DNA of 64,000 nucleotides from an uncultured Prevotellaceae bacterium (GTDB taxonomy: Bacteria > Bacteroidota > Bacteroidia > Bacteroidales > Bacteroidaceae): NCBI GenBank assembly GCA_900316645.1, contig ONDP01000006.1, positions 31,942-95,941 of the forward strand, in the 5' to 3' direction. The position numbers and the translations under genes are program-made. A model generated the notes under the pieces. That model did no database searches, was not told the origin of the DNA, and was given only the letters and a program-made list of their open reading frames with translations. This document shows, one piece after another, positions 1 to 64,000 of this stretch (positions are counted from its first letter, which is position 1; each line of letters begins with the position of its first letter).

Positions 1-590
1 GTGTAAAGCCCTGGTTGGTAGAGCAGGTGCTGAAAGGAGTCAAGGATGTGCTGGACTATAACAAGCAGATTCTGATAGTCATTGCCGCCGGTGTAAAGTC
101 TGACGATATCAAGAGTTGGATGGACAAAGCAGGCAGCATGATTCCCACCTTCCTGATTATTCCCAACATCGCCATTGCCCACCTGCAGTCGATGACCTTC
201 ATTGTTCCAGCTATTGCGGCAGAGGCGCAACACACGGAGAAAGTGAAGGCATTGTTCGACCAGATGGGACAGAGCATCATAACAGACGAGCAGCATCTGG
301 CAGCAGGTACTACCCTCGCCTCCTGTGGTATTGCCTATGCCATGCGTTATGTTCGTGCTGCATCGGAAGGTGGTGTAGAACTGGGATTCAAGGCGGATGA
401 TGCCAAGCAGATAGTGATGCAGACCATGAAGGGTGCTGTGGAACTGCTGCAAGCCAGCGGACTGCATCCTGAGGCAGCCATCGACCTGGTAACCACCCCC
501 GGTGGAGTCACCATCAAAGGTCTTAACGAAATGGAACATGCCGGATTCACCTCGAGTGTGATAAGAGGACTGAAAGCAGGAGCTAAGTAA
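1..590 (+). CDS. proC: Pyrroline-5-carboxylate reductase, C-terminal part (5' end outside window)
   Basis: Catalyses the last step of proline synthesis, NAD(P)H reduction of pyrroline-5-carboxylate, in the cytosol. The reading frame is open from base 3 and begins VKPWLVEQVL, the conserved stretch that follows the Rossmann domain in ProC, so the N-terminal NADP-binding part lies upstream of the window. The C-terminal dimerisation domain is clear: the run ending DLVTTPGGVTIKGLNEME (around base 490-535) is the ProC signature, with the TPGG that lines the substrate site. The ATG at base 15 is internal and not the start. proB and proA follow on the same strand about 2.8 kb downstream, so the full proline route from glutamate is encoded here, although three other genes intervene. 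Identification is firm; only the missing 5' part is unknown. Confidence 0.93.
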   Translation, partial: VKPWLVEQVLKGVKDVLDYNKQILIVIAAGVKSDDIKSWMDKAGSMIPTFLIIPNIAIAHLQSMTFIVPAIAAEAQHTEKVKALFDQMGQSIITDEQHLAAGTTLASCGIAYAMRYVRAASEGGVELGFKADDAKQIVMQTMKGAVELLQASGLHPEAAIDLVTTPGGVTIKGLNEMEHAGFTSSVIRGLKAGAK

Positions 591-596
591 GGGAAT

Positions 597-634
597 AGTG
601 AATAGTGAAAAGTGAATAATTTGCTACCGCCGTA
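597..634 (+). repeat. Left arm of an inverted repeat flanking the four-helix-bundle gene
   Basis: It starts with three heptamers of the form agtgaaN (597-617) and continues into taatttgctaccgccg. Bases 597-616 are an exact reverse complement of 1039-1058, and the match extends imperfectly through the gctaccgc part. A direct copy of its distal half recurs at 1640-1662. Confidence 0.85.
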
Positions 635-637
635 AGT

Positions 638-1015
638 ATGTCGTATTTACAACATAACAGTTCTCCACTCTCCAAAAAGAGTTACCTTTTTGGAATAAGG
701 ATTGTAAAAATGACCAAGTATATCCAATGCAGTCCTAAGGAGTATGGAATGATAAACCAAATGTTCCGTTCTGGCACAGCCATAGGAGCACTTGTCAGTG
801 AAGCGGCATACGCACAAAGTACAGCAGATTTCATCAACAAACTGTCAATTGCATTAAAGGAATGTAACGAGACTCTCTATTGGCTCAATATTCTAAAGGA
901 TACTGAGTATATCAATGAAAAAGAATTTATAAGCATGAGCACAGACTGCGAAGAATTGCTTGCGCTTTTAATATCATCAATAAAAACAACAAAAAATAAC
1001 AATGAAAACAAGTGA
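638..1015 (+). CDS. Four-helix-bundle protein (23S rRNA intervening-sequence / Avd-like family)
   Basis: A 125-residue protein whose residues from about 16 onward match the four-helix-bundle family first described from 23S rRNA intervening sequences: SYLFGIRIVKMTKYI, then RSGTAIGALVSEA, then ADFINKLSIALKE and ETLYWLNIL. The family has no established enzymatic role. Members occur as orphan genes in many Bacteroidota, and the retroelement accessory protein Avd has the same fold. No reverse transcriptase or variable repeat is nearby, so a retroelement role is not supported. The first 14 residues (MSYLQHNSSPLSKK) do not look like the family, and no clear ribosome-binding site precedes the ATG, so the start is uncertain. 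By eye the gene is much more AT-rich than its neighbours, and it is enclosed by an inverted repeat. Both point to acquisition as a unit. Confidence 0.8.
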   Translation: MSYLQHNSSPLSKKSYLFGIRIVKMTKYIQCSPKEYGMINQMFRSGTAIGALVSEAAYAQSTADFINKLSIALKECNETLYWLNILKDTEYINEKEFISMSTDCEELLALLISSIKTTKNNNENK

Positions 1016-1020
1016 CTGTG

Positions 1021-1058
1021 GAGAGCGGAAGCAAATTTTTCACTTTTCACTATTCACT
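1021..1058 (-). repeat. Right arm of the inverted repeat flanking the four-helix-bundle gene
   Basis: Bases 1039-1058 are the exact reverse complement of 597-616. The preceding gcggaagcaaattt matches the reverse complement of the rest of the left arm with a few mismatches. Together the arms enclose about 400 bases containing only the four-helix-bundle gene. Confidence 0.8.
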
Positions 1059-1071
1059 TTTACTTTAAATT

Positions 1072-1629
1072 ATGGACGAGCAACTGAAACAGATTGGGGA
1101 ACGACTTCGTGGTTTGCGCGAGGTATTGGATATTCCTGTTAGCGAGATGGCAGAAACAATAGGCATCTCATCGGAGAAGTATGAAAAGATTGAGTCTGGC
1201 GAGATGGACATCACCATTTCAAACCTGATGAAGATAGCCAAGAAGTATGGCATATCAACGGAGGAGCTCATCTTTGCTGAGTCTGCCCACATGAAGTCGT
1301 ACTTCGTAGTGCGCAAGGGACAAGGTATGTCGGTAGAGCGTACCAAGGCTTATAAGTATCAGAGTCTGGTGAGTGGTTTTGTTGACCACAAGGCAGACGT
1401 GTTCATCGTCACAGTAGAGCCCAAGCCCGGAGCTCGCACCATCTATAAGAACACCCATCCCGGACAGGAGTTCAACCTCATTCTCGAAGGGTCGATGGAG
1501 TTGTATATCGGAGGTAAGACCATCGTGCTCGAAGAAGGTGACAGCATCTACTTCGACTCCACCAAGCCCCACGGTATGCTGGCTATTGGCAACAAGGCCG
1601 TCAAGTTTTTGGCATTTACAGTAGAGTAA
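1072..1629 (+). CDS. XRE-family transcriptional regulator with C-terminal cupin domain
   Basis: Cytosolic regulator of 185 residues. Residues about 6-65 form a Cro/C1 helix-turn-helix (IGERLRGLREVLDIPVSEMA, then GISSEKYEKIESGEMDITI and LMKIAKKYGIS). Residues about 110-185 form a cupin barrel (HPGQEFNLILEGSMELYIGG, then LEEGDSIYFDSTKPHGM), the usual sensor module of HTH-cupin regulators that bind a small ligand. The acyl-CoA synthetase gene begins 56 bases downstream on the same strand, so the natural inference is that this protein controls that gene or responds to its substrate. The ligand cannot be told from sequence. Heptamer repeats border the gene on both sides, so its promoter may lie in the repeat-bearing spacer. 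Confidence 0.9.
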   Translation: MDEQLKQIGERLRGLREVLDIPVSEMAETIGISSEKYEKIESGEMDITISNLMKIAKKYGISTEELIFAESAHMKSYFVVRKGQGMSVERTKAYKYQSLVSGFVDHKADVFIVTVEPKPGARTIYKNTHPGQEFNLILEGSMELYIGGKTIVLEEGDSIYFDSTKPHGMLAIGNKAVKFLAFTVE

Positions 1630-1639
1630 ATGAAGGGAA

Positions 1640-1663
1640 AAGTGAATAATTTGCTACCGCCGT
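1640..1663 (+). repeat. Third copy of the agtgaat-aatttgctaccgccg repeat
   Basis: Identical over 22 bases to 611-632 and in the same orientation. It sits in the short spacer between the HTH-cupin regulator and the acyl-CoA synthetase. Together with the flanks of the four-helix-bundle gene it makes three copies within about 1.1 kb. Confidence 0.85.
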
Positions 1664-1685
1664 TGAATAATAATAAGCTACTGCA

Positions 1686-3350
1686 ATGATAGAGAGATTT
1701 TTGAAACAGACAACCTTCACATCGGTGGAGGACTACAATAAGCACTTGGAGTTCATCATTCCCGAGAACTTCAACTTCGCCTACGACGTGATGGACCAGT
1801 GGGCTGTGGAAAGACCAGAGGGACTCGCCCTGCTATGGACCAACGACCAAGGCGAGGAGATTCGTACCACCTTCGCTGAGCTGAAGGAACAGACCGACCA
1901 GGCTGCCAGTTATCTGCAGACGCTGGGCATCGGAAAGAACGACCCTGTGATGCTCATCCTGAAGCGCCGCTATGAATGGTGGGTTGTGATGCTTGCCCTG
2001 CATAAGATAGGAGCCATCGTCATCCCTGCCACCCACATGCTGACCAAGCATGATATTGTATATCGTAACACGAGAGCCACTGTCAAAGCCATTATCTGCG
2101 TGGACGATCCCTACGTGGTAAGTCAGATTCAGGCTGCTATGCCTGAGAGCCCGTCGGTGAAGCAATACATCACCATTACCGATCATGGCAAACCCATTCC
2201 TGAGGGTTTCCACGACTGGCAGAAGGAATGGAAAGAGGCACCGAAGTTTGAGAAGCCGAAGTTTGTCAACACCAACGAGGACACCATGCTGATGTATTTC
2301 ACCAGCGGTACCTCCGGTGAACCCAAGATGGTGGCTCACGACTACCTCTATGCAATGGGACATCTGACAACGGGAGTCTTCTGGCATAACCTGCACGAGG
2401 GTTCACTGCACCTGACCGTTGCCGATACCGGCTGGGGAAAAGCCGTATGGGGCAAGTTCTACGGACAGTGGTTTGCCGGAGCAACCGTCTTCGTCTTCGA
2501 CCACGAGAAATTCAATGCCGACACCCTGCTTCGCCAGATAGAGAAATACAAGGTGACCTCGTTCTGCGCACCTCCCACCATCTATCGTTTCATGATTCGT
2601 GAGGACCTGTCGAAATACGACCTCTCCGCACTGGAATACTGCACCACAGCAGGTGAGGCGCTGAATCCTGCCGTCTTCGACAAGTTCAAGGAGAAGACAG
2701 GTATTCAGATGATGGAAGGCTTCGGACAGACAGAGACCACCATGACACTGGGCACCTTCCCCTGGATGAAACCGAAACCAGGCAGTATGGGTATTCCCAA
2801 TGCACAATACAACATCGACCTGTTGCGCGCCGACGGTACGCCATGCGAAGACGGTGAGAAGGGTGAAATCGTCATCCGCGTAGGCGACAAGAAGCCTTTC
2901 GGACTCTTCAAAGAGTATTATCGCGACCCAGAGCTGACCAAAGAGGCCTGGCACGACGGCATCTATCACACTGGTGATATGGCTTGGCGTGACGAAGACG
3001 GTTACTACTGGTTTGAGGGTCGTATCGACGACGTCATCAAGTCGTCAGGCTATCGCATCGGTCCGTTTGAAGTCGAGAGTGCGCTGATGACCCATCCTGC
3101 CGTTGTGGAATGTGCCATCACCGGTGTTCCCGACGACATCCGAGGTATGGTGGTAAAGGCTACCGTTGTTCTTGGCAAGGAATGGAAGGACAAGGCTGGC
3201 GACGACCTCATCAAGGAGTTGCAGCAGCACGTGAAGAAAGAGACGGCTCCCTATAAGTATCCACGCATCGTGGAATTTGTAGATGAATTGCCCAAGACTA
3301 TCTCGGGAAAGATAAGAAGGGTGGAAATACGCAATAAAGATGCGAAATGA
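1686..3350 (+). CDS. AMP-dependent acyl-CoA synthetase (acetyl-/medium-chain type)
   Basis: A 554-residue member of the adenylate-forming superfamily that activates a carboxylic acid with ATP and loads it on CoA. Core motifs in order: YFTSGTSGEPKM (P-loop-like ATP motif, about residues 204-215), YHTGDMAWRDEDGYYWFEGR (about 426-445, ATP/ribose-binding and hinge) and KTISGKIRR (about 537-545), whose Lys is the adenylation-step catalytic lysine. No signal peptide. The overall pattern is closer to medium-chain/acetyl-CoA synthetases than to FadD, but substrate cannot be fixed. The 3' end overlaps proB by 4 bases (ATGA), so it is translationally coupled to the proline genes. The upstream HTH-cupin gene is the likely regulator. 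Confidence 0.88.
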   Translation: MIERFLKQTTFTSVEDYNKHLEFIIPENFNFAYDVMDQWAVERPEGLALLWTNDQGEEIRTTFAELKEQTDQAASYLQTLGIGKNDPVMLILKRRYEWWVVMLALHKIGAIVIPATHMLTKHDIVYRNTRATVKAIICVDDPYVVSQIQAAMPESPSVKQYITITDHGKPIPEGFHDWQKEWKEAPKFEKPKFVNTNEDTMLMYFTSGTSGEPKMVAHDYLYAMGHLTTGVFWHNLHEGSLHLTVADTGWGKAVWGKFYGQWFAGATVFVFDHEKFNADTLLRQIEKYKVTSFCAPPTIYRFMIREDLSKYDLSALEYCTTAGEALNPAVFDKFKEKTGIQMMEGFGQTETTMTLGTFPWMKPKPGSMGIPNAQYNIDLLRADGTPCEDGEKGEIVIRVGDKKPFGLFKEYYRDPELTKEAWHDGIYHTGDMAWRDEDGYYWFEGRIDDVIKSSGYRIGPFEVESALMTHPAVVECAITGVPDDIRGMVVKATVVLGKEWKDKAGDDLIKELQQHVKKETAPYKYPRIVEFVDELPKTISGKIRRVEIRNKDAK

Positions 3351-4120
3351 GTAAGAGAATAGTTATCAAGGTAGGTTCAAATGTACTGACACGTACAGAC
3401 GGGAAACTGGATGTGACCCGCATGTCGGCATTGGTTGACCAGATAGCCTGGCTGAAAAGAAACGGCTATGAGATTATTCTGGTTTCATCGGGTGCCGTTG
3501 CCTGCGGAAGAAGAGAGTTGAAAGTGGAGCATTCCCTCGACTCGGTAGAGCAGCGCCAGCTGTTCTCTGCCTTGGGACAGGTGAAGTTGATAGGACTCTA
3601 CTACGACCTGTTCCGCGAGTTCCATATCCATGTGGGACAGGTGCTGACCATGAAGGAGAACTTCCAACCCGGTGAGCAATACGAGAACCAGCAAGCCTGT
3701 ATGAAGGTGATGCTGGAGAATGGGGTTCTGCCCATCGTCAACGAGAACGACACCGTCAGTGTTACCGAGCTGATGTTTACCGATAATGACGAATTGTCAG
3801 GACTGATAGCCCAGATGATGAAGGCCGACACCCTTGTCCTGCTGTCAAATATCGACGGCATCTATACGGGAAATCCCGACGACCCAGCCTCGGTACTCAT
3901 CCGCGACGTAGAGACAGGCACAGACCTGAGCCAGTATATCCAGACGGAGAAGAGCGCCTTCGGACGTGGTGGTATGCACTCCAAATACACTACAGCCAGC
4001 CAACTGTCGCAGGCAGGCATCCGCGTCATCATAGCCAATGGCGAACGCGACAATATTCTCGTGGACTTAATGGAAAGACCACAAGACATACCTCATACAG
4101 AATTTCATCCTAAATCATAA
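3347..4120 (+). CDS. proB: Glutamate 5-kinase
   Basis: First enzyme of proline synthesis; it phosphorylates the gamma-carboxyl of glutamate. The 257-residue amino-acid-kinase fold begins KRIVIKVGSNVLTR and includes NENDTVSVTELMFTDNDELS and LLSNIDGIYTGNP, the substrate and nucleotide loops. It stops at the end of the kinase domain, so this is the short form without the C-terminal PUA domain that E. coli ProB carries (about 367 residues); PUA-less forms are known. Start overlaps the preceding stop (ATGA), and proA follows after 3 bases, so ProB and ProA, which pass on an unstable intermediate, are made together. Confidence 0.96.
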   Translation: MSKRIVIKVGSNVLTRTDGKLDVTRMSALVDQIAWLKRNGYEIILVSSGAVACGRRELKVEHSLDSVEQRQLFSALGQVKLIGLYYDLFREFHIHVGQVLTMKENFQPGEQYENQQACMKVMLENGVLPIVNENDTVSVTELMFTDNDELSGLIAQMMKADTLVLLSNIDGIYTGNPDDPASVLIRDVETGTDLSQYIQTEKSAFGRGGMHSKYTTASQLSQAGIRVIIANGERDNILVDLMERPQDIPHTEFHPKS

Positions 4121-4123
4121 ATC

Positions 4124-5371
4124 ATGGACCTGACAGAGATTTTCAAAAGAGTCAAGACCGCCAGCAAGAGTCTGGCCTTGCTCACTGACGAACAACGTAA
4201 TGAAATACTGATGGCAGTAGCCGATGCTATCGTGGACTACAAGGAACGCGTCCTGGTTGCCAACGAGAAAGACTTGGCGAAGATGGATGTCAAGAATCCG
4301 CTTTACGACCGTTTGCAACTGACTGAGAAGCGACTGGACGACATTGCTGCCGACATGCGGAATGTAGCATCGCTGCCCTCCCCCTTAGGCCACATCACCA
4401 AGGAGAAGACACTGCCCAACGGATTGCGCCTCTGTAGGGTATCAGTGCCCTTCGGTGTGATAGGCATGATTTACGAGGCTCGTCCCAATGTGACCTACGA
4501 CGTTTTCTCGCTTTGTTTCAAGAGCGGTAATGCCTGTGTGCTGAAAGGCGGTTCTGATGCCGACCTGTCAAACCAGGAGTCGGTAGAACTCATCCACGAA
4601 GTGCTGGAGCGCTTTGGGGTCAATCCCGATGTAGTCACCCTCCTGCCTGCCACCCATGAGGCTACTGGCGAGATGCTGAATGCCGTTGGCTACATAGACC
4701 TCTGCATACCAAGAGGTGGACGCCGACTGATTGACTTCGTCCGCGACACAGCCCGCATCCCTGTGATTGAGACTGGAGCCGGTGTTGTCAACACCTATTT
4801 CGATAAGGAGGGCGACCTGGAGATGGGTAAAGCCATTATCAACAATGCCAAGACACGTCGTGTCAGCGTGTGCAACGCCCTCGACTGTCTGATTATCCAC
4901 GAGGACAGGCTGGGTGACTTGACAGAACTGGTGAAGCCGTTGCTCGACCACAAAGTGACCATCTATGCCGACGCTCCCTCATATCAGATACTGACAGGCA
5001 TCTATCCTGAGGTGTTGCTGCAGGCTGCCACTTCCGACTCCTTCGGTACTGAGTTCATGGACTATAAAATGGCCATCAAAACCGTATCGTCTCTGGAGGA
5101 AGCACTGGACCATATCGACCAGTACGGTTCGGGACACAGCGAGGCTATCATCACCATGAATGAAGAGACGGCCCGCAAATTCCAACAACATGTTGATGCA
5201 GCCTGCGTCTATTGGAATGCCCCCACGTCGTTTACCGATGGTGCCCAATTCGGATTGGGTGCTGAGATAGGCATCTCTACCCAGAAGCTCGGTCCTCGCG
5301 GACCTATGGCACTGGAAGAAATCACCACCTATAAGTGGCTGATTGAAGGTGAAGGACAAATAAGGAAATAG
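4124..5371 (+). CDS. proA: Gamma-glutamyl phosphate reductase
   Basis: Second step of proline synthesis: NADPH-dependent reduction of gamma-glutamyl phosphate to glutamate semialdehyde. At 415 residues it has the usual family length. Aldehyde-dehydrogenase-like features are visible: [16 protein letters not shown] (about residues 108-123), CVLKGGSDA, and [19 protein letters not shown], which contains the catalytic cysteine. It ends with [16 protein letters not shown], a ProA hallmark. It lies 3 bases behind proB. The 23-base spacer to argF' consists largely of agtgaaN heptamers, so proA and argF' may form one transcript or be separated by a weak start site. Confidence 0.97.
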
Positions 5372-5390
5372 TGAAGAGTGAAAAGTGAAG
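5370..5390 (+). repeat. Three agtgaaN heptamers upstream of argF'
   Basis: Heptamers agtgaag, agtgaaa, agtgaag end 4 bases before the argF' ATG and overlap the last two bases of proA. They belong to the same dispersed family as 597-617 and 11068-11102. Confidence 0.8.
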
Positions 5391-5394
5391 AATT

Positions 5395-6411
5395 ATGAGA
5401 ACATTTATCAACGTAGAAGATATCGGACCATTGGACAAGGCAATGGCCGAGGCATTTGAGATTAAAAACGACCGTTTCAAGTATCAGCACCTGGGCAAGA
5501 ACAAGACCCTGATGATGATATTCTTTAATAATTCACTGCGCACCCGTCTGTCAACACAGAAGGCTGCCATGAACCTCGGCATGAATGTTATCGTGCTCGA
5601 CGTGAATGCCGGTGCTTGGAAGTTGGAGACAGAGCGCGGTGTCATCATGGACGGCGACAAGAGCGAACACCTGTTGGAGGCCATTCCCGTGATGGGTTGC
5701 TATTGCGACATGATTGGTGTGCGCAGCTTTGCAGGACTCACTGATCGTGAATACGACTATGCCGAGACGGTGCTCAACCAGTTTATCAAGTATAGCGGCA
5801 AACCCGTCTTCGCCATGGAGACAGCCACCGTACACCCCCTGCAGGCCTTTGCCGACCTGATTACCATTGAGGAGTACTGGAACCTCCCCAACCCCTCCCA
5901 AGGAGGGGCTACCGGTTCTCCCCTCCTTGGGAGGGGTCGGGGGAGGTGTAAAGTCGTCCTGACTTGGGCTCCCCACTGCCGTGCATTGCCTCAGGCCGTT
6001 CCCAACTCGTTTGCCCAGTGGATGAATGCCGCTGATGTCGATTTTGTGATTACCCATCCTGAGGGTTACGAACTCGATCCCAAGTTTGTGGGTAATGCCC
6101 GTGTGGAGTATGACCAGCGGAAAGCTTTCGAGGGAGCCGACTTCATCTATGCCAAGAACTGGTCGAACCCCGGTGTGACCAATCCTGCCGACTATGGAAA
6201 GATTACCTCGAAGGATATGTCGTGGACGGTAGATACCGAACACATGTCGTGGACCAACAACGGCAAGTTCATGCACTGTCTGCCTGTGCGTCGCGGTCTG
6301 ATTGTTACTGACGACGTTATCGAGAGTGCCAACAGCATCGTCATCCCCGAGGCAGCCAATCGCGAAATCAGCTGTTCGGTAGTCATCAAACGTATGTTAG
6401 AGTCACTATGA
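5395..6411 (+). CDS. argF': N-acylornithine carbamoyltransferase (Bacteroidota type) with a repeat-encoded insertion
   Basis: Transfers a carbamoyl group to N-succinyl- or N-acetyl-ornithine in arginine synthesis; the characterised Bacteroides fragilis relative uses the succinyl substrate. Motifs: FFNNSLRTRLSTQKAAMNLG (carbamoyl-phosphate loop, about residues 43-62), HPLQAFADLITIEEY (about 147-161), KVVLTWAPH, then PNSFAQWMNAADVDFVITHP and FMHCLPVRRG. Length is 338 residues, about 20 more than I recall for the family. The excess lies exactly at residues 162-185, where family members have only a short linker between the EEY helix and the KVVLTWAP strand. Those residues (Trp, then a Pro/Gly/Arg-rich run) are encoded by a 67-bp palindromic element. 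The frame stays open through it and all catalytic motifs are intact, so the protein may still work with a surface loop. Its stop overlaps the next start (ATGA). Confidence 0.92.
   Translation: MRTFINVEDIGPLDKAMAEAFEIKNDRFKYQHLGKNKTLMMIFFNNSLRTRLSTQKAAMNLGMNVIVLDVNAGAWKLETERGVIMDGDKSEHLLEAIPVMGCYCDMIGVRSFAGLTDREYDYAETVLNQFIKYSGKPVFAMETATVHPLQAFADLITIEEYWNLPNPSQGGATGSPLLGRGRGRCKVVLTWAPHCRALPQAVPNSFAQWMNAADVDFVITHPEGYELDPKFVGNARVEYDQRKAFEGADFIYAKNWSNPGVTNPADYGKITSKDMSWTVDTEHMSWTNNGKFMHCLPVRRGLIVTDDVIESANSIVIPEAANREISCSVVIKRMLESL
5881..5947. repeat. Palindromic GC-rich element inserted in frame in argF'
   Basis: Left arm 5881-5908 and right arm 5920-5947 are inverted copies: the inner 18 bases (acccctcccaaggagggg) are exactly complementary, and the outer part differs by one gap and one substitution. 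The loop 5909-5919 is ctaccggttct. Each arm also holds its own small palindrome (cccctcc / ggagggg). The composition is unlike the surrounding coding sequence. It resembles REP- or MITE-like palindromes; no transposase is visible in the window. Confidence 0.88.
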
Positions 6412-7436
6412 TATCATTTGAATGCGATTACAACAATGGGGCGCACCAGAAGGTGCTCGACAACCTTATTAAATATAATGGTGCGCACCCTACCCCATAC
6501 GGTTTTGACGAATTCAGCGAGCGCGCCAAGGAGCGCATCCGCGAAGCCTGTGGAATGCCAGATGCCCAGATATTCTTCCTGACAGGAGGTACACAGACCA
6601 ATGCCACCACGATAGACTCCATGCTCTATCAGTATGAGGGCGTCATCTGTCTGGAGTCAGGACATATCAATGTGCATGAATGCGGTGCCGTGGAGTTTAC
6701 CGAGCATAAAATCATCACACTGCCCGGTAAGGACGGTAAGATGGACTCAAGGATACTGGACAAGTATCTCGACGACTTCATGCACGACGGCAACAACGCC
6801 CATGCCGTATTCCCCGGTTTGGTATATATCACGTTCCCTACCGAACTGGGAACCATCTATACTGCCAAGGAACTGGACGATATCTACCAGGTATGCCAGC
6901 ATTACGAGATACCGCTCTACATCGACGGTGCCCGACTGGGCTATGGACTGATGGCTGAAGGCAATGACATCACGCTCCCCTATCTGGCGCGCCATTGCGA
7001 CGTGTTCTATATCGGAGGTACAAAGATTGGTGCTCTCTGTGGCGAAGCGGTGGTATTCACCAATCGGCAGGCTCACAAGCATTTCTTCTCTATCCAGAAG
7101 CAACACGGTGCCGTGATAGCCAAAGGCGCCTTGATAGGTCTGCAGTTCGAAGCCCTCTTCACCGACAATCTCTATTTCGACCTCTCCCGCCACGCTATCG
7201 AGATGGCGATGAAGATGAAAAAGATATTCCAGGAGAAAGGCTTTGAGTTCTATATTGACTCGCCCACCAATCAGCAGTTCGTCATTTTGCCGGATGCCTT
7301 GGTCGAGAAACTGTCGAAGGAAATGGAGTTCACCCATTGGGGACAAGCTCCGGGTCACAGAACGATATGCCGTTTTGTAACCAGTTGGGCCACCACCGAG
7401 GAAGAACTGCAGGAACTGGAGCGCATTATTTCTTAA
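6408..7436 (+). CDS. Low-specificity L-threonine aldolase family PLP enzyme
   Basis: A 342-residue fold-type-I PLP enzyme of the beta-eliminating lyase/threonine aldolase family, which cleaves threonine or allo-threonine to glycine and acetaldehyde. Visible: FLTGGTQTNATTIDSML (PLP phosphate region), PLYIDGARLGYGL (Asp-Gly-Ala-Arg contacting the cofactor, about residues 170-182) and YIGGTKIGALCGEAVVF (Schiff-base Lys, about 202-218). No signal peptide. It starts at the ATGA overlap with argF', so it is coupled to the arginine gene although it has no obvious role in that pathway. Its last 11 bases overlap the convergent CYTH gene. Substrate preference cannot be read. Confidence 0.88.
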   Translation: MISFECDYNNGAHQKVLDNLIKYNGAHPTPYGFDEFSERAKERIREACGMPDAQIFFLTGGTQTNATTIDSMLYQYEGVICLESGHINVHECGAVEFTEHKIITLPGKDGKMDSRILDKYLDDFMHDGNNAHAVFPGLVYITFPTELGTIYTAKELDDIYQVCQHYEIPLYIDGARLGYGLMAEGNDITLPYLARHCDVFYIGGTKIGALCGEAVVFTNRQAHKHFFSIQKQHGAVIAKGALIGLQFEALFTDNLYFDLSRHAIEMAMKMKKIFQEKGFEFYIDSPTNQQFVILPDALVEKLSKEMEFTHWGQAPGHRTICRFVTSWATTEEELQELERIIS

Positions 7437-7908
7437 CTGCCCACTCCTTATAAGGATGCTGACGAAGTTGACTGTTGTAATAACGACGGTCACCAGTCAC
7501 TTCGTCGCCTATGAAATCGGGTATCTGCACGACGTCTTCTTCCGAGCGCAATTCCACCTCTGCCATCACCAGCCCGGCATTGTCGCCGAAGAATTCGTCC
7601 ACCTCGAAGGTGTGACTGCCACTCTTCACCAGCCAGCGCGTCTTATCGATAATACCCGGTTCGCACAGCGCCATCAACTGACGGGCATCATCCATGGGAA
7701 TCTCCTGTTCAAATTCGTAACGGGAGAGCCCTCCGTTCAGACTCGGGCCCTTGATGGTGATATACGCCTTCTCGTCGCGGATGCGTATCCTGACGGTACG
7801 TCCCCGTTCACTCGTGATATATCCCTGTTGAATACGACTATGACTGAACGACTCCCTTTTGTAGGAGTCGTTCAGCACTAAGAATTTCCGTTCTATCTCC
7901 TGTGCCAT
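7426..7908 (-). CDS. CYTH-domain protein (triphosphate tunnel metalloenzyme family)
   Basis: A 160-residue single-domain protein. The N-terminal QEIERKFLV carries the ExExK metal-binding motif that defines CYTH proteins. Further charged tunnel strands are GRTVRIRIRDEKAYITIKG, YEFEQEIP, FEVDEFFG and VMAEVELRSEED. Single-domain CYTH proteins include class IV adenylate cyclases and inorganic tripolyphosphatases; for bacterial forms of this size tripolyphosphatase is the commoner finding, but neither can be assigned here. The start codon follows directly on the stop of a 47-residue membrane protein gene (TAA then ATG), and the 3' end overlaps the convergent threonine aldolase by 11 bases. Confidence 0.9.
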   Translation of the reverse strand: MAQEIERKFLVLNDSYKRESFSHSRIQQGYITSERGRTVRIRIRDEKAYITIKGPSLNGGLSRYEFEQEIPMDDARQLMALCEPGIIDKTRWLVKSGSHTFEVDEFFGDNAGLVMAEVELRSEEDVVQIPDFIGDEVTGDRRYYNSQLRQHPYKEWAVKK

Positions 7909-8052
7909 TTATGCCATCGACAGACTGGTAGTAACGGCAAAGATGAGTCCTAAGGCAATCAAAATACAGATAATCCACATAATCAGGTTTCTGCCCTTAG
8001 CCTCTTCTTTTCTAGCGTATGCTTCACGCTTTGCTTGTCCTTTTTTGCTCAT
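7909..8052 (-). CDS. Small single-span membrane protein, 47 residues
   Basis: A short frame from ATG 8052 to TAA 7909. The first 22 residues are strongly basic (MSKKGQAKREAYARKEEAKG), followed by one hydrophobic helix of about 20 residues (LIMWIICILIALGLIFAVTT) and a six-residue tail. The positive-inside rule predicts a cytosolic N-terminus. It sits between prfB and the CYTH gene on the same strand, 24 bases behind prfB, and its stop abuts the CYTH start. No function can be named. The clean topology and tight spacing make it a credible gene. Confidence 0.72.
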   Translation of the reverse strand: MSKKGQAKREAYARKEEAKGRNLIMWIICILIALGLIFAVTTSLSMA

Positions 8053-8076
8053 AATATCATTTAGTTTTAAAGTTAA

Positions 8077-9198
8077 TTATTCCTCGTCAGTGGTAGGGAA
8101 CTCCATCAGATAGGCTTTGATGAATCCGTCAATCTTTCCGTCCATCACTCCGTCAACATCCGATGTCTGGTAATTGGTGCGGTGGTCTTTAACACGACGG
8201 TCGTCAAACACATACGAACGGATTTGCGAACCCCACTCTATCTTCTTCTTGCCAGCCTCTATCTTAGCCTGTGCCTCCAAGCGTTTCTTCATGGCACGGT
8301 CGTAGAGCTGTGAGCGCAGCAGCGCCATTGCACGTTCCTTATTCTTGGGCTGGTCGCGCGTCTCGGTGTTCTCGATGAGTATTTCCTCTTCCTCACCGGT
8401 GTCGGGATCGGTGTACCAATAACGCAGGCGGACTCCCGACTCCACCTTGTTCACATTCTGACCACCGGCACCGCTCGAACGGAAGGTGTCCCACGACAAC
8501 TTGGCGGGGTCAACATACACCTCAATCGTATCGTCAACAAGTGGCGAAACGAAGACAGAAGCAAACGAAGTCATACGCTTACCCTGAGCATTATACGGAC
8601 TCACGCGCACCAGGCGGTGAACACCATTCTCACTCTTCAGATAGCCATAGGCAAACTCGCCACCCTCTATCTGCATCGTGACGCTCTTGATGCCCGCCTC
8701 GTCGCCGTCCTGCAGGTTTGAGATGCTCACCTTGTGTCCATGAGCCTCAGCCCAGCGCTGATACATACGCATGAGCATCTGTGCCCAATCCTGAGCCTCC
8801 GTGCCGCCTGCACCGCTGTTAATCTTGAGGACAGCATCCATCGGGTCTTCCTTCTGGCGCAGCATATTCTTCAGTTCCAGGTCTTCCAGCAGCTGTATCG
8901 CGCGGCGATAGTCGTCATCCACCTCTTCCTCGGTGACCATTTCCTCCTTATAGAAGTCGAAGGCCAGCTGCAACTCGTCGGCAGCATTGCGCACGTCGTT
9001 ATAGCCGTCAATCCATTTCTTGATGGCCTTCACCTTCTTCATCTGCTCTTCGGCACGCTTCTGGTCTTGCCAGAAATCGGGAGCCTGCGTACGCAGGTCT
9101 TCCTCCTCGTATTCTATCTTCTTCTCGTCAATCTTGAGATAGCGGTTCAGTTTCTCCGTTCTATCCAAGACATCTTTTAACTGGTCTTGTGTTATCAT
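8077..9198 (-). CDS. prfB: Peptide chain release factor 2
   Basis: Terminates translation at UGA and UAA. 373 residues with an N-terminal helical domain, then the codon-recognition domain and the GGQ domain (SSGAGGQNVNKVES, about residues 243-256). The tripeptide that in E. coli RF2 reads Ser-Pro-Phe appears as Ser-Pro-Tyr here (VSPYNAQGKRMTSFASVFV, near residue 199). The frame is continuous from MITQDQLKD, so the in-frame UGA with +1 frameshift that autoregulates prfB in many bacteria is absent. The acyl-CoA ligase gene lies 20 bases upstream, so the two are probably co-transcribed, with the small membrane protein and CYTH gene behind. Confidence 0.96.
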   Translation of the reverse strand: MITQDQLKDVLDRTEKLNRYLKIDEKKIEYEEEDLRTQAPDFWQDQKRAEEQMKKVKAIKKWIDGYNDVRNAADELQLAFDFYKEEMVTEEEVDDDYRRAIQLLEDLELKNMLRQKEDPMDAVLKINSGAGGTEAQDWAQMLMRMYQRWAEAHGHKVSISNLQDGDEAGIKSVTMQIEGGEFAYGYLKSENGVHRLVRVSPYNAQGKRMTSFASVFVSPLVDDTIEVYVDPAKLSWDTFRSSGAGGQNVNKVESGVRLRYWYTDPDTGEEEEILIENTETRDQPKNKERAMALLRSQLYDRAMKKRLEAQAKIEAGKKKIEWGSQIRSYVFDDRRVKDHRTNYQTSDVDGVMDGKIDGFIKAYLMEFPTTDEE

Positions 9199-9218
9199 TT
9201 CTCATTCCTCATTTTGAA

Positions 9219-11027
9219 CTAATCGACGTACATTGCATCGATTTGTTCCTTATAGTTCTCATAAAGCACACGACGACGAACTTTCAGGGTATTGGTGAGC
9301 TCGCCCTTCTCCATCGACAGATGATGGGGCAGAAGAGTGAAGCGCTTTACCTGCTCGTAATGAGCCAACTGCTGCTGGAGGGTGTCAATGCGCTCCTTCA
9401 TCATCGTAAGAATCTTCGGGTCGGCACACAGCTGCTCACGATTCTCGAACGGAATGTTCTGGGCACGGGCATATTCCTCTAACAGCGAATAAACAGGCAC
9501 GATGAGTGCCGAGACGAACTTGCGCTGGTCGGCAATGATACATATCTGGTCAATGTATTTGTCCACCAACAGCTTCGACTCTATCATCTGGGGCGCAATG
9601 TATTTACCGTTGGATGTCTTGAACAAGTCCTTGATACGCTCCTTCAGGAACAGTTCGCCGTCTTTCAGATAGCCGGCATCACCCGTCTTGAAATAACCGT
9701 CTTCGGTGAACGACTGCTTCGTGAGGTCTTCACGGTTATAATAGCCCGGAGTGATGGTGGGGCCCTTCAACAGCACCTCACCTTCCTCACTAATCTTGAT
9801 GTCGAGACCTTCTATCACTCTTCCTACGGAACCTACGGTATAAGGCTCTCCGAGATGATCACACGATACGGTGGCCAACGACTCCGTCAAACCATAACCC
9901 ACTATCATGTTAATACCGATGGAATGCACGAATTCCTCGACGTGGGCACTGACAGCAGCACCTGCCGTGGGGAAGAAATGGGCATTCTCAAGACCCAGTT
10001 CCTTGCGGACCAGCGAGAAGACGGTGCGGTTCAGCATCTCGTACTCCAGATGCAACGCCATAGGCGGTTTCTTGCCTAAGCTCAAATACTCGATGTTATG
10101 CTTACGACCAACAGCCAGAGCGTGCATAAAGAGTTTACGCTGCAGCGTGCTGGCATGGTCAATCTTATCCATCACACCCATATACACCTTCTCCCAGAAA
10201 CGGGGCACACTCGACATACACGTGGGATGCGTCTCACGCATCGACTGCTGCACCTCCTGGGGATGCGTGTTCACTATCATCGTGGCTCCCTGTGTCAGTG
10301 AAAGAAGCGCCCATCCGCGCTCAAAGATGTGAGTATAGGGCAGGAAATTCATCACGCGGTCCTTATCCGTCACTGGCACGCACTTTCCATTGGCAACAAA
10401 GGCTGCATGGAACTGCGAGTGAGGCAGGATAACACCCTTCGAATCGCCCGTCGTACCACTGGTGTAGAGAATATTGGCTATATCCTCATAGGTGGCTTCC
10501 TTCTGTCGGGTCTCCACCTCCGACTGACGGGGCAGATTGTCGCCGAGTTTCAGGAAATCGGCAAAATATATAGCATTAGGATCGTGCGAAGAGATATGCA
10601 CCAAGGGGTCGAACACGATAATGCGCTCTAACGTAGGACACAGCGACACCACACGACGTGCACGGTCATACTGGTCCTGTTCGCCAACAAACAGGAAACG
10701 AATCTTGGCGTCGTTAATCATGAACTGTATCTGCTGTTCCGAACTGGTAGCATAAAACGGGATGGTAACAGCGCGCACGCCCCATGCACCGAAATCGCAT
10801 TCCAAGTACTGAACGGAGTTCTGCGAGAATATACCGATATTCTCCTGCACTTTCACACCCAGGTTCAGCAAGGCATTGCTCACCTTCTTTACTGTTTCAG
10901 ACACCTGATTAAATGTCAGCGATTTCCACTCCTTACCCCCGAAATCCTGATAAATCAGCATCTCACGATCCCCATAATGGGCTGCCAAGTCGTGTACCAA
11001 CACCGACAAATGACTATTAATCTGCAT
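9219..11027 (-). CDS. Long-chain fatty acid-CoA ligase (AMP-forming)
   Basis: A 602-residue adenylate-forming ligase of the long-chain type. Motifs: NILYTSGTTGDSKGVILPHS (about residues 186-205), YTHIFERGWALLSL (acyl pocket region typical of long-chain ligases), GYGLTESLATVS (about 373-384), YFKTGDAGYLKDGELFLKER (about 444-463), and a C-terminal domain ending in KRFTLLPHHLSMEKGELTNT with the usual catalytic lysine context. No signal peptide; probably membrane-associated from the cytosol. A TACCTTTG promoter box lies 24 bases upstream of the start. Relatives feed fatty acids into phospholipid and other acyl-lipid synthesis; the exact chain length cannot be inferred. Confidence 0.92.
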   Translation of the reverse strand: MQINSHLSVLVHDLAAHYGDREMLIYQDFGGKEWKSLTFNQVSETVKKVSNALLNLGVKVQENIGIFSQNSVQYLECDFGAWGVRAVTIPFYATSSEQQIQFMINDAKIRFLFVGEQDQYDRARRVVSLCPTLERIIVFDPLVHISSHDPNAIYFADFLKLGDNLPRQSEVETRQKEATYEDIANILYTSGTTGDSKGVILPHSQFHAAFVANGKCVPVTDKDRVMNFLPYTHIFERGWALLSLTQGATMIVNTHPQEVQQSMRETHPTCMSSVPRFWEKVYMGVMDKIDHASTLQRKLFMHALAVGRKHNIEYLSLGKKPPMALHLEYEMLNRTVFSLVRKELGLENAHFFPTAGAAVSAHVEEFVHSIGINMIVGYGLTESLATVSCDHLGEPYTVGSVGRVIEGLDIKISEEGEVLLKGPTITPGYYNREDLTKQSFTEDGYFKTGDAGYLKDGELFLKERIKDLFKTSNGKYIAPQMIESKLLVDKYIDQICIIADQRKFVSALIVPVYSLLEEYARAQNIPFENREQLCADPKILTMMKERIDTLQQQLAHYEQVKRFTLLPHHLSMEKGELTNTLKVRRRVLYENYKEQIDAMYVD

Positions 11028-11050
11028 AAGCTATATATATTAATTAGGTG

Positions 11051-11058
11051 CAAAGGTA
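11051..11058 (-). promoter_or_regulatory. -7 box of the acyl-CoA ligase/prfB promoter
   Basis: Reads TACCTTTG on the minus strand, the Bacteroidota -7 consensus TAnnTTTG, 24 bases before the ATG. The expected -33 position falls inside the heptamer array at 11068-11102 and shows no clear TTTG. Confidence 0.7.
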
Positions 11059-11067
11059 CAAAAAAAA

Positions 11068-11102
11068 AGTGAAAAGTGAAAAGCGAAAAGTGAAAAGTGA
11101 AG
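11068..11102 (+). repeat. Five tandem agtgaaa-type heptamers
   Basis: Units agtgaaa, agtgaaa, agcgaaa, agtgaaa, agtgaag run without interruption between the divergent acyl-CoA ligase and FetB-like genes, where the ligase -33 element should be. Confidence 0.88.
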
Positions 11103-11151
11103 AAAAACAAAGAAAACATTCATTTCTTTCGGTTTTTCTCTAAATTTACAC

Positions 11152-11159
11152 TACCTTTG
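11152..11159 (+). promoter_or_regulatory. -7 box upstream of the FetB-like gene
   Basis: TACCTTTG on the plus strand, 33 bases before the ATG at 11193. No convincing -33 TTTG at the right distance. Confidence 0.6.
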
Positions 11160-11192
11160 CTACATCATTAATGCAAAATTAAAACAAGACTT

Positions 11193-11858
11193 ATGTTTGT
11201 ATCAGAGATTTCTTTATGGGGAGCAGCTCTTGTAGCGTGCATCGTCATCATAGCATCAATAGCATTGGCTATAGCCGACTGGCAGATGCTGAAGCGAATG
11301 CTGACAATATTCGGAGCAACAGTGGCACAGATGGCTATTGTTGTAGCCGTTGTCTGTGTAGTCAATCTCACTCATGCCTGGTGGTCCTATCTGCTATGGT
11401 TCGTGCTGGTATTGGCTTTGTCCATCTGCTGGTGCCTCTATCCGCTGCAGAGCCAGTGGCGAAAGATGCTGTGGCCCGTTAGCTTGGCAATGCTCGCAGG
11501 TAGCATCGTGGTGGGAGGCAGTATCATATTGATGCTGCCCATCAGTGTGTTTCTGTCGATTTATTCAGTACTGATGGCGTGTATGACGGCTTCGCTCATG
11601 CAGACCATGATAAGACACCAGACCAACCAGCAGAAGCCCGAGGCTGTGCGCGACGACATGTTCCACCAAGTAAGAAATCTTGCCCAGCCGTTGGTTATGG
11701 TCATCCCGATGCTCTATGCCGGTATGCTGCTGGGCGGCGTTCCCTACCTTGAAGGATTGCTCGCCACACTATTGTTAGTTGCCGCCTCCTTCGTCGCCAA
11801 TATCTTAGCAGGCATCATCGCGTTAAAGACGCTCCAGAACAGCTATCGAAAGAGATAA
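11193..11858 (+). CDS. Polytopic membrane protein resembling FetB/UPF0014 ABC permeases
   Basis: A 221-residue integral membrane protein with about six to seven hydrophobic spans (near residues 8-30, 40-60, 66-83, 92-112, 115-135, 165-182, 185-207). A basic loop (QTMIRHQTNQQKPEAVRDDM, about 137-156) precedes the penultimate spans. This layout, and the short GGVPYLEGLLATLLLVAAS stretch, recall the FetB/YbbM family of iron-exporter-like permeases, but similarity is weak and the family is usually about 250-260 residues. No ATP-binding partner gene is adjacent: the neighbours are the divergent acyl-CoA ligase and the convergent SpoIIE phosphatase. The permease label is tentative; the membrane location is secure. 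Confidence 0.5.
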   Translation: MFVSEISLWGAALVACIVIIASIALAIADWQMLKRMLTIFGATVAQMAIVVAVVCVVNLTHAWWSYLLWFVLVLALSICWCLYPLQSQWRKMLWPVSLAMLAGSIVVGGSIILMLPISVFLSIYSVLMACMTASLMQTMIRHQTNQQKPEAVRDDMFHQVRNLAQPLVMVIPMLYAGMLLGGVPYLEGLLATLLLVAASFVANILAGIIALKTLQNSYRKR

Positions 11859-11893
11859 AGGACTTCTTCAATTCTTTCCACGCCCCCACGCAA

Positions 11894-11957
11894 AATTCCC
11901 CACCTTGGGACTGTTTTAGTCCCAGGGTGGGAATTTTATAGTCCCAAGGTGGGAATT
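11894..11957. repeat. Inverted plus direct repeat of agtccca(a/g)ggtgggaatt
   Basis: The unit at 11918-11935 pairs with its near-exact reverse complement at 11894-11912 across a 5-base loop, and is repeated directly at 11940-11957. The hairpin could end transcripts of the upstream gene, but no long U tract follows. It directly precedes the 21-bp tandem array. Confidence 0.8.
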
Positions 11958-11977
11958 ATTTTTATTCCGGCAGTAAC

Positions 11978-12102
11978 GAAAAATAAGTCCGCATTAAAAA
12001 ATAATAGTTCCGTATTAATGGATAACATGCCCTTATTGATGAATAACATGCCCTTATTGATGGATAACATGCCTTTATTGATGAATAAGGTGCCTTTATT
12101 GC
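11978..12102 (+). repeat. 21-bp tandem array (four good units, two degenerate)
   Basis: Four units of 21 bases at 12019-12102 with core ataacatgcccttatt, preceded by two diverged units at 11978-12018 that keep the spacing. Each good unit holds an imperfect dyad (aataa...ttatt around gggcatg when read on the minus strand). The same unit, inverted, forms a second array at 63776-63859. Read in the direction of the neighbouring SpoIIE gene, the array begins about 30 bases after its stop codon. Confidence 0.9.
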
Positions 12103-12132
12103 AAGACCATTATCACTTTATAACTTAAACAA

Positions 12133-14115
12133 CTAAACAAACCGGATAGCCAGCATGGTGAGGTCGTCACTCTGTTCGGCTGAGCCTACGAAATCGTGGA
12201 CGGATTGATTCATAAGAGTGATGAGGTCGGCAGGACGGGTAATGAGGTTGGTGATGGACGACCAGGCTACGGCATGGACGCGCTCGTCGCCAAACTGCTG
12301 ATGATTGACGTCTTCGGCCTCGTTCAAGCCATCTGTAAACAGGAAGATGGTGGCACCATGAGGGAGTGTGGTCTCCTGGAGAGAGAACTCGCAGTCGGGT
12401 ATGATGCCTACAACCAGATTGGGATCGCACTGCATTTCCGTGACTTTATCGCTCACAATCAATGGGGGATTGTGTCCTCCGTTGCAATAGCGCAGGCGCC
12501 CTGTCTTGAGGTCGAGCATTCCGACGAACAGGGTGACAAACATGCCGGTGTCGTTGTTTTCGACAAGGGCATCGTTGATGGCACGAACGATGGTATTGGG
12601 CTCAGAGACGTGAGCCGCAATGTTGCGGAAGAGCGATCGGGTGACAGCCATGACCAACGAGGCAGGTATGCCCTTGCCCGATACGTCGCCAATGCAGAAG
12701 AACAGCTGATCGTCGCAAATGAAGAAGTCGAAGAGGTCGCCTCCGACGGCTTTTGCCGGTGTCAGCATGCCATAGATATCTACATCGGTGCGCTGCGGAA
12801 AGGTCTTCGGCAACATTGACATCTGTATGTTGTGGGCAATATTCAGCTCGCTTTCGATGGTGGCTTTCTGGGCTGTGGAGGTCTGCAGCTCGTCGATATA
12901 CTGTGTGAGCGAGTGCTGCATCTCTTCGAAGGAGTCGCGCAGCAGCCGTATCTCGTCGTGGCTCTTGATTTTGGGCAGCGGAGTGTCGAATTTTCCCTGT
13001 GCCACCTCTTCAGTGGCCTGTGCCAGCGTCTTGAGGGGTTTGACAGCACGACGAATGCCAAAGAAACTAGCAAAAAAGACCACTATCAGGGCTATTATGA
13101 TGAGGAAGAGCAGGATGCTGACGAATCCGTAGCCTACGAACTTGAAGGAGAGTTCGGGTACGGAGACACCCAAGCCCCATCCTGTTTCGGTGATAGGAGC
13201 ATAGAACAGGTATGAGTTGATGCCTTCAATTTGCAATACATGGTCGTCGTCGCTGCCATAATAGCTGCCCTGATTGCCCGAGAGCATCAGGTGTCCGGCA
13301 TGAACGGCCAGTGTGTCGGATTGTTTTCTGGCATAGTCGAAATAGTTTTCCTTGAGGATTCTCGCTGTATCAGGGTGGCTGACATAGACACCGTCGTTAT
13401 CGATGATGAAGGTGTAGGAATAGGCTCCCTTGAAATCGACACCGGCACCACCTGTCCACCAATTGAGACGCATCTCTATCCCCGACATCGCTTCTTTCAG
13501 GAAAGTAAGCGAGAGGTCGGACGTGATGACTGCCACCACCTTGCCAGAGCGGTCGTGGACGGGCTGCATGTAGGACACCAGCGGTGTTTCCCTATCGACA
13601 CAATCAACATAAGGTTTTGTCCAAAAGCCTTCTTCGCTGGCTAGTGCTTTCTGTATGTCGGCTTCTTGCAGGTAGTCGTGTTGCGAATCGCCTGCATAGC
13701 CCGTAATGACGTTGCCCACACTGTCGCGTCGGGCATAGGGTGCATACCAGCGTCCCTTCTGCGGATAATAGTCGGCAACAAAGGAGATGCCGATGCACTG
13801 CAGGTGGGGGTTGATTTCCACCACTCGTTTCAGTATGTCGTGAAATCGGTCGGGACGGTCGAGATGTTCCTCCAGGTTGCTTACATTATTAATAGTAGCC
13901 AGACGGACGTTGGACACGATTTCGCTAATCTCCTTGCTGGTTCTGACACAGAAAGTGCTATGGCGCATCACCGACTCGGTGTTGAGCACTGCCCATGACA
14001 CCTGGTAAATCAAATAAATAGCTCCACCCATAACGATGGAAAGCGTGAGAACCAGCCGCCAAGAAAGCTTGTTGGCAAAGGAGTGTATGTGGAAAAAACG
14101 AGTAATAGATTTCAT
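12133..14115 (-). CDS. Membrane sensor phosphatase: Cache-HAMP-SpoIIE (RsbU-like)
   Basis: A 660-residue inner-membrane sensor. Order of parts: a cytosolic N-terminus, TM1 (about residues 19-40), a long extracytoplasmic dCache-like sensor (about 41-320), TM2 (about 325-352), HAMP linker (RRAVKPLKTLAQATEEVAQG through the HDEIRLLRDSFEEM region, about 355-410), coiled-coil, then a PP2C/SpoIIE phosphatase domain (about 430-660) with VGGDLFDFF, FCIGDVSGKGIPASLV, NGGHNPPL and FLFTDGLNEAED, whose Asp residues bind the two metals. SpoIIE phosphatases dephosphorylate anti-sigma-factor antagonists in partner-switching systems. No STAS or HATPase partner is adjacent, so the target is unknown. It is divergent from ung with overlapping promoters. 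Confidence 0.9.
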   Translation of the reverse strand: MKSITRFFHIHSFANKLSWRLVLTLSIVMGGAIYLIYQVSWAVLNTESVMRHSTFCVRTSKEISEIVSNVRLATINNVSNLEEHLDRPDRFHDILKRVVEINPHLQCIGISFVADYYPQKGRWYAPYARRDSVGNVITGYAGDSQHDYLQEADIQKALASEEGFWTKPYVDCVDRETPLVSYMQPVHDRSGKVVAVITSDLSLTFLKEAMSGIEMRLNWWTGGAGVDFKGAYSYTFIIDNDGVYVSHPDTARILKENYFDYARKQSDTLAVHAGHLMLSGNQGSYYGSDDDHVLQIEGINSYLFYAPITETGWGLGVSVPELSFKFVGYGFVSILLFLIIIALIVVFFASFFGIRRAVKPLKTLAQATEEVAQGKFDTPLPKIKSHDEIRLLRDSFEEMQHSLTQYIDELQTSTAQKATIESELNIAHNIQMSMLPKTFPQRTDVDIYGMLTPAKAVGGDLFDFFICDDQLFFCIGDVSGKGIPASLVMAVTRSLFRNIAAHVSEPNTIVRAINDALVENNDTGMFVTLFVGMLDLKTGRLRYCNGGHNPPLIVSDKVTEMQCDPNLVVGIIPDCEFSLQETTLPHGATIFLFTDGLNEAEDVNHQQFGDERVHAVAWSSITNLITRPADLITLMNQSVHDFVGSAEQSDDLTMLAIRFV

Positions 14116-14130
14116 AAGCTATCAGTTTGC

Positions 14131-14161
14131 TTGCAAAAGTACAAAAAAAGTTATAACTTTG
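14131..14161 (+). promoter_or_regulatory. Promoter of ung
   Basis: TTG at 14131-14133, 20 bases, then TAACTTTG at 14154-14161; the start codon is at 14181. It is interlocked with the divergent SpoIIE promoter. Confidence 0.65.
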
Positions 14162-14165
14162 CAAA
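14134..14165 (-). promoter_or_regulatory. Promoter of the SpoIIE phosphatase gene
   Basis: On the minus strand TTTG (14165-14162), exactly 20 bases, then TACTTTTG (14141-14134), a full match to the Bacteroidota promoter form. The start codon is 18 bases further on. Its -33 touches the -7 of ung. Confidence 0.75.
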
Positions 14166-14180
14166 CAAAATCAGAAAGAA

Positions 14181-14849
14181 ATGGCACAGGTACAAATTGA
14201 GGAATCGTGGAAAGCGCAGTTGCAGGGCGAATTTGAGAAGCCTTACTTCCAACAACTGACTGCTGCTGTCAGACAGGAATATATGCAGACAACATGCTAT
14301 CCACCAGGGAACTTGATTTTCAATGCCTTCAACCTCTGTCCGTTCGACAAGGTGAAGGTGGTGATTATCGGACAAGACCCTTATCATGAGCCGGGGCAGG
14401 CCCACGGACTGAGTTTTTCGGTGCAGGACGGTGTGCAGTTTCCACCCTCTTTGCAAAATATTTTCAAAGAGATTCAGAACGATTTAGGCAAACCGGTTCC
14501 CACGACGGGTAATCTGACGCGATGGGCTGAGCAGGGGGTGCTGCTGCTGAATGCCACGCTGTCGGTGAGAGCCCATCAGGCTAACAGTCATAGTGCGCTG
14601 GGATGGCAGAAGTTTACCGATGCCGCCATACAGGCACTGGCCTCGCAGCGCAACCATCTGGTGTACATGCTGTGGGGCGGCTATGCGCGATCTAAATCGT
14701 ATATGATTGACAAAGCGCAAAACCTTGTGTTGGAGTCGGTTCACCCGTCGCCACTCTCAGCCAATCGCGGAGGATGGTTCGGTCAGCACCAGTTCTCGCG
14801 TTGTAATGAATATCTGCAGGCAAACGGGCTTGCGCCAATCAATTGGTAG
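14181..14849 (+). CDS. ung: Uracil-DNA glycosylase (family 1)
   Basis: Removes uracil from DNA to start base-excision repair. The 222-residue protein has all family-1 motifs: GQDPYHEPGQAHGLSFSV (about residues 64-81, with the water-activating Asp in QDPYH), LLLNATLSVRAHQANSH, and HPSPLSANRGGWFG (about 187-200, catalytic His and the minor-groove leucine loop). Normal length, no extra domains. The window also encodes a dUTPase and a dGTPase-like hydrolase, so uracil exclusion from DNA is covered by two different routes. The DUF3109 gene follows 31 bases downstream and may be co-transcribed. Confidence 0.97.
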   Translation: MAQVQIEESWKAQLQGEFEKPYFQQLTAAVRQEYMQTTCYPPGNLIFNAFNLCPFDKVKVVIIGQDPYHEPGQAHGLSFSVQDGVQFPPSLQNIFKEIQNDLGKPVPTTGNLTRWAEQGVLLLNATLSVRAHQANSHSALGWQKFTDAAIQALASQRNHLVYMLWGGYARSKSYMIDKAQNLVLESVHPSPLSANRGGWFGQHQFSRCNEYLQANGLAPINW

Positions 14850-14880
14850 AAAGTTAAAGTATTTAAGGAAGTTAAGCCAA

Positions 14881-15489
14881 ATGAACATTCCCCCTATCAT
14901 AGACGTCGCCGGCGTACTGATTTCGTCAGAACTTTTTACCGATTTTTTTTGTTGTGACTACGAGAAGTGTAAAGGAATCTGTTGTGTGGAAGGTGACGCT
15001 GGTGCCCCTGTGACGCTTGACGAGATTGCGGCGATGGAGGATGCACTGGACGGGGTGTGGCATGAGCTGTCGGCTTCGGCACAGAGCGTCATCGACCGCC
15101 AGGGTGTGGCCTATGCCGACCAGGACGGCGACATGGTGACGAGTATTGTGAGGGGGAAGGAATGTGTGTTTGCCAGATGTACGGAGGACGGTTGCTGGTT
15201 GTGCATGCTGGAAAAGGTGTATCGCGACAAGCAAAAGACCAACATCCAACAGCCAACGGACTTTATCAAGCCCATCAGTTGTGCATTGTATCCTATTCGG
15301 GAGAAAACGTTCAGCAACGGGACGACAGGACTCAACTATAACCGTTGGGCCATCTGCCACGATGCTGTGGAAAAGGGAAAGGCGCTGCACATGCGTGTTT
15401 ACCAGTTCTTGAAGGAACCGTTGATTCGTAGGTTTGGCAAGGAATGGTATGACGAACTCTGCGAAGTGGCCCGTCAATTTAATCTTTAG
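14881..15489 (+). CDS. DUF3109 family cysteine-rich protein
   Basis: A 202-residue cytosolic protein of the DUF3109 family, whose function is unknown. Cysteines are clustered as in metal-binding YkgJ-like proteins: FFCCDYEKCKGICCVEGDAG near the N-terminus, CVFARCTEDGCWLC around residues 95-108, and ISCALYPIR followed by AICHDAVEKG. Start chosen at MNIPPIID because the family begins there; the frame is open further upstream but that stretch overlaps ung and looks like out-of-frame ung sequence. Its last 11 bases overlap the convergent AraC gene. A bound iron-sulfur or zinc centre is plausible but not shown. Confidence 0.85.
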   Translation: MNIPPIIDVAGVLISSELFTDFFCCDYEKCKGICCVEGDAGAPVTLDEIAAMEDALDGVWHELSASAQSVIDRQGVAYADQDGDMVTSIVRGKECVFARCTEDGCWLCMLEKVYRDKQKTNIQQPTDFIKPISCALYPIREKTFSNGTTGLNYNRWAICHDAVEKGKALHMRVYQFLKEPLIRRFGKEWYDELCEVARQFNL

Positions 15490-16384
15490 TGTGCAACTCG
15501 GCATTCTTCCTGTAATCGGAAGGACTGACACCTACATGCTCCTTGAAATATTTCGAGAAGAAAGACTGGTTGGGGAAATGCAGTTCTTCGGTGATTTCCT
15601 TGATGCTTTTCGTCGAGTTCTTGAGCAACACACGGATTTCCAATACCACATAGTCGTCAATCCACTCATTAGGTGTACGCTTGCTAATGAGTTTGATGGC
15701 CTCGGAAAGATATTTCGGGGTGAGGCATAACTGTTTGGCATACCAATTGACGCGTCGCTCGGTGCGGAAATGCTCGCCCAGCAGTCGGATGAACTGGGAA
15801 AAGATGACGTCGTGACGCGTCATAGACTTCGACTCCTGCTGTTCTACGCGCCAGATGACATTGCTCATGTCGTAGAACATTGCCAGCAACAGGGCCTTCA
15901 CCAGACCAGTGCGGTAGTGGTTCTGCTGGTCGCTCATTTTCCGACGGATGGTATAGAAGTAATTGCTATACACCTGTATCTCGCCCGGGGTAAGCGACAC
16001 GACGGGGTTTTGCATGGAGAAGAGCAATAGCGACGATACGTTCTGCACGTTCTGCACAAAACCATGATAGTATCGGGGGGTGAGCATGATGCACAGACAT
16101 TCGAAATCGGGCGACGTGGTGTAATGATCGACAATGTGCTTGGCTGAGATAAACATGAGGTCGCCAGGCTTCACATCCAGTTCCTTGGTATCGATGGAAT
16201 AGTGGGCGCTTCCCTGCTTGCAGAGTGCCATGAGAATGAAGTTCACACGCGTAGGCTCGTGGGGAATGGGAGCGTCGGCAATACAATCGGTGAGGACGAG
16301 TCCTTCGTCCATATATTCGGCATTGCCCATTCTGCAAAAGTCTTCGAGATGGGCATCATTAATCGTCTTGTTCTTCTTTACCAT
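15479..16384 (-). CDS. AraC-family transcriptional regulator
   Basis: A 301-residue one-component regulator. The N-terminal part has the AraC-type cupin pattern ([20 protein letters not shown], about residues 62-81), and the C-terminal 100 residues form two helix-turn-helix units ([20 protein letters not shown], then [20 protein letters not shown], ending in [10 protein letters not shown]). Its start overlaps the end of the GH95 gene by 7 bases, so both are made from one transcript. The simplest reading is a regulator that senses a product of fucoside breakdown or otherwise controls that operon. The inducer is not predictable. Its 3' end overlaps the convergent DUF3109 gene. Confidence 0.92.
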
Positions 16385-18753
16385 GTCTTTACGGGCAGGG
16401 TTTGACCTGCTTTTACTTTAAACGTCTTCTGCTGTTCATTATATAATAAGGTGACGATACCTGTCTTCTTGGCCTTGATGGATGCACTGCGCACTTTGCC
16501 GCCTTTCCATTGGAAACTGACTTCAAAGCCGCCACGGGCACACAGTCCGCTGACACTGCCCTCGCTCCACTCCTTGGGTAAGGCTGGGAGGAGTTCTATC
16601 TTTGTTGAGCGTTGAGCGTTGAGCATTGAGAGTTCTGACTGCATCAGCATTTCACAGACACCCGCTGTGCCTCCGAAATTGCCGTCAATCTGGAAGGGCG
16701 GGTGCGCATCCATCAGATTGGCATAGGTGCCACCGACGTGACGGGTACCAGGGCGCTGATCGTCCTGTGCATCGGTGAAGGTAAGCAGTTTGCGATAGAT
16801 GTGATAGGCATTCTCACCATTATGGAGACGTGCCCACAGATTGATGCGCCAGCCAGTGCTCCACCCTGTTGTCTCGTCGCCTTTCTGAATCAAGGTCTGG
16901 CGGGCGGCTTCGAGTAGTTTGGCTTCTTTCAGATGATTGCCAGGATAGAGTCCGATGAGGTGACTCTGATGGCGGTGCCGGGGGTCTTTGTCCTGCCAAT
17001 CGTAATACCATTCATTCAAATCACCCTCCTTGCCGATGGTATAGGGATGGAGGCGAGCGAGCGTCTTGCGATAATTGACGGTTTTGTCGCCACACAGTGC
17101 GGCTGCCTGCGTGGTATTGAGCAGCAGTTCGCGAATGATGGCAAGGTCGGCAGTACCTCCGTAGCACGTCATTCCATGATAGCCCTTGTCAGTGATATAC
17201 TCATTCTCTGGCGAAGTGGAAGGGGCAGTGATGAGTTCTCCGCGATAGTCAACCAGCCAACTCTTGCAGAACTCGGCAGCCCCCTTCATCAGAGGATAGG
17301 CAACGGTGCGCAGATAGTTCCTGTCTTGTGTGAACTGGTAGCGCTCCCATAGTGCGTTGACCAGCCAGGCACCTCCGAGATTGAAGTTTGCCCACTCAGG
17401 CCATTCGCGCTTCTCGCCAGTAGGATTGGTCATTGCCCAAAGGTCGCTGTTGTGACTGGAGCACCAGCCCTTGTGGATGCCATAGTAATTCTTGGCAGTA
17501 TTTTTGCCATTGTCAGCCAGAGCACGGATGAATTGATCGAGCGGCATTGCCATCTCAGCAAGATTGGCAACGAAGGCAGGCCAGTAGTTCTCCTCCAGAT
17601 TGATATTGACAGTGTAGTTGCCCCGCCAGGGTGACCACAGATAGGGCGTCCACAGTCCTTGCAGATTGGCAGGGACACCCGGTGTGCGTGAACAGGAGAT
17701 GAGCAGGTAGCGTCCGTACTGGAAATAGAGGGTTTCGAGGTAGCGAAGCCTTACCCACGACACCTCTCCTGTAGAGAGGGGAGATTCCGATGAGCTCTTC
17801 AATAGCTGGTCAGTAGGGATATCGGGCATTGTACCTCCCAAATCCAACTTCACCCGGTTGTAATATGTCTGATAGTCTGCAATATGATTGCGCTTGAACG
17901 TGTCGTAGGTATAGTTCTGCGTATGCCAGATGTCGTCGGTAGCTGCTTCCAGGTAGGAGGCAGACTCCTTGACAGGGTGCTTGTCGTACCCATTGAAACT
18001 GGTTTCGTTGACGATATATACGACGGCTTCCTTACCGTTGCGGATGGTCAGTGTGGAATCGGAGGCACTGACGTTTCCGTCGGTCTTAACCTGCAGAATG
18101 GTGCAGAAGTGGATGCTCTCCTGTGGGTCGCCAGTGGCGTGGCCGGTCATGAGTAATTGACCATTGCCCATAGAGGCCTTGACTTGGTGGGGCACTTGGG
18201 AGTTCATGACGATGCGACAGTTGATGTTGCCCTGCAAACGAATGGCAATGAGCTTGTCGGGATGCGAAGCGAAATACTCGCGGGTGAAGGTCGTGCCATT
18301 GCGCTCATAACGGTCGGACGCCAAGGCGTCGTCAAGACTCAGTTCACGATAGTAATTGCCTGCAACACCTTGATTATCGTCGATGATAAAGACATTGCCC
18401 AGCGGCTGGTAGAACTGTGAGTTAGGCCCCTGAACATGCAGTTGCAGCGAGTCGGCCAATTTGTAGTCTTCGTTGAACAGTGCCTCGCGGATGCGGGGAA
18501 TCCATTGGTGGGCATCCTTGTCGAGGTTTCGTTCGACGGGTTTGCCTGTCCATAGCGTGATGTCGTTCAATTGCACCAAGCAGGTATCAGTGCCACCATA
18601 AACAAGGGCACCCAGTTTACCATTGCCGATGGGCAGCGACTCTTCAAAATAACGGGCTGCGTGGTCGTACCATAGTTTCATGGGCAGTTGCTGCTGAGCA
18701 GAAGCTGCTAAGCCACTACAGACGATAACAAACGAAATAAGGAATTTTCTCAT
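16378..18753 (-). CDS. Secreted glycoside hydrolase family 95 (alpha-L-fucosidase / alpha-L-galactosidase)
   Basis: A 791-residue enzyme expected to remove terminal alpha-1,2-linked fucose, or alpha-L-galactose from plant xyloglucan or mucin-like glycans. Residues 1-20 form a signal peptide ([16 protein letters not shown], then Gln-rich start), so it is exported, probably to the periplasm. The N-terminal beta-sandwich begins [20 protein letters not shown] with the family's [10 protein letters not shown]. The catalytic (alpha/alpha)6 part shows [19 protein letters not shown] (about residue 381), [10 protein letters not shown] (about 517) and [12 protein letters not shown] (about 688), matching the Asn pair, Glu and Asp positions important in characterised GH95 enzymes. 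Four ttgagc-type heptamers fall inside the gene and encode about residues 708-717. No SusC/SusD pair is adjacent, so it is not in a full polysaccharide utilisation locus here. Confidence 0.92.
16604..16631 (+). repeat. Heptamer repeat inside the GH95 coding sequence
   Basis: gttgagc three times followed by attgaga, 28 bases in all. On the coding strand it is translated as part of MLNAQRST. Three heptamers equal seven codons, so gain or loss of three units keeps frame. Confidence 0.85.
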
Positions 18754-18778
18754 TATGCTCAGGTTTTTAGTTAGATAA

Positions 18779-18809
18779 AGCCCTGCCAGACTTCACGTCT
18801 TACAGGGCT
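18779..18809 (-). terminator. Probable terminator behind gyrB
   Basis: agccctg (18779-18785) pairs with cagggct (18803-18809), with an inner agac/gtct stem. It is followed on the minus strand by a short T-rich run. It separates gyrB from the GH95 gene. Confidence 0.7.
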
Positions 18810-18831
18810 CTTGATATATGAGTTTAATCGG

Positions 18832-20805
18832 TTAAGCATCAATGTTGGCATAGGTGGCGTTCTTCTCTATGAACTCACGACGGGGTTCTACGTCGTCGCC
18901 CATCAACATAGAGAAGATTTCGTCAGCCTCTGCAGCATTCTCGATAGTCACCTGCTTCAAGAGACGGTTCTGAGGATCCATTGTCGTCTCCCACAACTGG
19001 TCGGGGTTCATCTCACCAAGACCTTTGTAGCGCTGGGTGTGGAATCCCGAAGCATTCTCGTCGCCAGCCACATACTTGTCGATGAAGGCCTGACGCTGCT
19101 GATCAGTGTAACAGTATTCGCTCACCTTCTTAAAGGTACACTTGTAAAGCGGTGGTGTAGCGATATAGAGATGACCTTCCTGAATGACCTTCGGCATGAA
19201 GCGATAGAACAGGGTCATGATGAGCGTGTCGATGTGAGAACCATCGACGTCGGCATCGGTCATGATGATAATCTTATCGTAACGCAGCTTATCGACATTG
19301 GCCTCCTTCGAATCTTCACCATCCACGCCAAAGCGGACACCGATACTCTGAATGATGTTCATGACTGACTCTGACTCGAAGACACGATGCCACTGCACTT
19401 TCTCAACGTTCAGAATCTTACCACGCAGAGGAAGAATGGCCTGTGTCTCGCGATCACGACCAGCCTTTGCCGATCCACCTGCAGAGTCACCCTCGACGAG
19501 GAATATCTCACATTCTTTCGGGTCTTTCTTTGAACAGTCGGCCAACTTACCTGGCAGACCGCCACCAGTCATCGGGCTCTTGCGCTGTACACTCTCACGT
19601 GCCTTACGGGCTGCAATACGGGCTGTAGCGGCAAGGATAACCTTTTCGCAAATGGTGTGAGCCTCTTTCGGATGCTCCTCCAGATAGTTGGTCATTGCTT
19701 CACCGACAGCCTTCTGAACAGCACCGTTCACCTCGCTGTTGCCCAGCTTGGTCTTCGTCTGACCCTCGAACTGGGGCTCGGCAACCTTTACAGAGATAAT
19801 GGCTGTCAGACCCTCGCGGAAGTCATCCTGAGCCACCTCAATCTTTGCCTTTTCTATCTGCTTGCGCAACTGGTCGTCCTCGTCGGCATATTTCTTCAGT
19901 GCACGAGCCAGGGCAATGCGGAAACCGGTAAGGTGGGTACCACCCTCGATGGTGTTGATATTGTTTACGTAAGAATGGATATTCTCAGAATAGTCGCTGT
20001 TATAAAGCAGAGCTACCTCGATGGGCACACCATCCTTCTCCGTCTTCAGACAGATAGGATCGCCAATGATAGAGGTGCGGTGACGATCGACATAGCGCAC
20101 GAACTCCTTCAGACCTTCCTTAGCATGGAACACCTCGGGTTCACGCAGTTTGCCATCCTCGTCGGGACGCAGGTCGGTCAGCGTGATGGTGATACCTGCA
20201 TTCAGGTAAGCCAACTCACGCATACGGCGGGCAATGATGTCGTACTTATACTCGGTAGTGGTGAAGATGGTACCGTCGGGCCAGAACTGCTGACGGGTAC
20301 CGGTCTTGTCGGTGTCACCTACAATCTTAACATCGTAGAGGGGCTTACCCTTCTCGTATTCCTGCTGGTAGATATGACCGTTACGGAACACTTGCGACAT
20401 CATGTGGGTTGACAAGGCGTTCACACAACTGACACCTACACCGTGGAGACCACCGGAAACCTTGTAGGAGCCCTTGTCGAACTTACCACCAGCATGAAGC
20501 ACCGTCATAACCACTTCGAGGGCCGACTTGTGCATCTTCTCGTGTTCGTCAACAGGGATACCACGTCCGTTGTCCTGTACGGTGATACTGTTGTCTTCGT
20601 TGATTGTTACTTCAATATGCGTGCAATAGCCTGCCATTGCCTCGTCGATAGAGTTATCAACTGTTTCGTTGACCAAGTGGTGTAAACCCTTCTCACTAAT
20701 GTCACCGATGTACATCGCAGGGCGCTTGCGCACAGCTTCTAATCCTTCGAGTACCTGAATATTACTCGCGGAATAATTGTTTTCTTTGTTAAGTTCTTCT
20801 GCCAT
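18832..20805 (-). CDS. gyrB: DNA gyrase subunit B
   Basis: ATPase subunit of DNA gyrase, which introduces negative supercoils together with GyrA. 657 residues in the short form without the E. coli-type insertion. The N-terminal GHKL ATPase domain shows LEAVRKRPAMYIGD, VDNSIDEAMAGYC, DNGRGIPVDEHEKM and GGLHGVGVSCVNALS. The TOPRIM domain shows LVEGDSAGGSAKAGRDR (about residue 435) and MTDADVDGSHI. The C-terminus has RYKGLGEMNPDQLWETTMDP, the gyrase signature that distinguishes it from ParE-like sequences only weakly, so ParE is a remote alternative. It has its own TACCTTTG promoter box and stands between rpsT and the GH95 gene. Confidence 0.95.
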   Translation of the reverse strand: MAEELNKENNYSASNIQVLEGLEAVRKRPAMYIGDISEKGLHHLVNETVDNSIDEAMAGYCTHIEVTINEDNSITVQDNGRGIPVDEHEKMHKSALEVVMTVLHAGGKFDKGSYKVSGGLHGVGVSCVNALSTHMMSQVFRNGHIYQQEYEKGKPLYDVKIVGDTDKTGTRQQFWPDGTIFTTTEYKYDIIARRMRELAYLNAGITITLTDLRPDEDGKLREPEVFHAKEGLKEFVRYVDRHRTSIIGDPICLKTEKDGVPIEVALLYNSDYSENIHSYVNNINTIEGGTHLTGFRIALARALKKYADEDDQLRKQIEKAKIEVAQDDFREGLTAIISVKVAEPQFEGQTKTKLGNSEVNGAVQKAVGEAMTNYLEEHPKEAHTICEKVILAATARIAARKARESVQRKSPMTGGGLPGKLADCSKKDPKECEIFLVEGDSAGGSAKAGRDRETQAILPLRGKILNVEKVQWHRVFESESVMNIIQSIGVRFGVDGEDSKEANVDKLRYDKIIIMTDADVDGSHIDTLIMTLFYRFMPKVIQEGHLYIATPPLYKCTFKKVSEYCYTDQQRQAFIDKYVAGDENASGFHTQRYKGLGEMNPDQLWETTMDPQNRLLKQVTIENAAEADEIFSMLMGDDVEPRREFIEKNATYANIDA

Positions 20806-20831
20806 TTCTAAAAATAGTCCTTATTAGGTTG

Positions 20832-20839
20832 CAAAGGTA
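20832..20839 (-). promoter_or_regulatory. -7 box of gyrB
   Basis: TACCTTTG on the minus strand, 26 bases before the gyrB ATG. A TTCG at about 20 bases further upstream is a poor match to the -33 TTTG. Confidence 0.65.
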
Positions 20840-20884
20840 CAAAAAAAACATGATTTAAACGAAGGAAAAGTGTATAAAAATATT

Positions 20885-20916
20885 AAAGGTTGCATTCCTT
20901 TCGAAATACAACCTTT
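20885..20916 (-). terminator. Rho-independent terminator of rpsT
   Basis: aaaggttg (20885-20892) pairs with caaccttt (20909-20916). On the minus strand the stem is followed by AATATTTTT. It lies 22 bases behind the rpsT stop codon. Confidence 0.85.
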
Positions 20917-20938
20917 ATATGCTTGGCTAATATTGAAA

Positions 20939-21193
20939 TTATGCAAGCGAATTGATGTGAGCAGCAAGACTTGACTTGATGTTAGCAGCCTTGTTCTTGT
21001 GGATAATGTTGGTCTTAGCCAACTTGTCCAACATCTTCTGCACGCTGGGGTACAACTTAGCAGCCTCTTCCTTGTTGGTCATGGCGCGCAGCTTACGAAC
21101 AGCGTTACGCATTGTCTTGGCATAATAGTGATTATGCTCTGCTCTTGCTTTTTCCTGACGAATTCTCTTCAGGGATGACTTGTGATTTGCCAT
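20939..21193 (-). CDS. rpsT: 30S ribosomal protein S20
   Basis: An 84-residue, strongly basic helical protein that binds 16S rRNA in the small subunit. [20 protein letters not shown] and the [18 protein letters not shown] end are the usual S20 ends. It is transcribed behind tRNA-Glu with about 140 bases between, and closes with its own hairpin terminator. S20 synthesis is autoregulated in E. coli at the translational level; the structured leader here could serve a similar role, but that is inference. Confidence 0.97.
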
Positions 21194-21332
21194 TTTTTTC
21201 TAATTTTTTATTGTTAATATTAAAGCTTATGGGTCTTACGTCTCATATAAGGACTGCCCTGGGCGGGTTGTTACACCCTCCGCCACCGTTCCCCGGAAGT
21301 AGCACTTGGCTGTGCAGATGACGGATTTAAAC
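21194..21332 (-). other. Structured spacer / candidate rpsT leader between tRNA-Glu and rpsT
   Basis: Contains no gene. On the minus strand it includes a GC-rich hairpin, GGCGGAGGGT paired with ACCCGCC around a GTAACA loop (near 21265-21290), in otherwise AT-rich spacer. No U tract follows the hairpin, so it is not a simple terminator. It is transcribed if rpsT shares the tRNA promoter. Confidence 0.4.
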
Positions 21333-21407
21333 TGGTAGTCCCTAGGAGAGTCGAACTCCTCTTTAGAGAATGAAAATCTCTCGTCCTAACCGATAGACGA
21401 AGGGACC
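21333..21407 (-). tRNA. tRNA-Glu (anticodon UUC)
   Basis: On the minus strand the cloverleaf reads GGTCCCT acceptor, TCGTCTATCGGTTAGGAC D-arm, anticodon stem AGAGA/TCTCT around loop TTTTCAT (anticodon TTC), GGAGTTCGACTCTCC T-arm and AGGGACT acceptor with discriminator A. The CCA end is encoded (21335-21333). The first acceptor pair is G-U. Confidence 0.95.
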
Positions 21408-21428
21408 AGTGTCTCTTTTTTGCGGGTG

Positions 21429-21459
21429 CAAAGGTACTTGTTTTTTTCTATCTGACAAA
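21429..21459 (-). promoter_or_regulatory. Promoter of tRNA-Glu (and probably rpsT)
   Basis: On the minus strand TTTG (21459-21456), 19 bases, TACCTTTG (21436-21429), then the tRNA 5' end 21 bases later. It is divergent from recO. Confidence 0.75.
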
Positions 21460-21513
21460 ATTTTCTTGAGGAAAAATGATGTTTTTCAATGATTTTTATG
21501 TAATTTCGCCCTC

Positions 21514-22233
21514 ATGTTAGAGAAATCAGAGGCAATTGTGCTCCATACCATCAAGTATGGCGAGTCCAAAATCATCGTGGATATGTTCACGAAGAGATGG
21601 GGTCGGCTGTCGTTTATCATTCCGGTGCCAAAAACGAGTAAGTCGCGCATCAAAAAGCAATATTTCCAACCGATGTCGTTGTTGGAGATAGAATGTGAGG
21701 TGCGCCCAAGGGTGACGTTGCAAAAACTGTCGGATGCGCGTTTGCTGATGCCTTTTGTTTCTATCTCGTTGTCGCCAGAGAAACTGGCTATCAATATGTT
21801 CGTTGCTGAGTTTCTTTACTATGGTCTGCGTTCGGAACAGCATAACGAGTTGCTGTTTGATTACATCTCCGGAGCGGTTCAGTGGTTGGATGCTGCCACA
21901 GACGGTTTTGCCAACTTCCACCTCACCTTTCTGATGCATCTGTCACGCTTTCTGGGGTTCTATCCCAACCTTGAAGAAGGTGATGCCTATTTCGATTTGC
22001 GCGAAGGGCGGTTCTGTGCTAATGCACCTACCCATCGTGACTTCCTAATGCCGGAAGATGCGCAGCTGATTCGTCTGATGATGCGCATGGACTTTCCCAC
22101 CATGCATCTGTTCCGATTGTCGCGACAGGACAGGAATCGCATTATGGATGTGCTCTTACATTATTATAAATTACATCTGCCAGACTTCCCTGAGATGAAA
22201 AGTCTGGCAGTGCTACAGCAATTGTGGACTTAA
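21514..22233 (+). CDS. recO: DNA repair protein RecO
   Basis: Acts in RecFOR-type recombinational repair, displacing single-strand-binding protein and loading RecA. 239 residues: N-terminal OB-fold (EKSEAIVLHTIKYGESKIIV, then FTKRWGRLSFIIPVPKTSKS) followed by the helical RecO C-terminal domain (LSRFLGFYPNLEEGDAYFDL). I see no cysteine zinc finger of the kind in some RecO proteins. TAATTTCG just before the start is a near match to the -7 consensus. The stop codon is 3 bases from the convergent ftsZ stop, so the two transcripts must overlap at their 3' ends. Confidence 0.93.
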   Translation: MLEKSEAIVLHTIKYGESKIIVDMFTKRWGRLSFIIPVPKTSKSRIKKQYFQPMSLLEIECEVRPRVTLQKLSDARLLMPFVSISLSPEKLAINMFVAEFLYYGLRSEQHNELLFDYISGAVQWLDAATDGFANFHLTFLMHLSRFLGFYPNLEEGDAYFDLREGRFCANAPTHRDFLMPEDAQLIRLMMRMDFPTMHLFRLSRQDRNRIMDVLLHYYKLHLPDFPEMKSLAVLQQLWT

Positions 22234-22236
22234 CTG

Positions 22237-23550
22237 CTATGAGAATACGATAGTGCCCTGAATGGGTTCCTGCGGAGCCTCGTTCTGCTGCTGGGGGCTA
22301 TCGCCGTTAGCTTGGCTATAGATGCTGTCGAGTATCTCGCGCGTACGTTTATAAGTAGGTGTCTGCTCAACAGCTGAGATAACATCGTCATTATCCAGTT
22401 CGTCGGGACGGAACAGATAGATGTGCGGACGACGCTTATAACGCTTGGTCGAGCCCTCTGAACCATAGTAGCGGTTGCGGCGATCCTGCTTTTCAGCTTC
22501 GCGCTCCTGCTGTTCTGCCAGACGGGTAGCTTCCTCCTGGGTGTGACGCTTCAGATGTCCGTTCATACCATCGACATTCTCGATACCGAAACCTGTTGCC
22601 AGGATGGTCACCTTTACCTTCTTGCCCAGTTCCGGATCTGTAGCAAGTCCCCACTTGATTTCAAAGTCGCCGAACTTAGCCATGAACTCGTTGACGTCGT
22701 TCATTTCTTCCATCATCAGTGAATCCTTGCCGTCCTTGGTTCCTGCGAACGAGATACTTAACAGGATTTTCTTGGAATTGAAGACGTCATTATCATTGAG
22801 CAACGGAGAATTCAGTGCATCGTCGATAGCCTTGCGAACACGTCCTTCACCTTCGCCATAACCTGTTGACATAATGGCTACGCCACCATCCTTCAACACA
22901 GTCTTTACGTCGTTGAAGTCGAGGTTAATCAGTCCGTGAACGGTAATGATTTCTGCAATTGACTTAGCTGCTACAGACAGGGTATCGTCGGCCTTGCCAA
23001 AGGCGTCGAGCACCGAGAGTTCCGGGTATATCTCGCGAAGACGCTCGTTGTTGATTACCAACAAGGCATCGACATGCTTCGACATTTCCTCCACACCGTC
23101 AAGAGCCTGGTCAATCTTACGATCGCCCTCAAAACGGAAGGGGATGGTCACAATACCGACGGTGAGAATACCCATCTCCTTGGATACGCGTGCAATGACT
23201 GGTGCGGCACCTGTTCCTGTACCACCACCCATACCGGCTGTGATAAAGGTCATACGTGTTCCGTCACTCAGCATATTCTTGATATCCTCGATACTCTCCT
23301 CAGCAGCAGCACGAGCCTTTTCGGGCTTGTTACCTGCTCCAAGACCTTCCTTACCCAGCTGCAGATGAACAGGGACGGGAGAGTCGTTGAGTGCCTGATT
23401 GTCTGTATTACAGAGTACGAAGGTAACGTCGTGGATACCTTCACGATACATGTGGTTGACGGCATTACCACCTCCGCCACCGACACCAATCACCTTGATG
23501 ATGCTGTTTTCTTTTTCGGGTGCTCCGAAATCCAGTAATACATTATCCAT
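22237..23550 (-). CDS. ftsZ: Cell division protein FtsZ
   Basis: Tubulin-like GTPase that forms the cytokinetic Z ring. 437 residues. GTP-binding motifs: GVGGGGGNAVNHM (about residues 22-34), AGMGGGTGTGAAPVIA (tubulin signature, about 104-119) and the T7-loop LDFNDVKTVLKDGG (about 209-222). After the globular part there is a charged linker (EEATRLAEQQEREAEKQDRR) and a C-terminal stretch YKRTREILDSIY before a Gln-rich tail; the last peptide is not the proteobacterial FtsA/ZipA-binding consensus. It is the last gene of the dcw cluster, 14 bases behind ftsA. Confidence 0.97.
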   Translation of the reverse strand: MDNVLLDFGAPEKENSIIKVIGVGGGGGNAVNHMYREGIHDVTFVLCNTDNQALNDSPVPVHLQLGKEGLGAGNKPEKARAAAEESIEDIKNMLSDGTRMTFITAGMGGGTGTGAAPVIARVSKEMGILTVGIVTIPFRFEGDRKIDQALDGVEEMSKHVDALLVINNERLREIYPELSVLDAFGKADDTLSVAAKSIAEIITVHGLINLDFNDVKTVLKDGGVAIMSTGYGEGEGRVRKAIDDALNSPLLNDNDVFNSKKILLSISFAGTKDGKDSLMMEEMNDVNEFMAKFGDFEIKWGLATDPELGKKVKVTILATGFGIENVDGMNGHLKRHTQEEATRLAEQQEREAEKQDRRNRYYGSEGSTKRYKRRPHIYLFRPDELDNDDVISAVEQTPTYKRTREILDSIYSQANGDSPQQQNEAPQEPIQGTIVFS

Positions 23551-23564
23551 ATACTATTCTTTAT

Positions 23565-25013
23565 TTATTCTTCTTCTTCAACCATTTTCTTACCAAACTC
23601 CTTGAGTCCCTTGAAGGCTTTGTTCCAGAAGCTGTTCTCTTTCCTGATACGAGCCTCCTCACGGGCTTTCTCCTCAGCCTCTTCGCGAGCAATACGCTCT
23701 TCTTCCTCACGTTTCAGACGTGCCTCCTCTTCAGCACGGCGAATCTCCTCCTGTGTGCGGACGACGCCCGAAGGAGTCTCTGCCGCCTGACGGGCTTTGC
23801 GCTGGTCAAGCGGATTAACAGGCTGTGTCTGCTTAACAGTAAAGAGGTCTTGGTTGGGATCAATCTCCTGTCCGGCACAATTGATGTCGCCTTTGGCAAG
23901 GAGTCCCAGCACCGTGTTCATCCTACCGTCTTTCGCAGTGATTTCGGGAAGATTGGAAACGATGGAGAGGGTGACGGTCTTAGCCGTACGAATCTTGTCG
24001 ATATGTGTATATGCGGAGAAGGCCTTCTCGATATTCTGCATATTCGAGCCGCCACCAGTCAGGATGATACCACCCAACAGTTTGTCGCAAAGTTCTTCCG
24101 GGACCTGGCACCAAACGTTGGCAATAATTTCCTCCAGACGACCTTCTACTATCTCAACGAACTTACGACTTTCAACCTGACGGTCCTGATCGATAGAGTA
24201 CTTCAGAGTATTGTCAATCTCGCTGTTGTCGGTGAGTGCACTGGCATATTTCAGTTTCATCTTCTCGGCATCATGCTCTTCCATCTGGAGGGATGCAATA
24301 TCCTTTGTGATATTATTCCCACCTAAGGGAATAACTGCCAGGTGGCGAAGTACATTTTTCGAATAGACGCTGACCGTTGTCGTGTCTGCACCTAAGTCAA
24401 CCAAGGCACAACCGGAACGCTTCTCTGTCTCAGTGAGTACGCTATCGGCAAGTGCCAATGGAGCCAGATACATTTCTGCCACATTGATATTGGCAGCCTC
24501 GAAACAGAGGTTGAGGTTCTTATAGAATGCCTTGCGCTGCAAGATGTTGAGGAAATTGCCTTCGATATGATTGCACTGAATACCGACAGGATCGAGTTGG
24601 AACTGAGAGTCAACCTTATACTCCTGAACAGCAGCATCCAAGATTTCCTGGTCAGGGTATTTCATGTTACGGTTGGCATCCATCAACTCGATAACCATAT
24701 CCTGAGTTACAACAGTGTCAGCAGGCAGTTCCTTGGAGATAACATTGCGAATAGAGCGAATCGACTGACCCCCTACTCCGACATATACTTGAGTAATGGT
24801 TGTCTTGAGCTGTTTTTCCAGTTTGCTGACAATAGTTGCCAGACACTGAGCGGTCTTGTCGATATTATACACATAACCCTTGCGGATGAAAGAGGAAGAC
24901 TCTTCCTTCACTACGGCTAACACCTGAATGCTGCCGTCAAGGTTCTTCTTTCCTGCGATACCGGTCATCTTGGATGAACCCAGTTCGATAGCAACGATAA
25001 ATTCTTTTGGCAT
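23565..25013 (-). CDS. ftsA: Cell division protein FtsA
   Basis: Actin-like ATPase that tethers FtsZ to the inner membrane. Start set at MPKEFIVAIELGSSKM (base 25013), 7 bases after the ftsQ stop; the frame is open further upstream but that part overlaps ftsQ. 482 residues. Actin-fold nucleotide motifs: VAIELGSSKMTGIAG at the N-terminus, ALVDLGADTTTVSVYSK (about residue 205) and GIILTGGGSNMQ (about 320). A highly charged helical extension (about 420-465, EEEARLKREEEERIAREEAE and on) is followed by SFWNKAFKGLKEFGKKM, a basic amphipathic helix fitting a membrane-targeting sequence. The extension is longer than in E. coli FtsA and typical of Bacteroidota. Confidence 0.95.
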   Translation of the reverse strand: MPKEFIVAIELGSSKMTGIAGKKNLDGSIQVLAVVKEESSSFIRKGYVYNIDKTAQCLATIVSKLEKQLKTTITQVYVGVGGQSIRSIRNVISKELPADTVVTQDMVIELMDANRNMKYPDQEILDAAVQEYKVDSQFQLDPVGIQCNHIEGNFLNILQRKAFYKNLNLCFEAANINVAEMYLAPLALADSVLTETEKRSGCALVDLGADTTTVSVYSKNVLRHLAVIPLGGNNITKDIASLQMEEHDAEKMKLKYASALTDNSEIDNTLKYSIDQDRQVESRKFVEIVEGRLEEIIANVWCQVPEELCDKLLGGIILTGGGSNMQNIEKAFSAYTHIDKIRTAKTVTLSIVSNLPEITAKDGRMNTVLGLLAKGDINCAGQEIDPNQDLFTVKQTQPVNPLDQRKARQAAETPSGVVRTQEEIRRAEEEARLKREEEERIAREEAEEKAREEARIRKENSFWNKAFKGLKEFGKKMVEEEE

Positions 25014-25020
25014 CTTAGTT

Positions 25021-25785
25021 CTATATATTTTTATTTCCCTTTTTTCTCTTTTTGCAAATAATCTGGTTGTCAAACTCCAGATTGATATAACTGTATTTGT
25101 TCCATCCTGCCTCGCTGAGACCATAACGGTAGAATTTCTCCAGACGGTCGAGCTTCTGCTGGATATCATCGGGACTGCCCAGATAGACAATATGGTCGCC
25201 TATACGCGGAACCATCTCCACTGTGCCGTCGTCGAGGATGTTGAGTTGCTCAATCTGACTGTGCCAGAGGGGGCTTTGGACAATGAAATTCCCCAAGCGT
25301 GACAGTTTCTTCTTGGCATAACTCCGACTGATATTCCCTGTGGCAATGACCAAATCACTGACATACCGCGTATTAGGCATCATTTCACCATGGGCATCTA
25401 CATAATAGTCGTCACCGTTCTGTGCCTTGACTCTGACAACGGGAAGGCGCTGTGTGAGTTCGATTTTTATCTGTCCCCCTTGTGCCTTGTAGCATTCTGC
25501 CGACTCTACAAACGGGTTCTGGCAGATAGCCTCCTCTATCTTGCGAACCTCAATCTGCTTCATGGGCTGGCCTTGCGGATAGATTTTCGACTGCTTGAGC
25601 TGGTCTTGAATCTCGCTTGTCCCCAGGAATCCGTCAACTTTACCATCTTTGATGTTGATCTCAACCTTGGTACACACTGCCTGCTGGTCGTCAGGCTTGT
25701 TAAAAGCGGTGACGGCAAAAAACAGATAGCATGCCAAAGCGATGTCTGCTACGATGATTGCTGATTTCTTCCAGTTATATGTCAT
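25021..25785 (-). CDS. ftsQ: Cell division protein FtsQ
   Basis: Bitopic division protein bridging early and late divisome proteins. 254 residues: one N-terminal membrane span (SAIIVADIALACYLFFAVTA, residues 8-27), then a periplasmic POTRA-type region (about 40-110) and the FtsQ beta domain with LTQRLPVVRVKAQNGDDYYV and NTRYVSDLVIATGNISRSYA. Sequence is divergent, as usual for FtsQ; position between murC and ftsA supports the call. The start overlaps the murC stop by 4 bases. Confidence 0.9.
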   Translation of the reverse strand: MTYNWKKSAIIVADIALACYLFFAVTAFNKPDDQQAVCTKVEINIKDGKVDGFLGTSEIQDQLKQSKIYPQGQPMKQIEVRKIEEAICQNPFVESAECYKAQGGQIKIELTQRLPVVRVKAQNGDDYYVDAHGEMMPNTRYVSDLVIATGNISRSYAKKKLSRLGNFIVQSPLWHSQIEQLNILDDGTVEMVPRIGDHIVYLGSPDDIQQKLDRLEKFYRYGLSEAGWNKYSYINLEFDNQIICKKRKKGNKNI

Positions 25786-27158
25786 TGTTTGTCTTCTAAT
25801 ATTTTTGTAATCTGTGGCACTTGATTGTCGAGATCGCCTGCTCCGAGAACTATCAGCACGTCGAAGTCACGACGCTTCACAAGGTCGAGTACATCGTCCT
25901 TACGAATGATTTGCTTCTCAATGCCTGGACGCAGATTGTCGTAGATCAGTGCAGAGGTGACGCCTTCAATAGGCAGTTCACGTGCAGGATAGATCTCGGT
26001 GAGAATGACCTCGTCAAGCTGACTCAATGCATCGGCAAAGTCCTTGTAGAAATCGCGAGTACGTGTGTAAAGATGAGGTTGGAAAATAGCCGTAATCTTC
26101 CTGTTTCGATATAGCTCGCGAATGCTCTTGGCACTCTGATAGATTTCCTTGGGGTGGTGTGCATAGTCACTGAGGAACACCAACTTGTCGGTCTTAATCT
26201 TAAAGTCGAATCGGCGATCAACACCCTTGAACGTCTTCATACCATTGCGCAGTTCGTCAGCTGTACAGCCAGCCAGTTGTGCCATAGCCATTGCTGCAAT
26301 ACCATTCTCAATATTGATAGGTATTGGCTGACCGAGCTGGATGCCCTTAACGTTCTCTATAGGCGACACGAAATCGAAAGTAATCTCGCCGTTCTCTATC
26401 ACGATATTCTCTGCGTGGAAGTCGCCTTCCTGTAGGGCATAGTCATATCGGCGCACATTGTCCTGGAGATGTTCTTTCATTTCCAGTTCTTTGTGAATAA
26501 TCAATGCGCCTTCAGGTTGTATGAGTTCCGAGTAATGACGGAAACTATCAAGATAGGCCTCTTTCGTACCGTAGATATCCAAGTGGTCGGGGTCGGTTGA
26601 CGTAATGACTGACATCCAAGGGCGTAGCCAGTGGAAGGAGCGGTCGAATTCGTCTGCCTCAATGACTACATAATCGGAATCAGACAAGATATAGTTGGTA
26701 CCATAGTTCTTAGAGATTCCTCCCAAGAAAGCATTACAGTCCAGATGACTCTGGTGCATGATATGTGCACACATGGTAGAGGTTGTCGTCTTTCCATGGG
26801 TTCCTGCCACACAAAGTCCCTTATGCTCACGGGTCAGAGTGCCTAACACTTGAGCACGCTTTTGTATTTCGAAACCATGCTGTCTGAAGAACTGCAGTTC
26901 CTGGTGCTCGGCAGGAATCGCCGGAGTGTAGATAATCAGACAAGACTCAGGCTGCTTGCAGGCAGCAGGAATCGCGTCGACGTTTTCTTCATAATGAATC
27001 AGCATGCCTTCTTTCTCCAACTGACGTGTAAGGTCGCTGGGGGTCTTGTCATAGCCGGCAACCACCAGTCCGCGACTGATGAAGTAACGGGCAATGGCAC
27101 TCATACCAATGCCACCGGCTCCGACGAAATAGACAGCTTTTATATCTTTAATTTCCAT
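25782..27158 (-). CDS. murC: UDP-N-acetylmuramate-L-alanine ligase
   Basis: Adds L-Ala to UDP-MurNAc, first amino-acid step of peptidoglycan precursor synthesis. 458 residues. Motifs: FVGAGGIGMSAIARYFISRG (Rossmann-like UDP site, residues 11-30), VAGTHGKTTTSTMCAHI (ATP P-loop, about 116-132), DSDYVVIEADEFDRSFHWLR and YAHHPKEI (about 325). It overlaps murG upstream by 11 bases and ftsQ downstream by 4, so it is translationally coupled on both sides. Confidence 0.97.
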   Translation of the reverse strand: MEIKDIKAVYFVGAGGIGMSAIARYFISRGLVVAGYDKTPSDLTRQLEKEGMLIHYEENVDAIPAACKQPESCLIIYTPAIPAEHQELQFFRQHGFEIQKRAQVLGTLTREHKGLCVAGTHGKTTTSTMCAHIMHQSHLDCNAFLGGISKNYGTNYILSDSDYVVIEADEFDRSFHWLRPWMSVITSTDPDHLDIYGTKEAYLDSFRHYSELIQPEGALIIHKELEMKEHLQDNVRRYDYALQEGDFHAENIVIENGEITFDFVSPIENVKGIQLGQPIPINIENGIAAMAMAQLAGCTADELRNGMKTFKGVDRRFDFKIKTDKLVFLSDYAHHPKEIYQSAKSIRELYRNRKITAIFQPHLYTRTRDFYKDFADALSQLDEVILTEIYPARELPIEGVTSALIYDNLRPGIEKQIIRKDDVLDLVKRRDFDVLIVLGAGDLDNQVPQITKILEDKQ

Positions 27159-28266
27159 TGTTTGCTAATTTAATGACCTCTTTGGCTATGATTTCAGCTG
27201 AGTCTGGCAAAGCCAGTTTCAGGATATTCTGTTTGAGAGACTCCAGTTTCTGCTCGTCATTGACAGTCTCGATGGCCAACGGAAGAAGTTGGTCGGGAGC
27301 CTCGCTGTCCCTGACATAAAGGGCAGCATCAACATTGACGAGTGCCATAGCATTTTTAGTCTGATGGTCTTCTGCTACATTAGGACTTGGCACCAGAATG
27401 ACTGGTTTGCCGATGAGACAGAATTCCGAGATACTGCTGGCTCCTGCGCGACTGATAACCAAATCTGCTGCCCTATAAGCGGCGCCCATATCGCTGATGA
27501 AATCAGTAACGATGAGGTTTGACATTTTAGAATCAAGATCGGCCAGCTGTGCTTTGATGTCGCCAAAATAGTATTTACCTGTCTGCCAGATAAACTGCAC
27601 ATTACTGCTATGGACTAAATCCAGATGCTGGATGACACTCTCGTTGATGGTTCTGGCGCCCAGACTGCCACCTACCAACAGGATAGTCTTCTTGTTGGGG
27701 TCGAGACCGAAGGAACGAAGAGCGTCTTCACGAGAGATGGTGGCATCTATCAGAGACTGTCTGACGGGATTACCTGTCTTGATAATTCTGTCGGCAGGGA
27801 AGAAACGTTCCATACCATCATAGGCAACACATATTTTTGCTGCTTTCTTGGCTAACAGTTTGTTGGTGACCCCAGCATAGGAGTTCTGTTCTTGAATCAG
27901 ACAAGGAATGCCCATGGATGCAGCCTTATTCAAAGTAGGACCACTGGCATAACCGCCTACGCCAACAGCAACCTGTGGCTTGAAATCCTTAATGATTTTC
28001 TTAGCCATCCGCTGACTCTTCCATATCTTAAAGAGCACTTTGACGTTCTTGAGTAAGTGCTTACGGTCAAAACCACAAATTGGCAGTCCTTTAATCTCAT
28101 ACCCAGCAGCAGGAACACGTTGCATTTCCATGCGACCTAACGCACCGACAAACAGGATTTTAGCCTCAGGGCATAAAGCCTTGACGGCATTGGCTATAGA
28201 TATGGCGGGAAAGATGTGCCCACCCGTTCCACCTCCACTGATAATAACTCTCAATTCGTTGTTCAT
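27148..28266 (-). CDS. murG: Lipid II-forming GlcNAc transferase
   Basis: Transfers GlcNAc from UDP-GlcNAc to lipid I at the inner face of the cytoplasmic membrane, making lipid II. 372 residues. RVIISGGGTGGHIFPAISIA at the N-terminus (GGTGGH acceptor loop), GVGGYASGPTLNKA, and VISRAGASSISEFCLIGKPV (nucleotide-sugar binding) are diagnostic. A TACTTTTG box lies 24 bases upstream of its start, in the only sizeable gap of the distal cluster, so murG-ftsZ may have an extra promoter. Confidence 0.96.
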   Translation of the reverse strand: MNNELRVIISGGGTGGHIFPAISIANAVKALCPEAKILFVGALGRMEMQRVPAAGYEIKGLPICGFDRKHLLKNVKVLFKIWKSQRMAKKIIKDFKPQVAVGVGGYASGPTLNKAASMGIPCLIQEQNSYAGVTNKLLAKKAAKICVAYDGMERFFPADRIIKTGNPVRQSLIDATISREDALRSFGLDPNKKTILLVGGSLGARTINESVIQHLDLVHSSNVQFIWQTGKYYFGDIKAQLADLDSKMSNLIVTDFISDMGAAYRAADLVISRAGASSISEFCLIGKPVILVPSPNVAEDHQTKNAMALVNVDAALYVRDSEAPDQLLPLAIETVNDEQKLESLKQNILKLALPDSAEIIAKEVIKLANNGN

Positions 28267-28290
28267 ATACCTTATTTATATAGCAGTGTG

Positions 28291-28298
28291 CAAAAGTA
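28291..28298 (-). promoter_or_regulatory. Internal promoter box before murG
   Basis: TACTTTTG on the minus strand in the 58-base gap between ftsW and murG. TTTCG about 20 bases upstream is a partial -33 match. It suggests independent expression of the murG-murC-ftsQ-ftsA-ftsZ part. Confidence 0.5.
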
Positions 28299-28324
28299 CA
28301 AATTAAATTTCTTATTTTCGAAAG

Positions 28325-29566
28325 TTACCCGATATTTTTTATTCCTTCAGGCTCTTTCTTCATTTTTGCCGAGCGGCTGATGCTCAAGATAGCTCCCACA
28401 TAGGCACAGTTGATGATGGTAGATGTACCTCCTTTTGAGATGAGCGGCAAGGGCTGACCTGTGACTGGTGCCAACCCTACGGCTACCATCATATTGAAAG
28501 CCGCCTGAACAACCAAGAGCAAGGCAAGGCCCATCACCAGGAAAGCAGGAAAATTATTCTCGCAGCGACTGGCTATGCGGGCCGACCTGTAAAGCAGGAT
28601 GATATAAAGGAATACGACGAAAGCTGCGCCTAAGAGGCCCAGTTCCTCAATGACAATGGCAAAGATGAAATCCGAGAAGGCCTGGGAGAGGAAGTCGCGT
28701 TCCACTGACTGACCAGGTCCTTTACCAATGATATTACTCGACACAATGGCGATATTGGCGTGTGCCACCTGCGCATCCTTGTCAAGATCGTATTCTTGAG
28801 GTGTCACATCTTCCTTACCGAACTTGAGGATACGTCCTTTCCAAGTATCGGCACGGTGCAGCATTTTTTCCAGTTTACTCTTCTTCTTTGGCTGGTCTGT
28901 CTGTTCCGTTTTCGCCACTTCCTGCCCTGTGGTGTCGTTACCCACAATCATGACCATCGCAATGGCGAGGAAAGCAAAAAATACAAGTATTCCCACCAAC
29001 TTACCCAATTGTTTTAATGGTACGAGGCCGATAAACATCATAAGGATGACGACGGCAAAGAGCAGAGCTGCTGTTGACAAGTTCTCCAATCCAATTAAGA
29101 AACAGGTGGGTATGGTAATCCAAAGAATCCATTTAAAAGCCTTCCTATCTGCCCCGTTCTCTCTTTGCATAGCACTGAGAATCTGAGCAGTAGCCAACAC
29201 AATGGTTCCCTTGGCTATCTCTGACGGCTGAAAGGTGAAACCCATGAGCGAGATGACACGGTTGGCGCCATTGATGGTCTGGCCTCCGATGAGCACCCAC
29301 AAGAGTGTGATGGCTGTGATAAGCAACATGAAAGGAGTCATCAACTTAAAAAACCTGCACGGAATATTCAGTGTGACAATAGCGACAACCACACCGAAGA
29401 TGATAGTTCCGGTATGATAGACGATAGGGCCGATGTAGTTCTGACTCTTATATGTCAGATTGCTGGAAGCTGAGAAAACCTCCACAATGCTGATCATACA
29501 GAGGAAGAAGAAAATCATCCAGATGACCTTGTCGCCTTTGAAAATATTGCCTATCTTTTTATTCAT
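28325..29566 (-). CDS. ftsW: Septal peptidoglycan glycosyltransferase FtsW
   Basis: SEDS-family polytopic membrane glycosyltransferase that works with the septal PBP. 413 residues with about ten spans. Motifs: FTFQPSEIAKGTIVLATAQI (about residues 110-129), AFSDFIFAIVIEELGLLGA (about 290-308) and TGQPLPLISKGGTSTIINCA (about 367-386). A charged segment of about 65 residues (KKKSKLEKMLHRADTWKGRI and on) lies in the large loop before the catalytic part and looks longer than in E. coli. Position between murD and murG supports FtsW over RodA. Confidence 0.93.
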   Translation of the reverse strand: MNKKIGNIFKGDKVIWMIFFFLCMISIVEVFSASSNLTYKSQNYIGPIVYHTGTIIFGVVVAIVTLNIPCRFFKLMTPFMLLITAITLLWVLIGGQTINGANRVISLMGFTFQPSEIAKGTIVLATAQILSAMQRENGADRKAFKWILWITIPTCFLIGLENLSTAALLFAVVILMMFIGLVPLKQLGKLVGILVFFAFLAIAMVMIVGNDTTGQEVAKTEQTDQPKKKSKLEKMLHRADTWKGRILKFGKEDVTPQEYDLDKDAQVAHANIAIVSSNIIGKGPGQSVERDFLSQAFSDFIFAIVIEELGLLGAAFVVFLYIILLYRSARIASRCENNFPAFLVMGLALLLVVQAAFNMMVAVGLAPVTGQPLPLISKGGTSTIINCAYVGAILSISRSAKMKKEPEGIKNIG

Positions 29567-29569
29567 ATC

Positions 29570-30901
29570 TTACAGATTTCTAGCCAATTCCTTGAATTGT
29601 TCGCCCCTGTCTTCCATATTCTTAAAGAGGTCGAAACTGGCACAGCAGGGAGACAGTAAGACAGTCATACCTGGTTCTGCCATTTCGTAGCAAGCCTCAA
29701 CACATTCTTTCATGGAATGAGTGTCACGAACGGGGATACCCATATTGTCGAAATTATCGTGCAGTTTCTGATTGTCGGCTCCAAGATAAACCAAACCTGC
29801 ACATTTTTCCTTAATCAGCGGTTTGATGGGGTTATAGTCGTTGCCCTTGTCCTTGCCTCCGATGATGAGGATGGTCTTTGTCTTCATCGACTCCAGGGCA
29901 TACCAACATGCATCTACGTTGGTGGCTTTAGAATCGTTGACATACTGGACGCCACGCACAGTACAAACCTTCTCCAGACGATGCTCTACCCCGGGGAAGT
30001 CGCCAAGTGACTTGCGAATGACTTCTTTCTTGATACCAGCAATGTCTGAAGCAATACCTGCAGCAAGTGAATTGTAAATATTATGCTTACCCGTCAAACT
30101 GAGGTTTTCCTGCTCCATGTTGAATGGCTCAGGTTTTTCAATTTTGTATTGTCCTTCCTCAATATAACCAATACTGCCTTTCTCCTTCAGTTCTGAGAAG
30201 GGATACTGGATAGAGAGGATGTTGTATTTCTCCAGTTCTTTCTTGATAATGGGGTCGTCGTTCCAATAGATGAAGGCATCGTTAGGTGTCTGATTCTGGA
30301 TGATACGCATCTTGGCATCTACATAGTTCTGCATGCAGAAGCCATAGCGGTCGAGATGATCGGGCGTAATATTCAGAAGAATGGCGATATTCGCACGGAA
30401 ATCATACATATTATCCAGTTGGAAGGAACTGAGTTCGATGATGTAGTATTCGTGCGGGTCCTCAGCTACCTGCAGCGCCAGAGAATTGCCGATGTTACCG
30501 GCAAGTCCGGCATCATAGCCTGCTTCCTTGAAGATATGATAGATAAGACTGGTGGTAGTTGTCTTACCATTAGAACCTGTTATACAAACCATTTTCGAAT
30601 TGGTGTAACGACCGGCAAATTCTATTTCGCTGATGATGTGAATGCCTTTCTCCTTGATTTTCACAATCATAGGAGCAGTATCCGGAATACCGGGACTCTT
30701 GATAATCTCGTCGGCATTCAAGATTTTCTCTTCTGTGTGATGGCCTTCTTCCCACTCAATCTGGTGGTCGTCCAGCATCTTCTTGTATTTCTCGTTGATA
30801 ATCGACATGTCGCTTACAAACACATCGAAACCTTCTTTCTTGGCTAATACGGCAGCACCTGCGCCACTTTCGCCTGCTCCTAATATGACGATTCTCTTCA
30901 T
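29570..30901 (-). CDS. murD: UDP-N-acetylmuramoyl-L-alanine-D-glutamate ligase
   Basis: Adds D-Glu to UDP-MurNAc-L-Ala in the cytosol. 443 residues. RIVILGAGESGAGAAVLAKK at the N-terminus, CITGSNGKTTTTSLIYHI (ATP P-loop, about residues 110-127), LLNITPDHLDRYG and the C-terminal VLLSPCCASFDLFKNMEDRG, the MurD signature with the invariant Ser-Pro...Ser-Phe-Asp. It fits between mraY and ftsW with 1-3 base gaps. Confidence 0.97.
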   Translation of the reverse strand: MKRIVILGAGESGAGAAVLAKKEGFDVFVSDMSIINEKYKKMLDDHQIEWEEGHHTEEKILNADEIIKSPGIPDTAPMIVKIKEKGIHIISEIEFAGRYTNSKMVCITGSNGKTTTTSLIYHIFKEAGYDAGLAGNIGNSLALQVAEDPHEYYIIELSSFQLDNMYDFRANIAILLNITPDHLDRYGFCMQNYVDAKMRIIQNQTPNDAFIYWNDDPIIKKELEKYNILSIQYPFSELKEKGSIGYIEEGQYKIEKPEPFNMEQENLSLTGKHNIYNSLAAGIASDIAGIKKEVIRKSLGDFPGVEHRLEKVCTVRGVQYVNDSKATNVDACWYALESMKTKTILIIGGKDKGNDYNPIKPLIKEKCAGLVYLGADNQKLHDNFDNMGIPVRDTHSMKECVEACYEMAEPGMTVLLSPCCASFDLFKNMEDRGEQFKELARNL

Positions 30902-30902
30902 T

Positions 30903-32201
30903 TTATCTTATCTTCAATGTTATAATTGTGATAGCTACTAATATAATGGTGGTAATCCAAAAACGGATAGTGATTTTCGACTCGTGGAAAGGACGATGGG
31001 GCCATCCCTTCAAAATATAAGTGCTGGTGGCATCCAACTGGGAATCCAGTTTGCGGAAGGTATCGTGTATTGGTGTAGCACGGAAAATCCTGACACGCTT
31101 GCCCTTTCTCTTCTGAATCTTAAACCATTGCGTCTGAAGAATGACGCTCAGACTTTCTATGAAGAAGATGCCGCAAAGGATGGGGAGCAGCAGTTCCTTG
31201 TGTACGATGATGGCACAAACACCGATGATGCCACCAATGGTCAGCGAACCTGTGTCTCCCATAAACACCTGTGCCGGATAGGCATTATACCACAGGAAAC
31301 CTATCATGGCACCCACGAAGGCACTGAGGAACACAACCAGTTCCTGTGTGTGGGGGATATACATAATGTCGAAGTAGGAGGCATAGATAATATGACTGCT
31401 GACGTAGGCGAAAATCAGCAGTGCAACTCCGATGATAGCCGAGTTGCCTGCACACATACCGTCCATTCCGTCGTTGAGGTTGGCTCCGTTGCTGACAGCA
31501 GTCACCACAAAGATGGTCATCAGAACAAAGAGAATCCATCCTGCAGCTACTTTGTATTTGCCACAGAATGACATAATGTCTGAATAGTTCAGGTTGTGAT
31601 TCTTGTAGAACGGAATCGTGGTCTGCAGTGATTTCACGTATTCTGCTTTATGCTTCACCACCACCTCTTTGGGGTTCTGCTGCTGTTGCATATCAGCACA
31701 GTATTCACGGACAACAGCATCGGGACTGAGCCACAGGGTGATTCCTACAATGAAGCCTATAGACACCTGTCCGATAATCTTGTATTTGCCCTTCAGACCA
31801 TCTTTGTTCTTCTTGAAAATCTTGATGTAGTCATCCATGAATCCCAAGAATCCCAACCAGACAGTGGTAATGATCATAAGCAACAGATAGATGTTGCGCA
31901 TACGGCCTAAGAGCAGGACAGGTACAAGGATGGCAACAATGATGATGATGCCACCCATAGTGGGTACGCCCTTCTTCTCGACTCCGAATGGGTCAATATT
32001 CGGATCTCGCGCCGTTTCTGAAATGTTGCGACGCTTCATCCATTTGATGAAATGTTCTCCGAACCATGCAGAGATGAGCAACGAGAGAATCAGTGCCAAT
32101 ATAGCACGGAAGGAGATATATGACCAGATATGCGCACCTGGGATATTAAATTGCTCTAAGAATCTGAACAGATAGTACAACATAGGCTTATTCGTTTTCA
32201 A
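30903..32201 (-). CDS. mraY: Phospho-MurNAc-pentapeptide transferase
   Basis: Integral membrane enzyme that transfers phospho-MurNAc-pentapeptide to undecaprenyl phosphate, making lipid I. 432 residues with about ten spans; family motifs include [13 protein letters not shown] (about residues 74-86), [20 protein letters not shown] (Asp pair) and [15 protein letters not shown] (about 235-249). It is about 70 residues longer than E. coli MraY, the excess being a soluble insert after span 5 ([20 protein letters not shown] onward), a feature I associate with Bacteroidota MraY. The start lies 14 bases inside the murE end. Confidence 0.96.
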
Positions 32202-33645
32202 ATATTTCTCTTACAATCTCGCGATCATCAAAGTGATGCTTGACACCTTTAATCTCCTGATAATCCTCATGTCCCTTGCCGGCAATGAGAATAACGTCGC
32301 CCTTGTTGGCCATCATCGTGGCAGTGCGAATGGCCTCCTTACGATCAACAATGCTGATGGTTTTCTTTTTCTGCTGGGCATTAAGACCTTCCAGCATATC
32401 ATTGATAATGTCCTGAGGCTCCTCAAAACGGGGATTGTCGCTGGTGATGATAACTCTATCGCTCTGCTTGGCTGCCTCTTGTGCCATCAGCGGACGCTTG
32501 CCCTTGTCCCTGTTTCCACCTGCTCCGCATACGGTAATCACCTGTCCGCCTTTTCCATCAAGTACTTCATGGATAGCATTCAGCACATTCTCTAAGGCAT
32601 CAGGTGTATGAGCATAATCTACAATAGCCGTTACGCCTTCCTTCGAGCGGATAGGCTCCAGACGGCCTGCCACACTCTTCAGCGTGCTCAGTATCAGCAG
32701 GATGTCTTCGGGCTTCTTGCCCAACATGACGGCTGCACCATAAACAGCCAGCAGATTGCTGACATTGAATTTCCCAATAAACTGTACACCGACTTCCCTA
32801 CCATCAATCTCAAGGTACATCCCCTCAAAGTGGCACTCGATGATGCGAGCACGGAAATCGGCCATCGAACGCGTGGAGTAGGTCTTGATCTTTGCCTTAC
32901 AGTTCTGCACCATCACACTACCATTCTTGTCGTCAGCATTGGTAATGGCAAAAGCGTCCTTGGAAAGACCGTCGAAGAAGGCTTTCTTGGCATCCCGGTA
33001 GTTTTCAAAAGTCTTATGATAGTCTAAGTGGTCGCGCGTCAGATTGGTAAAGATGCCGCCTGCGAAGTCCAAACCTCCGATACGTTTCTGGGCTATAGCA
33101 TGACTGGAGCACTCCATAAAAGCATATTCGCAGCCAGCCTCAACCATCTTACTCAACAAGTGGTTCAACTCGATAGGATCGGGGGTCGTATGGTCGGCAG
33201 GAATAGCCTCGCCTTCAATATAGTTGCAGACAGTAGAAAGCAACCCGCATTTGTGTCCGAACTTACGGAACATATTATATAATAAGGTGGCGATAGTGGT
33301 CTTACCATTGGTGCCTGTAACACCGACCAGTTTCAACTTCTTAGATGGTTCGCCAAAGAAAACGGTGGCTACGGGACCGACGGCACTTTCCGTAGATTCT
33401 ACCTGCACATAAGTGACTCCAACGGCTTTCTCCTCTGGGATGTCCTCACACAAAACAGCAGAGGCTCCCAATTCCAAGGCCTTGGGAATGAACTTATGAC
33501 CGTCTGTCTGCGTACCTTTGATGGCCACAAACAGATGTCCGGTCTCTATTTTTCGTGAATCAATGTTCACACCTGTAATATCGATATCGTCACTACCGAT
33601 GATACAGATAGGCTTGACATTTTTTAGAAGTTCGTTTAATTTCAT
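32188..33645 (-). CDS. murE: UDP-MurNAc-tripeptide synthetase (meso-diaminopimelate-adding)
   Basis: Adds the third amino acid to the peptidoglycan precursor. 485 residues. [19 protein letters not shown] (ATP P-loop, about residues 107-125), [20 protein letters not shown], and [11 protein letters not shown] (about 401-411). The DNPR tetrapeptide in that last stretch is the known determinant for meso-diaminopimelate rather than lysine, so the wall should be of the A1-gamma type. It follows the PBP gene by 18 bases and overlaps mraY. Confidence 0.97.
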
Positions 33646-33663
33646 ACCTTATAATGTTTTTTC

Positions 33664-35811
33664 TTATTCTAAACTGATGCTGCATTCACTGCCTGGCACG
33701 ATTTGCTTGCCAGCAGGATAGCTTTGGCTTTTAACCTTGCCCCGACCATAAATTCTGACTTTCAGCCCCTGGCTTTCCAAGAGATAGACTGCGTCCTTGG
33801 CACCCATGCCAATAACACTGGGGGTTACACCTTTCTCTATCTCCACCTTTTTAAATGCTATCTCCTTCGGCAGGCGCTCGGCCTGTCCCCAAATGGGATT
33901 ACCTTTGGAGTAAGAGCCTTCCCACGACTTGTTGGTGGGGATACCCAGTTGTCTTAAAGCGTAGTTGGCATCAAGAATATTTCCGTTCTTCACATCGGGA
34001 ATCTGTACGGAAGCTGTGTCGTGGGCATCTTTCACGTCCAGCTTCAGGTTGCGGGCCATCACGCCTTCTGAGATATGATGGAACACAACACCACTCATAC
34101 CACCACCTGAGGCAGGCAGACCAGACTTCTTCAAGCAGACAATGCAAGAGTAGCGGGGATTGTCGGCAGGGAAATATCCTGCAAACGACAACCAGTACTT
34201 GACGATACCCGTTTTATAGCCGCCGCCCTCAGCTATCTGGGCAGTACCTGTCTTGCCTGCCACCTTAAACATACGTGAACCGGCCTTTCTTCCCAGTCCC
34301 TGACTGACCACGTGTTCCAAAATGGTTTGCATGGTCTTGATGGTCTGTGGCTTGGCAATTCTGCGCTCCATCACCTTTTCTGGTGGGAATTCGGCTATCA
34401 CCTTTCCGTCTTTCATGACACTCTTGACGAAACGGGGACGCATCATGATACCGTCGTTGGCAATAGCGTTATAGAATGTTACCGTTGAAATCGGTGGAAT
34501 TTGCGTCTCATAACCTATCGACATCCAGGGCAGAGCCGTCTTACTCCAGTTGGTCCAATGCCCATATTTGTCTTTCTCCGGCATACGGATGTGCGGACGG
34601 GCATATCCCTTAATAGGTATTTTCAGATCGGCAGCTAATCCTGTGCGATAAATACCTTCGATAAACTTCTCTGGCTTGCTTCCGTATTTGTCGTCAATGA
34701 TGCGACTGACACCAATGTTGGAACTGACTTCCAGAATGCGCGGAAGGGTGATGGTGCCATAGCCGCCTCGACGCCAGTTATGGTCTTTCATCTCACGTCC
34801 GTGCATGGGATAAACACCTCCGCCTGTGTTGACAGCATAGGTTGTATCGACAACTCCGTCGTCCAGGGCTACCAGCATAGAGGCTGTCTTGAAGACGGAA
34901 CCTGGCTCGCGAAGGTCGGACACTGCATTGTTCTTCACCTCACGATATTCTCCGTCAGGACAAAGTGTCATATTGACAATGGCCTTGATGTCGCCCGTTT
35001 CGACTTCCATGAGAATGGCCACTCCAAGATCGCCACCTATCAGTTTCAGTTCTTCTATGACAGCACGCTCGGCCAGGTCTTGCATATTGACATCAATAGT
35101 GGTGACAATGTCGCAACCATCGACAGGCAGTGTGACGGGGATGTTCATATACTTATTTAATACCTTACGACGGTTGGTCAGTCCTGAGGTACCACGGAGG
35201 ATGGAGTCATACGACAACTCCAGTCCTAAACGGGCACTGTCCTTGGCTCCGAACATAGAACCGATGGTACGCTCTGCCAGCGAACCGAAGGGACGGCGAC
35301 GGGCATTGAACTCCTCTTCGTGGAAACCGCTCTTGTATTTCGGCAGGCGGAAAAGGGGCAACTGCTTCACTTCCGTATAAGTGTTGTAATCAATGCGGCG
35401 AGGCCAGATGGGCCAGTGCTGCGACATTTTCTTATGACCTTCCTCCATGTGCTGCTTAAACTCCTCAGCAGTCTTCTGTGGGAATATCTCGTGAAGACCC
35501 ATGCAGATGGAATCGACTTTCTCCTGCCAGATAGAGTCTTTCTCCTCACCACCTGCCTTGAAGTCCATATATATCTTATATTCTGGGATGGAGCTGGCCA
35601 TCAGTTGTCCGTCACAACTGAGGATATTGCCTCGTTTGGGCTTCACACTGACACTGTCGCGCTTCAGTCGGTCGGCCACGTCGGTCCAGTATTGCTTCTT
35701 TGCCGTCATGATATAGAAAGCCTTGCCCACAACGGCAAAGCCCACCAGTGTGAGAACAACCGCTATAATCATATAGCGCGGCATTACTCTATCATTGTCG
35801 AATTTACTCAT
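33664..35811 (-). CDS. ftsI: Septal class B penicillin-binding protein with C-terminal PASTA domain
   Basis: Transpeptidase that cross-links septal peptidoglycan with FtsW. 715 residues: short cytosolic N-terminus, one span (YMIIAVVLTLVGFAVVGKAF, residues 13-32), PBP dimerisation domain, then the transpeptidase with Ser-x-x-Lys in REPGSVFKTASM (about residue 307), Ser-x-Asn in EVSSNIGVSR (about 361) and Lys-Thr-Gly in VAGKTGTAQI (about 517). The C-terminal 60 residues (GVTPSVIGMGAKDAVYLLES and on) form a PASTA domain, which E. coli FtsI lacks but Bacteroidota and Gram-positive relatives often have. ftsL precedes it by 10 bases. Confidence 0.95.
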   Translation of the reverse strand: MSKFDNDRVMPRYMIIAVVLTLVGFAVVGKAFYIMTAKKQYWTDVADRLKRDSVSVKPKRGNILSCDGQLMASSIPEYKIYMDFKAGGEEKDSIWQEKVDSICMGLHEIFPQKTAEEFKQHMEEGHKKMSQHWPIWPRRIDYNTYTEVKQLPLFRLPKYKSGFHEEEFNARRRPFGSLAERTIGSMFGAKDSARLGLELSYDSILRGTSGLTNRRKVLNKYMNIPVTLPVDGCDIVTTIDVNMQDLAERAVIEELKLIGGDLGVAILMEVETGDIKAIVNMTLCPDGEYREVKNNAVSDLREPGSVFKTASMLVALDDGVVDTTYAVNTGGGVYPMHGREMKDHNWRRGGYGTITLPRILEVSSNIGVSRIIDDKYGSKPEKFIEGIYRTGLAADLKIPIKGYARPHIRMPEKDKYGHWTNWSKTALPWMSIGYETQIPPISTVTFYNAIANDGIMMRPRFVKSVMKDGKVIAEFPPEKVMERRIAKPQTIKTMQTILEHVVSQGLGRKAGSRMFKVAGKTGTAQIAEGGGYKTGIVKYWLSFAGYFPADNPRYSCIVCLKKSGLPASGGGMSGVVFHHISEGVMARNLKLDVKDAHDTASVQIPDVKNGNILDANYALRQLGIPTNKSWEGSYSKGNPIWGQAERLPKEIAFKKVEIEKGVTPSVIGMGAKDAVYLLESQGLKVRIYGRGKVKSQSYPAGKQIVPGSECSISLE

Positions 35812-35821
35812 GACGCAATTC

Positions 35822-36304
35822 CTATTCGGGTATTTGTATTATATAAGGAGGCTGGTCGGCAATATGCAGCAGCGAATCCTTGTTCTGTTGTAAAATATCT
35901 AATACGTGACTCTCTCTGCACTTCTCGGTGAGTGTACTCGAGGCAGCCAGTGCTTTGTTCTTTGCATCCTTCAACTGTGTCTCCAGCTTATCAATAGCCT
36001 GCATATCCTGTTGGCACTGATAGCGGAACGCCACATAGACAATGGTATATGCCACGATGAGGACGAAGAGCCATATCTGAGAGCGCACCATTCCGGCTGT
36101 CAGGATATCACCACCGAGAATCGTCCGGAGATTGACTTGCTGGGAGGGACGAGGGTCTTCCTCGCTGGCAGTCTCCTTGATTTTCTGGATGGTTTCTTGT
36201 AAAACCTTCTCGCTCTCGGCATCTTGAGATTCTGTTGGGGCTTTCTCTACCTCAATGACCGTCTCTCCTGCGTTGTTCTTATTTTTCTTTTCCTTTTCTT
36301 CCAT
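35822..36304 (-). CDS. ftsL: FtsL-like division protein
   Basis: A 160-residue bitopic protein placed exactly where ftsL stands in dcw clusters, between rsmH and ftsI. Residues 1-73 are charged and probably disordered (EEKEKKNKNNAGETVIEVEK), followed by one span (IWLFVLIVAYTIVYVAFRY, about 76-95) and a short periplasmic coiled coil (AIDKLETQLKDAKNKALAAS). FtsL proteins are poorly conserved and recognised by size, topology and position. The long cytosolic arm is larger than in E. coli FtsL, as in other Bacteroidota. Symbol is by context. Confidence 0.8.
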   Translation of the reverse strand: MEEKEKKNKNNAGETVIEVEKAPTESQDAESEKVLQETIQKIKETASEEDPRPSQQVNLRTILGGDILTAGMVRSQIWLFVLIVAYTIVYVAFRYQCQQDMQAIDKLETQLKDAKNKALAASSTLTEKCRESHVLDILQQNKDSLLHIADQPPYIIQIPE

Positions 36305-36309
36305 TCTGA

Positions 36310-37224
36310 TTAAAGTTTTTCTGCGATTCGGAGTTTGGCGCTCCTGCTTCGTGGATTGTTTTGAAGTTCGTTGTCATCAGGTGTTATTACCTTATTATTG
36401 ATAGGACGGAGCGGACTGGATATGCGTCCGTAGAAGTCCTGTGTTATCTTGCCCTCTGTGTTTCCCGATTTCATCACGTTTTTCACCATGCGGTCCTCTA
36501 ACGAGTGATAGGTAATGACACTCAGTCGCCCTCCGCTCTTGAGCAACATACAGGCTCCTTTCAGCATATCTCTCAGGGCATCCATCTCGTGATTGACTTC
36601 TATTCGCAGGGCCTGAAACAGGCGGGCCAAGTCTTTCTTCTCTTTTTCTGAGCGCATCAGCTTCTCTGTCGCAGCCATCAGGTCGCCTGTTGTTTCAAAA
36701 GGCTTTTGCTGTCTGGCCGCAATGACGGCTGAGGCAATACGACGTGCGCTTTTAAGTTCGCCATACAGATAGAACACATCTGCCAGCCGCTCTTCATCGT
36801 ATTCATTCAGAACATCGGCTGCCGTCTTGCCAGCACGCTTGTTCATGCGCATATCCAACGGGGCGTCGAAACGGAAGGAGAACCCTCGGCTCTCGTCGTC
36901 GAAATGATGCGAGGAAACACCTAAATCGGCCAACAGACCATCAATCTCCTCAACCTCATAATACTGCATCCAGTTGCGCAGGTATCTGAAATTGCTACGG
37001 ACGAAGGTGAAACGCTCGTCGTTCACAATGTTCTGCTCGGCATCTGCGTCTTGGTCGAAACTATACAAATGTCCGTTCTTCCCCAGTCGTTTTAAAATCT
37101 CTTTGCTATGGCCTCCTCCACCAAAGGTTACATCCACATAAATGCCGTCGGGCTTGATGTCAAGTCCGTCGATACTCTCTTGCAAGAGCACTGGTACATG
37201 GTATGTCTCTGCCGTTGTGACCAT
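36310..37224 (-). CDS. rsmH: 16S rRNA (cytosine-1402-N4)-methyltransferase
   Basis: SAM-dependent methyltransferase (formerly MraW) that modifies C1402 in the ribosomal P site. 304 residues. YHVPVLLQESIDGL at the N-terminus, YVDVTFGGGGHSKEIL (SAM motif, about residues 29-44), LADLGVSSHHFDDESRGFSF and NPRSRSAKLRIAEKL at the C-terminus are the family hallmarks. It is the second gene of the cluster, 10 bases behind mraZ. Confidence 0.97.
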   Translation of the reverse strand: MVTTAETYHVPVLLQESIDGLDIKPDGIYVDVTFGGGGHSKEILKRLGKNGHLYSFDQDADAEQNIVNDERFTFVRSNFRYLRNWMQYYEVEEIDGLLADLGVSSHHFDDESRGFSFRFDAPLDMRMNKRAGKTAADVLNEYDEERLADVFYLYGELKSARRIASAVIAARQQKPFETTGDLMAATEKLMRSEKEKKDLARLFQALRIEVNHEMDALRDMLKGACMLLKSGGRLSVITYHSLEDRMVKNVMKSGNTEGKITQDFYGRISSPLRPINNKVITPDDNELQNNPRSRSAKLRIAEKL

Positions 37225-37234
37225 TCTTTCTTCT

Positions 37235-37684
37235 TTATTCTTCTACTGCCATGAGCTGTTCGAGTGCATTGCCGAATTCCTCGGGCGCCATCTGCTGTTC
37301 CTCAGCCTTCTGAACACCCCAGATTTCTATCGTGTCGCCCAATCCTACAAACTTGATGTCCTGCTCGATTGATGCCAATCGCTGGTAGCGCTTGGGAATA
37401 AGGAAGCGCCCATTGCCGTCGAGCGCAATAAGTTCCACCTCGCTCACGAACTGACGGAACACTTGCTGGTGCTGTTTGTTCCATCTGTTAAGCCGTTGCC
37501 GCATAGCATCCATCTGCTCGTTCCACACCGTCTCCGGATAGAGCACCAGACAAGGCTGGAAAACGTCCTTCCGGAGCACAAGCCGTTCTTCTTTCTCGGC
37601 TTGCAGCACCTTGCGGAAAGAGGCAGGCAGGAATGCGCGTCCCTTGGCGTCAATTTTGGCTTCTATGTTACCTAAAAATCGCAT
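37235..37684 (-). CDS. mraZ: Division/cell-wall cluster regulator MraZ
   Basis: DNA-binding protein of the AbrB fold, known in several bacteria to repress its own dcw operon. Start set at MRFLGNIEAKIDAKGRAFLP (base 37684), the family N-terminus; the open frame further upstream would run through the promoter and operator. 149 residues with two tandem MraZ/SpoVT-like repeats, each with the D-x-x-G-R core (IDAKGRAFLPASFRK and LDGNGRFLIPKRYQ). First gene of the cluster. Three TGGGG-type boxes spaced as in known MraZ operators precede its promoter. Confidence 0.95.
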   Translation of the reverse strand: MRFLGNIEAKIDAKGRAFLPASFRKVLQAEKEERLVLRKDVFQPCLVLYPETVWNEQMDAMRQRLNRWNKQHQQVFRQFVSEVELIALDGNGRFLIPKRYQRLASIEQDIKFVGLGDTIEIWGVQKAEEQQMAPEEFGNALEQLMAVEE

Positions 37685-37713
37685 GCGTACTTCTTTTATA
37701 ATGATATCGGATG

Positions 37714-37721
37714 CAAAATTA
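37714..37721 (-). promoter_or_regulatory. -7 box of the dcw cluster promoter
   Basis: TAATTTTG on the minus strand, 29 bases before the mraZ ATG, immediately downstream of the MraZ box array. Confidence 0.7.
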
Positions 37722-37730
37722 ATCATTTTC

Positions 37731-37755
37731 CTCCACATTTCCCCACAATTCCCCA
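37731..37755 (-). promoter_or_regulatory. MraZ operator: three TGGGG-type boxes
   Basis: On the minus strand TGGGG, 5 bases, TGGGG, 5 bases, TGGAG. Three TGGGN repeats with 5-base spacers are the described MraZ binding pattern; the third box has one mismatch. The array covers the expected -33 region, consistent with autorepression by blocking RNA polymerase. Confidence 0.8.
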
Positions 37756-37890
37756 CATTATTTTAGTGAATATTCTTTAAAATTTTAAATCGTTGATGTA
37801 ACTACTTAACTTTTAGGTAATTAAGAATTTAAATATTGGTGGGGAATTTTTACCGCATCCCAAGATTTTGTTTCCGATTCACGTCTAAGT

Positions 37891-37947
37891 TATTTTTTCT
37901 CTGCCTAGGGAAATTTTTTCCCAGCGCTGGGAATATTTTTTCTCTGC
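37891..37947. repeat. Direct repeat enclosing overlapping palindromes
   Basis: tattttttctctgc occurs at 37891-37904 and 37934-37947. Between them GGGAAA...TTTCCC (about 37908-37922) and the perfect palindrome ttcccagcgctgggaa (37918-37933) share the ttccc strand and so cannot fold at the same time. Confidence 0.75.
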
Positions 37948-38045
37948 TTACCCAAAAACTTTTCGTGCTTGGTGGGGCAAAGTGAAAAACTGCAAATTTT
38001 TGCACATTTTTAGGGTGGAAGTGCATTATTCTCAAACTTATTTAC

Positions 38046-38053
38046 TATTTTTG
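38046..38053 (+). promoter_or_regulatory. -7 box of the glsA/glsB-like operon
   Basis: TATTTTTG, 26 bases before the ATG at 38080; no clear -33 TTTG. Confidence 0.5.
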
Positions 38054-38079
38054 CAAACTGTTAGTAGTTTCAGAGAGAA

Positions 38080-38904
38080 ATGGAACAGGTTACAGAGAAG
38101 ACAATAGACATTGACGAGATACTGAAAAGCAAGATGGGCGCCAAGGCTAAATGGGTGCCTGGTTTCTTGGTTTCGTGGCTCAAGCGCATTGTGCACCAAG
38201 ACAAGGTGAATGCCTTTCTTTGGGAGAGTCGTCACAAGGTGGGTACGGAATGGCTGGAGGCCTGCGTGGAGTATCTGCAGATGACGCTCAAGATAGAAGG
38301 CATTGAGAATCTGCCTGACAAAAATGACGGAAAGCTATACACTTTTGTGTCGAACCATCCGCTGGGAGGTGAAGACGGTGTTGCGTTAGGCGCTATTATC
38401 GGTCGGCATTACGACAGCCGTTTCCGTTATCTGGTCAACGACCTGCTGATGAATCTTCCAGGACTGGCCCCTCTCTGTATTCCTATCAATAAAACGGGAC
38501 ATCAGGGACGTAATTTCCCCAAGATGGTGAAAGCCGGTTTCGAGAGCGACAACCACATGCTGATGTATCCGGCAGGCATCTGTTCGCGCAAGCGCAACGG
38601 CGTGATTCGCGACATTCCCTGGTCGAAGACTTTCGTGGTGAAGAGCGTGGAATATCAGCGCGACGTAGTGCCCATCCACTTTAGCGGACAGAACTCGAAG
38701 TTCTTCTATCGTCTGGCCAATTTCTCCGACCGTTTCCTGCCTTTCAATCTCGCCATGCTGTTCTTGGTCGACGAGATGTATAAGAATGTGGGAAAGACGT
38801 TCGAGGTGAAGATAGGGAAACCCATCCCCTGGCAAACCTTCGACAAGAGCAAGACCCCGTTGGAATGGGCAAAATTTGTACAAGACAAAGTTTACGAACT
38901 ATAA
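38080..38904 (+). CDS. glsA: PlsC-family O-acyltransferase, GlsA-like (glycine lipid synthesis)
   Basis: A 274-residue 1-acylglycerol-3-phosphate acyltransferase-like protein. The acceptor/donor motif HPLGGEDGVALG (about residues 92-103) replaces the usual HxxxxD with His-x4-Asp spacing preserved, and MYPAGICSRKRNGVIRDIPW supplies the E/PAG-type second motif. There is no obvious transmembrane helix, so it is probably membrane-peripheral. It is followed after 15 bases by an OlsB-like N-acyltransferase. In Bacteroides thetaiotaomicron an adjacent pair of this kind (glsB and glsA) makes glycine lipids: the N-acyltransferase acylates glycine, and this enzyme adds the second chain. The symbol rests on that pairing. 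Confidence 0.78.
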   Translation: MEQVTEKTIDIDEILKSKMGAKAKWVPGFLVSWLKRIVHQDKVNAFLWESRHKVGTEWLEACVEYLQMTLKIEGIENLPDKNDGKLYTFVSNHPLGGEDGVALGAIIGRHYDSRFRYLVNDLLMNLPGLAPLCIPINKTGHQGRNFPKMVKAGFESDNHMLMYPAGICSRKRNGVIRDIPWSKTFVVKSVEYQRDVVPIHFSGQNSKFFYRLANFSDRFLPFNLAMLFLVDEMYKNVGKTFEVKIGKPIPWQTFDKSKTPLEWAKFVQDKVYEL

Positions 38905-38919
38905 ACAACCAACATTAGA

Positions 38920-39912
38920 ATGGAACAGGAAATCATTCAGCCGATTGACAAGGAATTGCTGAAGAGCGAACTGACGCCCGACAAGCAATTACGCTTAACC
39001 AACAAGAGCAATAACCAGATTTATGTGGTAACTGCTCACAATGCCCCCAATGTGCTTAAGGAAATTGGCCGATTGCGCGAGATTGTCTTCCGCGAAGCAG
39101 GAGGAGGCACTGGCAAAGCACTTGACCTCGATGAATTCGACGTTTGTGACAATTGTTACAAGCAGTTGATTGTCTGGAATCCTGAGGCAGAAGAGATTAT
39201 CGGAGGTTATCGCTATTTGTTGGGCACGGATTGGGAATACGACAAACAAGGTCAGCCCATTCTGGCAACGAGTCACATGTTCCATTTCTCTGAAAGATTT
39301 ATCAAGGAGTATGCCCACAAGACCGTTGAGTTAGGCCGTTCCTTCGTATCTCTGCCTTACCAGTCGTCGAGAATGGGTGCAAAGAGCCTATTTGCGCTCG
39401 ACAATCTCTGGGACGGGCTGGGAGCTATCACAGTGATTCGCCCTGACATCCGCTACTACTTCGGCAAGATGACGATGTACCCTTCGTATATCCGTAAGGG
39501 ACGCGACATGATTCTTTATTTCCTCAAGAAATACTTCGACGACAAAGAGAAGCTGATTATTCCGATGAAACCGCTGGTTATTGAAACTGACCAGACGGAG
39601 TTGGAACAACTTTTCTGCGAGAATTCCTTCCGTGAAGACTATCGCATCCTGAATCGCGAAATCAGGAAGTTGGGCTACAATATTCCCCCTTTGGTGAATG
39701 CCTATATGAGTCTTTCTCCGACGATGAAACTCTTCGGAACTGCCATCAACTATGGCTTTGGCGACGTAGAGGAAACGGGTATCCTTATTTCCATTGACGA
39801 GATTTTCGAGGAGAAGAAGAAGCGCCACATCGACTCGTTCATCCAGGAACACCACGATGAACTCCAGATAACCTCTGGCGCCAACAAAATCATTTATAAG
39901 GAAAAGAAGTAA
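38920..39912 (+). CDS. glsB: GNAT-type N-acyltransferase, GlsB/OlsB-like (glycine lipid synthesis)
   Basis: A 330-residue acyltransferase. The central part has the OlsB/autoinducer-synthase-like acyl-ACP-using GNAT fold: IGRLREIVFREAGGGTGKAL (about residues 49-68), DLDEFDVCDNCYKQLIVWNP, IIGGYRYLLG, then TVELGRSFVSLPYQSSR (about 139-155). It resembles the N-acyltransferases that start amino-acid lipid synthesis. It follows the PlsC-like gene by 15 bases, as in Bacteroides glycine-lipid loci, so glycine (or a close amino acid) is the likely acceptor. The stop is 4 bases from the convergent dGTPase stop. Confidence 0.8.
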   Translation: MEQEIIQPIDKELLKSELTPDKQLRLTNKSNNQIYVVTAHNAPNVLKEIGRLREIVFREAGGGTGKALDLDEFDVCDNCYKQLIVWNPEAEEIIGGYRYLLGTDWEYDKQGQPILATSHMFHFSERFIKEYAHKTVELGRSFVSLPYQSSRMGAKSLFALDNLWDGLGAITVIRPDIRYYFGKMTMYPSYIRKGRDMILYFLKKYFDDKEKLIIPMKPLVIETDQTELEQLFCENSFREDYRILNREIRKLGYNIPPLVNAYMSLSPTMKLFGTAINYGFGDVEETGILISIDEIFEEKKKRHIDSFIQEHHDELQITSGANKIIYKEKK

Positions 39913-39916
39913 TCGC

Positions 39917-41260
39917 CTATACGATAGGCAATGAGATTCCGTTGATTTTCTGATAGACGTCCAGTGCATAGACGTCTGTCATTCCCGAGATATAGTCAAT
40001 CACCGCCATCAGCCGGCTTTCCAATTCCGGCGAATTGATGTCGTACTGACTCGAAACCCTGTCGATGAGCTGTTGTGAGTAGAAACGGTCTGGGTGCATT
40101 ACGGCCTCAACCATCTGCGTCATCAGGGTAGCCATGATTTTGTAACCCGACAATTCAACATCCAGAACAGGACGACTTCTATAGACGCGCTCTACCGATA
40201 GATCGGCACAACGCCTGTAGGCTTCTTGTTGCTGTTGGTTGATGCGCTTGATGAGCGAACCCTCGAAGCAGCCATTCAGAATCTCTTCTTCGTGCATCAA
40301 GAAGGTGTTGACACACTCGTTCTCCAATTTGCCAATGACACAGGCACGCAGGTAAACCACTTTCTCGTTGGGATCTTTCAGTTGTTCGTCCTCAATGCGC
40401 TGTAAGATTCTCTGCTGCATCTCCTTGTCAAAGAAATTCAGGAACAAATCCTGCGTTTCTGCGTAGCTGAGAATTTTCAGTTTGTGCGCATCCTCTATGT
40501 CCATAATCATATAGCAGATGTCATCAGCGGCCTCCACCAAATAGACGAGCGGATGGCGCGCATAGCGCAGTGGTTCGGACGCATCAGAGAGGCGAATTAA
40601 CCCCATTTCATCGGCAATACGTTCAAAATAAGGTTGCTCACTCTGGAAGAAGCCGAACTTGCCTTTCTTTTGGGCTGCTGATGAGGCATAAGGATATTTG
40701 ACAATACTTGCCAGCGTGGAATAGGTCATTACGAAACCACCAGGACGACGACCCACGAATTGATGGGTGAGCAGGCGAAAAGCGTTGGCATTGCCCTCAA
40801 AATGGGTAATATCGTCCCAGAAAGTCGGCGAAACTTCCGATTTCAACGAGCTGCCCACACCTTCCGTAAAGAAAGTCTGTATGGCTTTCTCGCCACTATG
40901 TCCGAAGGGTGGGTTTCCTAAGTCATGAGCCAGGCAGGCAGTGCTGACGATTTGTCCGATTTGTTCAAACATCGTATCCTTCAGTTCGGGATACTTTTCC
41001 TTAATCAGCCGTTGAGCAACATCATTGCCCAACGACATTCCTACGCTGGCCACTTCCAACGAGTGAGTCAGACGGTTATGTACAAAAATACTTCCTGGCA
41101 AGGGGAACACTTGCGTCTTGTTTTGCAGTCTGCGAAACGGCGCAGAAAATATCAAACGGTCGTAATCGCGTTTGAACTCGGTGCGATCATCGTGACGCTC
41201 TGTGTGGCGATGTTCTTGCCCCAGTCGTTTGTTTGAAATCAGCTTTTTCCAGTCCATCAT
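39917..41260 (-). CDS. dgt: Deoxyguanosinetriphosphate triphosphohydrolase-like HD protein
   Basis: Hydrolyses dGTP or other dNTPs to nucleoside and tripolyphosphate. 447 residues. RDYDRLIFSAPFRRLQNKTQ and NRLTHSLEVASVG precede the HD motif ACLAHDLGNPPFGHSGEKAI (His-Asp, about residue 113-115), and VEAADDICYMIMDIEDAHK holds the later metal-binding Asp. These are the dGTPase hallmarks. Symbol by family only; substrate is not certain. Its release of tripolyphosphate would suit the CYTH protein in this window, a speculative link. A TACTTTTG box ends only 4 bases before the ATG. Confidence 0.9.
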   Translation of the reverse strand: MMDWKKLISNKRLGQEHRHTERHDDRTEFKRDYDRLIFSAPFRRLQNKTQVFPLPGSIFVHNRLTHSLEVASVGMSLGNDVAQRLIKEKYPELKDTMFEQIGQIVSTACLAHDLGNPPFGHSGEKAIQTFFTEGVGSSLKSEVSPTFWDDITHFEGNANAFRLLTHQFVGRRPGGFVMTYSTLASIVKYPYASSAAQKKGKFGFFQSEQPYFERIADEMGLIRLSDASEPLRYARHPLVYLVEAADDICYMIMDIEDAHKLKILSYAETQDLFLNFFDKEMQQRILQRIEDEQLKDPNEKVVYLRACVIGKLENECVNTFLMHEEEILNGCFEGSLIKRINQQQQEAYRRCADLSVERVYRSRPVLDVELSGYKIMATLMTQMVEAVMHPDRFYSQQLIDRVSSQYDINSPELESRLMAVIDYISGMTDVYALDVYQKINGISLPIV

Positions 41261-41264
41261 GATG

Positions 41265-41272
41265 CAAAAGTA
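41265..41272 (-). promoter_or_regulatory. -7 box abutting the dGTPase start codon
   Basis: TACTTTTG on the minus strand, 4 bases upstream of ATG 41260. A transcript from here would start at or next to the start codon. Confidence 0.5.
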
Positions 41273-41335
41273 GGAATTTTTTAGTGAAAAACCACATTTT
41301 CTTAAGAAAAATATGGCTAATTAAATAGAAATCAT

Positions 41336-41343
41336 TAATTTTG
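41336..41343 (+). promoter_or_regulatory. -7 box of the dut operon
   Basis: TAATTTTG, 27 bases before the dut ATG. Confidence 0.6.
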
Positions 41344-41370
41344 CACCTTATAAGAATGTAACATTTCGAA

Positions 41371-41808
41371 ATGATTCAAATTAAAGTAGTCAATCGTGGC
41401 CATCAGCAACTGCCTGCTTATGCTACGCCACAAAGCGCAGGAATGGACCTCCGTGCCAATATCGAGAGTCCCATTACGCTTCATCCCATGGAGCGCCGTC
41501 TTATACCTACAGGTCTGCACATCGCCCTGCCCGAAGGTTATGAGGCCCAAATCCGTCCACGCAGTGGACTGGCTTTGAAACATGGGCTGACCGTACTAAA
41601 CTCGCCCGGCACCATTGATGCCGACTATCGTGGTGAGATAGGTGTCCTGCTGATCAATCTTTCTCAGGACGACTTCGTGATTAACGACGGAGAGCGCATA
41701 GCCCAGATGGTTATTGCACGTCACGAACAGGCAGACTTTATCGTTGTAGAAGAACTTGACCAGACAGAGCGCGGCGAAGGCGGTTATGGTCATACCGGAG
41801 TAAAATAA
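41371..41808 (+). CDS. dut: dUTP diphosphatase
   Basis: Hydrolyses dUTP to dUMP, keeping uracil out of DNA and supplying dTMP synthesis. 145 residues, homotrimeric family. Motifs in order: AGMDLRAN (I), [19 protein letters not shown] (II-III, about residues 69-87), [11 protein letters not shown] (IV) and the C-terminal [11 protein letters not shown] (V, the flexible Gly-rich arm). All five are intact. It is followed after 10 bases by the TPR protein gene, so a shared transcript with envelope genes is likely. Confidence 0.97.
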
Positions 41809-41818
41809 ACGAATCGTA

Positions 41819-43561
41819 GTGAAGAAACTAAGAGTTATCATATTACTATTTGCATTATTGCTGGTGCTGCCTGTAGTGTCGCAGGTCATCAGTAATAGCA
41901 GTCGCTATAATGCATTCTTCCTGGAAGCCATCTGCGAAAGGGCAAAGGGCAACAGTGATGCTGCCTTCGACTTGTTGCGACATTGCGTGGAGATTGACTC
42001 GACTAAGTCGGAAGCCTATTACTATCTTTCTCAGTATTACGGAGCACTCAAGCAGAAAGACAAAGCCATCGCCTGCATTGAAAAGGCTGCGGCCCTGGAG
42101 CCTTCGAACTCCACTTATCAGGAGACTTTGGCAAATGCCTATATCAATCTGCACCAGTATGATAAGGCGGCAGCGGTATTGGAGAGCCTTTATGACAAGC
42201 ACCGCGACAGAGATGACGTCTTGGGTGTTCTGATACAACTCTACGAGGAACAGCACGAATACGAGTCAGCCATCAAGACGCTGACACTTCTCGAAACCGT
42301 AGAAGGCAAGAGCGAGCGTCTGTCTTATGCTAAGAGTAATTTCTATACCCAGTTAGGCGACAAAAAGGCGGCGATTGCCGAGATGAAGCATTTGGCAGAC
42401 CAATATCCCAACGATCAGAATTATCGTGGTCTTTATGCCAATGCACTCTTTGTGAATGGACAGAAGAAGAAAGCGCTGGAGATTTATGACGACATCCTCA
42501 GAATAGAGCCCGACAACCGCAATGCCTTGATGGCACTGCTTGCCTATGAGAAGGATGAAGGCGACCCCGACAAGGCTGACGCCCTGACGGAAAAGGTGCT
42601 GCTGAGCAAGAATATCACGTCGCAGGACCGTATCCTTCTGATGCGACAGGAGATAGGACAGAGCGAACAGGAGGGAGGTGACTCCACAAGGGTTCTCTAT
42701 CTCTTCCGAAAAATGCTGGACCAGCCTCAGATGGATGCTGACATAGCCATTCTGTGCGCCACCTACATGAATCTTAAGCAGATGCCTAACGACACCATCA
42801 GCGGTGTGTTGGAACAGGTGCTGAGAGTAGCTCCCGACAATGCGGCAGCCCGACTGCAACTGGTCAGCTATGCCTGGCAGGCTAACGATATGAACCGCAT
42901 TATCTCGCTCTGTCAGGATGCCCGACAGTACAACCCTGATGAAATGGCATTTTATTACTACCAGGGCATTGCCTACTATCGGGAGGGACAACTTGACCAG
43001 GCTCTCAATGCATTCCACAACGGCATAGGTGTTATCACCCAGCAGAGCGACCCCGATATCGTCAGCGATTTCTATGCCGTCATGGGCGACATCCTGCACC
43101 AGAAGGGCAACGACAAGGAGGCTTTTGCAGCTTATGACTCCTGTCTGGTATGGAAAGACGATAATTACGGCTGTCTGAACAACTATGCCTACTATTTGAG
43201 CGAAAAAGGCATTCAATTAGACAAGGCCGAGCAAATGTCATACCGCGTCATCAAGGCAGAACCTAAGAATGCCACCTATCTCGACACCTATGCCTGGATC
43301 CTCTTCAAGCAGGGCAGATATACTGAGGCAAAGATATACATCGACCAGACACTGCAGTGCGACTCCGACACATCTGCTGTCCTTTTGGAACATGCAGGCG
43401 ACATTTATTATTTTGCGGGAGAAAAAGAACGCGCAGTGGATTTCTGGCAACAGGCACTGGCACGTGCAGCCGAAGTGGTTCCTGAGCCAGGGCAACCCGT
43501 AGAAGACAGACAACAGATATTAACAAGAAAGATAAAACTTAAAAAATACCAAAAAGAATGA
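41819..43561 (+). CDS. Exported tetratricopeptide-repeat protein
   Basis: A 580-residue TPR protein starting at GTG, with a signal peptide (KKLRVIILLFALLLVLPVVS) giving export to the periplasm, possibly tethered. About nine or more TPR units are visible, for example SEAYYYLSQYYGALKQKDKA, ALFVNGQKKKALEIYDDILR and ALNAFHNGIGVI through to WILFKQGRYTEAKIYIDQTL. TPR arrays scaffold protein complexes, so no enzymatic activity is implied. It sits between dut and the DUF4292 lipoprotein and overlaps the latter by 4 bases. In Bacteroidota this TPR-DUF4292-EnvC order recurs, suggesting an envelope or division role. Confidence 0.88.
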   Translation: MKKLRVIILLFALLLVLPVVSQVISNSSRYNAFFLEAICERAKGNSDAAFDLLRHCVEIDSTKSEAYYYLSQYYGALKQKDKAIACIEKAAALEPSNSTYQETLANAYINLHQYDKAAAVLESLYDKHRDRDDVLGVLIQLYEEQHEYESAIKTLTLLETVEGKSERLSYAKSNFYTQLGDKKAAIAEMKHLADQYPNDQNYRGLYANALFVNGQKKKALEIYDDILRIEPDNRNALMALLAYEKDEGDPDKADALTEKVLLSKNITSQDRILLMRQEIGQSEQEGGDSTRVLYLFRKMLDQPQMDADIAILCATYMNLKQMPNDTISGVLEQVLRVAPDNAAARLQLVSYAWQANDMNRIISLCQDARQYNPDEMAFYYYQGIAYYREGQLDQALNAFHNGIGVITQQSDPDIVSDFYAVMGDILHQKGNDKEAFAAYDSCLVWKDDNYGCLNNYAYYLSEKGIQLDKAEQMSYRVIKAEPKNATYLDTYAWILFKQGRYTEAKIYIDQTLQCDSDTSAVLLEHAGDIYYFAGEKERAVDFWQQALARAAEVVPEPGQPVEDRQQILTRKIKLKKYQKE

Positions 43562-44406
43562 AACCATCACGTATTTTGAAAATTGCCGTTCTGGTTCTGC
43601 CATTGATGTTGGCAGCATGTGGCACAAAGAAAAAAGCAGTGCAAGACTCCAAGACTTCGGTTCCTACAACCATGAAGGCTCAGCAGTTCTTGCAGAAAGT
43701 GAATGACAATGCACAGTATGCAAAGTTCATTACCTCAAAGGTGAAGTTCTCTGTCGAGGTGGGCAACCAACAGCTGACCCTCACAGGAAATCTGAAGATG
43801 AAGCGCGACGACGTTATTCGTTTGCAACTGATGGCATTTGGCTTTGTAGAGGCTGGTCGCTTGGAATTTACCAAAGATTATGTCCTCATCATGGACCGTA
43901 TCAACAAGCAGTTCATCAAAGCTAACTACAATCAGCTGGACTTCATGCGCAACAGCGGACTGAACTTCTTCTCACTCCAGTCACTGTTCTGGAACGAATT
44001 GTTCCAGCCCGGTAAGTCGAAAGTCACCGACGAACTGCTGAACAACTATCAGACCGACCTCATCGGAGAAGACGCCGTCATCTCTATGGAGAACGGCAAA
44101 CTCTCTTATCGCTGGCTGGCCGACAAGGAAGGAGCCCTTATCAAGATGGCTAACATCATGTATGAGGACAAAATCCGTGGTGACTATCAGTTGAATTGGG
44201 ACTACGAGGACTTCCGCGCCAATGGCAAGCGTTTCTTCCCATTCACCCATAATATCCTGTTCAATACACCAGGCAAGTCTGTCAAGATGGGTATGACCCT
44301 CAATTACCTTGGCAATGATGAGGAGTGGGAAACTCGTACAGAAATTTCTGGTAAATATCGTGAGGTATCGGTTGACGATATTCTTCGTCGCTTTATGGCT
44401 TTGTAA
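43558..44406 (+). CDS. DUF4292 lipoprotein
   Basis: A 282-residue lipoprotein. The signal ends in the lipobox LMLAACGTKKK (Cys about residue 21). The mature part matches DUF4292, a LolA/LolB-like beta-sheet family of unknown function: TLTGNLKMKRDDVIRLQLMA and EAGRLEFTKDYVLIMDRINK. LolA-like folds bind lipid or lipoprotein acyl chains, so an envelope lipid or lipoprotein role is a fair guess but unproven. It is coupled to the upstream TPR gene (ATGA) and is followed 8 bases later by the EnvC-like gene. Confidence 0.88.
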   Translation: MKPSRILKIAVLVLPLMLAACGTKKKAVQDSKTSVPTTMKAQQFLQKVNDNAQYAKFITSKVKFSVEVGNQQLTLTGNLKMKRDDVIRLQLMAFGFVEAGRLEFTKDYVLIMDRINKQFIKANYNQLDFMRNSGLNFFSLQSLFWNELFQPGKSKVTDELLNNYQTDLIGEDAVISMENGKLSYRWLADKEGALIKMANIMYEDKIRGDYQLNWDYEDFRANGKRFFPFTHNILFNTPGKSVKMGMTLNYLGNDEEWETRTEISGKYREVSVDDILRRFMAL

Positions 44407-44413
44407 TTAGCGA

Positions 44414-46006
44414 ATGAGGCGATTAGGTATATTATTGTTGCTAATCTCCTTTGCACTTACTCCGTATGCCCAACAACGACGGACGACAAAGGGGAAAGGG
44501 AAGACTACAGCCGTTTCGAAGAAACGCACAACCAAGAAAAGTACAACTAAGAAAGTGACGTCGAAAAAGAAATCGACGTCACAGCCTGTTTCTGTGCAGA
44601 GCCTGCAGAGCCAGCGTGAAAAGATACAACAGCAAATCAGAGAACAGGAAAAACAACTTCGCTCTAATGAGCTGGACGTCAAGAAGCGCCTTGAGAATCT
44701 GATGATACTCAATACGGAAATAGCCGTCAAGCGCCGTACGATAGACACTATCCGCAAAGACCTCTCCTCGCTCGATGTAGAGATAGAAGTCATGAACACT
44801 GAACTGGCTCAGCTGAAATCTGAACTCGAAGACTGCAAGGAGAAATATGTGAAGTCGATGCGTTATATGCATCGTAACCAGTCCATGCAGAGCAAACTGA
44901 TGTTTATCTTCAGTGCCAGCAGCTTCACTCAGATGTTTCGCCGTATGCGTTTCATGCGCGAATATGCCTCCTACCAACGCTCTCAAGGTGAGGATGTAAA
45001 GGTGAAACAGGCTGAGGTCAATGCCAAGCAGGTAGAATTGATGGCTGCTCGCGATAACAAGAAACACCTCTTGGTGCGAGGCGAGAATGAGCGTCGTTCT
45101 CTGGAAGGCAAACAGACTGAGCAGAAGAATGTCGTTTCCGGATTGCAGAAGAAACAGAAGGAGATACAGAATGTCATTGCTCAGCAGAAAAAGAAAGATG
45201 CTGCCCTCAATGCGCAAATCGACCGTTTGATTGCTGAGGAAGTAGCTCGTCAGAAGGCTCGTGCAGCAGCAGAGGCAAAGCGTAAAGCGGAGGCTGAAGC
45301 TGCCAAGAAACGTGCTGCCGAGTTAGCACGTAAGAAGGTGGAGGCTGAGCGCATAGCCCGTGAGAATGCACGTCGTATTGCCGAGGCAAAGGCCAAGGAA
45401 GAGAAAGCCAAGGCTGAGGCCCGTGCTGCCCGCAACAAAAAGGCTCGTGAAGAGGCTGAACGACAGGCTCGTGAAGCTGAGGCTGCCCGTCTGGCTGCGG
45501 AGCGTCGTGCCGAGACAGAGGCCCGTGAACATGCCAAGGAAGTTGCTGAAGCAAAGAAGAACGTCGAGTCGCTCGATTACTCCATCAGTTCCGACGATCG
45601 CCGTATCAGCGGTAATTTCGAGAGCAACCGTGGACGTCTGCCCATGCCTATCACAGGCCCCTATCGCATCGTGAGCCATTTCGGCCAATACAATGTAGAG
45701 GGATTAAGCAATGTAACCCTTGATAATAAAGGTATTAATATCAAAGGACATCCCGGTGCCCAGGCACGCTCTATTTTTGATGGCGAGGTCAGTGCAGTAT
45801 TCAGTTTCGGAGGCACCATGGTGGTGATGGTTCGTCATGGTAGCTACATCTCTGTCTATTGCAACCTTGCTTCCGTCAATGTACACAAAGGTCAGAAAGT
45901 ATCCACCCGTCAGGCTTTAGGTCGCGTAGGTCAGGACGACATCCTCCAGTTCCAGCTCCGCCGCGAAACGGCAAAGCTGAATCCAGAATCGTGGTTGGGA
46001 CGATAA
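44414..46006 (+). CDS. EnvC/murein hydrolase activator-like protein with degenerate LytM domain
   Basis: A 530-residue periplasmic protein: signal peptide (RLGILLLLISFALTPYAQQ), a basic Lys/Thr-rich stretch (about residues 22-55), long coiled coil (about 60-395, Ala/Glu/Arg-rich), and a C-terminal LytM/M23 domain (about 420-530). In active M23 enzymes zinc is bound by HxxxD and HxH; here the matching positions read NKGINIKGHPGAQ, VRHGSYISVYCNL and LQFQL, so the zinc ligands are missing. That is the EnvC condition: a division protein that activates amidases instead of cutting glycan itself. A strong terminator follows. It completes the dut-TPR-DUF4292-EnvC unit. Confidence 0.9.
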   Translation: MRRLGILLLLISFALTPYAQQRRTTKGKGKTTAVSKKRTTKKSTTKKVTSKKKSTSQPVSVQSLQSQREKIQQQIREQEKQLRSNELDVKKRLENLMILNTEIAVKRRTIDTIRKDLSSLDVEIEVMNTELAQLKSELEDCKEKYVKSMRYMHRNQSMQSKLMFIFSASSFTQMFRRMRFMREYASYQRSQGEDVKVKQAEVNAKQVELMAARDNKKHLLVRGENERRSLEGKQTEQKNVVSGLQKKQKEIQNVIAQQKKKDAALNAQIDRLIAEEVARQKARAAAEAKRKAEAEAAKKRAAELARKKVEAERIARENARRIAEAKAKEEKAKAEARAARNKKAREEAERQAREAEAARLAAERRAETEAREHAKEVAEAKKNVESLDYSISSDDRRISGNFESNRGRLPMPITGPYRIVSHFGQYNVEGLSNVTLDNKGINIKGHPGAQARSIFDGEVSAVFSFGGTMVVMVRHGSYISVYCNLASVNVHKGQKVSTRQALGRVGQDDILQFQLRRETAKLNPESWLGR

Positions 46007-46011
46007 AAAAA

Positions 46012-46045
46012 AAATCCAAGTTGCCGGCAATCAGCACTTGGATTT
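46012..46045. terminator. Bidirectional intrinsic terminator
   Basis: aaatccaag (46012-46020) pairs with cttggattt (46037-46045), with an A run before and a T run after. It serves the EnvC operon on the plus strand and the M20 gene on the minus strand. Confidence 0.9.
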
Positions 46046-46057
46046 TTTTAAGCCTTT

Positions 46058-47110
46058 CTATTTCCTGATGAGTTTCACGTATGTCTTAATGGCATTGTGA
46101 ATCTCATCGATTTCTATGTATTCATCAGCCGTATGACTGCGGCTTGATTCGCCTGGTCCTAACTTGAACGAGGGGAAAGGCATCAGGGCTTGGTCGGAAA
46201 GCGTGGGCGAGCCGTATGGCTTCATCCGCATACGCTTACATCTCTTAATCAGAGGATGATTCTCTGGGAAAAATGAAGAGTGAAGACGGAAGGAACGGGC
46301 CTTCAGTTCACTCTTCATGTGTTTCTGTAGGAAGGCGAACACAAATTCATTCTGGTAGTACTCATTGGTACGCACGTCAATGACAAACTCCACTTTGTCA
46401 GGAATCACATTATGCTGTGTTCCGGCATGCACCACCGTTACCGTTGCCCTTGTTTCGCCCAGGAACGGACTCACCTTGCGGAACTGATAGTCACGAAGCC
46501 ACTGCAAGTCGTCCAGCACTTCGTTAATGGCATTCACACCCTCGTTACGGGCAGCATGGCCGCTCTTTCCATGTGCCACACCGTCAATCACCATCAGTCC
46601 CTTCTCGGCAATGGCAGGATTCATTCCTGTTGGTTCGCCGACTATCGCCACGTCAATAGGCGGCAGTACTGGCAAAACAGCCGAAAAGCCATTCTGCCCA
46701 CTGACCTCCTCTTCGCACGAAGCCACATATATTATATTATAAGGTATATCCTTCTCCACCGAAAGGATACGATACACCTGCAACAGACTTACCAGTCCAC
46801 CTCCGCAGTCGTTAGCCCCCAGTCCGTATAGTTTTCCATCCTCTATCGTTGGCACAAACGGGTCACGCGTCCATGTCTCCACAGGTTTCACCGTATCGAT
46901 ATGGGCATTCAGCAGCATCGTAGGTTTCTTCTTGCTAAGTCGTTTGGCAACTATCAGGTTGTTGCCGATGCGCTTACAAGGGAGTCTCCATTCTTTTATC
47001 TTGCGCTGCAAGACGTCAGCAGCAGCCTTCTCGTCGCGACTGACGGAAGGCGTGCTGATCAATTCTGACAGCAGTTCTACTGCATCGTTAGTGTACCGTT
47101 TGTAACTCAT
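46058..47110 (-). CDS. M20 family deacylase (N-acyl-ornithine/citrulline deacetylase type)
   Basis: A 350-residue M20 metallohydrolase of the ArgE/DapE group. LLNAHIDTVKPVETWTRDPF (first metal His and Asp, about residues 71-90), GLGANDCGGGLVSLL (bridging Asp), ASCEEEVSGQNGFSA (catalytic Glu pair) and IAEKGLMVIDGVAHGKSGHA (dimerisation region) are visible. The presence of an N-acylornithine carbamoyltransferase in the same window makes N-acylcitrulline the likeliest substrate, closing an acylated arginine route, but ArgE-like acetylornithine or related substrates cannot be excluded. It stands apart from argF' by about 40 kb, convergent with the EnvC operon and behind gpmI. Confidence 0.82.
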   Translation of the reverse strand: MSYKRYTNDAVELLSELISTPSVSRDEKAAADVLQRKIKEWRLPCKRIGNNLIVAKRLSKKKPTMLLNAHIDTVKPVETWTRDPFVPTIEDGKLYGLGANDCGGGLVSLLQVYRILSVEKDIPYNIIYVASCEEEVSGQNGFSAVLPVLPPIDVAIVGEPTGMNPAIAEKGLMVIDGVAHGKSGHAARNEGVNAINEVLDDLQWLRDYQFRKVSPFLGETRATVTVVHAGTQHNVIPDKVEFVIDVRTNEYYQNEFVFAFLQKHMKSELKARSFRLHSSFFPENHPLIKRCKRMRMKPYGSPTLSDQALMPFPSFKLGPGESSRSHTADEYIEIDEIHNAIKTYVKLIRK

Positions 47111-47146
47111 ACGACGGATGACAAGCTTAGGGAGTTCAACTGCAGA

Positions 47147-48667
47147 TTAATCCTGAATCAGGCACTCACCAGTCATGTCGGCAGGCTGCTCCAGACCCAT
47201 GATGTGGAGAATGGAAGGAGCCACGTCGGCCAGACGACCGTCTTTCACTGTGGCACTGTTGTTGTTGGTGACATAGATGAAAGGAACGGGGTTCAATGAG
47301 TGGGCAGTATTGGGAGTGCCGTCGGCATTGATGGCATTATCAGCATTACCATGATCGGCAATGATGATAGCCTCGTAGTCGTTGGCCTTAGCTGCCTCGA
47401 TAACGTCCTTGACACAGTGGTCAACAGCCCAAACGGCCTTGGCAATGGCATTGTAAACACCAGTGTGACCTACCATATCACCATTGGCGAAGTTAACAAC
47501 GATGAAGTCGTACTTGTTCTCGTTGATAGCTGCCACCAGCTTGTCCTTTACTTCATAAGCCGACATCTCAGGCTTCAAGTCGTAGGTGGCTACCTTTGGA
47601 GATGGAACCAGAATACGATCCTCGCCCTCGAAAGGCTCCTCGCGACCACCGTTGAAGAAGAAGGTGACGTGAGCATATTTCTCAGTCTCGGCAGTGTGCA
47701 ACTGCTTCTTGCCCTGACGAGAGAGGTATTCACCAAGGGTGTCTTCGACGTTCTCTTTGGGGAACAGGATGTGTACACCAGTGAACGAAGCGTCGTATGG
47801 AGTCATGCAATAGTACTGCAGTCCGGGGATGGTCTTCATGCCCTGCTCCTCCATATCCTGCTGAGTGAGCACAATGGTGAGCTCCTTGGCACGGTCGTTA
47901 CGGAAATTGATGAAGATGACAACGTCACCCTCCTCAATCAGTCCGTTGACAGAAGCATTGTGGATAGGTTTGATAAACTCGTCGGTAACACCCTCGTCAT
48001 AGCTTTCCTGCATGGCCTTTACCATGTCGGTGGCCTGCTTGCCAACACCCTTCACGATGAGGTCGTAACCTTCCTTCACACGCTCCCAGCGCTTGTCGCG
48101 GTCCATCGCATAGAAACGGCCCACGATAGAAGCAATGGCAGCATCGTTCTTTTCGCACTCTGCCTGCACCTGCTCGATGAATCCCTTACCCGAACGGGGG
48201 TCAGTGTCACGTCCGTCCATGAAACAGTGAACGAAAGTCTGGTTCTTCAGTCCATAGTGCTTACCCACCTCGATGAGCTTGAAAAGATGGTCGAGGCTTG
48301 AGTGTACACCACCGTCTGAGCACAGGCCCATCAGGTGCAACTTCTTATTGTTCTCCTTGGCATAAGTATAAGCAGCCTTCACCTGGGGATTCTCTACGAT
48401 AGAGCCGTCCTTGCAGGCGCGGTTGATTTTCACGAGGTCCTGATACACGATACGTCCGGCACCGATATTGAGGTGACCCACCTCCGAGTTACCCATCTGT
48501 CCGTCGGGCAGACCAACGTCTTCTCCAGAAGCCTGCAACTGTGAATGAGCCGAAACGGCTGTCAGATAATCCAAATACGGAGTTGGCGTGTTAAAGATAA
48601 CGTCGCCTTTGCCATGCTTTCCGATTCCCCATCCGTCGAGAATCATGAGTAATGCTTTCTTTGCCAT
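47147..48667 (-). CDS. gpmI: 2,3-bisphosphoglycerate-independent phosphoglycerate mutase
   Basis: Interconverts 3- and 2-phosphoglycerate in glycolysis/gluconeogenesis, using two Mn ions. 506 residues, alkaline-phosphatase superfamily. [20 protein letters not shown] at the N-terminus, [16 protein letters not shown] with the phosphorylated Ser (about residue 61), [15 protein letters not shown], and the metal-site stretches [18 protein letters not shown] and [13 protein letters not shown] are all present. It has its own promoter box and is followed by the M20 gene after 36 bases, so the two may share a transcript. Confidence 0.97.
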
Positions 48668-48708
48668 AATTTTATATTGTTTATATACATTATTAATAAT
48701 ATCGGTTG

Positions 48709-48716
48709 CAAAGGTA
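48709..48716 (-). promoter_or_regulatory. -7 box of gpmI
   Basis: TACCTTTG on the minus strand, 41 bases before the gpmI ATG; no good -33 TTTG. Confidence 0.6.
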
Positions 48717-48738
48717 CGCTTTTTTTTCCATACTTTTT

Positions 48739-48785
48739 CATCTTTTCTTTTGCTTTTTCAAAAAATATTCTCTGCCTTTGCAAAA
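48739..48785 (+). repeat. 47-bp promoter-bearing repeat, copy 1
   Basis: Matches 62921-62967 at 45 of 47 bases. It contains TTTG (48749-48752), 20 bases, and TGCCTTTG (48773-48780), a promoter with one mutated -7 base. It points into the 3' end of the AraC-type membrane regulator gene, antisense to it. Confidence 0.85.
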
Positions 48786-48801
48786 ATAGCATTTCATGGT
48801 T

Positions 48802-49908
48802 TCAAATCAATACCTCTTCGCGCATCCAGGCGGTAACACTCTTGTGCATGCGCCGCTTGAAGGCGCTGCTGAAAGTACTATAGCTGTGGAAGCCGCTCTC
48901 ATAGGCCAGCTGCTGGGCGACAATGGGCTTCTGTGCAGCGGCAAGCTCGCGGTAGCGGGCTATGAAGTGAGCGACACGAAGGTCGTGGATGTATTCATAG
49001 TAGCTTATGTCCTGACTGGCGAAATACTGACTGAGATAATAGCGGTTCACGCCGACGGCTGCCGAGAGTTGCTGCAAGGTCAGGTCTGTCTGCAGGTAGA
49101 GCTGCGTGTCCTCGCAGTGCTTCGCCAGCAGATGCCCGATATGTGGGACCTCATCCTTTAGAGCGGAGGTCTTGCTTAGGGAAGCGTCCCTTTGTGCCAA
49201 GTGGGGGGATTGGCTGTCGGTGCTTAGGTCGTTCAATGTCTCCACGCGCCACAGCAGGAGACCCGCCAGCGGAAATCCGGTGAGGTGGGCGATAGTGGAC
49301 ATCACGTAGTTGTCGGTAAATTCATAACTCAAAAGCAGTAGCATGAGGCCGATGAGCAGCGTAAGACTGAGCCATACCTCCTTGTGCTCCAGGTCGGCAT
49401 AGTTGTCGCGCAGCCACCGCCCATATTGTCTCACTGCCACCACCATATATGTAATAAAGGCCACGACGAGAATCAGTCCATAGACCTTGTTCGGGGACGT
49501 GAGGTCGATGGATGGCAGAGCAATCTGTAGCACTGCGAGCACTGCACAGGGCGCCATGACAACTAAAATAGGCCACAGCGGTCGGCGACGATCCTGCAGC
49601 ATGGTCAGCAGAGTGCCGACGAAGACGGGAGGCAGCGCCATGCAGTCGATAGCGACAAGCAGCCCGTAAATCACCGAGTGGGTGTCGTCCGAGTATGTAT
49701 AGAACAATATCCACCAGACATGGGTCATGGCCATGACACCGAATAATGCCGCAGCCCAGCGACGCAACCGTGCAGGCGGTGTGATACTAGGCGCGATAGC
49801 CTTGCCCCGACACAGCAACAGGTAGAGGAACAGCACGACGGCCACTGCAGTTCCTGCGCCATAGAGCAGAAGATACAGTATCGACAATGGAGTTATCTGT
49901 TCAGGCAT
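48802..49908 (-). CDS. Membrane-embedded AraC-type regulator (seven-span sensor plus HTH)
   Basis: A 368-residue protein. Residues about 8-230 contain seven hydrophobic spans (for example ILYLLLYGAGTAVAVVLFLY, WPILVVMAPCAVLAVLQIAL and WLSLTLLIGLMLLLLSY). After a linker, the C-terminal 110 residues form an AraC DNA-binding domain (LTLQQLSAAVGVNRYYLSQY, then VAQQLAYESGFHSYSTFSSA, ending KSVTAWMRE). AraC regulators fused to multi-span sensors occur in Bacteroidota. They presumably sense an extracellular or membrane signal and act on DNA near the membrane. It is divergent from the giant surface-protein operon with 248 bases between, so that operon is the likely target. Confidence 0.88.
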   Translation of the reverse strand: MPEQITPLSILYLLLYGAGTAVAVVLFLYLLLCRGKAIAPSITPPARLRRWAAALFGVMAMTHVWWILFYTYSDDTHSVIYGLLVAIDCMALPPVFVGTLLTMLQDRRRPLWPILVVMAPCAVLAVLQIALPSIDLTSPNKVYGLILVVAFITYMVVAVRQYGRWLRDNYADLEHKEVWLSLTLLIGLMLLLLSYEFTDNYVMSTIAHLTGFPLAGLLLWRVETLNDLSTDSQSPHLAQRDASLSKTSALKDEVPHIGHLLAKHCEDTQLYLQTDLTLQQLSAAVGVNRYYLSQYFASQDISYYEYIHDLRVAHFIARYRELAAAQKPIVAQQLAYESGFHSYSTFSSAFKRRMHKSVTAWMREEVLI

Positions 49909-49939
49909 ATCGTTTTTTATTCTTATGGCATTTACGCTG

Positions 49940-49947
49940 CAAATATA
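49940..49947 (-). promoter_or_regulatory. -7 box of the membrane AraC gene
   Basis: TATATTTG on the minus strand, 31 bases before the ATG. Confidence 0.6.
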
Positions 49948-50023
49948 CTACTTTTTCAGTGAAAAATGCGTGAATAGAGGTTGAAAATTCGTTAATGAAC
50001 GAATCTGCAAGGGTGTAAAAATC

Positions 50024-50059
50024 TCTCAGCTAATGCAAAAAGTCTCAGCTAATGCAAAA
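50024..50059 (+). repeat. 19-bp-period direct repeat upstream of the giant operon
   Basis: tctcagctaatgcaaaa occurs exactly twice, at 50024-50040 and 50043-50059, about 30 bases upstream of the operon -33. Direct repeats near two helical turns apart are the typical form of AraC-family binding sites. Confidence 0.75.
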
Positions 50060-50085
50060 TCTTTACGTGCGCGCGCTTCTAACCC

Positions 50086-50116
50086 TTGCAAGTTTTGTTG
50101 ATTTTGAGTATCTTTG
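50086..50116 (+). promoter_or_regulatory. Promoter of the giant surface-protein operon
   Basis: TTG (50086-50088), 20 bases, TATCTTTG (50109-50116); start codon 40 bases later at 50157. Confidence 0.7.
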
Positions 50117-50156
50117 AGGCAAATAATAAATAGAAGAAAACAAAAATACTCTAAAT

Positions 50157-53100
50157 ATGAAACAAAAGGTGTTTTGGCTACTGACCATGCTGATGACGCT
50201 CGGAGTGAGCAGCATGTGGGCAACAAATGCGCCGGAGGATTCTTGGCGCTATCAGGTACGTCTTGACGGAACGACAGCCTTGCGGCTGGAGATGCCGTGT
50301 TACGATCGCACTAACTCGGACAGTTGGGTTAAAGAAGGGTATGTGTATATCACCCCTGACGGTGGGACTAAACAGACCCTGTTTTACTACGCGTCGGAGA
50401 CCGACATCTCCAATGACCGAACAACTGTAGGGATATACTGTAAGACGGAAGTCGGCGGCACCATGACACTGGAGCGCAGTGGCATGAGCTCGTATCAGGT
50501 TACCTCTAAGGTCGAGTGGGTGGGAATTCCCTTTGTCAAGGATCAGGAGTACGCCATAGCGTATCTAAGGTGGATTATTCCCAGCGAATTTCGCGGCAAG
50601 AACGTTAGAATATCGTGGGATATCGACAAAGATGGCAATACTTCCGAGGATCACAAGAAGATAGACATCAGTCCTGTCGATATATTTATTCCTGCAGAGC
50701 CAGAGCCTATCAAACCTCAATTGGTAGATCCCCTGTTGTCGTATAACGAGATGCACCGCAACGAGATTATGCTGCCGTACATCATGGCCGCTCAAGAAAT
50801 TCAGTCGCTGACGGCAACCTATAACACGGCACCGGCAGGTGTTACTGACAAGTCTGCCTATTGGAAGACGCTGAAACTCGACACCCAGTCGTCGGGTTAT
50901 CTCTACCTGCCCGCAGACGCCACCATCAGCGAGCTGAAGCTGACCGCCCAGTACCTCAATACCGACAAGAAGCTGGTGACTACGCACTCGGACCCCATCA
51001 CGGTGCCTATGATGCACCAGCCGCAGATGATGACGGCAGCGATGCTTAACGACGGCTCAGCGCTGGTGCAGTGGCGAATCGCTGACAACGGCTGGCCCGA
51101 CATCCAGACAAGCGACTCGTGGGAAGTGCAGCGCAACGTCGATGGCGACCCCGTCAACGGCACGTGGACGATGGTGGGACAGTTGGAATTCTCGCCCTTT
51201 ACGTACGAACTGAGCTATACCGACAACACGCTGCTGCAGGCGTACAAGGGCAAGCCGGTCTTTTACCGTGTTCGCCGTATGATGACCTCGATGTGGGGAT
51301 GGCATACGCGCAGCGACTATGCCCAGTGCCAGCTGCTGAACGACATCGTGCTGCCCAGCTTCGTAAATCCCACAGCCCAACGCAACGGCACATGGTCGGA
51401 CGAAAACCGCTCCGTGAATATCAACTTCGCGCTGGGCGGTTCCACCAGTCAGTATGACTCCCAGAGGCGCTTCATCATCAGGAGTGCTGCCGACTGGGAC
51501 ACCTACTGCGAGCTGTTGCGCAGCAATTCATCTCTGTCGGCAGTGATGGCTAACGACATCGAACTCAATGAAAGCAACAAGAAAGTTGGACAATACAATT
51601 TTTACGAAGGAGTCTTCGATGGCAACGGATATACCGTAACGTACAACTATAAATCCGGAAAACAGGAAGTAGAAGCTTGTCTCTTCTATCGCCTCGACGG
51701 GGCAACCATTCGCAATCTGCACATAGCGGGAACCATCGAAACCAACTCCAGTTCACAATATCCCCACTCCGCGCTGGTTGGTCGATGCGCAGAGACGACC
51801 ATTGAGAACTGCCGCGTTTCAGCAACCTTCAAGTTAACAGGCAAGAATGACAAGGCGGCAGGATTCATCGGTGAGACTGCCCGAAGAGCATTTAATCACT
51901 TAAGCAACTGCGTGTTCGACGGCAGGTTTATATGCCCTGAAGCCAATGACAATTGTGCGGGTTTCGTTTGTTCCAGCAATTCCGCAAAGGAGGAACTCGT
52001 CTTAACGAACTGCGTCTTTAACCCTGCAGAGCTGAAAAACTGCAGTGGTCAGAACTTTGTGAGGAGTGGTGACGCCACCCTGTCGGTCTGCTTTGCCACG
52101 AATAACATGAACGTCCCAGGCACCGAATCGCAGCAAAGTGACCCGCATTACGATGAGCAGGGCCGATTCATCATCATGAGCGCCGCCGACTGGGAGACCT
52201 TCCGAAACAAGGTGGCTACAGCCCATGGCGCGGACGTCAATGCCGTCCTTGCTGCCGACATTACAGTCACCACGATGACAGGCACCAACGACGATAACAA
52301 ATACTACGGTACTTTCGACGGTGGCGGACACACCATCACCTTTAACGATACCGGTTTTAATGAATACACAGCGCTTTTTGCCCATGTGGGTACTTGCACC
52401 ATCAAGAACCTGCATGTAACAGGACAAGTAGTGTGCAACTATAACAGCGGAGCCATCATTGGGCGCTGTGAGAATAACGCTTCGAAGACCATTACCATAG
52501 AAAACTGCCGCGTATCAACCTATTTCGATTTATACATGCCACTATTAACAACGGGTGGCTATCTGGGCGGTTTCATCGGACAAACCAATGCTGCCAAGGT
52601 CGTATTGCGAAATAACCTTTTTGACGGACATGTAAAAACCTATTATAATTTCGACAACATTCATTTTGGTGTCTTTGTAGGAAACGGATATAAAACTGGC
52701 ACCGATGTCTCTGAGAACAATCTGGACGATGGAATCTACGATATCACAAACGGCGGTAATGTTGAAGTCGAACTCAGCTATGACAGTCAGGGTCAGGCCA
52801 TCTCTCCTGCCGGAATGATGAAAAGAGACGGCAAGTCCAATGCTGAGCTGTTAGCACTCCTGGGCAACCTGTGGACCGAGGAAGACGGCAAGGTGGTGCC
52901 CAAGATGGAAACCTACTCCCTTCCGTCCAAAACCCCCGACGACACGATGACCAGGCTGGAGAGACTGGAGCACATCGCCCTGCTTGTCGGTGAGGACAAG
53001 ATGGAGCTGATGGGTAACACCATTGTGCCGAAGATGGAACTGAACGACGACCCGGAGCTGAAGACAGCGATCTGGGACGACCGTGCCAAGGCTTACCTAT

Positions 53101-56100
53101 ATACCGACAAACTGGTGGGTGGCAAAGTCATCTCTACCTCCCGCCAGGAGCTCAGCAAGGAGCAGATGGCCGACGGCAAAGTGGCGCTGAACATTACCAC
53201 GCCTTGTGTAGACCACCAGTTCCGACTGGCTGTCAGTCGCTCTACGTCGCCCCTGCTGCTACCGAAGGACAGCGTTGCCAGCGTCCAGAAGATTGATGAG
53301 GGCGCCCTCGCCATCTATGAGTTCAACAACAACGTAGAGATAGTCAGTCTGAAAGCCGACACGCTGCAGAGCGGTGTCATGCTGTCATGGGAAACCAATG
53401 GCGGCGATGCAGACTGCTACATCATCCTGCGCCGTGACAAGATGGCAGCCCAGAGCGCGAAGGCTGACACGCTGCAGAGCAACTACCAGCATCAGCAGTT
53501 TACTGACAACACCGTAGCCCCACACCATAGCTACATCTATACCGTCGAGGGTATCACCCAATGCCAGGGCGAGCACAAAAGCAGCAAGCAGGTGGAAGGT
53601 GCCTGCAAAGCCACCGGTATGGTGCGAGGCTATGTGCGTATGGCAAATGGCGTAGGAATGCCTGGTGTGAAGGTATGGGCCCGCAAGGCTGAATCATCGC
53701 CGGAGATTATCGGCTATCAGGCCCGCTCGTGCGTCACCGACTCGACAGGTTACTACGAGATTGGCGAGCTGATGTATCAGCAGAGTGCTGTCTATGAAAT
53801 CACCGTAGAGAGCACCGGTGATGCCGCCTCCTTCCCTGCCCAGCAGGTAGAGTTCAACGACATAAGCAACCTAGCTTCGAACATTGTGTTCACGCAGACA
53901 CAATATGCCGTCTTCTCAGGTACGGTAATGTTTGAGGGTTCAAGTATTCCCGTCAGCGGCGTGCGCTTCATGCGAGACAACGTACAGGTTACCGATGGCG
54001 CCGGCAATGCCGTGACGACCGATGCCCAGGGCCACTTCTCGCTGAGCATCCCTTACGGTGACCACACCGTGCAAGTGGTGAAAGAGGGTCACGTGTTCAA
54101 GAACGACGGCTATCTGATAGACCCCGACAGCCATAACCCCGACAAGCGCGTCCATAACTGGTCAGAAAATATAGCCAGTTACTACTTCTGGGACCAGACG
54201 CGCGTCAACCTGCGAGGTCGTGTGGTAGGCGGCAACACCCAAGGTCAGCTGCCACTGGGAAAGTCGTTGTCGAAGAACAACCTGGGCGACTCGCTGACGG
54301 TGGTGTTCCAGCTGGAAGGCGACAATGCCTCCTGGATAGTCCGTGACCAGAACGACCCGACCATCCGTGAGCGCGACTCGCTGCATCTTCACGGTTTCAA
54401 CCATACGGATACGACGATAGTGCATGCCTCACGCTACCGCATCAAGATTCACCCCGACAAGAAGACGGGTGAGTATGAGTTGCCCATCTATCCCGTGAAG
54501 TACAAGATTACTGAGGTCTATGCTCATGGCTATCCCTCGCTTTTCCAGCCTGGCTCAGTGAGTGAGACCATTGACCTGACGGCTCTCCACAATGGAGATA
54601 CTGTCCAGTGGTCGCGCATCTACCACGCCAGTCCGTCACTGGTACGCCAGCAGTTCAACGGTGGTGGCGAGAATTACTTCGGAATCAAGCAATATGTCGC
54701 TACTGACGTGGCTGGGCTCTCAGATACCGTTCAGGTGTGGTATCCCGAAGTGGACAAGGAGGGCAAGGTGGTGAAAGACGGTCAGGGAATCTATACGCTG
54801 GGCTATCCCGTCTATCGTTCCGGACAGCCCGTCAGCATGGTGCTCACGGCACGCGAGGAATACTATTATAACAATGACAGGACAAAGCCCCTTGACACCG
54901 TGCCTCTGGACGGTGCCGAGCTGATTATCACAAACGGATTCCATTCACAGGAGGACACCGACCCCGTGACGCTTGACGAAAACGGAATGTATGCCTATAT
55001 CTTCACCCCGCTGGACGCCACTTTCGTCCAAGAAGGCAAGAATGCCCTACGCACCATGACCTTCACACTGAAGTATGGAGGTGCCTACTACGAGATGGAA
55101 CCCATCCATGGCTATCTGATGGCCTCGATAGCTCAGCCGCAGGGGCGCCGTGTGTTAGCCGGCATACAGCCACACTTGGTGGAAATACTGCGCGACCCGC
55201 CTGGAGCCCATAGCACCGCCTTTATCGAGAAAGGCTCGCAGCTACACTATAGCTACACCACGGATTATACACTGAATCTCGGTATCGTGCTGGATGCAGG
55301 ATTGGGTACTGGAGTGTCCTGGTACAGTGGCTCCGTGACGGGCGCTGTCGACCAGGGTGTCATCTTCGATCACGAGCAGACTATTGGTGTTAAGGGCAAC
55401 CTCTACACCACCCGTTACGACAAAGATGTCTATGATTACACGCTGGACATCAAAGAACGCATAGAGACCAGTGACGAGTCACGCTTTGCGCGATATGTCG
55501 GCAACGGCTCTGACCTCTACATAGGCCTGAACACATCCATCATCGTCGAAGATGCCCTGGCAGTACGTCTGGTGCCCTCGGCAGCCTTGAAGCGACTGAT
55601 GCCTGCAACAGGAGGCGTAGTGACGATAGATGGACATAAATACGCGGTAAAAGGCACCGTCAAGGTGTTAGCCAGTGGCTATGACGCCCAGAAGAAGGAC
55701 TCCGTCTATCTTATCCGCGATGAAGTGACGCAGATAACCGACAAGTTTCAATCTACTTTCGTACACTCGCAAGCATTCCTCACTGAGGAAATAATTCCGA
55801 ACCTTATCCGTACCCGTGACGCGTTGCTGCTGGCTGCGGGCACAAGCCCCGCATACGCACAGAAACAGGCAGACGACAGGCAGCGTCCTACCTACATCAG
55901 CAAGGTAGTCAGGACGGACGAACACTTCGCACAATTGGGGTACTACGACGTGTATTATCCTACCAATACTCCTGATGTGAGTTACGCGGACTCCATTGTC
56001 GGACTGAACAGCCAAATCAAGACGTGGACGGGATTCATCCGCCGAAACGAGCAAGAGAAGCTGGAGGCTGGAAGGCTGCTGAAGAACTACGACTTCGACG

Positions 56101-59100
56101 GCCATAGCAGTGGCATATCGTATAGCGAGGAATTCAACGCGATAAAAGCAAACAGTGGTTATTGGGCTCTCCCCAGTGTAGATGTTACCGGTGGCGGAGG
56201 GCGTGACGCATCCCAACAGCCTAAGAAAGAAGGCGAAGAAGGAAAGTTATCTTTCAAAGTTGGCGGCCATTACTTATACATCGGCATCACTCCGATGGTA
56301 GGTTTCAAATCCGACTATATGTCAGAAGGTGGCGAAGGAGTGAGCAAGAGCACTGGCTTCACGCTGCGCTGCTCAACGAGGTCGAACCTCAACGTCGATG
56401 TCTATCGCATCGCTGCGGACACTACCCTCCTGTCGCAAAAAGTGCGGGACGGGGAGTGGGGCGCTTTCTACAAGCTGTCGGGAGAAACACTGAAGAGCAT
56501 TATCGATGGCAAAGATTCACGACTGCAATACTGGTCAGCTGACCTCAACTATGGCAGCTTTGTCTTCCGCACCCGTGGCGGTGCTACCTCACAGCCCTAC
56601 GAGGAGGAACGTACTACGCAGTACTACATGCCGGGCACAGTGCTCGACCAGAAGACCATGCCACTGGACAACCTGAAGATATGGACCGACCAACACGTGG
56701 TATCTAACGTTCCTTACGACGAGCCGGCACGCTTCACCATCAAGGTGTCCAACGAGAGTGAGTTCCCCGCACGTGTCACCAGGGAGCTGTTGCTCTACCT
56801 TGAGGAAGCCATGAACAAAGACGGTGCCAAGGTCTTTATCGACGGTCATGCCCTGACGGGCTCGGGTATCGACCTCTGGCTGGATCCGAACACCGTCATC
56901 GAGAAGGAGGTCGAGGTATATCCCGGTGCAGGCTTCGACTATGAGGACATTGGCATATCCATCGTCGATGACATGGAACCTGAGCGTTTCGCGTCTTTGA
57001 CTCTTGATGCCCATTTCGTACCCACGGCAGGAAAGGTCAACATCTCGTCGCCGGGTGACAAGTGGGTGATGAATACCGACTCACCTAATGACTCGACGGG
57101 TTACTATCTACCCGTCACCATCGACGGCTTCGACGTGACGCAGGAGAACTTCGACCATATCGAACTGCAGTACAAGCTCTCAACGCAGGGCGATAAAGAA
57201 TGGGTGAATACGTGTTCCTATTATAAGGACGAAGCGCTGATGGCGAAAGCCAGCGGCGTGCGCAAACTCATCACCGACGACGGTCATATCAATGCCGTAT
57301 TCTATGGCGAGACCGATCCCATCGAGCAGCGCTATGACCTGCGGGCTGTGGTCTATCGCCGTCACGGCAACGGCTACCTGACTAACTCGTCGAAGATACT
57401 GAGCGGTATCAAGGATACACGCCTGCCGACCCTCTTCGGCAAGCCACAGCCAGCCAACGGCATCCTCGATATCAGCAACGACATCAAGATGATGTTCTCA
57501 GAGGAGATTGCCGGCAACTACCTGAAGAAGGAGAACAACTTCGAGGTGCTGGGACTGACCAACAAGAGCAACATCTCGCTCTCCACCTGTCTGCACCTGA
57601 ATATCAGTGATCCCGATCAACAAGGACGGCTTTACGGCTACACAGAAGTCAATCGCAATCTGGCAGGCAAGAGCTTCACGTTCGACCTGATGGTGCTGCC
57701 CGAGGATCACGACGCCTCCGTGGTGCTGCTGAGCCACGGTATGGAGCAGAACCTGCAGATTGGTCTGACCAAGGACAATCGCATGATGGCACGCTTCAAC
57801 AATCAGATTGTCGAAGGCAACAAGCCCATCACCTTCACAGCCCTACGCCAGCTGAACTACGTCTTCGAGACCAACGACGAGCAGAAGAACACCGAGGTAC
57901 GCTTCTATGACGGCAACGCACCGGTAGGCAGCGGCACCATCAATGGCATCTACGAGGGTAACGGTCCGATATCGTTAGGCTCTGACATACAGGGCAGAAT
58001 CTATGATACTGCAGATCCTGAATTGACAGTCTATCGTGGCGACATGCTGGAGTTGCGCCTGTGGAACAGGGCATTGAGTACCGGCGAGATGGCCGACTAT
58101 GCACAGAAACGACTGACGGGCTACGAACTCGGACTGGTGGACTACTGGCTCTTGAACGAGGGTAAGGGTTCTTATATATACAACCATGCCGTAGGTGGTG
58201 CCGACATCAGGACAGTGATGAACACTACATGGAAAACATCCAAGGGAGTGAGTCTGAAGCTGGATGGCGAGAAGGGTGTGATGCTCAACGCACAACGCTT
58301 CAACCGTGCCGACTACCACGACTATACACTGATGTTCTGGTTCAACACCTCGCAGAAGAACGGCACCTTGCTGGCTAACGGCGAGGCAAAGGACGAGGCA
58401 GGCAGCAAGAACCACTTCAACTTTGGCGTGAAGGAGGGCGAGTTCTTCTTCCGTGGCGCAGGCTATGAGGCGAAGGTTGCCGGCGATGTGGCCGACGGAC
58501 AGTGGCACCACGCCGCCGTGACGGTGAGCCGTTCACGCAACGTCTGCAACCTCTACGTCGATACCAAGTTGAGGCAGTCGTTTGCTGCCGATACGTTGGG
58601 CGGCATCGTGGGTAATACGCTGGCAGCAGGTGCTACCTACGCCAAGAAGGACACCCCGACGGATGCCCTGAAGGGTCATCTGGACGAGCTAGCAATGTTT
58701 GAGATGGCGCTGACGGAGAACCTCATCAAGAACTACTCCGAAACAACTCCTACTGGTAAGGAGCTGGGAACGATGGTCTATGTGCCCTTCAGCCGTCTGG
58801 AGCGTCAGGGCGACAACACACAACGCCTCATGCCCTCGGGACTGAGCATCGTCAGGGTGCGCGACAGCCAGGGTGTGTACTCCACGACACCTGACACCAT
58901 TGTACGTCCTGAAGTCATTGACCTCGTGGCCGACCGAGACATCTATGCGCCGATGAACAACAGCGGTATGCTGGCGAACCTGAACTACAGCTACGTGGCC
59001 GACAAGCAGAACCTGCTCATCAACATCAATGAACCGGAGACGAGTATCGAAAAGACGCACGTCTATATCACACTGCGCGACGTAGCTGACCTGCAGGGCA

Positions 59101-60866
59101 ATCTGCTGGCATCGCCAGTGGTGATGGACATCTTTGTGCATCAGAGTCCGCTGCGTTGGACGGAGAAGCGCAAGACCATCAAGACGCAGTATGGCGAGCC
59201 GTATGAATTCAACGTCACCCTCCAGAACGTCAGCGGCAAGACGCACAATTTCGAACTGAAGGATCTGCCGGTATGGATTACCGCATCGGAGACCAACGGC
59301 ACAATCGACGCTATCGACGAGAAGACCATCACGCTGACCATATCACCATATATTAATATTGGTGACTACGAGGAGCGCATCACCATTATGAGTGAGGACG
59401 GCATGACAGAACCCCTGCCGCTGACCATCTCCGTGCGTGGTGAGGAACCAGACTGGACTGTCAGCGAGGAGCTGAAGGACAAGAATATCTCGATGAACAT
59501 CGTAGCACGTGTCGTGATCAATGGCGACATCGCCAACGATCCGAACGACATCGTCCACGCCTATGGTGAAGGGCATAAGACCTTAGGCGTAACACATGTC
59601 AACGTGGACAAAACCGCCGGTAGCAATGAGGCACTGACCTATCTCATCGTCTATAGCCCCGACGGACAGAGTAAACCGCTGAACTTCGAGTACTATGATG
59701 TCTCGACAGGTCGTATCTACCAACTGGAACCTGCTGACGGAAAGAGGATTCTGTTCAAGACCGATGTCATCGTGGGCAGCACGACCGAGCCGGTGGTGCT
59801 GGTGAACACCAGCAAGGAGGTGCAGACGCTGCAGCTGAAGAAAGGCTGGAACTGGCTGTCGTTCTACGTAACGCCCGATAAGAATACCATCGGCAATCTG
59901 CTTGACGGTTCAACGAAGTGGACGGTGGGCGATGCACTGGAAGTGGTCAGCGGCGACGGCAAACGCAGTCAGCTGTATACCTACACCTCAAAGCGCCAGA
60001 AAGCGAACCCGACATTGTATGACTATTTCTGGGACAACGGCACGGACAGCATACAAATAGACCCGACCATCCGCTACCGTTTCTATTCGGACAACGATAA
60101 GCAGGCTTATGTGACAGGTGTATATAATGCCTATGAAACCGTCAACGTAATGCCTGGCTGGAACCGTATCGGCTACGTGTCACGCCTGAACCTGCCGGTA
60201 GGAACGGCACTGGCCGACTATACCGACAAGGGCTCTGTGGGTGACATCATCAAGTCGCAGAACGCCTTCTCGGTACTGACGGAGACCGGTGGCGTGAGGA
60301 CCTGGAAGGGCACACTGACGTTCATGAAGTCCGGACAGGGCTATATGCTGAAGCGTAATGCCAATACCAACACCAGCTTCTTCTATCCTGCATACATGGA
60401 CAACTCACGTTACGACGGCACCACCGACAGTCAGAATACTGTGAACGCTCAGCGCTACGACAACATCAGTGGCGTGTCGATGAATGTCATCGCTCAGACG
60501 AGGGGCGTAGAACTGGAGGCTGGCGACCGCCTGGCTGTCTATAGCGATGGTATGCTGTGCGGTATAACAGAGCAGACGGCCGACGGACTGTTCTTCCTGA
60601 GTGTAGGACAGGTTGACGGTGGCAGCGGCAGACTGAGCTTCGCCATAGAACGTGGTGACGATATCATTGCCACGACGCCCGCCATCATGACCTACATCAG
60701 CGACAGCGTGTCGGGCAGTATCGGCGAACCTACGCTCGTCAACTTCACCACCATAGAGCGCTTTGCCGACGGCTCGTGGTACGACATACAAGGCCGCAAG
60801 TTGCCGAAAAAGCCAACCAGAAAGGGTATATACATTTATAACGGACAGAAAACGATAGTAGAATGA
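50157..60866 (+). CDS. Giant secreted multidomain surface protein, 3569 residues
   Basis: Residues 1-22 are a signal peptide (KQKVFWLLTMLMTLGVSSMWA). Domains I can support: two related beta-helix/GLUG-like modules at about 437-641 and 668-848, each opening RFII.SAADW and repeating 'FDG.G.T.....NL...G' and 'ENCRVS'; an Fn3-like segment (about 1060-1150); two carboxypeptidase-regulatory-like segments (about 1152-1325, e.g. VRGYVRMANGVGMPGVKVWA); an Ig-like segment (about 2425-2470); two LamG/concanavalin-like domains (about 2482-2658 and 2695-2862, with DGQWHHAAVTVSRSRN); Ig-like repeats; and two GWN(W/R)-type modules (near 3229 and 3334). The end (about 3535-3569) is FADGSWYDIQGRK...KGIYIYNGQK, a tail common on Prevotella exported proteins and perhaps a type IX-like sorting signal. 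No catalytic motif seen. It overlaps the next gene by 4 bases. A surface adhesin or glycan-binding role is inference. Confidence 0.85.
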   Translation: MKQKVFWLLTMLMTLGVSSMWATNAPEDSWRYQVRLDGTTALRLEMPCYDRTNSDSWVKEGYVYITPDGGTKQTLFYYASETDISNDRTTVGIYCKTEVGGTMTLERSGMSSYQVTSKVEWVGIPFVKDQEYAIAYLRWIIPSEFRGKNVRISWDIDKDGNTSEDHKKIDISPVDIFIPAEPEPIKPQLVDPLLSYNEMHRNEIMLPYIMAAQEIQSLTATYNTAPAGVTDKSAYWKTLKLDTQSSGYLYLPADATISELKLTAQYLNTDKKLVTTHSDPITVPMMHQPQMMTAAMLNDGSALVQWRIADNGWPDIQTSDSWEVQRNVDGDPVNGTWTMVGQLEFSPFTYELSYTDNTLLQAYKGKPVFYRVRRMMTSMWGWHTRSDYAQCQLLNDIVLPSFVNPTAQRNGTWSDENRSVNINFALGGSTSQYDSQRRFIIRSAADWDTYCELLRSNSSLSAVMANDIELNESNKKVGQYNFYEGVFDGNGYTVTYNYKSGKQEVEACLFYRLDGATIRNLHIAGTIETNSSSQYPHSALVGRCAETTIENCRVSATFKLTGKNDKAAGFIGETARRAFNHLSNCVFDGRFICPEANDNCAGFVCSSNSAKEELVLTNCVFNPAELKNCSGQNFVRSGDATLSVCFATNNMNVPGTESQQSDPHYDEQGRFIIMSAADWETFRNKVATAHGADVNAVLAADITVTTMTGTNDDNKYYGTFDGGGHTITFNDTGFNEYTALFAHVGTCTIKNLHVTGQVVCNYNSGAIIGRCENNASKTITIENCRVSTYFDLYMPLLTTGGYLGGFIGQTNAAKVVLRNNLFDGHVKTYYNFDNIHFGVFVGNGYKTGTDVSENNLDDGIYDITNGGNVEVELSYDSQGQAISPAGMMKRDGKSNAELLALLGNLWTEEDGKVVPKMETYSLPSKTPDDTMTRLERLEHIALLVGEDKMELMGNTIVPKMELNDDPELKTAIWDDRAKAYLYTDKLVGGKVISTSRQELSKEQMADGKVALNITTPCVDHQFRLAVSRSTSPLLLPKDSVASVQKIDEGALAIYEFNNNVEIVSLKADTLQSGVMLSWETNGGDADCYIILRRDKMAAQSAKADTLQSNYQHQQFTDNTVAPHHSYIYTVEGITQCQGEHKSSKQVEGACKATGMVRGYVRMANGVGMPGVKVWARKAESSPEIIGYQARSCVTDSTGYYEIGELMYQQSAVYEITVESTGDAASFPAQQVEFNDISNLASNIVFTQTQYAVFSGTVMFEGSSIPVSGVRFMRDNVQVTDGAGNAVTTDAQGHFSLSIPYGDHTVQVVKEGHVFKNDGYLIDPDSHNPDKRVHNWSENIASYYFWDQTRVNLRGRVVGGNTQGQLPLGKSLSKNNLGDSLTVVFQLEGDNASWIVRDQNDPTIRERDSLHLHGFNHTDTTIVHASRYRIKIHPDKKTGEYELPIYPVKYKITEVYAHGYPSLFQPGSVSETIDLTALHNGDTVQWSRIYHASPSLVRQQFNGGGENYFGIKQYVATDVAGLSDTVQVWYPEVDKEGKVVKDGQGIYTLGYPVYRSGQPVSMVLTAREEYYYNNDRTKPLDTVPLDGAELIITNGFHSQEDTDPVTLDENGMYAYIFTPLDATFVQEGKNALRTMTFTLKYGGAYYEMEPIHGYLMASIAQPQGRRVLAGIQPHLVEILRDPPGAHSTAFIEKGSQLHYSYTTDYTLNLGIVLDAGLGTGVSWYSGSVTGAVDQGVIFDHEQTIGVKGNLYTTRYDKDVYDYTLDIKERIETSDESRFARYVGNGSDLYIGLNTSIIVEDALAVRLVPSAALKRLMPATGGVVTIDGHKYAVKGTVKVLASGYDAQKKDSVYLIRDEVTQITDKFQSTFVHSQAFLTEEIIPNLIRTRDALLLAAGTSPAYAQKQADDRQRPTYISKVVRTDEHFAQLGYYDVYYPTNTPDVSYADSIVGLNSQIKTWTGFIRRNEQEKLEAGRLLKNYDFDGHSSGISYSEEFNAIKANSGYWALPSVDVTGGGGRDASQQPKKEGEEGKLSFKVGGHYLYIGITPMVGFKSDYMSEGGEGVSKSTGFTLRCSTRSNLNVDVYRIAADTTLLSQKVRDGEWGAFYKLSGETLKSIIDGKDSRLQYWSADLNYGSFVFRTRGGATSQPYEEERTTQYYMPGTVLDQKTMPLDNLKIWTDQHVVSNVPYDEPARFTIKVSNESEFPARVTRELLLYLEEAMNKDGAKVFIDGHALTGSGIDLWLDPNTVIEKEVEVYPGAGFDYEDIGISIVDDMEPERFASLTLDAHFVPTAGKVNISSPGDKWVMNTDSPNDSTGYYLPVTIDGFDVTQENFDHIELQYKLSTQGDKEWVNTCSYYKDEALMAKASGVRKLITDDGHINAVFYGETDPIEQRYDLRAVVYRRHGNGYLTNSSKILSGIKDTRLPTLFGKPQPANGILDISNDIKMMFSEEIAGNYLKKENNFEVLGLTNKSNISLSTCLHLNISDPDQQGRLYGYTEVNRNLAGKSFTFDLMVLPEDHDASVVLLSHGMEQNLQIGLTKDNRMMARFNNQIVEGNKPITFTALRQLNYVFETNDEQKNTEVRFYDGNAPVGSGTINGIYEGNGPISLGSDIQGRIYDTADPELTVYRGDMLELRLWNRALSTGEMADYAQKRLTGYELGLVDYWLLNEGKGSYIYNHAVGGADIRTVMNTTWKTSKGVSLKLDGEKGVMLNAQRFNRADYHDYTLMFWFNTSQKNGTLLANGEAKDEAGSKNHFNFGVKEGEFFFRGAGYEAKVAGDVADGQWHHAAVTVSRSRNVCNLYVDTKLRQSFAADTLGGIVGNTLAAGATYAKKDTPTDALKGHLDELAMFEMALTENLIKNYSETTPTGKELGTMVYVPFSRLERQGDNTQRLMPSGLSIVRVRDSQGVYSTTPDTIVRPEVIDLVADRDIYAPMNNSGMLANLNYSYVADKQNLLININEPETSIEKTHVYITLRDVADLQGNLLASPVVMDIFVHQSPLRWTEKRKTIKTQYGEPYEFNVTLQNVSGKTHNFELKDLPVWITASETNGTIDAIDEKTITLTISPYINIGDYEERITIMSEDGMTEPLPLTISVRGEEPDWTVSEELKDKNISMNIVARVVINGDIANDPNDIVHAYGEGHKTLGVTHVNVDKTAGSNEALTYLIVYSPDGQSKPLNFEYYDVSTGRIYQLEPADGKRILFKTDVIVGSTTEPVVLVNTSKEVQTLQLKKGWNWLSFYVTPDKNTIGNLLDGSTKWTVGDALEVVSGDGKRSQLYTYTSKRQKANPTLYDYFWDNGTDSIQIDPTIRYRFYSDNDKQAYVTGVYNAYETVNVMPGWNRIGYVSRLNLPVGTALADYTDKGSVGDIIKSQNAFSVLTETGGVRTWKGTLTFMKSGQGYMLKRNANTNTSFFYPAYMDNSRYDGTTDSQNTVNAQRYDNISGVSMNVIAQTRGVELEAGDRLAVYSDGMLCGITEQTADGLFFLSVGQVDGGSGRLSFAIERGDDIIATTPAIMTYISDSVSGSIGEPTLVNFTTIERFADGSWYDIQGRKLPKKPTRKGIYIYNGQKTIVE

Positions 60867-61375
60867 AAATACAGAAATTAATACTGGCAAGTGTGGCACT
60901 GAGTGCCACCTTGCTCTTCGGAACGTCCTGTTCCAATGGTAGCGATGATACCGGCCCCAATCCGCCCGTAGTACCCGATAATCCATTGACGCCGGGTACT
61001 GACCCACGCCCCGACTGGGACCAATACGCAGTGGATTATCTTCGCTACGACAGTGAGATGCCCGTGGTGATAGGTATCCAGCCTGAGCTGGCCTCCTATA
61101 CCTCTGACAAGGACATGATGCGTGCCACTATCGGCGGTGAGACGAGGGCATGGAGCGTGCAGCCTCTGGAATGGGAGAGCGCCAGCGGAACTGCCAGTCG
61201 CAAGTTTATGCTGACCGTTGGCGGTAATGCCGGAGAAGGCAGTGTCACGCTGCAGTACTATTGTGACCAGTTGCACCGCATCTTCACCGTCAGTAACTGG
61301 AAGAACTATGACGCCAGCACTACGCCGACAGAAGGCGGACAACCCTACATACCGATGTTTTATACGAGACAGTAA
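60863..61375 (+). CDS. Small lipoprotein of the giant surface-protein operon
   Basis: A 170-residue lipoprotein: signal peptide with lipobox FGTSCSNGSDD (Cys about residue 23), a Pro/Asp-rich linker (NPPVVPDNPLTPGTDPRPDW), then a compact beta-rich domain (YLRYDSEMPVVIGIQPELAS to the GSVTLQYYCDQLHRIFTVSN stretch). I recognise no named domain. The acidic residues after the Cys (SNGSDD) fit the Bacteroidota surface-export signal only loosely. It starts inside the stop of the giant gene (ATGA), so it is translated with it, and is likely an outer-membrane partner or anchor for that protein. Confidence 0.8.
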   Translation: MKIQKLILASVALSATLLFGTSCSNGSDDTGPNPPVVPDNPLTPGTDPRPDWDQYAVDYLRYDSEMPVVIGIQPELASYTSDKDMMRATIGGETRAWSVQPLEWESASGTASRKFMLTVGGNAGEGSVTLQYYCDQLHRIFTVSNWKNYDASTTPTEGGQPYIPMFYTRQ

Positions 61376-61381
61376 ATCTGA

Positions 61382-62719
61382 ATGAAAAAGATTTTGTTAA
61401 GCATAGTCTGTCTGTTGGCTGTGACAGTAAAGGCTGCGGAAATCAGTGTGGGCAGCCAGGCTGAACTGGCAGCGCTGGTAGGCAGCACCCATGAAGGTGA
61501 TGTCATTACCCTGACAGCGGATATTGTACTGACTTTCGATAATGACGCCTATTGGACGCCCATCGGAACGTTCAGCACACCCTTTGAGGGCACCTTCGAC
61601 GGTGGCGGACACACCATATCGGGCATCAGCATTGACTACGGGAGCAAAGCCGAACTGGCAGGGCTCTTCGGGTATGTCGGCACTGGTGGTGTCGTCAGGA
61701 ATGTGACAGTATCAGGCAATGGCTATATCTATAGCAATGGTGACGGAGAGAATACCAACTACGTGGGGGCCATAGCCGGCTACAGCGCTGGTACCATCCA
61801 GTACTGTGGCAATACAGCACCCGTCAGCGCCATTCATAAGCACGGACGCGCCGGCGGTATCGTCGGATATAATACCGGTACTGTTACGGGATGCTATAAT
61901 ATGGGGGTGGTGCAGCGCAGTGGTGCTGATGTTTCAACTATCTATATCGGTGGCATCGCAGGCGAGAACGATGGTGGCACCGTCAGCCAGTGTATGTCCA
62001 CCAATGGCATCGAAACCCACATAACGCTGGCTAATAAGAGCGACAATGCCTCGACGCTCTCTGCCCACATTGGAGAGACCGTCAACGTGTTGCTTGACAG
62101 CAGAACGCTCTTTGCCGACGGCTCGTGGAACACGTTATGTCTGCCTTTCACGATACCTGCTGCAGCACTGGCAGGAGCCACCGTCAAGGAGATTGACACC
62201 ACCCGGTCGGGATGCAGCGGGACGACGCTGACGCTCTATGCCAATGCCGTCACCACCGTGGAGGCAGGACATCCCTACCTGGTGAAATGGTCTGCTGAAA
62301 AACCGGATATCGCCAATCCCTGCTTCCAGGGCGTCACCATCGACGTGTCCAATCCCGACGCTATCTTCACGGGCGGACGCTTCATGGGCAGCTTCAGCCC
62401 CACGACGCTGGAAGCCAACAACAAGAATAAACTATATGTCGGCAGCAACAACCAACTTCATTGGCCGACAAGTAACATTACAATGGGGTCTTGTCGCGCC
62501 TACTTCCTGATGGATGAAAGCGTAGAGGGTAGAGAAGTGGTATTGTATTTTGATGACGAACTACCGACAAGTATCAACTATGTCCCCTACCCCTCCAACG
62601 AGGAGGAAAACCTGACAGGCAAGGATGTATGGTACACCCTTAGTGGCTGTCGGCAGAAAGTCAAACCCGCCACCAAGGGAATCTATATTCACCAAGGCAG
62701 AAAGGAGATCGTGAAATGA
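61382..62719 (+). CDS. Secreted GLUG-repeat protein with the same C-terminal tail as the giant protein
   Basis: 445 residues. Signal peptide (KKILLSIVCLLAVTVKA), then a GLUG/beta-helix region (about 20-215): TFDGGGHTISGISIDYGSKA, GLFGYVGTGGVVRNVTVSG, GGIVGYNTGTVTGCYNMGVV, GGIAGENDGGTVSQC. A second domain (about 240-395) begins DGSWNTLCLPFTIPA, a form frequent in Prevotella secreted proteins. The end, WYTLSGCRQKVKPATKGIYI plus HQGRKEIVK, parallels the tail of the giant protein. GLUG motifs occur in adhesins and peptidases. With the matching tail and 6-base gap to the lipoprotein gene, it is probably exported by the same route to the same place. Its stop overlaps the next small gene. Confidence 0.85.
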   Translation: MKKILLSIVCLLAVTVKAAEISVGSQAELAALVGSTHEGDVITLTADIVLTFDNDAYWTPIGTFSTPFEGTFDGGGHTISGISIDYGSKAELAGLFGYVGTGGVVRNVTVSGNGYIYSNGDGENTNYVGAIAGYSAGTIQYCGNTAPVSAIHKHGRAGGIVGYNTGTVTGCYNMGVVQRSGADVSTIYIGGIAGENDGGTVSQCMSTNGIETHITLANKSDNASTLSAHIGETVNVLLDSRTLFADGSWNTLCLPFTIPAAALAGATVKEIDTTRSGCSGTTLTLYANAVTTVEAGHPYLVKWSAEKPDIANPCFQGVTIDVSNPDAIFTGGRFMGSFSPTTLEANNKNKLYVGSNNQLHWPTSNITMGSCRAYFLMDESVEGREVVLYFDDELPTSINYVPYPSNEEENLTGKDVWYTLSGCRQKVKPATKGIYIHQGRKEIVK

Positions 62720-62844
62720 AAAAGAAATATATCACTCCAGCGTTCACGCCACTGCCTTTACCCCACGTCAGACTCCTGATCACCTCGGTGAAGGGTGATA
62801 CAGAATTTGTATTGGGCGATGGCGGCAGTGAAGAACCCCGTTAA
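62716..62844 (+). CDS. 42-residue peptide at the end of the surface-protein operon
   Basis: ATG 62716 overlaps the GLUG gene stop (ATGA); TAA at 62842-62844. It begins MKKKYITPAFTPLPLPHVRL and ends VLGDGGSEEPR. Short 'MKKxYIxPxxxxxxL...LL..S' peptides of this kind are common at the ends of surface-protein operons in Prevotella and Bacteroides; their function is unknown. No signal peptide or span. The translational coupling and family-like N-terminus argue that it is real. Confidence 0.65.
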   Translation: MKKKYITPAFTPLPLPHVRLLITSVKGDTEFVLGDGGSEEPR

Positions 62845-62852
62845 CGATTTTT

Positions 62853-62899
62853 GTTTGTTGTTGGAACCTCACATATATATAGTGGTTCCAACAACAAAC
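62853..62899. repeat. Perfect 16-bp inverted repeat after the surface-protein operon
   Basis: gtttgttgttggaacc (62853-62868) is exactly complementary to ggttccaacaacaaac (62884-62899) around a 15-base loop. It begins 8 bases after the last stop codon. It is not followed by a U tract, so a simple intrinsic terminator is not certain. Confidence 0.85.
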
Positions 62900-62920
62900 G
62901 AGAATCCGCCAACAAAATTT

Positions 62921-62967
62921 CATCTTTTCTTTTGCTTTTTCAAAAATTATTCTCTACCTTTGCAAAA
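62921..62967 (+). promoter_or_regulatory. 47-bp promoter-bearing repeat, copy 2
   Basis: TTTG (62931-62934), 20 bases, TACCTTTG (62955-62962): an exact Bacteroidota promoter, 61 bases before the next ATG. The whole 47 bases match 48739-48785 at 45 positions. Confidence 0.85.
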
Positions 62968-63023
62968 CAGCAACACTATTGGCCCATGAATACGGAGATG
63001 ATGACATGTAAGATTGCTATAAT

Positions 63024-63734
63024 ATGGAAAGGAAGTTAGTTGACTTTTGGACACAAACGCTGAGTTGCACGCTCGGTACCGTCATCGGTATCGTTCTGAC
63101 TTTCGGCACTTCTGCCTGGATTGAATATCGGGAGAGGCAGGAAATGGAGCGGACGGCAGCGCTGATGGTGATTCACAACCTCGATAGTTTTTGTGAAGAT
63201 CTTGATGAGGCGGTCAAGGATTTGCAGCCTATTGACTCGATTTGCTTTAAGGTGCTGGGTGCGAAAGACAGACTGGAAACTATACCTGAAGACACGCTGG
63301 ATATGTTTGTAAACAGTTTCCTTTCTCACTCCTTCAACACCCATGACCAAACCACAGAGACCATTTTCAGTAGCAATATCGAGACTTGGAAGAGTATTGA
63401 CAATCGGGAATTTATAGATTTGGCAGGTAATTGTTTCTCTGCAAAAAAGTTGATGGTCAAGTTTCAGGAAAGACTGGAAGAGGAAAAAAATGACCTGACT
63501 GACCTTTTCTTGAAGACCATTGCCTTTGGTGACAAACCGCCAAAGTCTGTACATGAGAAGGCGGCAGCGATTCTACGCTCAGCTACATTCTGTACATTTA
63601 TCGTTAAACAGCATTCATTCTATTTGTATGGTATTAAAACGGGGCAGAAGCTCTTACGCGAAAAGACAGAAAAATGCAAGCAAATGATGAATGTGACTGA
63701 CGAAGAATTACAAGAGTTCTGCAAAAATGACTAA
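63024..63734 (+). CDS. Single-span membrane protein of unknown function
   Basis: 236 residues. One N-terminal membrane helix (about 12-33, TLSCTLGTVIGIVLTFGTSA), followed by WIEYRERQEMERTAALMVIH and a predominantly helical soluble part (for example AAILRSATFCTFIVKQHSFY and LREKTEKCKQMMNVTDEELQ). The WxEYxxxQxxERxxALMVxHNL arrangement after the helix recalls uncharacterised Bacteroidota proteins, but I cannot name a family with certainty. It stands alone between the surface-protein operon and a 21-bp repeat array, with its own strong promoter in the 47-bp repeat. Confidence 0.7.
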   Translation: MERKLVDFWTQTLSCTLGTVIGIVLTFGTSAWIEYRERQEMERTAALMVIHNLDSFCEDLDEAVKDLQPIDSICFKVLGAKDRLETIPEDTLDMFVNSFLSHSFNTHDQTTETIFSSNIETWKSIDNREFIDLAGNCFSAKKLMVKFQERLEEEKNDLTDLFLKTIAFGDKPPKSVHEKAAAILRSATFCTFIVKQHSFYLYGIKTGQKLLREKTEKCKQMMNVTDEELQEFCKND

Positions 63735-63775
63735 AACAAAGTATGGCTGAAAGTGGTGCAATAAAGGCGCTATGT

Positions 63776-63859
63776 TTTCTTCAATAAGGGCATGTTATTC
63801 ATCAATAAGGGCATGTTATTTGCCAATAAGGGCATGTTATTTGCCAATAAGGGCATGTA
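63776..63859 (-). repeat. Second 21-bp tandem array, four units
   Basis: Units of 21 bases at 63776, 63797, 63818 and 63839 with core aataagggcatgtt, the reverse complement of the array at 12019-12102. A further diverged unit lies just upstream. It begins 42 bases after the preceding gene's stop. Confidence 0.9.
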
Positions 63860-63920
63860 TCTATGACCTGGAGATCGAAGATACTTTCGTTCAACAATAA
63901 TAATAAAAATCGATTTTAAT

Positions 63921-63951
63921 TTTGTATTGTTCTCACTTATTCGTATCTTTG
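63921..63951 (+). promoter_or_regulatory. Promoter at the right edge of the window
   Basis: TTTG (63921-63924), 19 bases, TATCTTTG (63944-63951), followed by an ATG at 63993. Confidence 0.7.
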
Positions 63952-63992
63952 CAGCAGAATAACGGAAAATCGACTAACTAATTATTATAAAA

Positions 63993-64000
63993 ATGGCAAC
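63993..64000 (+). CDS. Start of a gene running off the window
   Basis: An ATG (Met-Ala, then cut) 42 bases behind a good promoter, at the last bases of the window. Product unknown. Confidence 0.4.

Follow-up and report, generated by a model that had tools for sequence, protein, structure and literature searches.

An in-frame palindrome in argF'

The window analyzed here, a stretch of 64,000 nt of DNA from an uncultured Prevotellaceae bacterium, includes on its forward strand the gene argF' (positions 5395–6411), which encodes an N-acetyl/N-succinylornithine transcarbamylase of 338 aa. The top NCBIfam match of the product was NF003384 (N-acetylornithine carbamoyltransferase) with a score of 269.9 bits, below the cut-off of 288, and its best solved relatives – 1JS1, 2G7M and 2FG6 – were all from B. 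fragilis, with ArgF' of the window and 1JS1 sharing 71% identity in a fold search. Judging from the motifs named for this family and from the high identity of the remaining protein to 1JS1, the catalytic motifs are presumably intact. In the alignment with 1JS1, the only long gap (18 residues) falls after EEY and before KVV, at the place of KKTARP in 1JS1, and a further 3-residue length difference lies near residue 257. An earlier note on this DNA had placed about 20 additional residues between EEY and KVV; the location agreed with the alignment but the size was slightly overstated, the net gain being 18 residues because six residues of most relatives (KxVxRP and similar) are gone. The loop concerned (residues 161–185, positions 5875–5949 on the forward strand, as defined from a structure model and the alignment of relatives) joins helix 148–163 to strand 186–190 in the predicted ArgF' structure (mean pLDDT 79.5), with pLDDT values <50 at residues 167–180.

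Within this loop lies a 67-bp palindromic dimer (positions 5881–5947, forward strand), consisting of two inverted hairpin units with an 11-nt spacer and read in frame as NLPNPSQGGATGSPLLGRGRGR. The hairpin unit has the organization CCTCCCC, 2–3 nt, CCCCTCC, 3 nt, GGAGGGG. The left unit (5882–5908, forward strand; C26:37823-37849) shows three mismatches to the full pattern and a head that is one C shorter, and the right unit (5920–5946, opposite orientation; C26:37861-37887) is an exact pattern match. The arms of the inverted repeat (5886–5908 and 5920–5942) are 23 nt each and 96% complementary, with 11 nt between them, and the GC content is 69% over positions 5881–5947 compared with 53% for argF', in agreement with the description in the earlier note of a GC-rich inverted repeat across which the reading frame stays open. 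The palindrome has the longest stem among five hairpins from a scan of the window (stems of at least 14) and a predicted folding energy of −57.7 kcal/mol. When a few bases of flanking sequence were included, the insert folded 6.7 sd below dinucleotide shuffles, with none of 100 shuffles as low. Stop codons were found in none of the six frames of a single 29-nt unit and in one of the six frames of the dimer, and this near absence of stops would make survival inside genes easier.

Copies of the palindrome in the host genome

The hairpin-unit pattern, searched with up to three mismatches, gave 11 matches at nine loci of the host genome against none for the reversed-pattern control, thus supporting the proposal in the earlier note that the palindrome is a member of a dispersed family inserted in frame. 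That note had named the lack of any other copy in the genome as evidence against its proposal, and matches were present at eight further host loci. The palindromic unit is 27–29 nt long and multicopy, as REPs are in size (20–40 bp) and number (several copies). Seven of the nine loci are in open coding frames, namely argF' (with two inverted units), tsaE, metG, purL, the genes of an ABC-F protein and of an RluA-type pseudouridine synthase, and mnmE, where the copy is terminal and corresponds to the N-terminus of the protein. The other two are outside genes, immediately upstream of genes that we take to be ackA-like and argC-like. Family profiles reach across the element in the TsaE, MetG, PurL, ABC-F and RluA-type proteins, and host TsaE has seven residues more than PDB 9zw5 at the point matching its copy. 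In mnmE, the sole in-frame ATG ahead of the conserved domain precedes the element, and an in-frame TTG inside the element may be the start. In host PurL (L171 362–3025, reverse strand), two further in-frame stretches beside the palindrome, CQLSMINSQLPKVLQ and RWRNGQSSMANGQSPK, were repeat-like.

The ArgF' loop across the genus

In a sample of 100 genomes of the genus, many of them drafts as for the other counts given below, 80 had a match and 78 ArgF' proteins were read, including that of the window; a fragment from G036 and weak paralogue matches in G005 and G084 were excluded, and G048 supplied two proteins. The loop was of base length in 45 of these proteins and longer in 33, with at least six extra residues in 22. 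Most homologues read are therefore without the residues seen in the window, whose presence in most Bacteroidota homologues the earlier note had named as evidence against its proposal, and most of those with a longer loop carry something else. A second, overlapping set comprised 398 genomes (331 with a match), for which only the best-scoring loci were read. Of these, 20 loci were picked for their length and others came from 14 genomes in which the ArgF' match was split or partial, so that the totals given hereafter are enriched for long loops. Wherever the loop was readable in those 14 genomes, it was of base length or had two additional residues, so that the splitting of the matches could not be traced to any giant insert. 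Among named public records, from genomes partly overlapping with the above, 32 of the best 80 of at least 595 loci had a longer loop and 22 had at least six residues more.

Across 185 ArgF' sequences (a set enriched for long loops), 84 insertions of at least three residues were at base positions 158–167 and six elsewhere. In the genus, ArgF' has a single insertion hot spot, the helix-to-strand loop, and the view that tolerance of an insertion by this enzyme is unusual, as expressed in the earlier note, was not supported.

The inserts filling the loop were sorted into families by eye: the palindrome type of the window (n = 3), a second palindrome type (n = 6), a 110-bp palindrome in genome G071, two kinds of smaller hairpins, and tandem heptamers. 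The window type was also present in ArgF' of two relatives, G061 and G370. Outside the loop, base differences among the three carriers amount to 18–19%; the closest relatives of the set, with 13–14% difference (13% for the nearest empty one), do not have this palindrome. All three ArgF' palindromes of the window type have a head that is one C short compared with the other copies, which could point to one insertion, with common origin or transfer both possible, rather than three insertions. The other loop families, searched in their carrier genomes with totals that include argF' copies and both strands, were also dispersed: 76 matches in six of six genomes for the second palindrome, 86 in G071 for the 110-bp element (many over its full length), 37 against three in the control for the GGCAGCGG hairpin (nine of ten genomes), and 43 in two of two genomes for a heptamer inverted repeat of ArgF' type. 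For the second palindrome, 24 copies outside argF' were read, 19 being in open frames of at least 183 aa, four not in long ORFs and one at a clipped locus.

Folding did not unite the inserts. In 33 of 66 distinct inserts of at least six residues, no more than five of 100 shuffles folded equally well, and the other 33 folded no better than shuffles, so that a hairpin as the common denominator of all loop inserts was dropped. On a gene tree of the 185 sequences, the presence of an insert required 46 changes (mean of 54.9 and range of 45–60 for 100 shuffles) and the family labels required 60 (mean of 65.4 and minimum of 63 for 50 shuffles). This tree was built by a quick method from one short conserved gene, using a set enriched for long loops and family labels assigned by eye, and for these reasons no number of independent gains is given. 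Insert presence is loosely tied to the gene tree, which, on a weak tree, agrees with fast turnover.

It could be argued that the loop is an unconstrained, slippage-prone linker in which local duplication changes the length and template switching creates palindromes in place, with no mobile element involved. Several of the inserts in ArgF' consist of short tandem heptamers, some inserts look like heptamer arrays, arrays of this kind are present elsewhere in the window, and the half of the longer inserts that fold no better than shuffles would fit such an origin. Against this, the insert of the window has counterparts at the eight other host loci, that of G071 matches dozens of places, many at full length, and even the ArgF'-type heptamer inverted repeat is dispersed. 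These matches elsewhere indicate that the window and G071 inserts are not local inventions. Slippage is improbable as a general explanation and is refuted for the palindrome families, though some heptamer loops may have arisen in this way.

We regard as considerably less probable again a function of the hairpin as an RNA or regulatory element of the argF' mRNA, acting in attenuation, stability or translational pausing. Such a function would be in keeping with the strong predicted fold and with hairpin formation at this place by sequences that differ between species, but 45 of the 78 ArgF' genes are without extra residues at the loop and copies are present in unrelated genes. A comparison of positions 5300–6500 with Rfam gave eight matches at E values up to 1, all below the gathering score, and the RNA-element reading was dropped.

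Genic copies of the 110-bp element

The ArgF' insert of G071 is a 110-bp palindrome corresponding to about 37 residues, the size class of the Rickettsia palindromic elements (RPE). Of 192 candidate copies in this genome, 40 were scored in a reading of the best BLAST copies. Outside argF', 38 of 39 copies were in open frames of at least 272 aa (19 of 19 and 19 of 20 in two batches), these ORF lengths being minima where the frame reaches the end of the DNA read, as several did. Profile scoring against the frame placed 36 of the 39 in the orientation found in argF', the others being L313, L372 (unconvincing) and L373 (a near-tie). An opposite orientation for nine of the 39, based on peptide motifs, was overruled by this scoring, the differing peptide being mostly another frame. 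When 23 host proteins of the G071 element were scanned, family matches flanked the element on both sides or ran across it in 15 and were limited to one side in eight. The proteins include UvrA, an RNB-domain nuclease, a topoisomerase subunit, PurL, GH3, an ABC transporter, glycoside hydrolases, CTP synthase, ValS, IleS and ABC-F. The domain match of the RNB protein reaches across the insert, which sits between DDAISI and LYEVGVHIADVSHY in comparison with RNase R (8cdu).

Uncut G071 copies share the ends AGACCC and GGGTCT (20 copies displayed, three of them cut at the right end), and their left ends vary by one C in a run of C while the inner frame is kept. Three copies (L299, L300 and L304) break off at one shared point, after which comes a different hairpin (ATTTTGTCCTTAAGCGGACAAAAT or a close variant of it); they look as though the first element had itself received a second one.

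With 40 of 192 candidates scored, a genic share drawn from the best BLAST copies is biased, and a stretch sample was therefore taken, consisting of 390 kb from three G071 contigs searched with a profile from 13 copies. The contigs were picked among those with earlier matches and contain at least one training copy, so that the density of 42 profile matches (none in the reversed sequence) is not unbiased. Nine of the 12 near-full-length copies (at least 100 of 113 positions) were in seven genes with open frames of 364–1094 aa, and the remaining three, with the lowest scores, were not in genes. A genic share of nine in 12 is not above the coding-density expectation for random insertion without selection. 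What stands out is that the genic copies stay in frame, whereas L306, the one G071 copy checked in all six frames, is open in just three of them and would have to fit in length as well.

Ribosome-skipped inserts are known in some yeast mitochondria, and the insert of the window sits in a core enzyme, but a removal before or during protein synthesis (as an intron, by translational bypass or in an intein-like manner), such that the enzyme would never carry the insert, is the least credible of the alternatives, since it needs neither a reading frame nor the absence of stops, and yet 38 of the 39 G071 copies read in an open frame and all seven host coding loci are open (with the reservation that L306 has stops in three of six frames).

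By-eye comparison further showed one ABC-F linker occupied by different palindromes in two species (host L174 561–2522 and G071 L371 183–2231). This linker repeats the pattern seen in ArgF', and also that of recB from two Xanthomonas species, which, as described in PMC3733652, have different REPs at about the same site.

Comparison with known palindromic elements

Intragenic REPs of the GTAG and CGTC superfamilies are described in PMC3733652 as short palindromic units, often arranged as inverted dimers, with dimers or groups encoding 20 to 30 residues inside genes that include uvrA and those for tRNA synthetases and pseudouridine synthases; the paper places most REPs between genes, and its text has no occurrence of the word Prevotella. 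The Prevotella elements resemble these REPs in their short palindromic units, inverted dimers and in-frame genic copies, but are without a conserved GTAG or CGTC tag: the tag or its complement was absent at five of the nine host loci (57 nt examined) and its position varied at the other four. In addition, GTAG/CGTC REPs are mostly extragenic, whereas the Prevotella elements are mainly genic, with two of nine copies outside genes in the host and three of 12 in the G071 sample. Based on the lack of a conserved tag and the mainly genic location, the Prevotella elements were not filed as GTAG/CGTC REPs.

RPE, which are treated in PMC3733652 and PMC2635572, are likewise palindromes in frame within unrelated proteins. 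By this analogy, the Prevotella elements appear to work like RPE, which would make the Rickettsia elements the closest functional match. The two groups of elements belong to different phyla, and in Prevotella several families share one landing loop. The elements are similar to the repeats associated with RAYT (PMC6006769) in that hairpin units occur as singles and as inverted dimers and that Y1 transposase genes are present in the host. With MITEs (PMC10969869) they share short length, a non-autonomous nature and inverted ends, those of the G071 element (AGACCC...GGGTCT) forming terminal inverted repeats, but neither a target duplication nor a parent transposon has been established for the Prevotella elements. 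In-frame palindromes are thus known from Rickettsia and some REP-rich genomes, and the Prevotella elements differ in being untagged and mainly genic. The titles and abstracts searched, a body of literature from which subscription journals are mostly missing, contained no report of in-frame palindromes in Prevotella.

Origin and retention of the inserts

Taken together, the 67 bp are likely to be the dimeric form of a REP/MITE-like element (short, palindromic and non-autonomous) that was inserted in argF' and retained there, several families of such elements being dispersed across Prevotella genomes, for the most part within genes, with the ArgF' loop as a preferred surviving site. Transposition as the source is suggested by the dispersed similar copies with common ends. 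Non-autonomous palindromes would jump between genomic sites, with gene-breaking copies purged and those forming harmless loops persisting, so that selection may account for the preserved frames. The argF' copy would have stayed as it hit a surface loop, preserved the reading frame and brought no stop in that frame, and the 67-bp insert would then be translated as part of ArgF', probably with little consequence for the enzyme. The same process could explain why the repeats occupying the ArgF' loop differ from species to species.

For the elements, neither a target-site duplication nor a clean empty site was found, with a small number of host residues seeming to be replaced at ArgF' and RNase R, and no two strains were found that differ in the presence of the element. 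As regards a mobilizing enzyme, two Y1 transposase genes were found in the host and seven in four of six relatives searched, with none in G395 and G379. At eight of the nine Y1 loci (L097, L098, L389 and L391–L395), no match to the element ends or heads tried was found within about 1.5 kb on each side where the contig allows. In G150, the remaining Y1 locus (L390) carries motifs of the ArgF' insert family of that genome at 83–122 and 881, which lie on one side of the Y1 gene at distances of about 1.4 and 0.6 kb. A link to RAYT or a REPtron was dropped, since no Y1 gene read was clearly flanked by the element of its own genome.

A broader and more tentative reading, which we consider possible but hold with less than even confidence, is that gene interiors are the normal home of the Prevotella palindromes, and that these stop-free or frame-restricted sequences spread as translated loops, with the ArgF' loop and the ABC-F linker as shared landing sites refilled by unrelated families. 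If so, the proteome itself, and not intergenic DNA, would be the main reservoir of these palindromes. The ArgF' loop, with a match in 331 of 398 genomes of the genus, could provide a natural record of insertion, replacement and loss, which would allow tests of the origin and tolerance of coding mobile elements and of the kinds of protein loop that can take 20–40 extra residues. It also calls for caution with length-outlier proteins of Prevotella, which may hold a repeat and not a domain.

Other repeats in the window

In addition to the palindrome, the window contains heptamer tandem repeats that are apparently intergenic, at positions 593–618, 1037–1066, 5370–5391 and 11065–11101 (GAATAGT, TTTTCAC, AGTGAAG and AAAAGTG, respectively). 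The repeat at 5370–5391 is directly upstream of argF', and in other species the ArgF' loop is occupied by repeats resembling these heptamers. A hairpin at 46271–46320, in a second ORF of the window, was considered as a further in-frame insert and dropped, as its peptide looks native when set against known homologues. About four in-frame GTTGAGC heptamers, amounting to 11 residues, were observed at 16604–16634 near the C-terminus of the 804-aa enzyme encoded by ORF 16381–18792 (reverse strand), which we take to be a glycoside hydrolase, and are possibly a second in-frame repeat of the window. A palindromic repeat block (CCCACCTTGGGA...AGTCCCAAGGTGGGA) was present at 11897–11957, outside any long ORF. 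Two arrays of 21-bp repeats at 12013–12101 and 63759–63858, about 51 kb apart, look reverse-complementary by eye (TATTGATGAATAACATGCCCT and CAATAAGGGCATGTTATTC).
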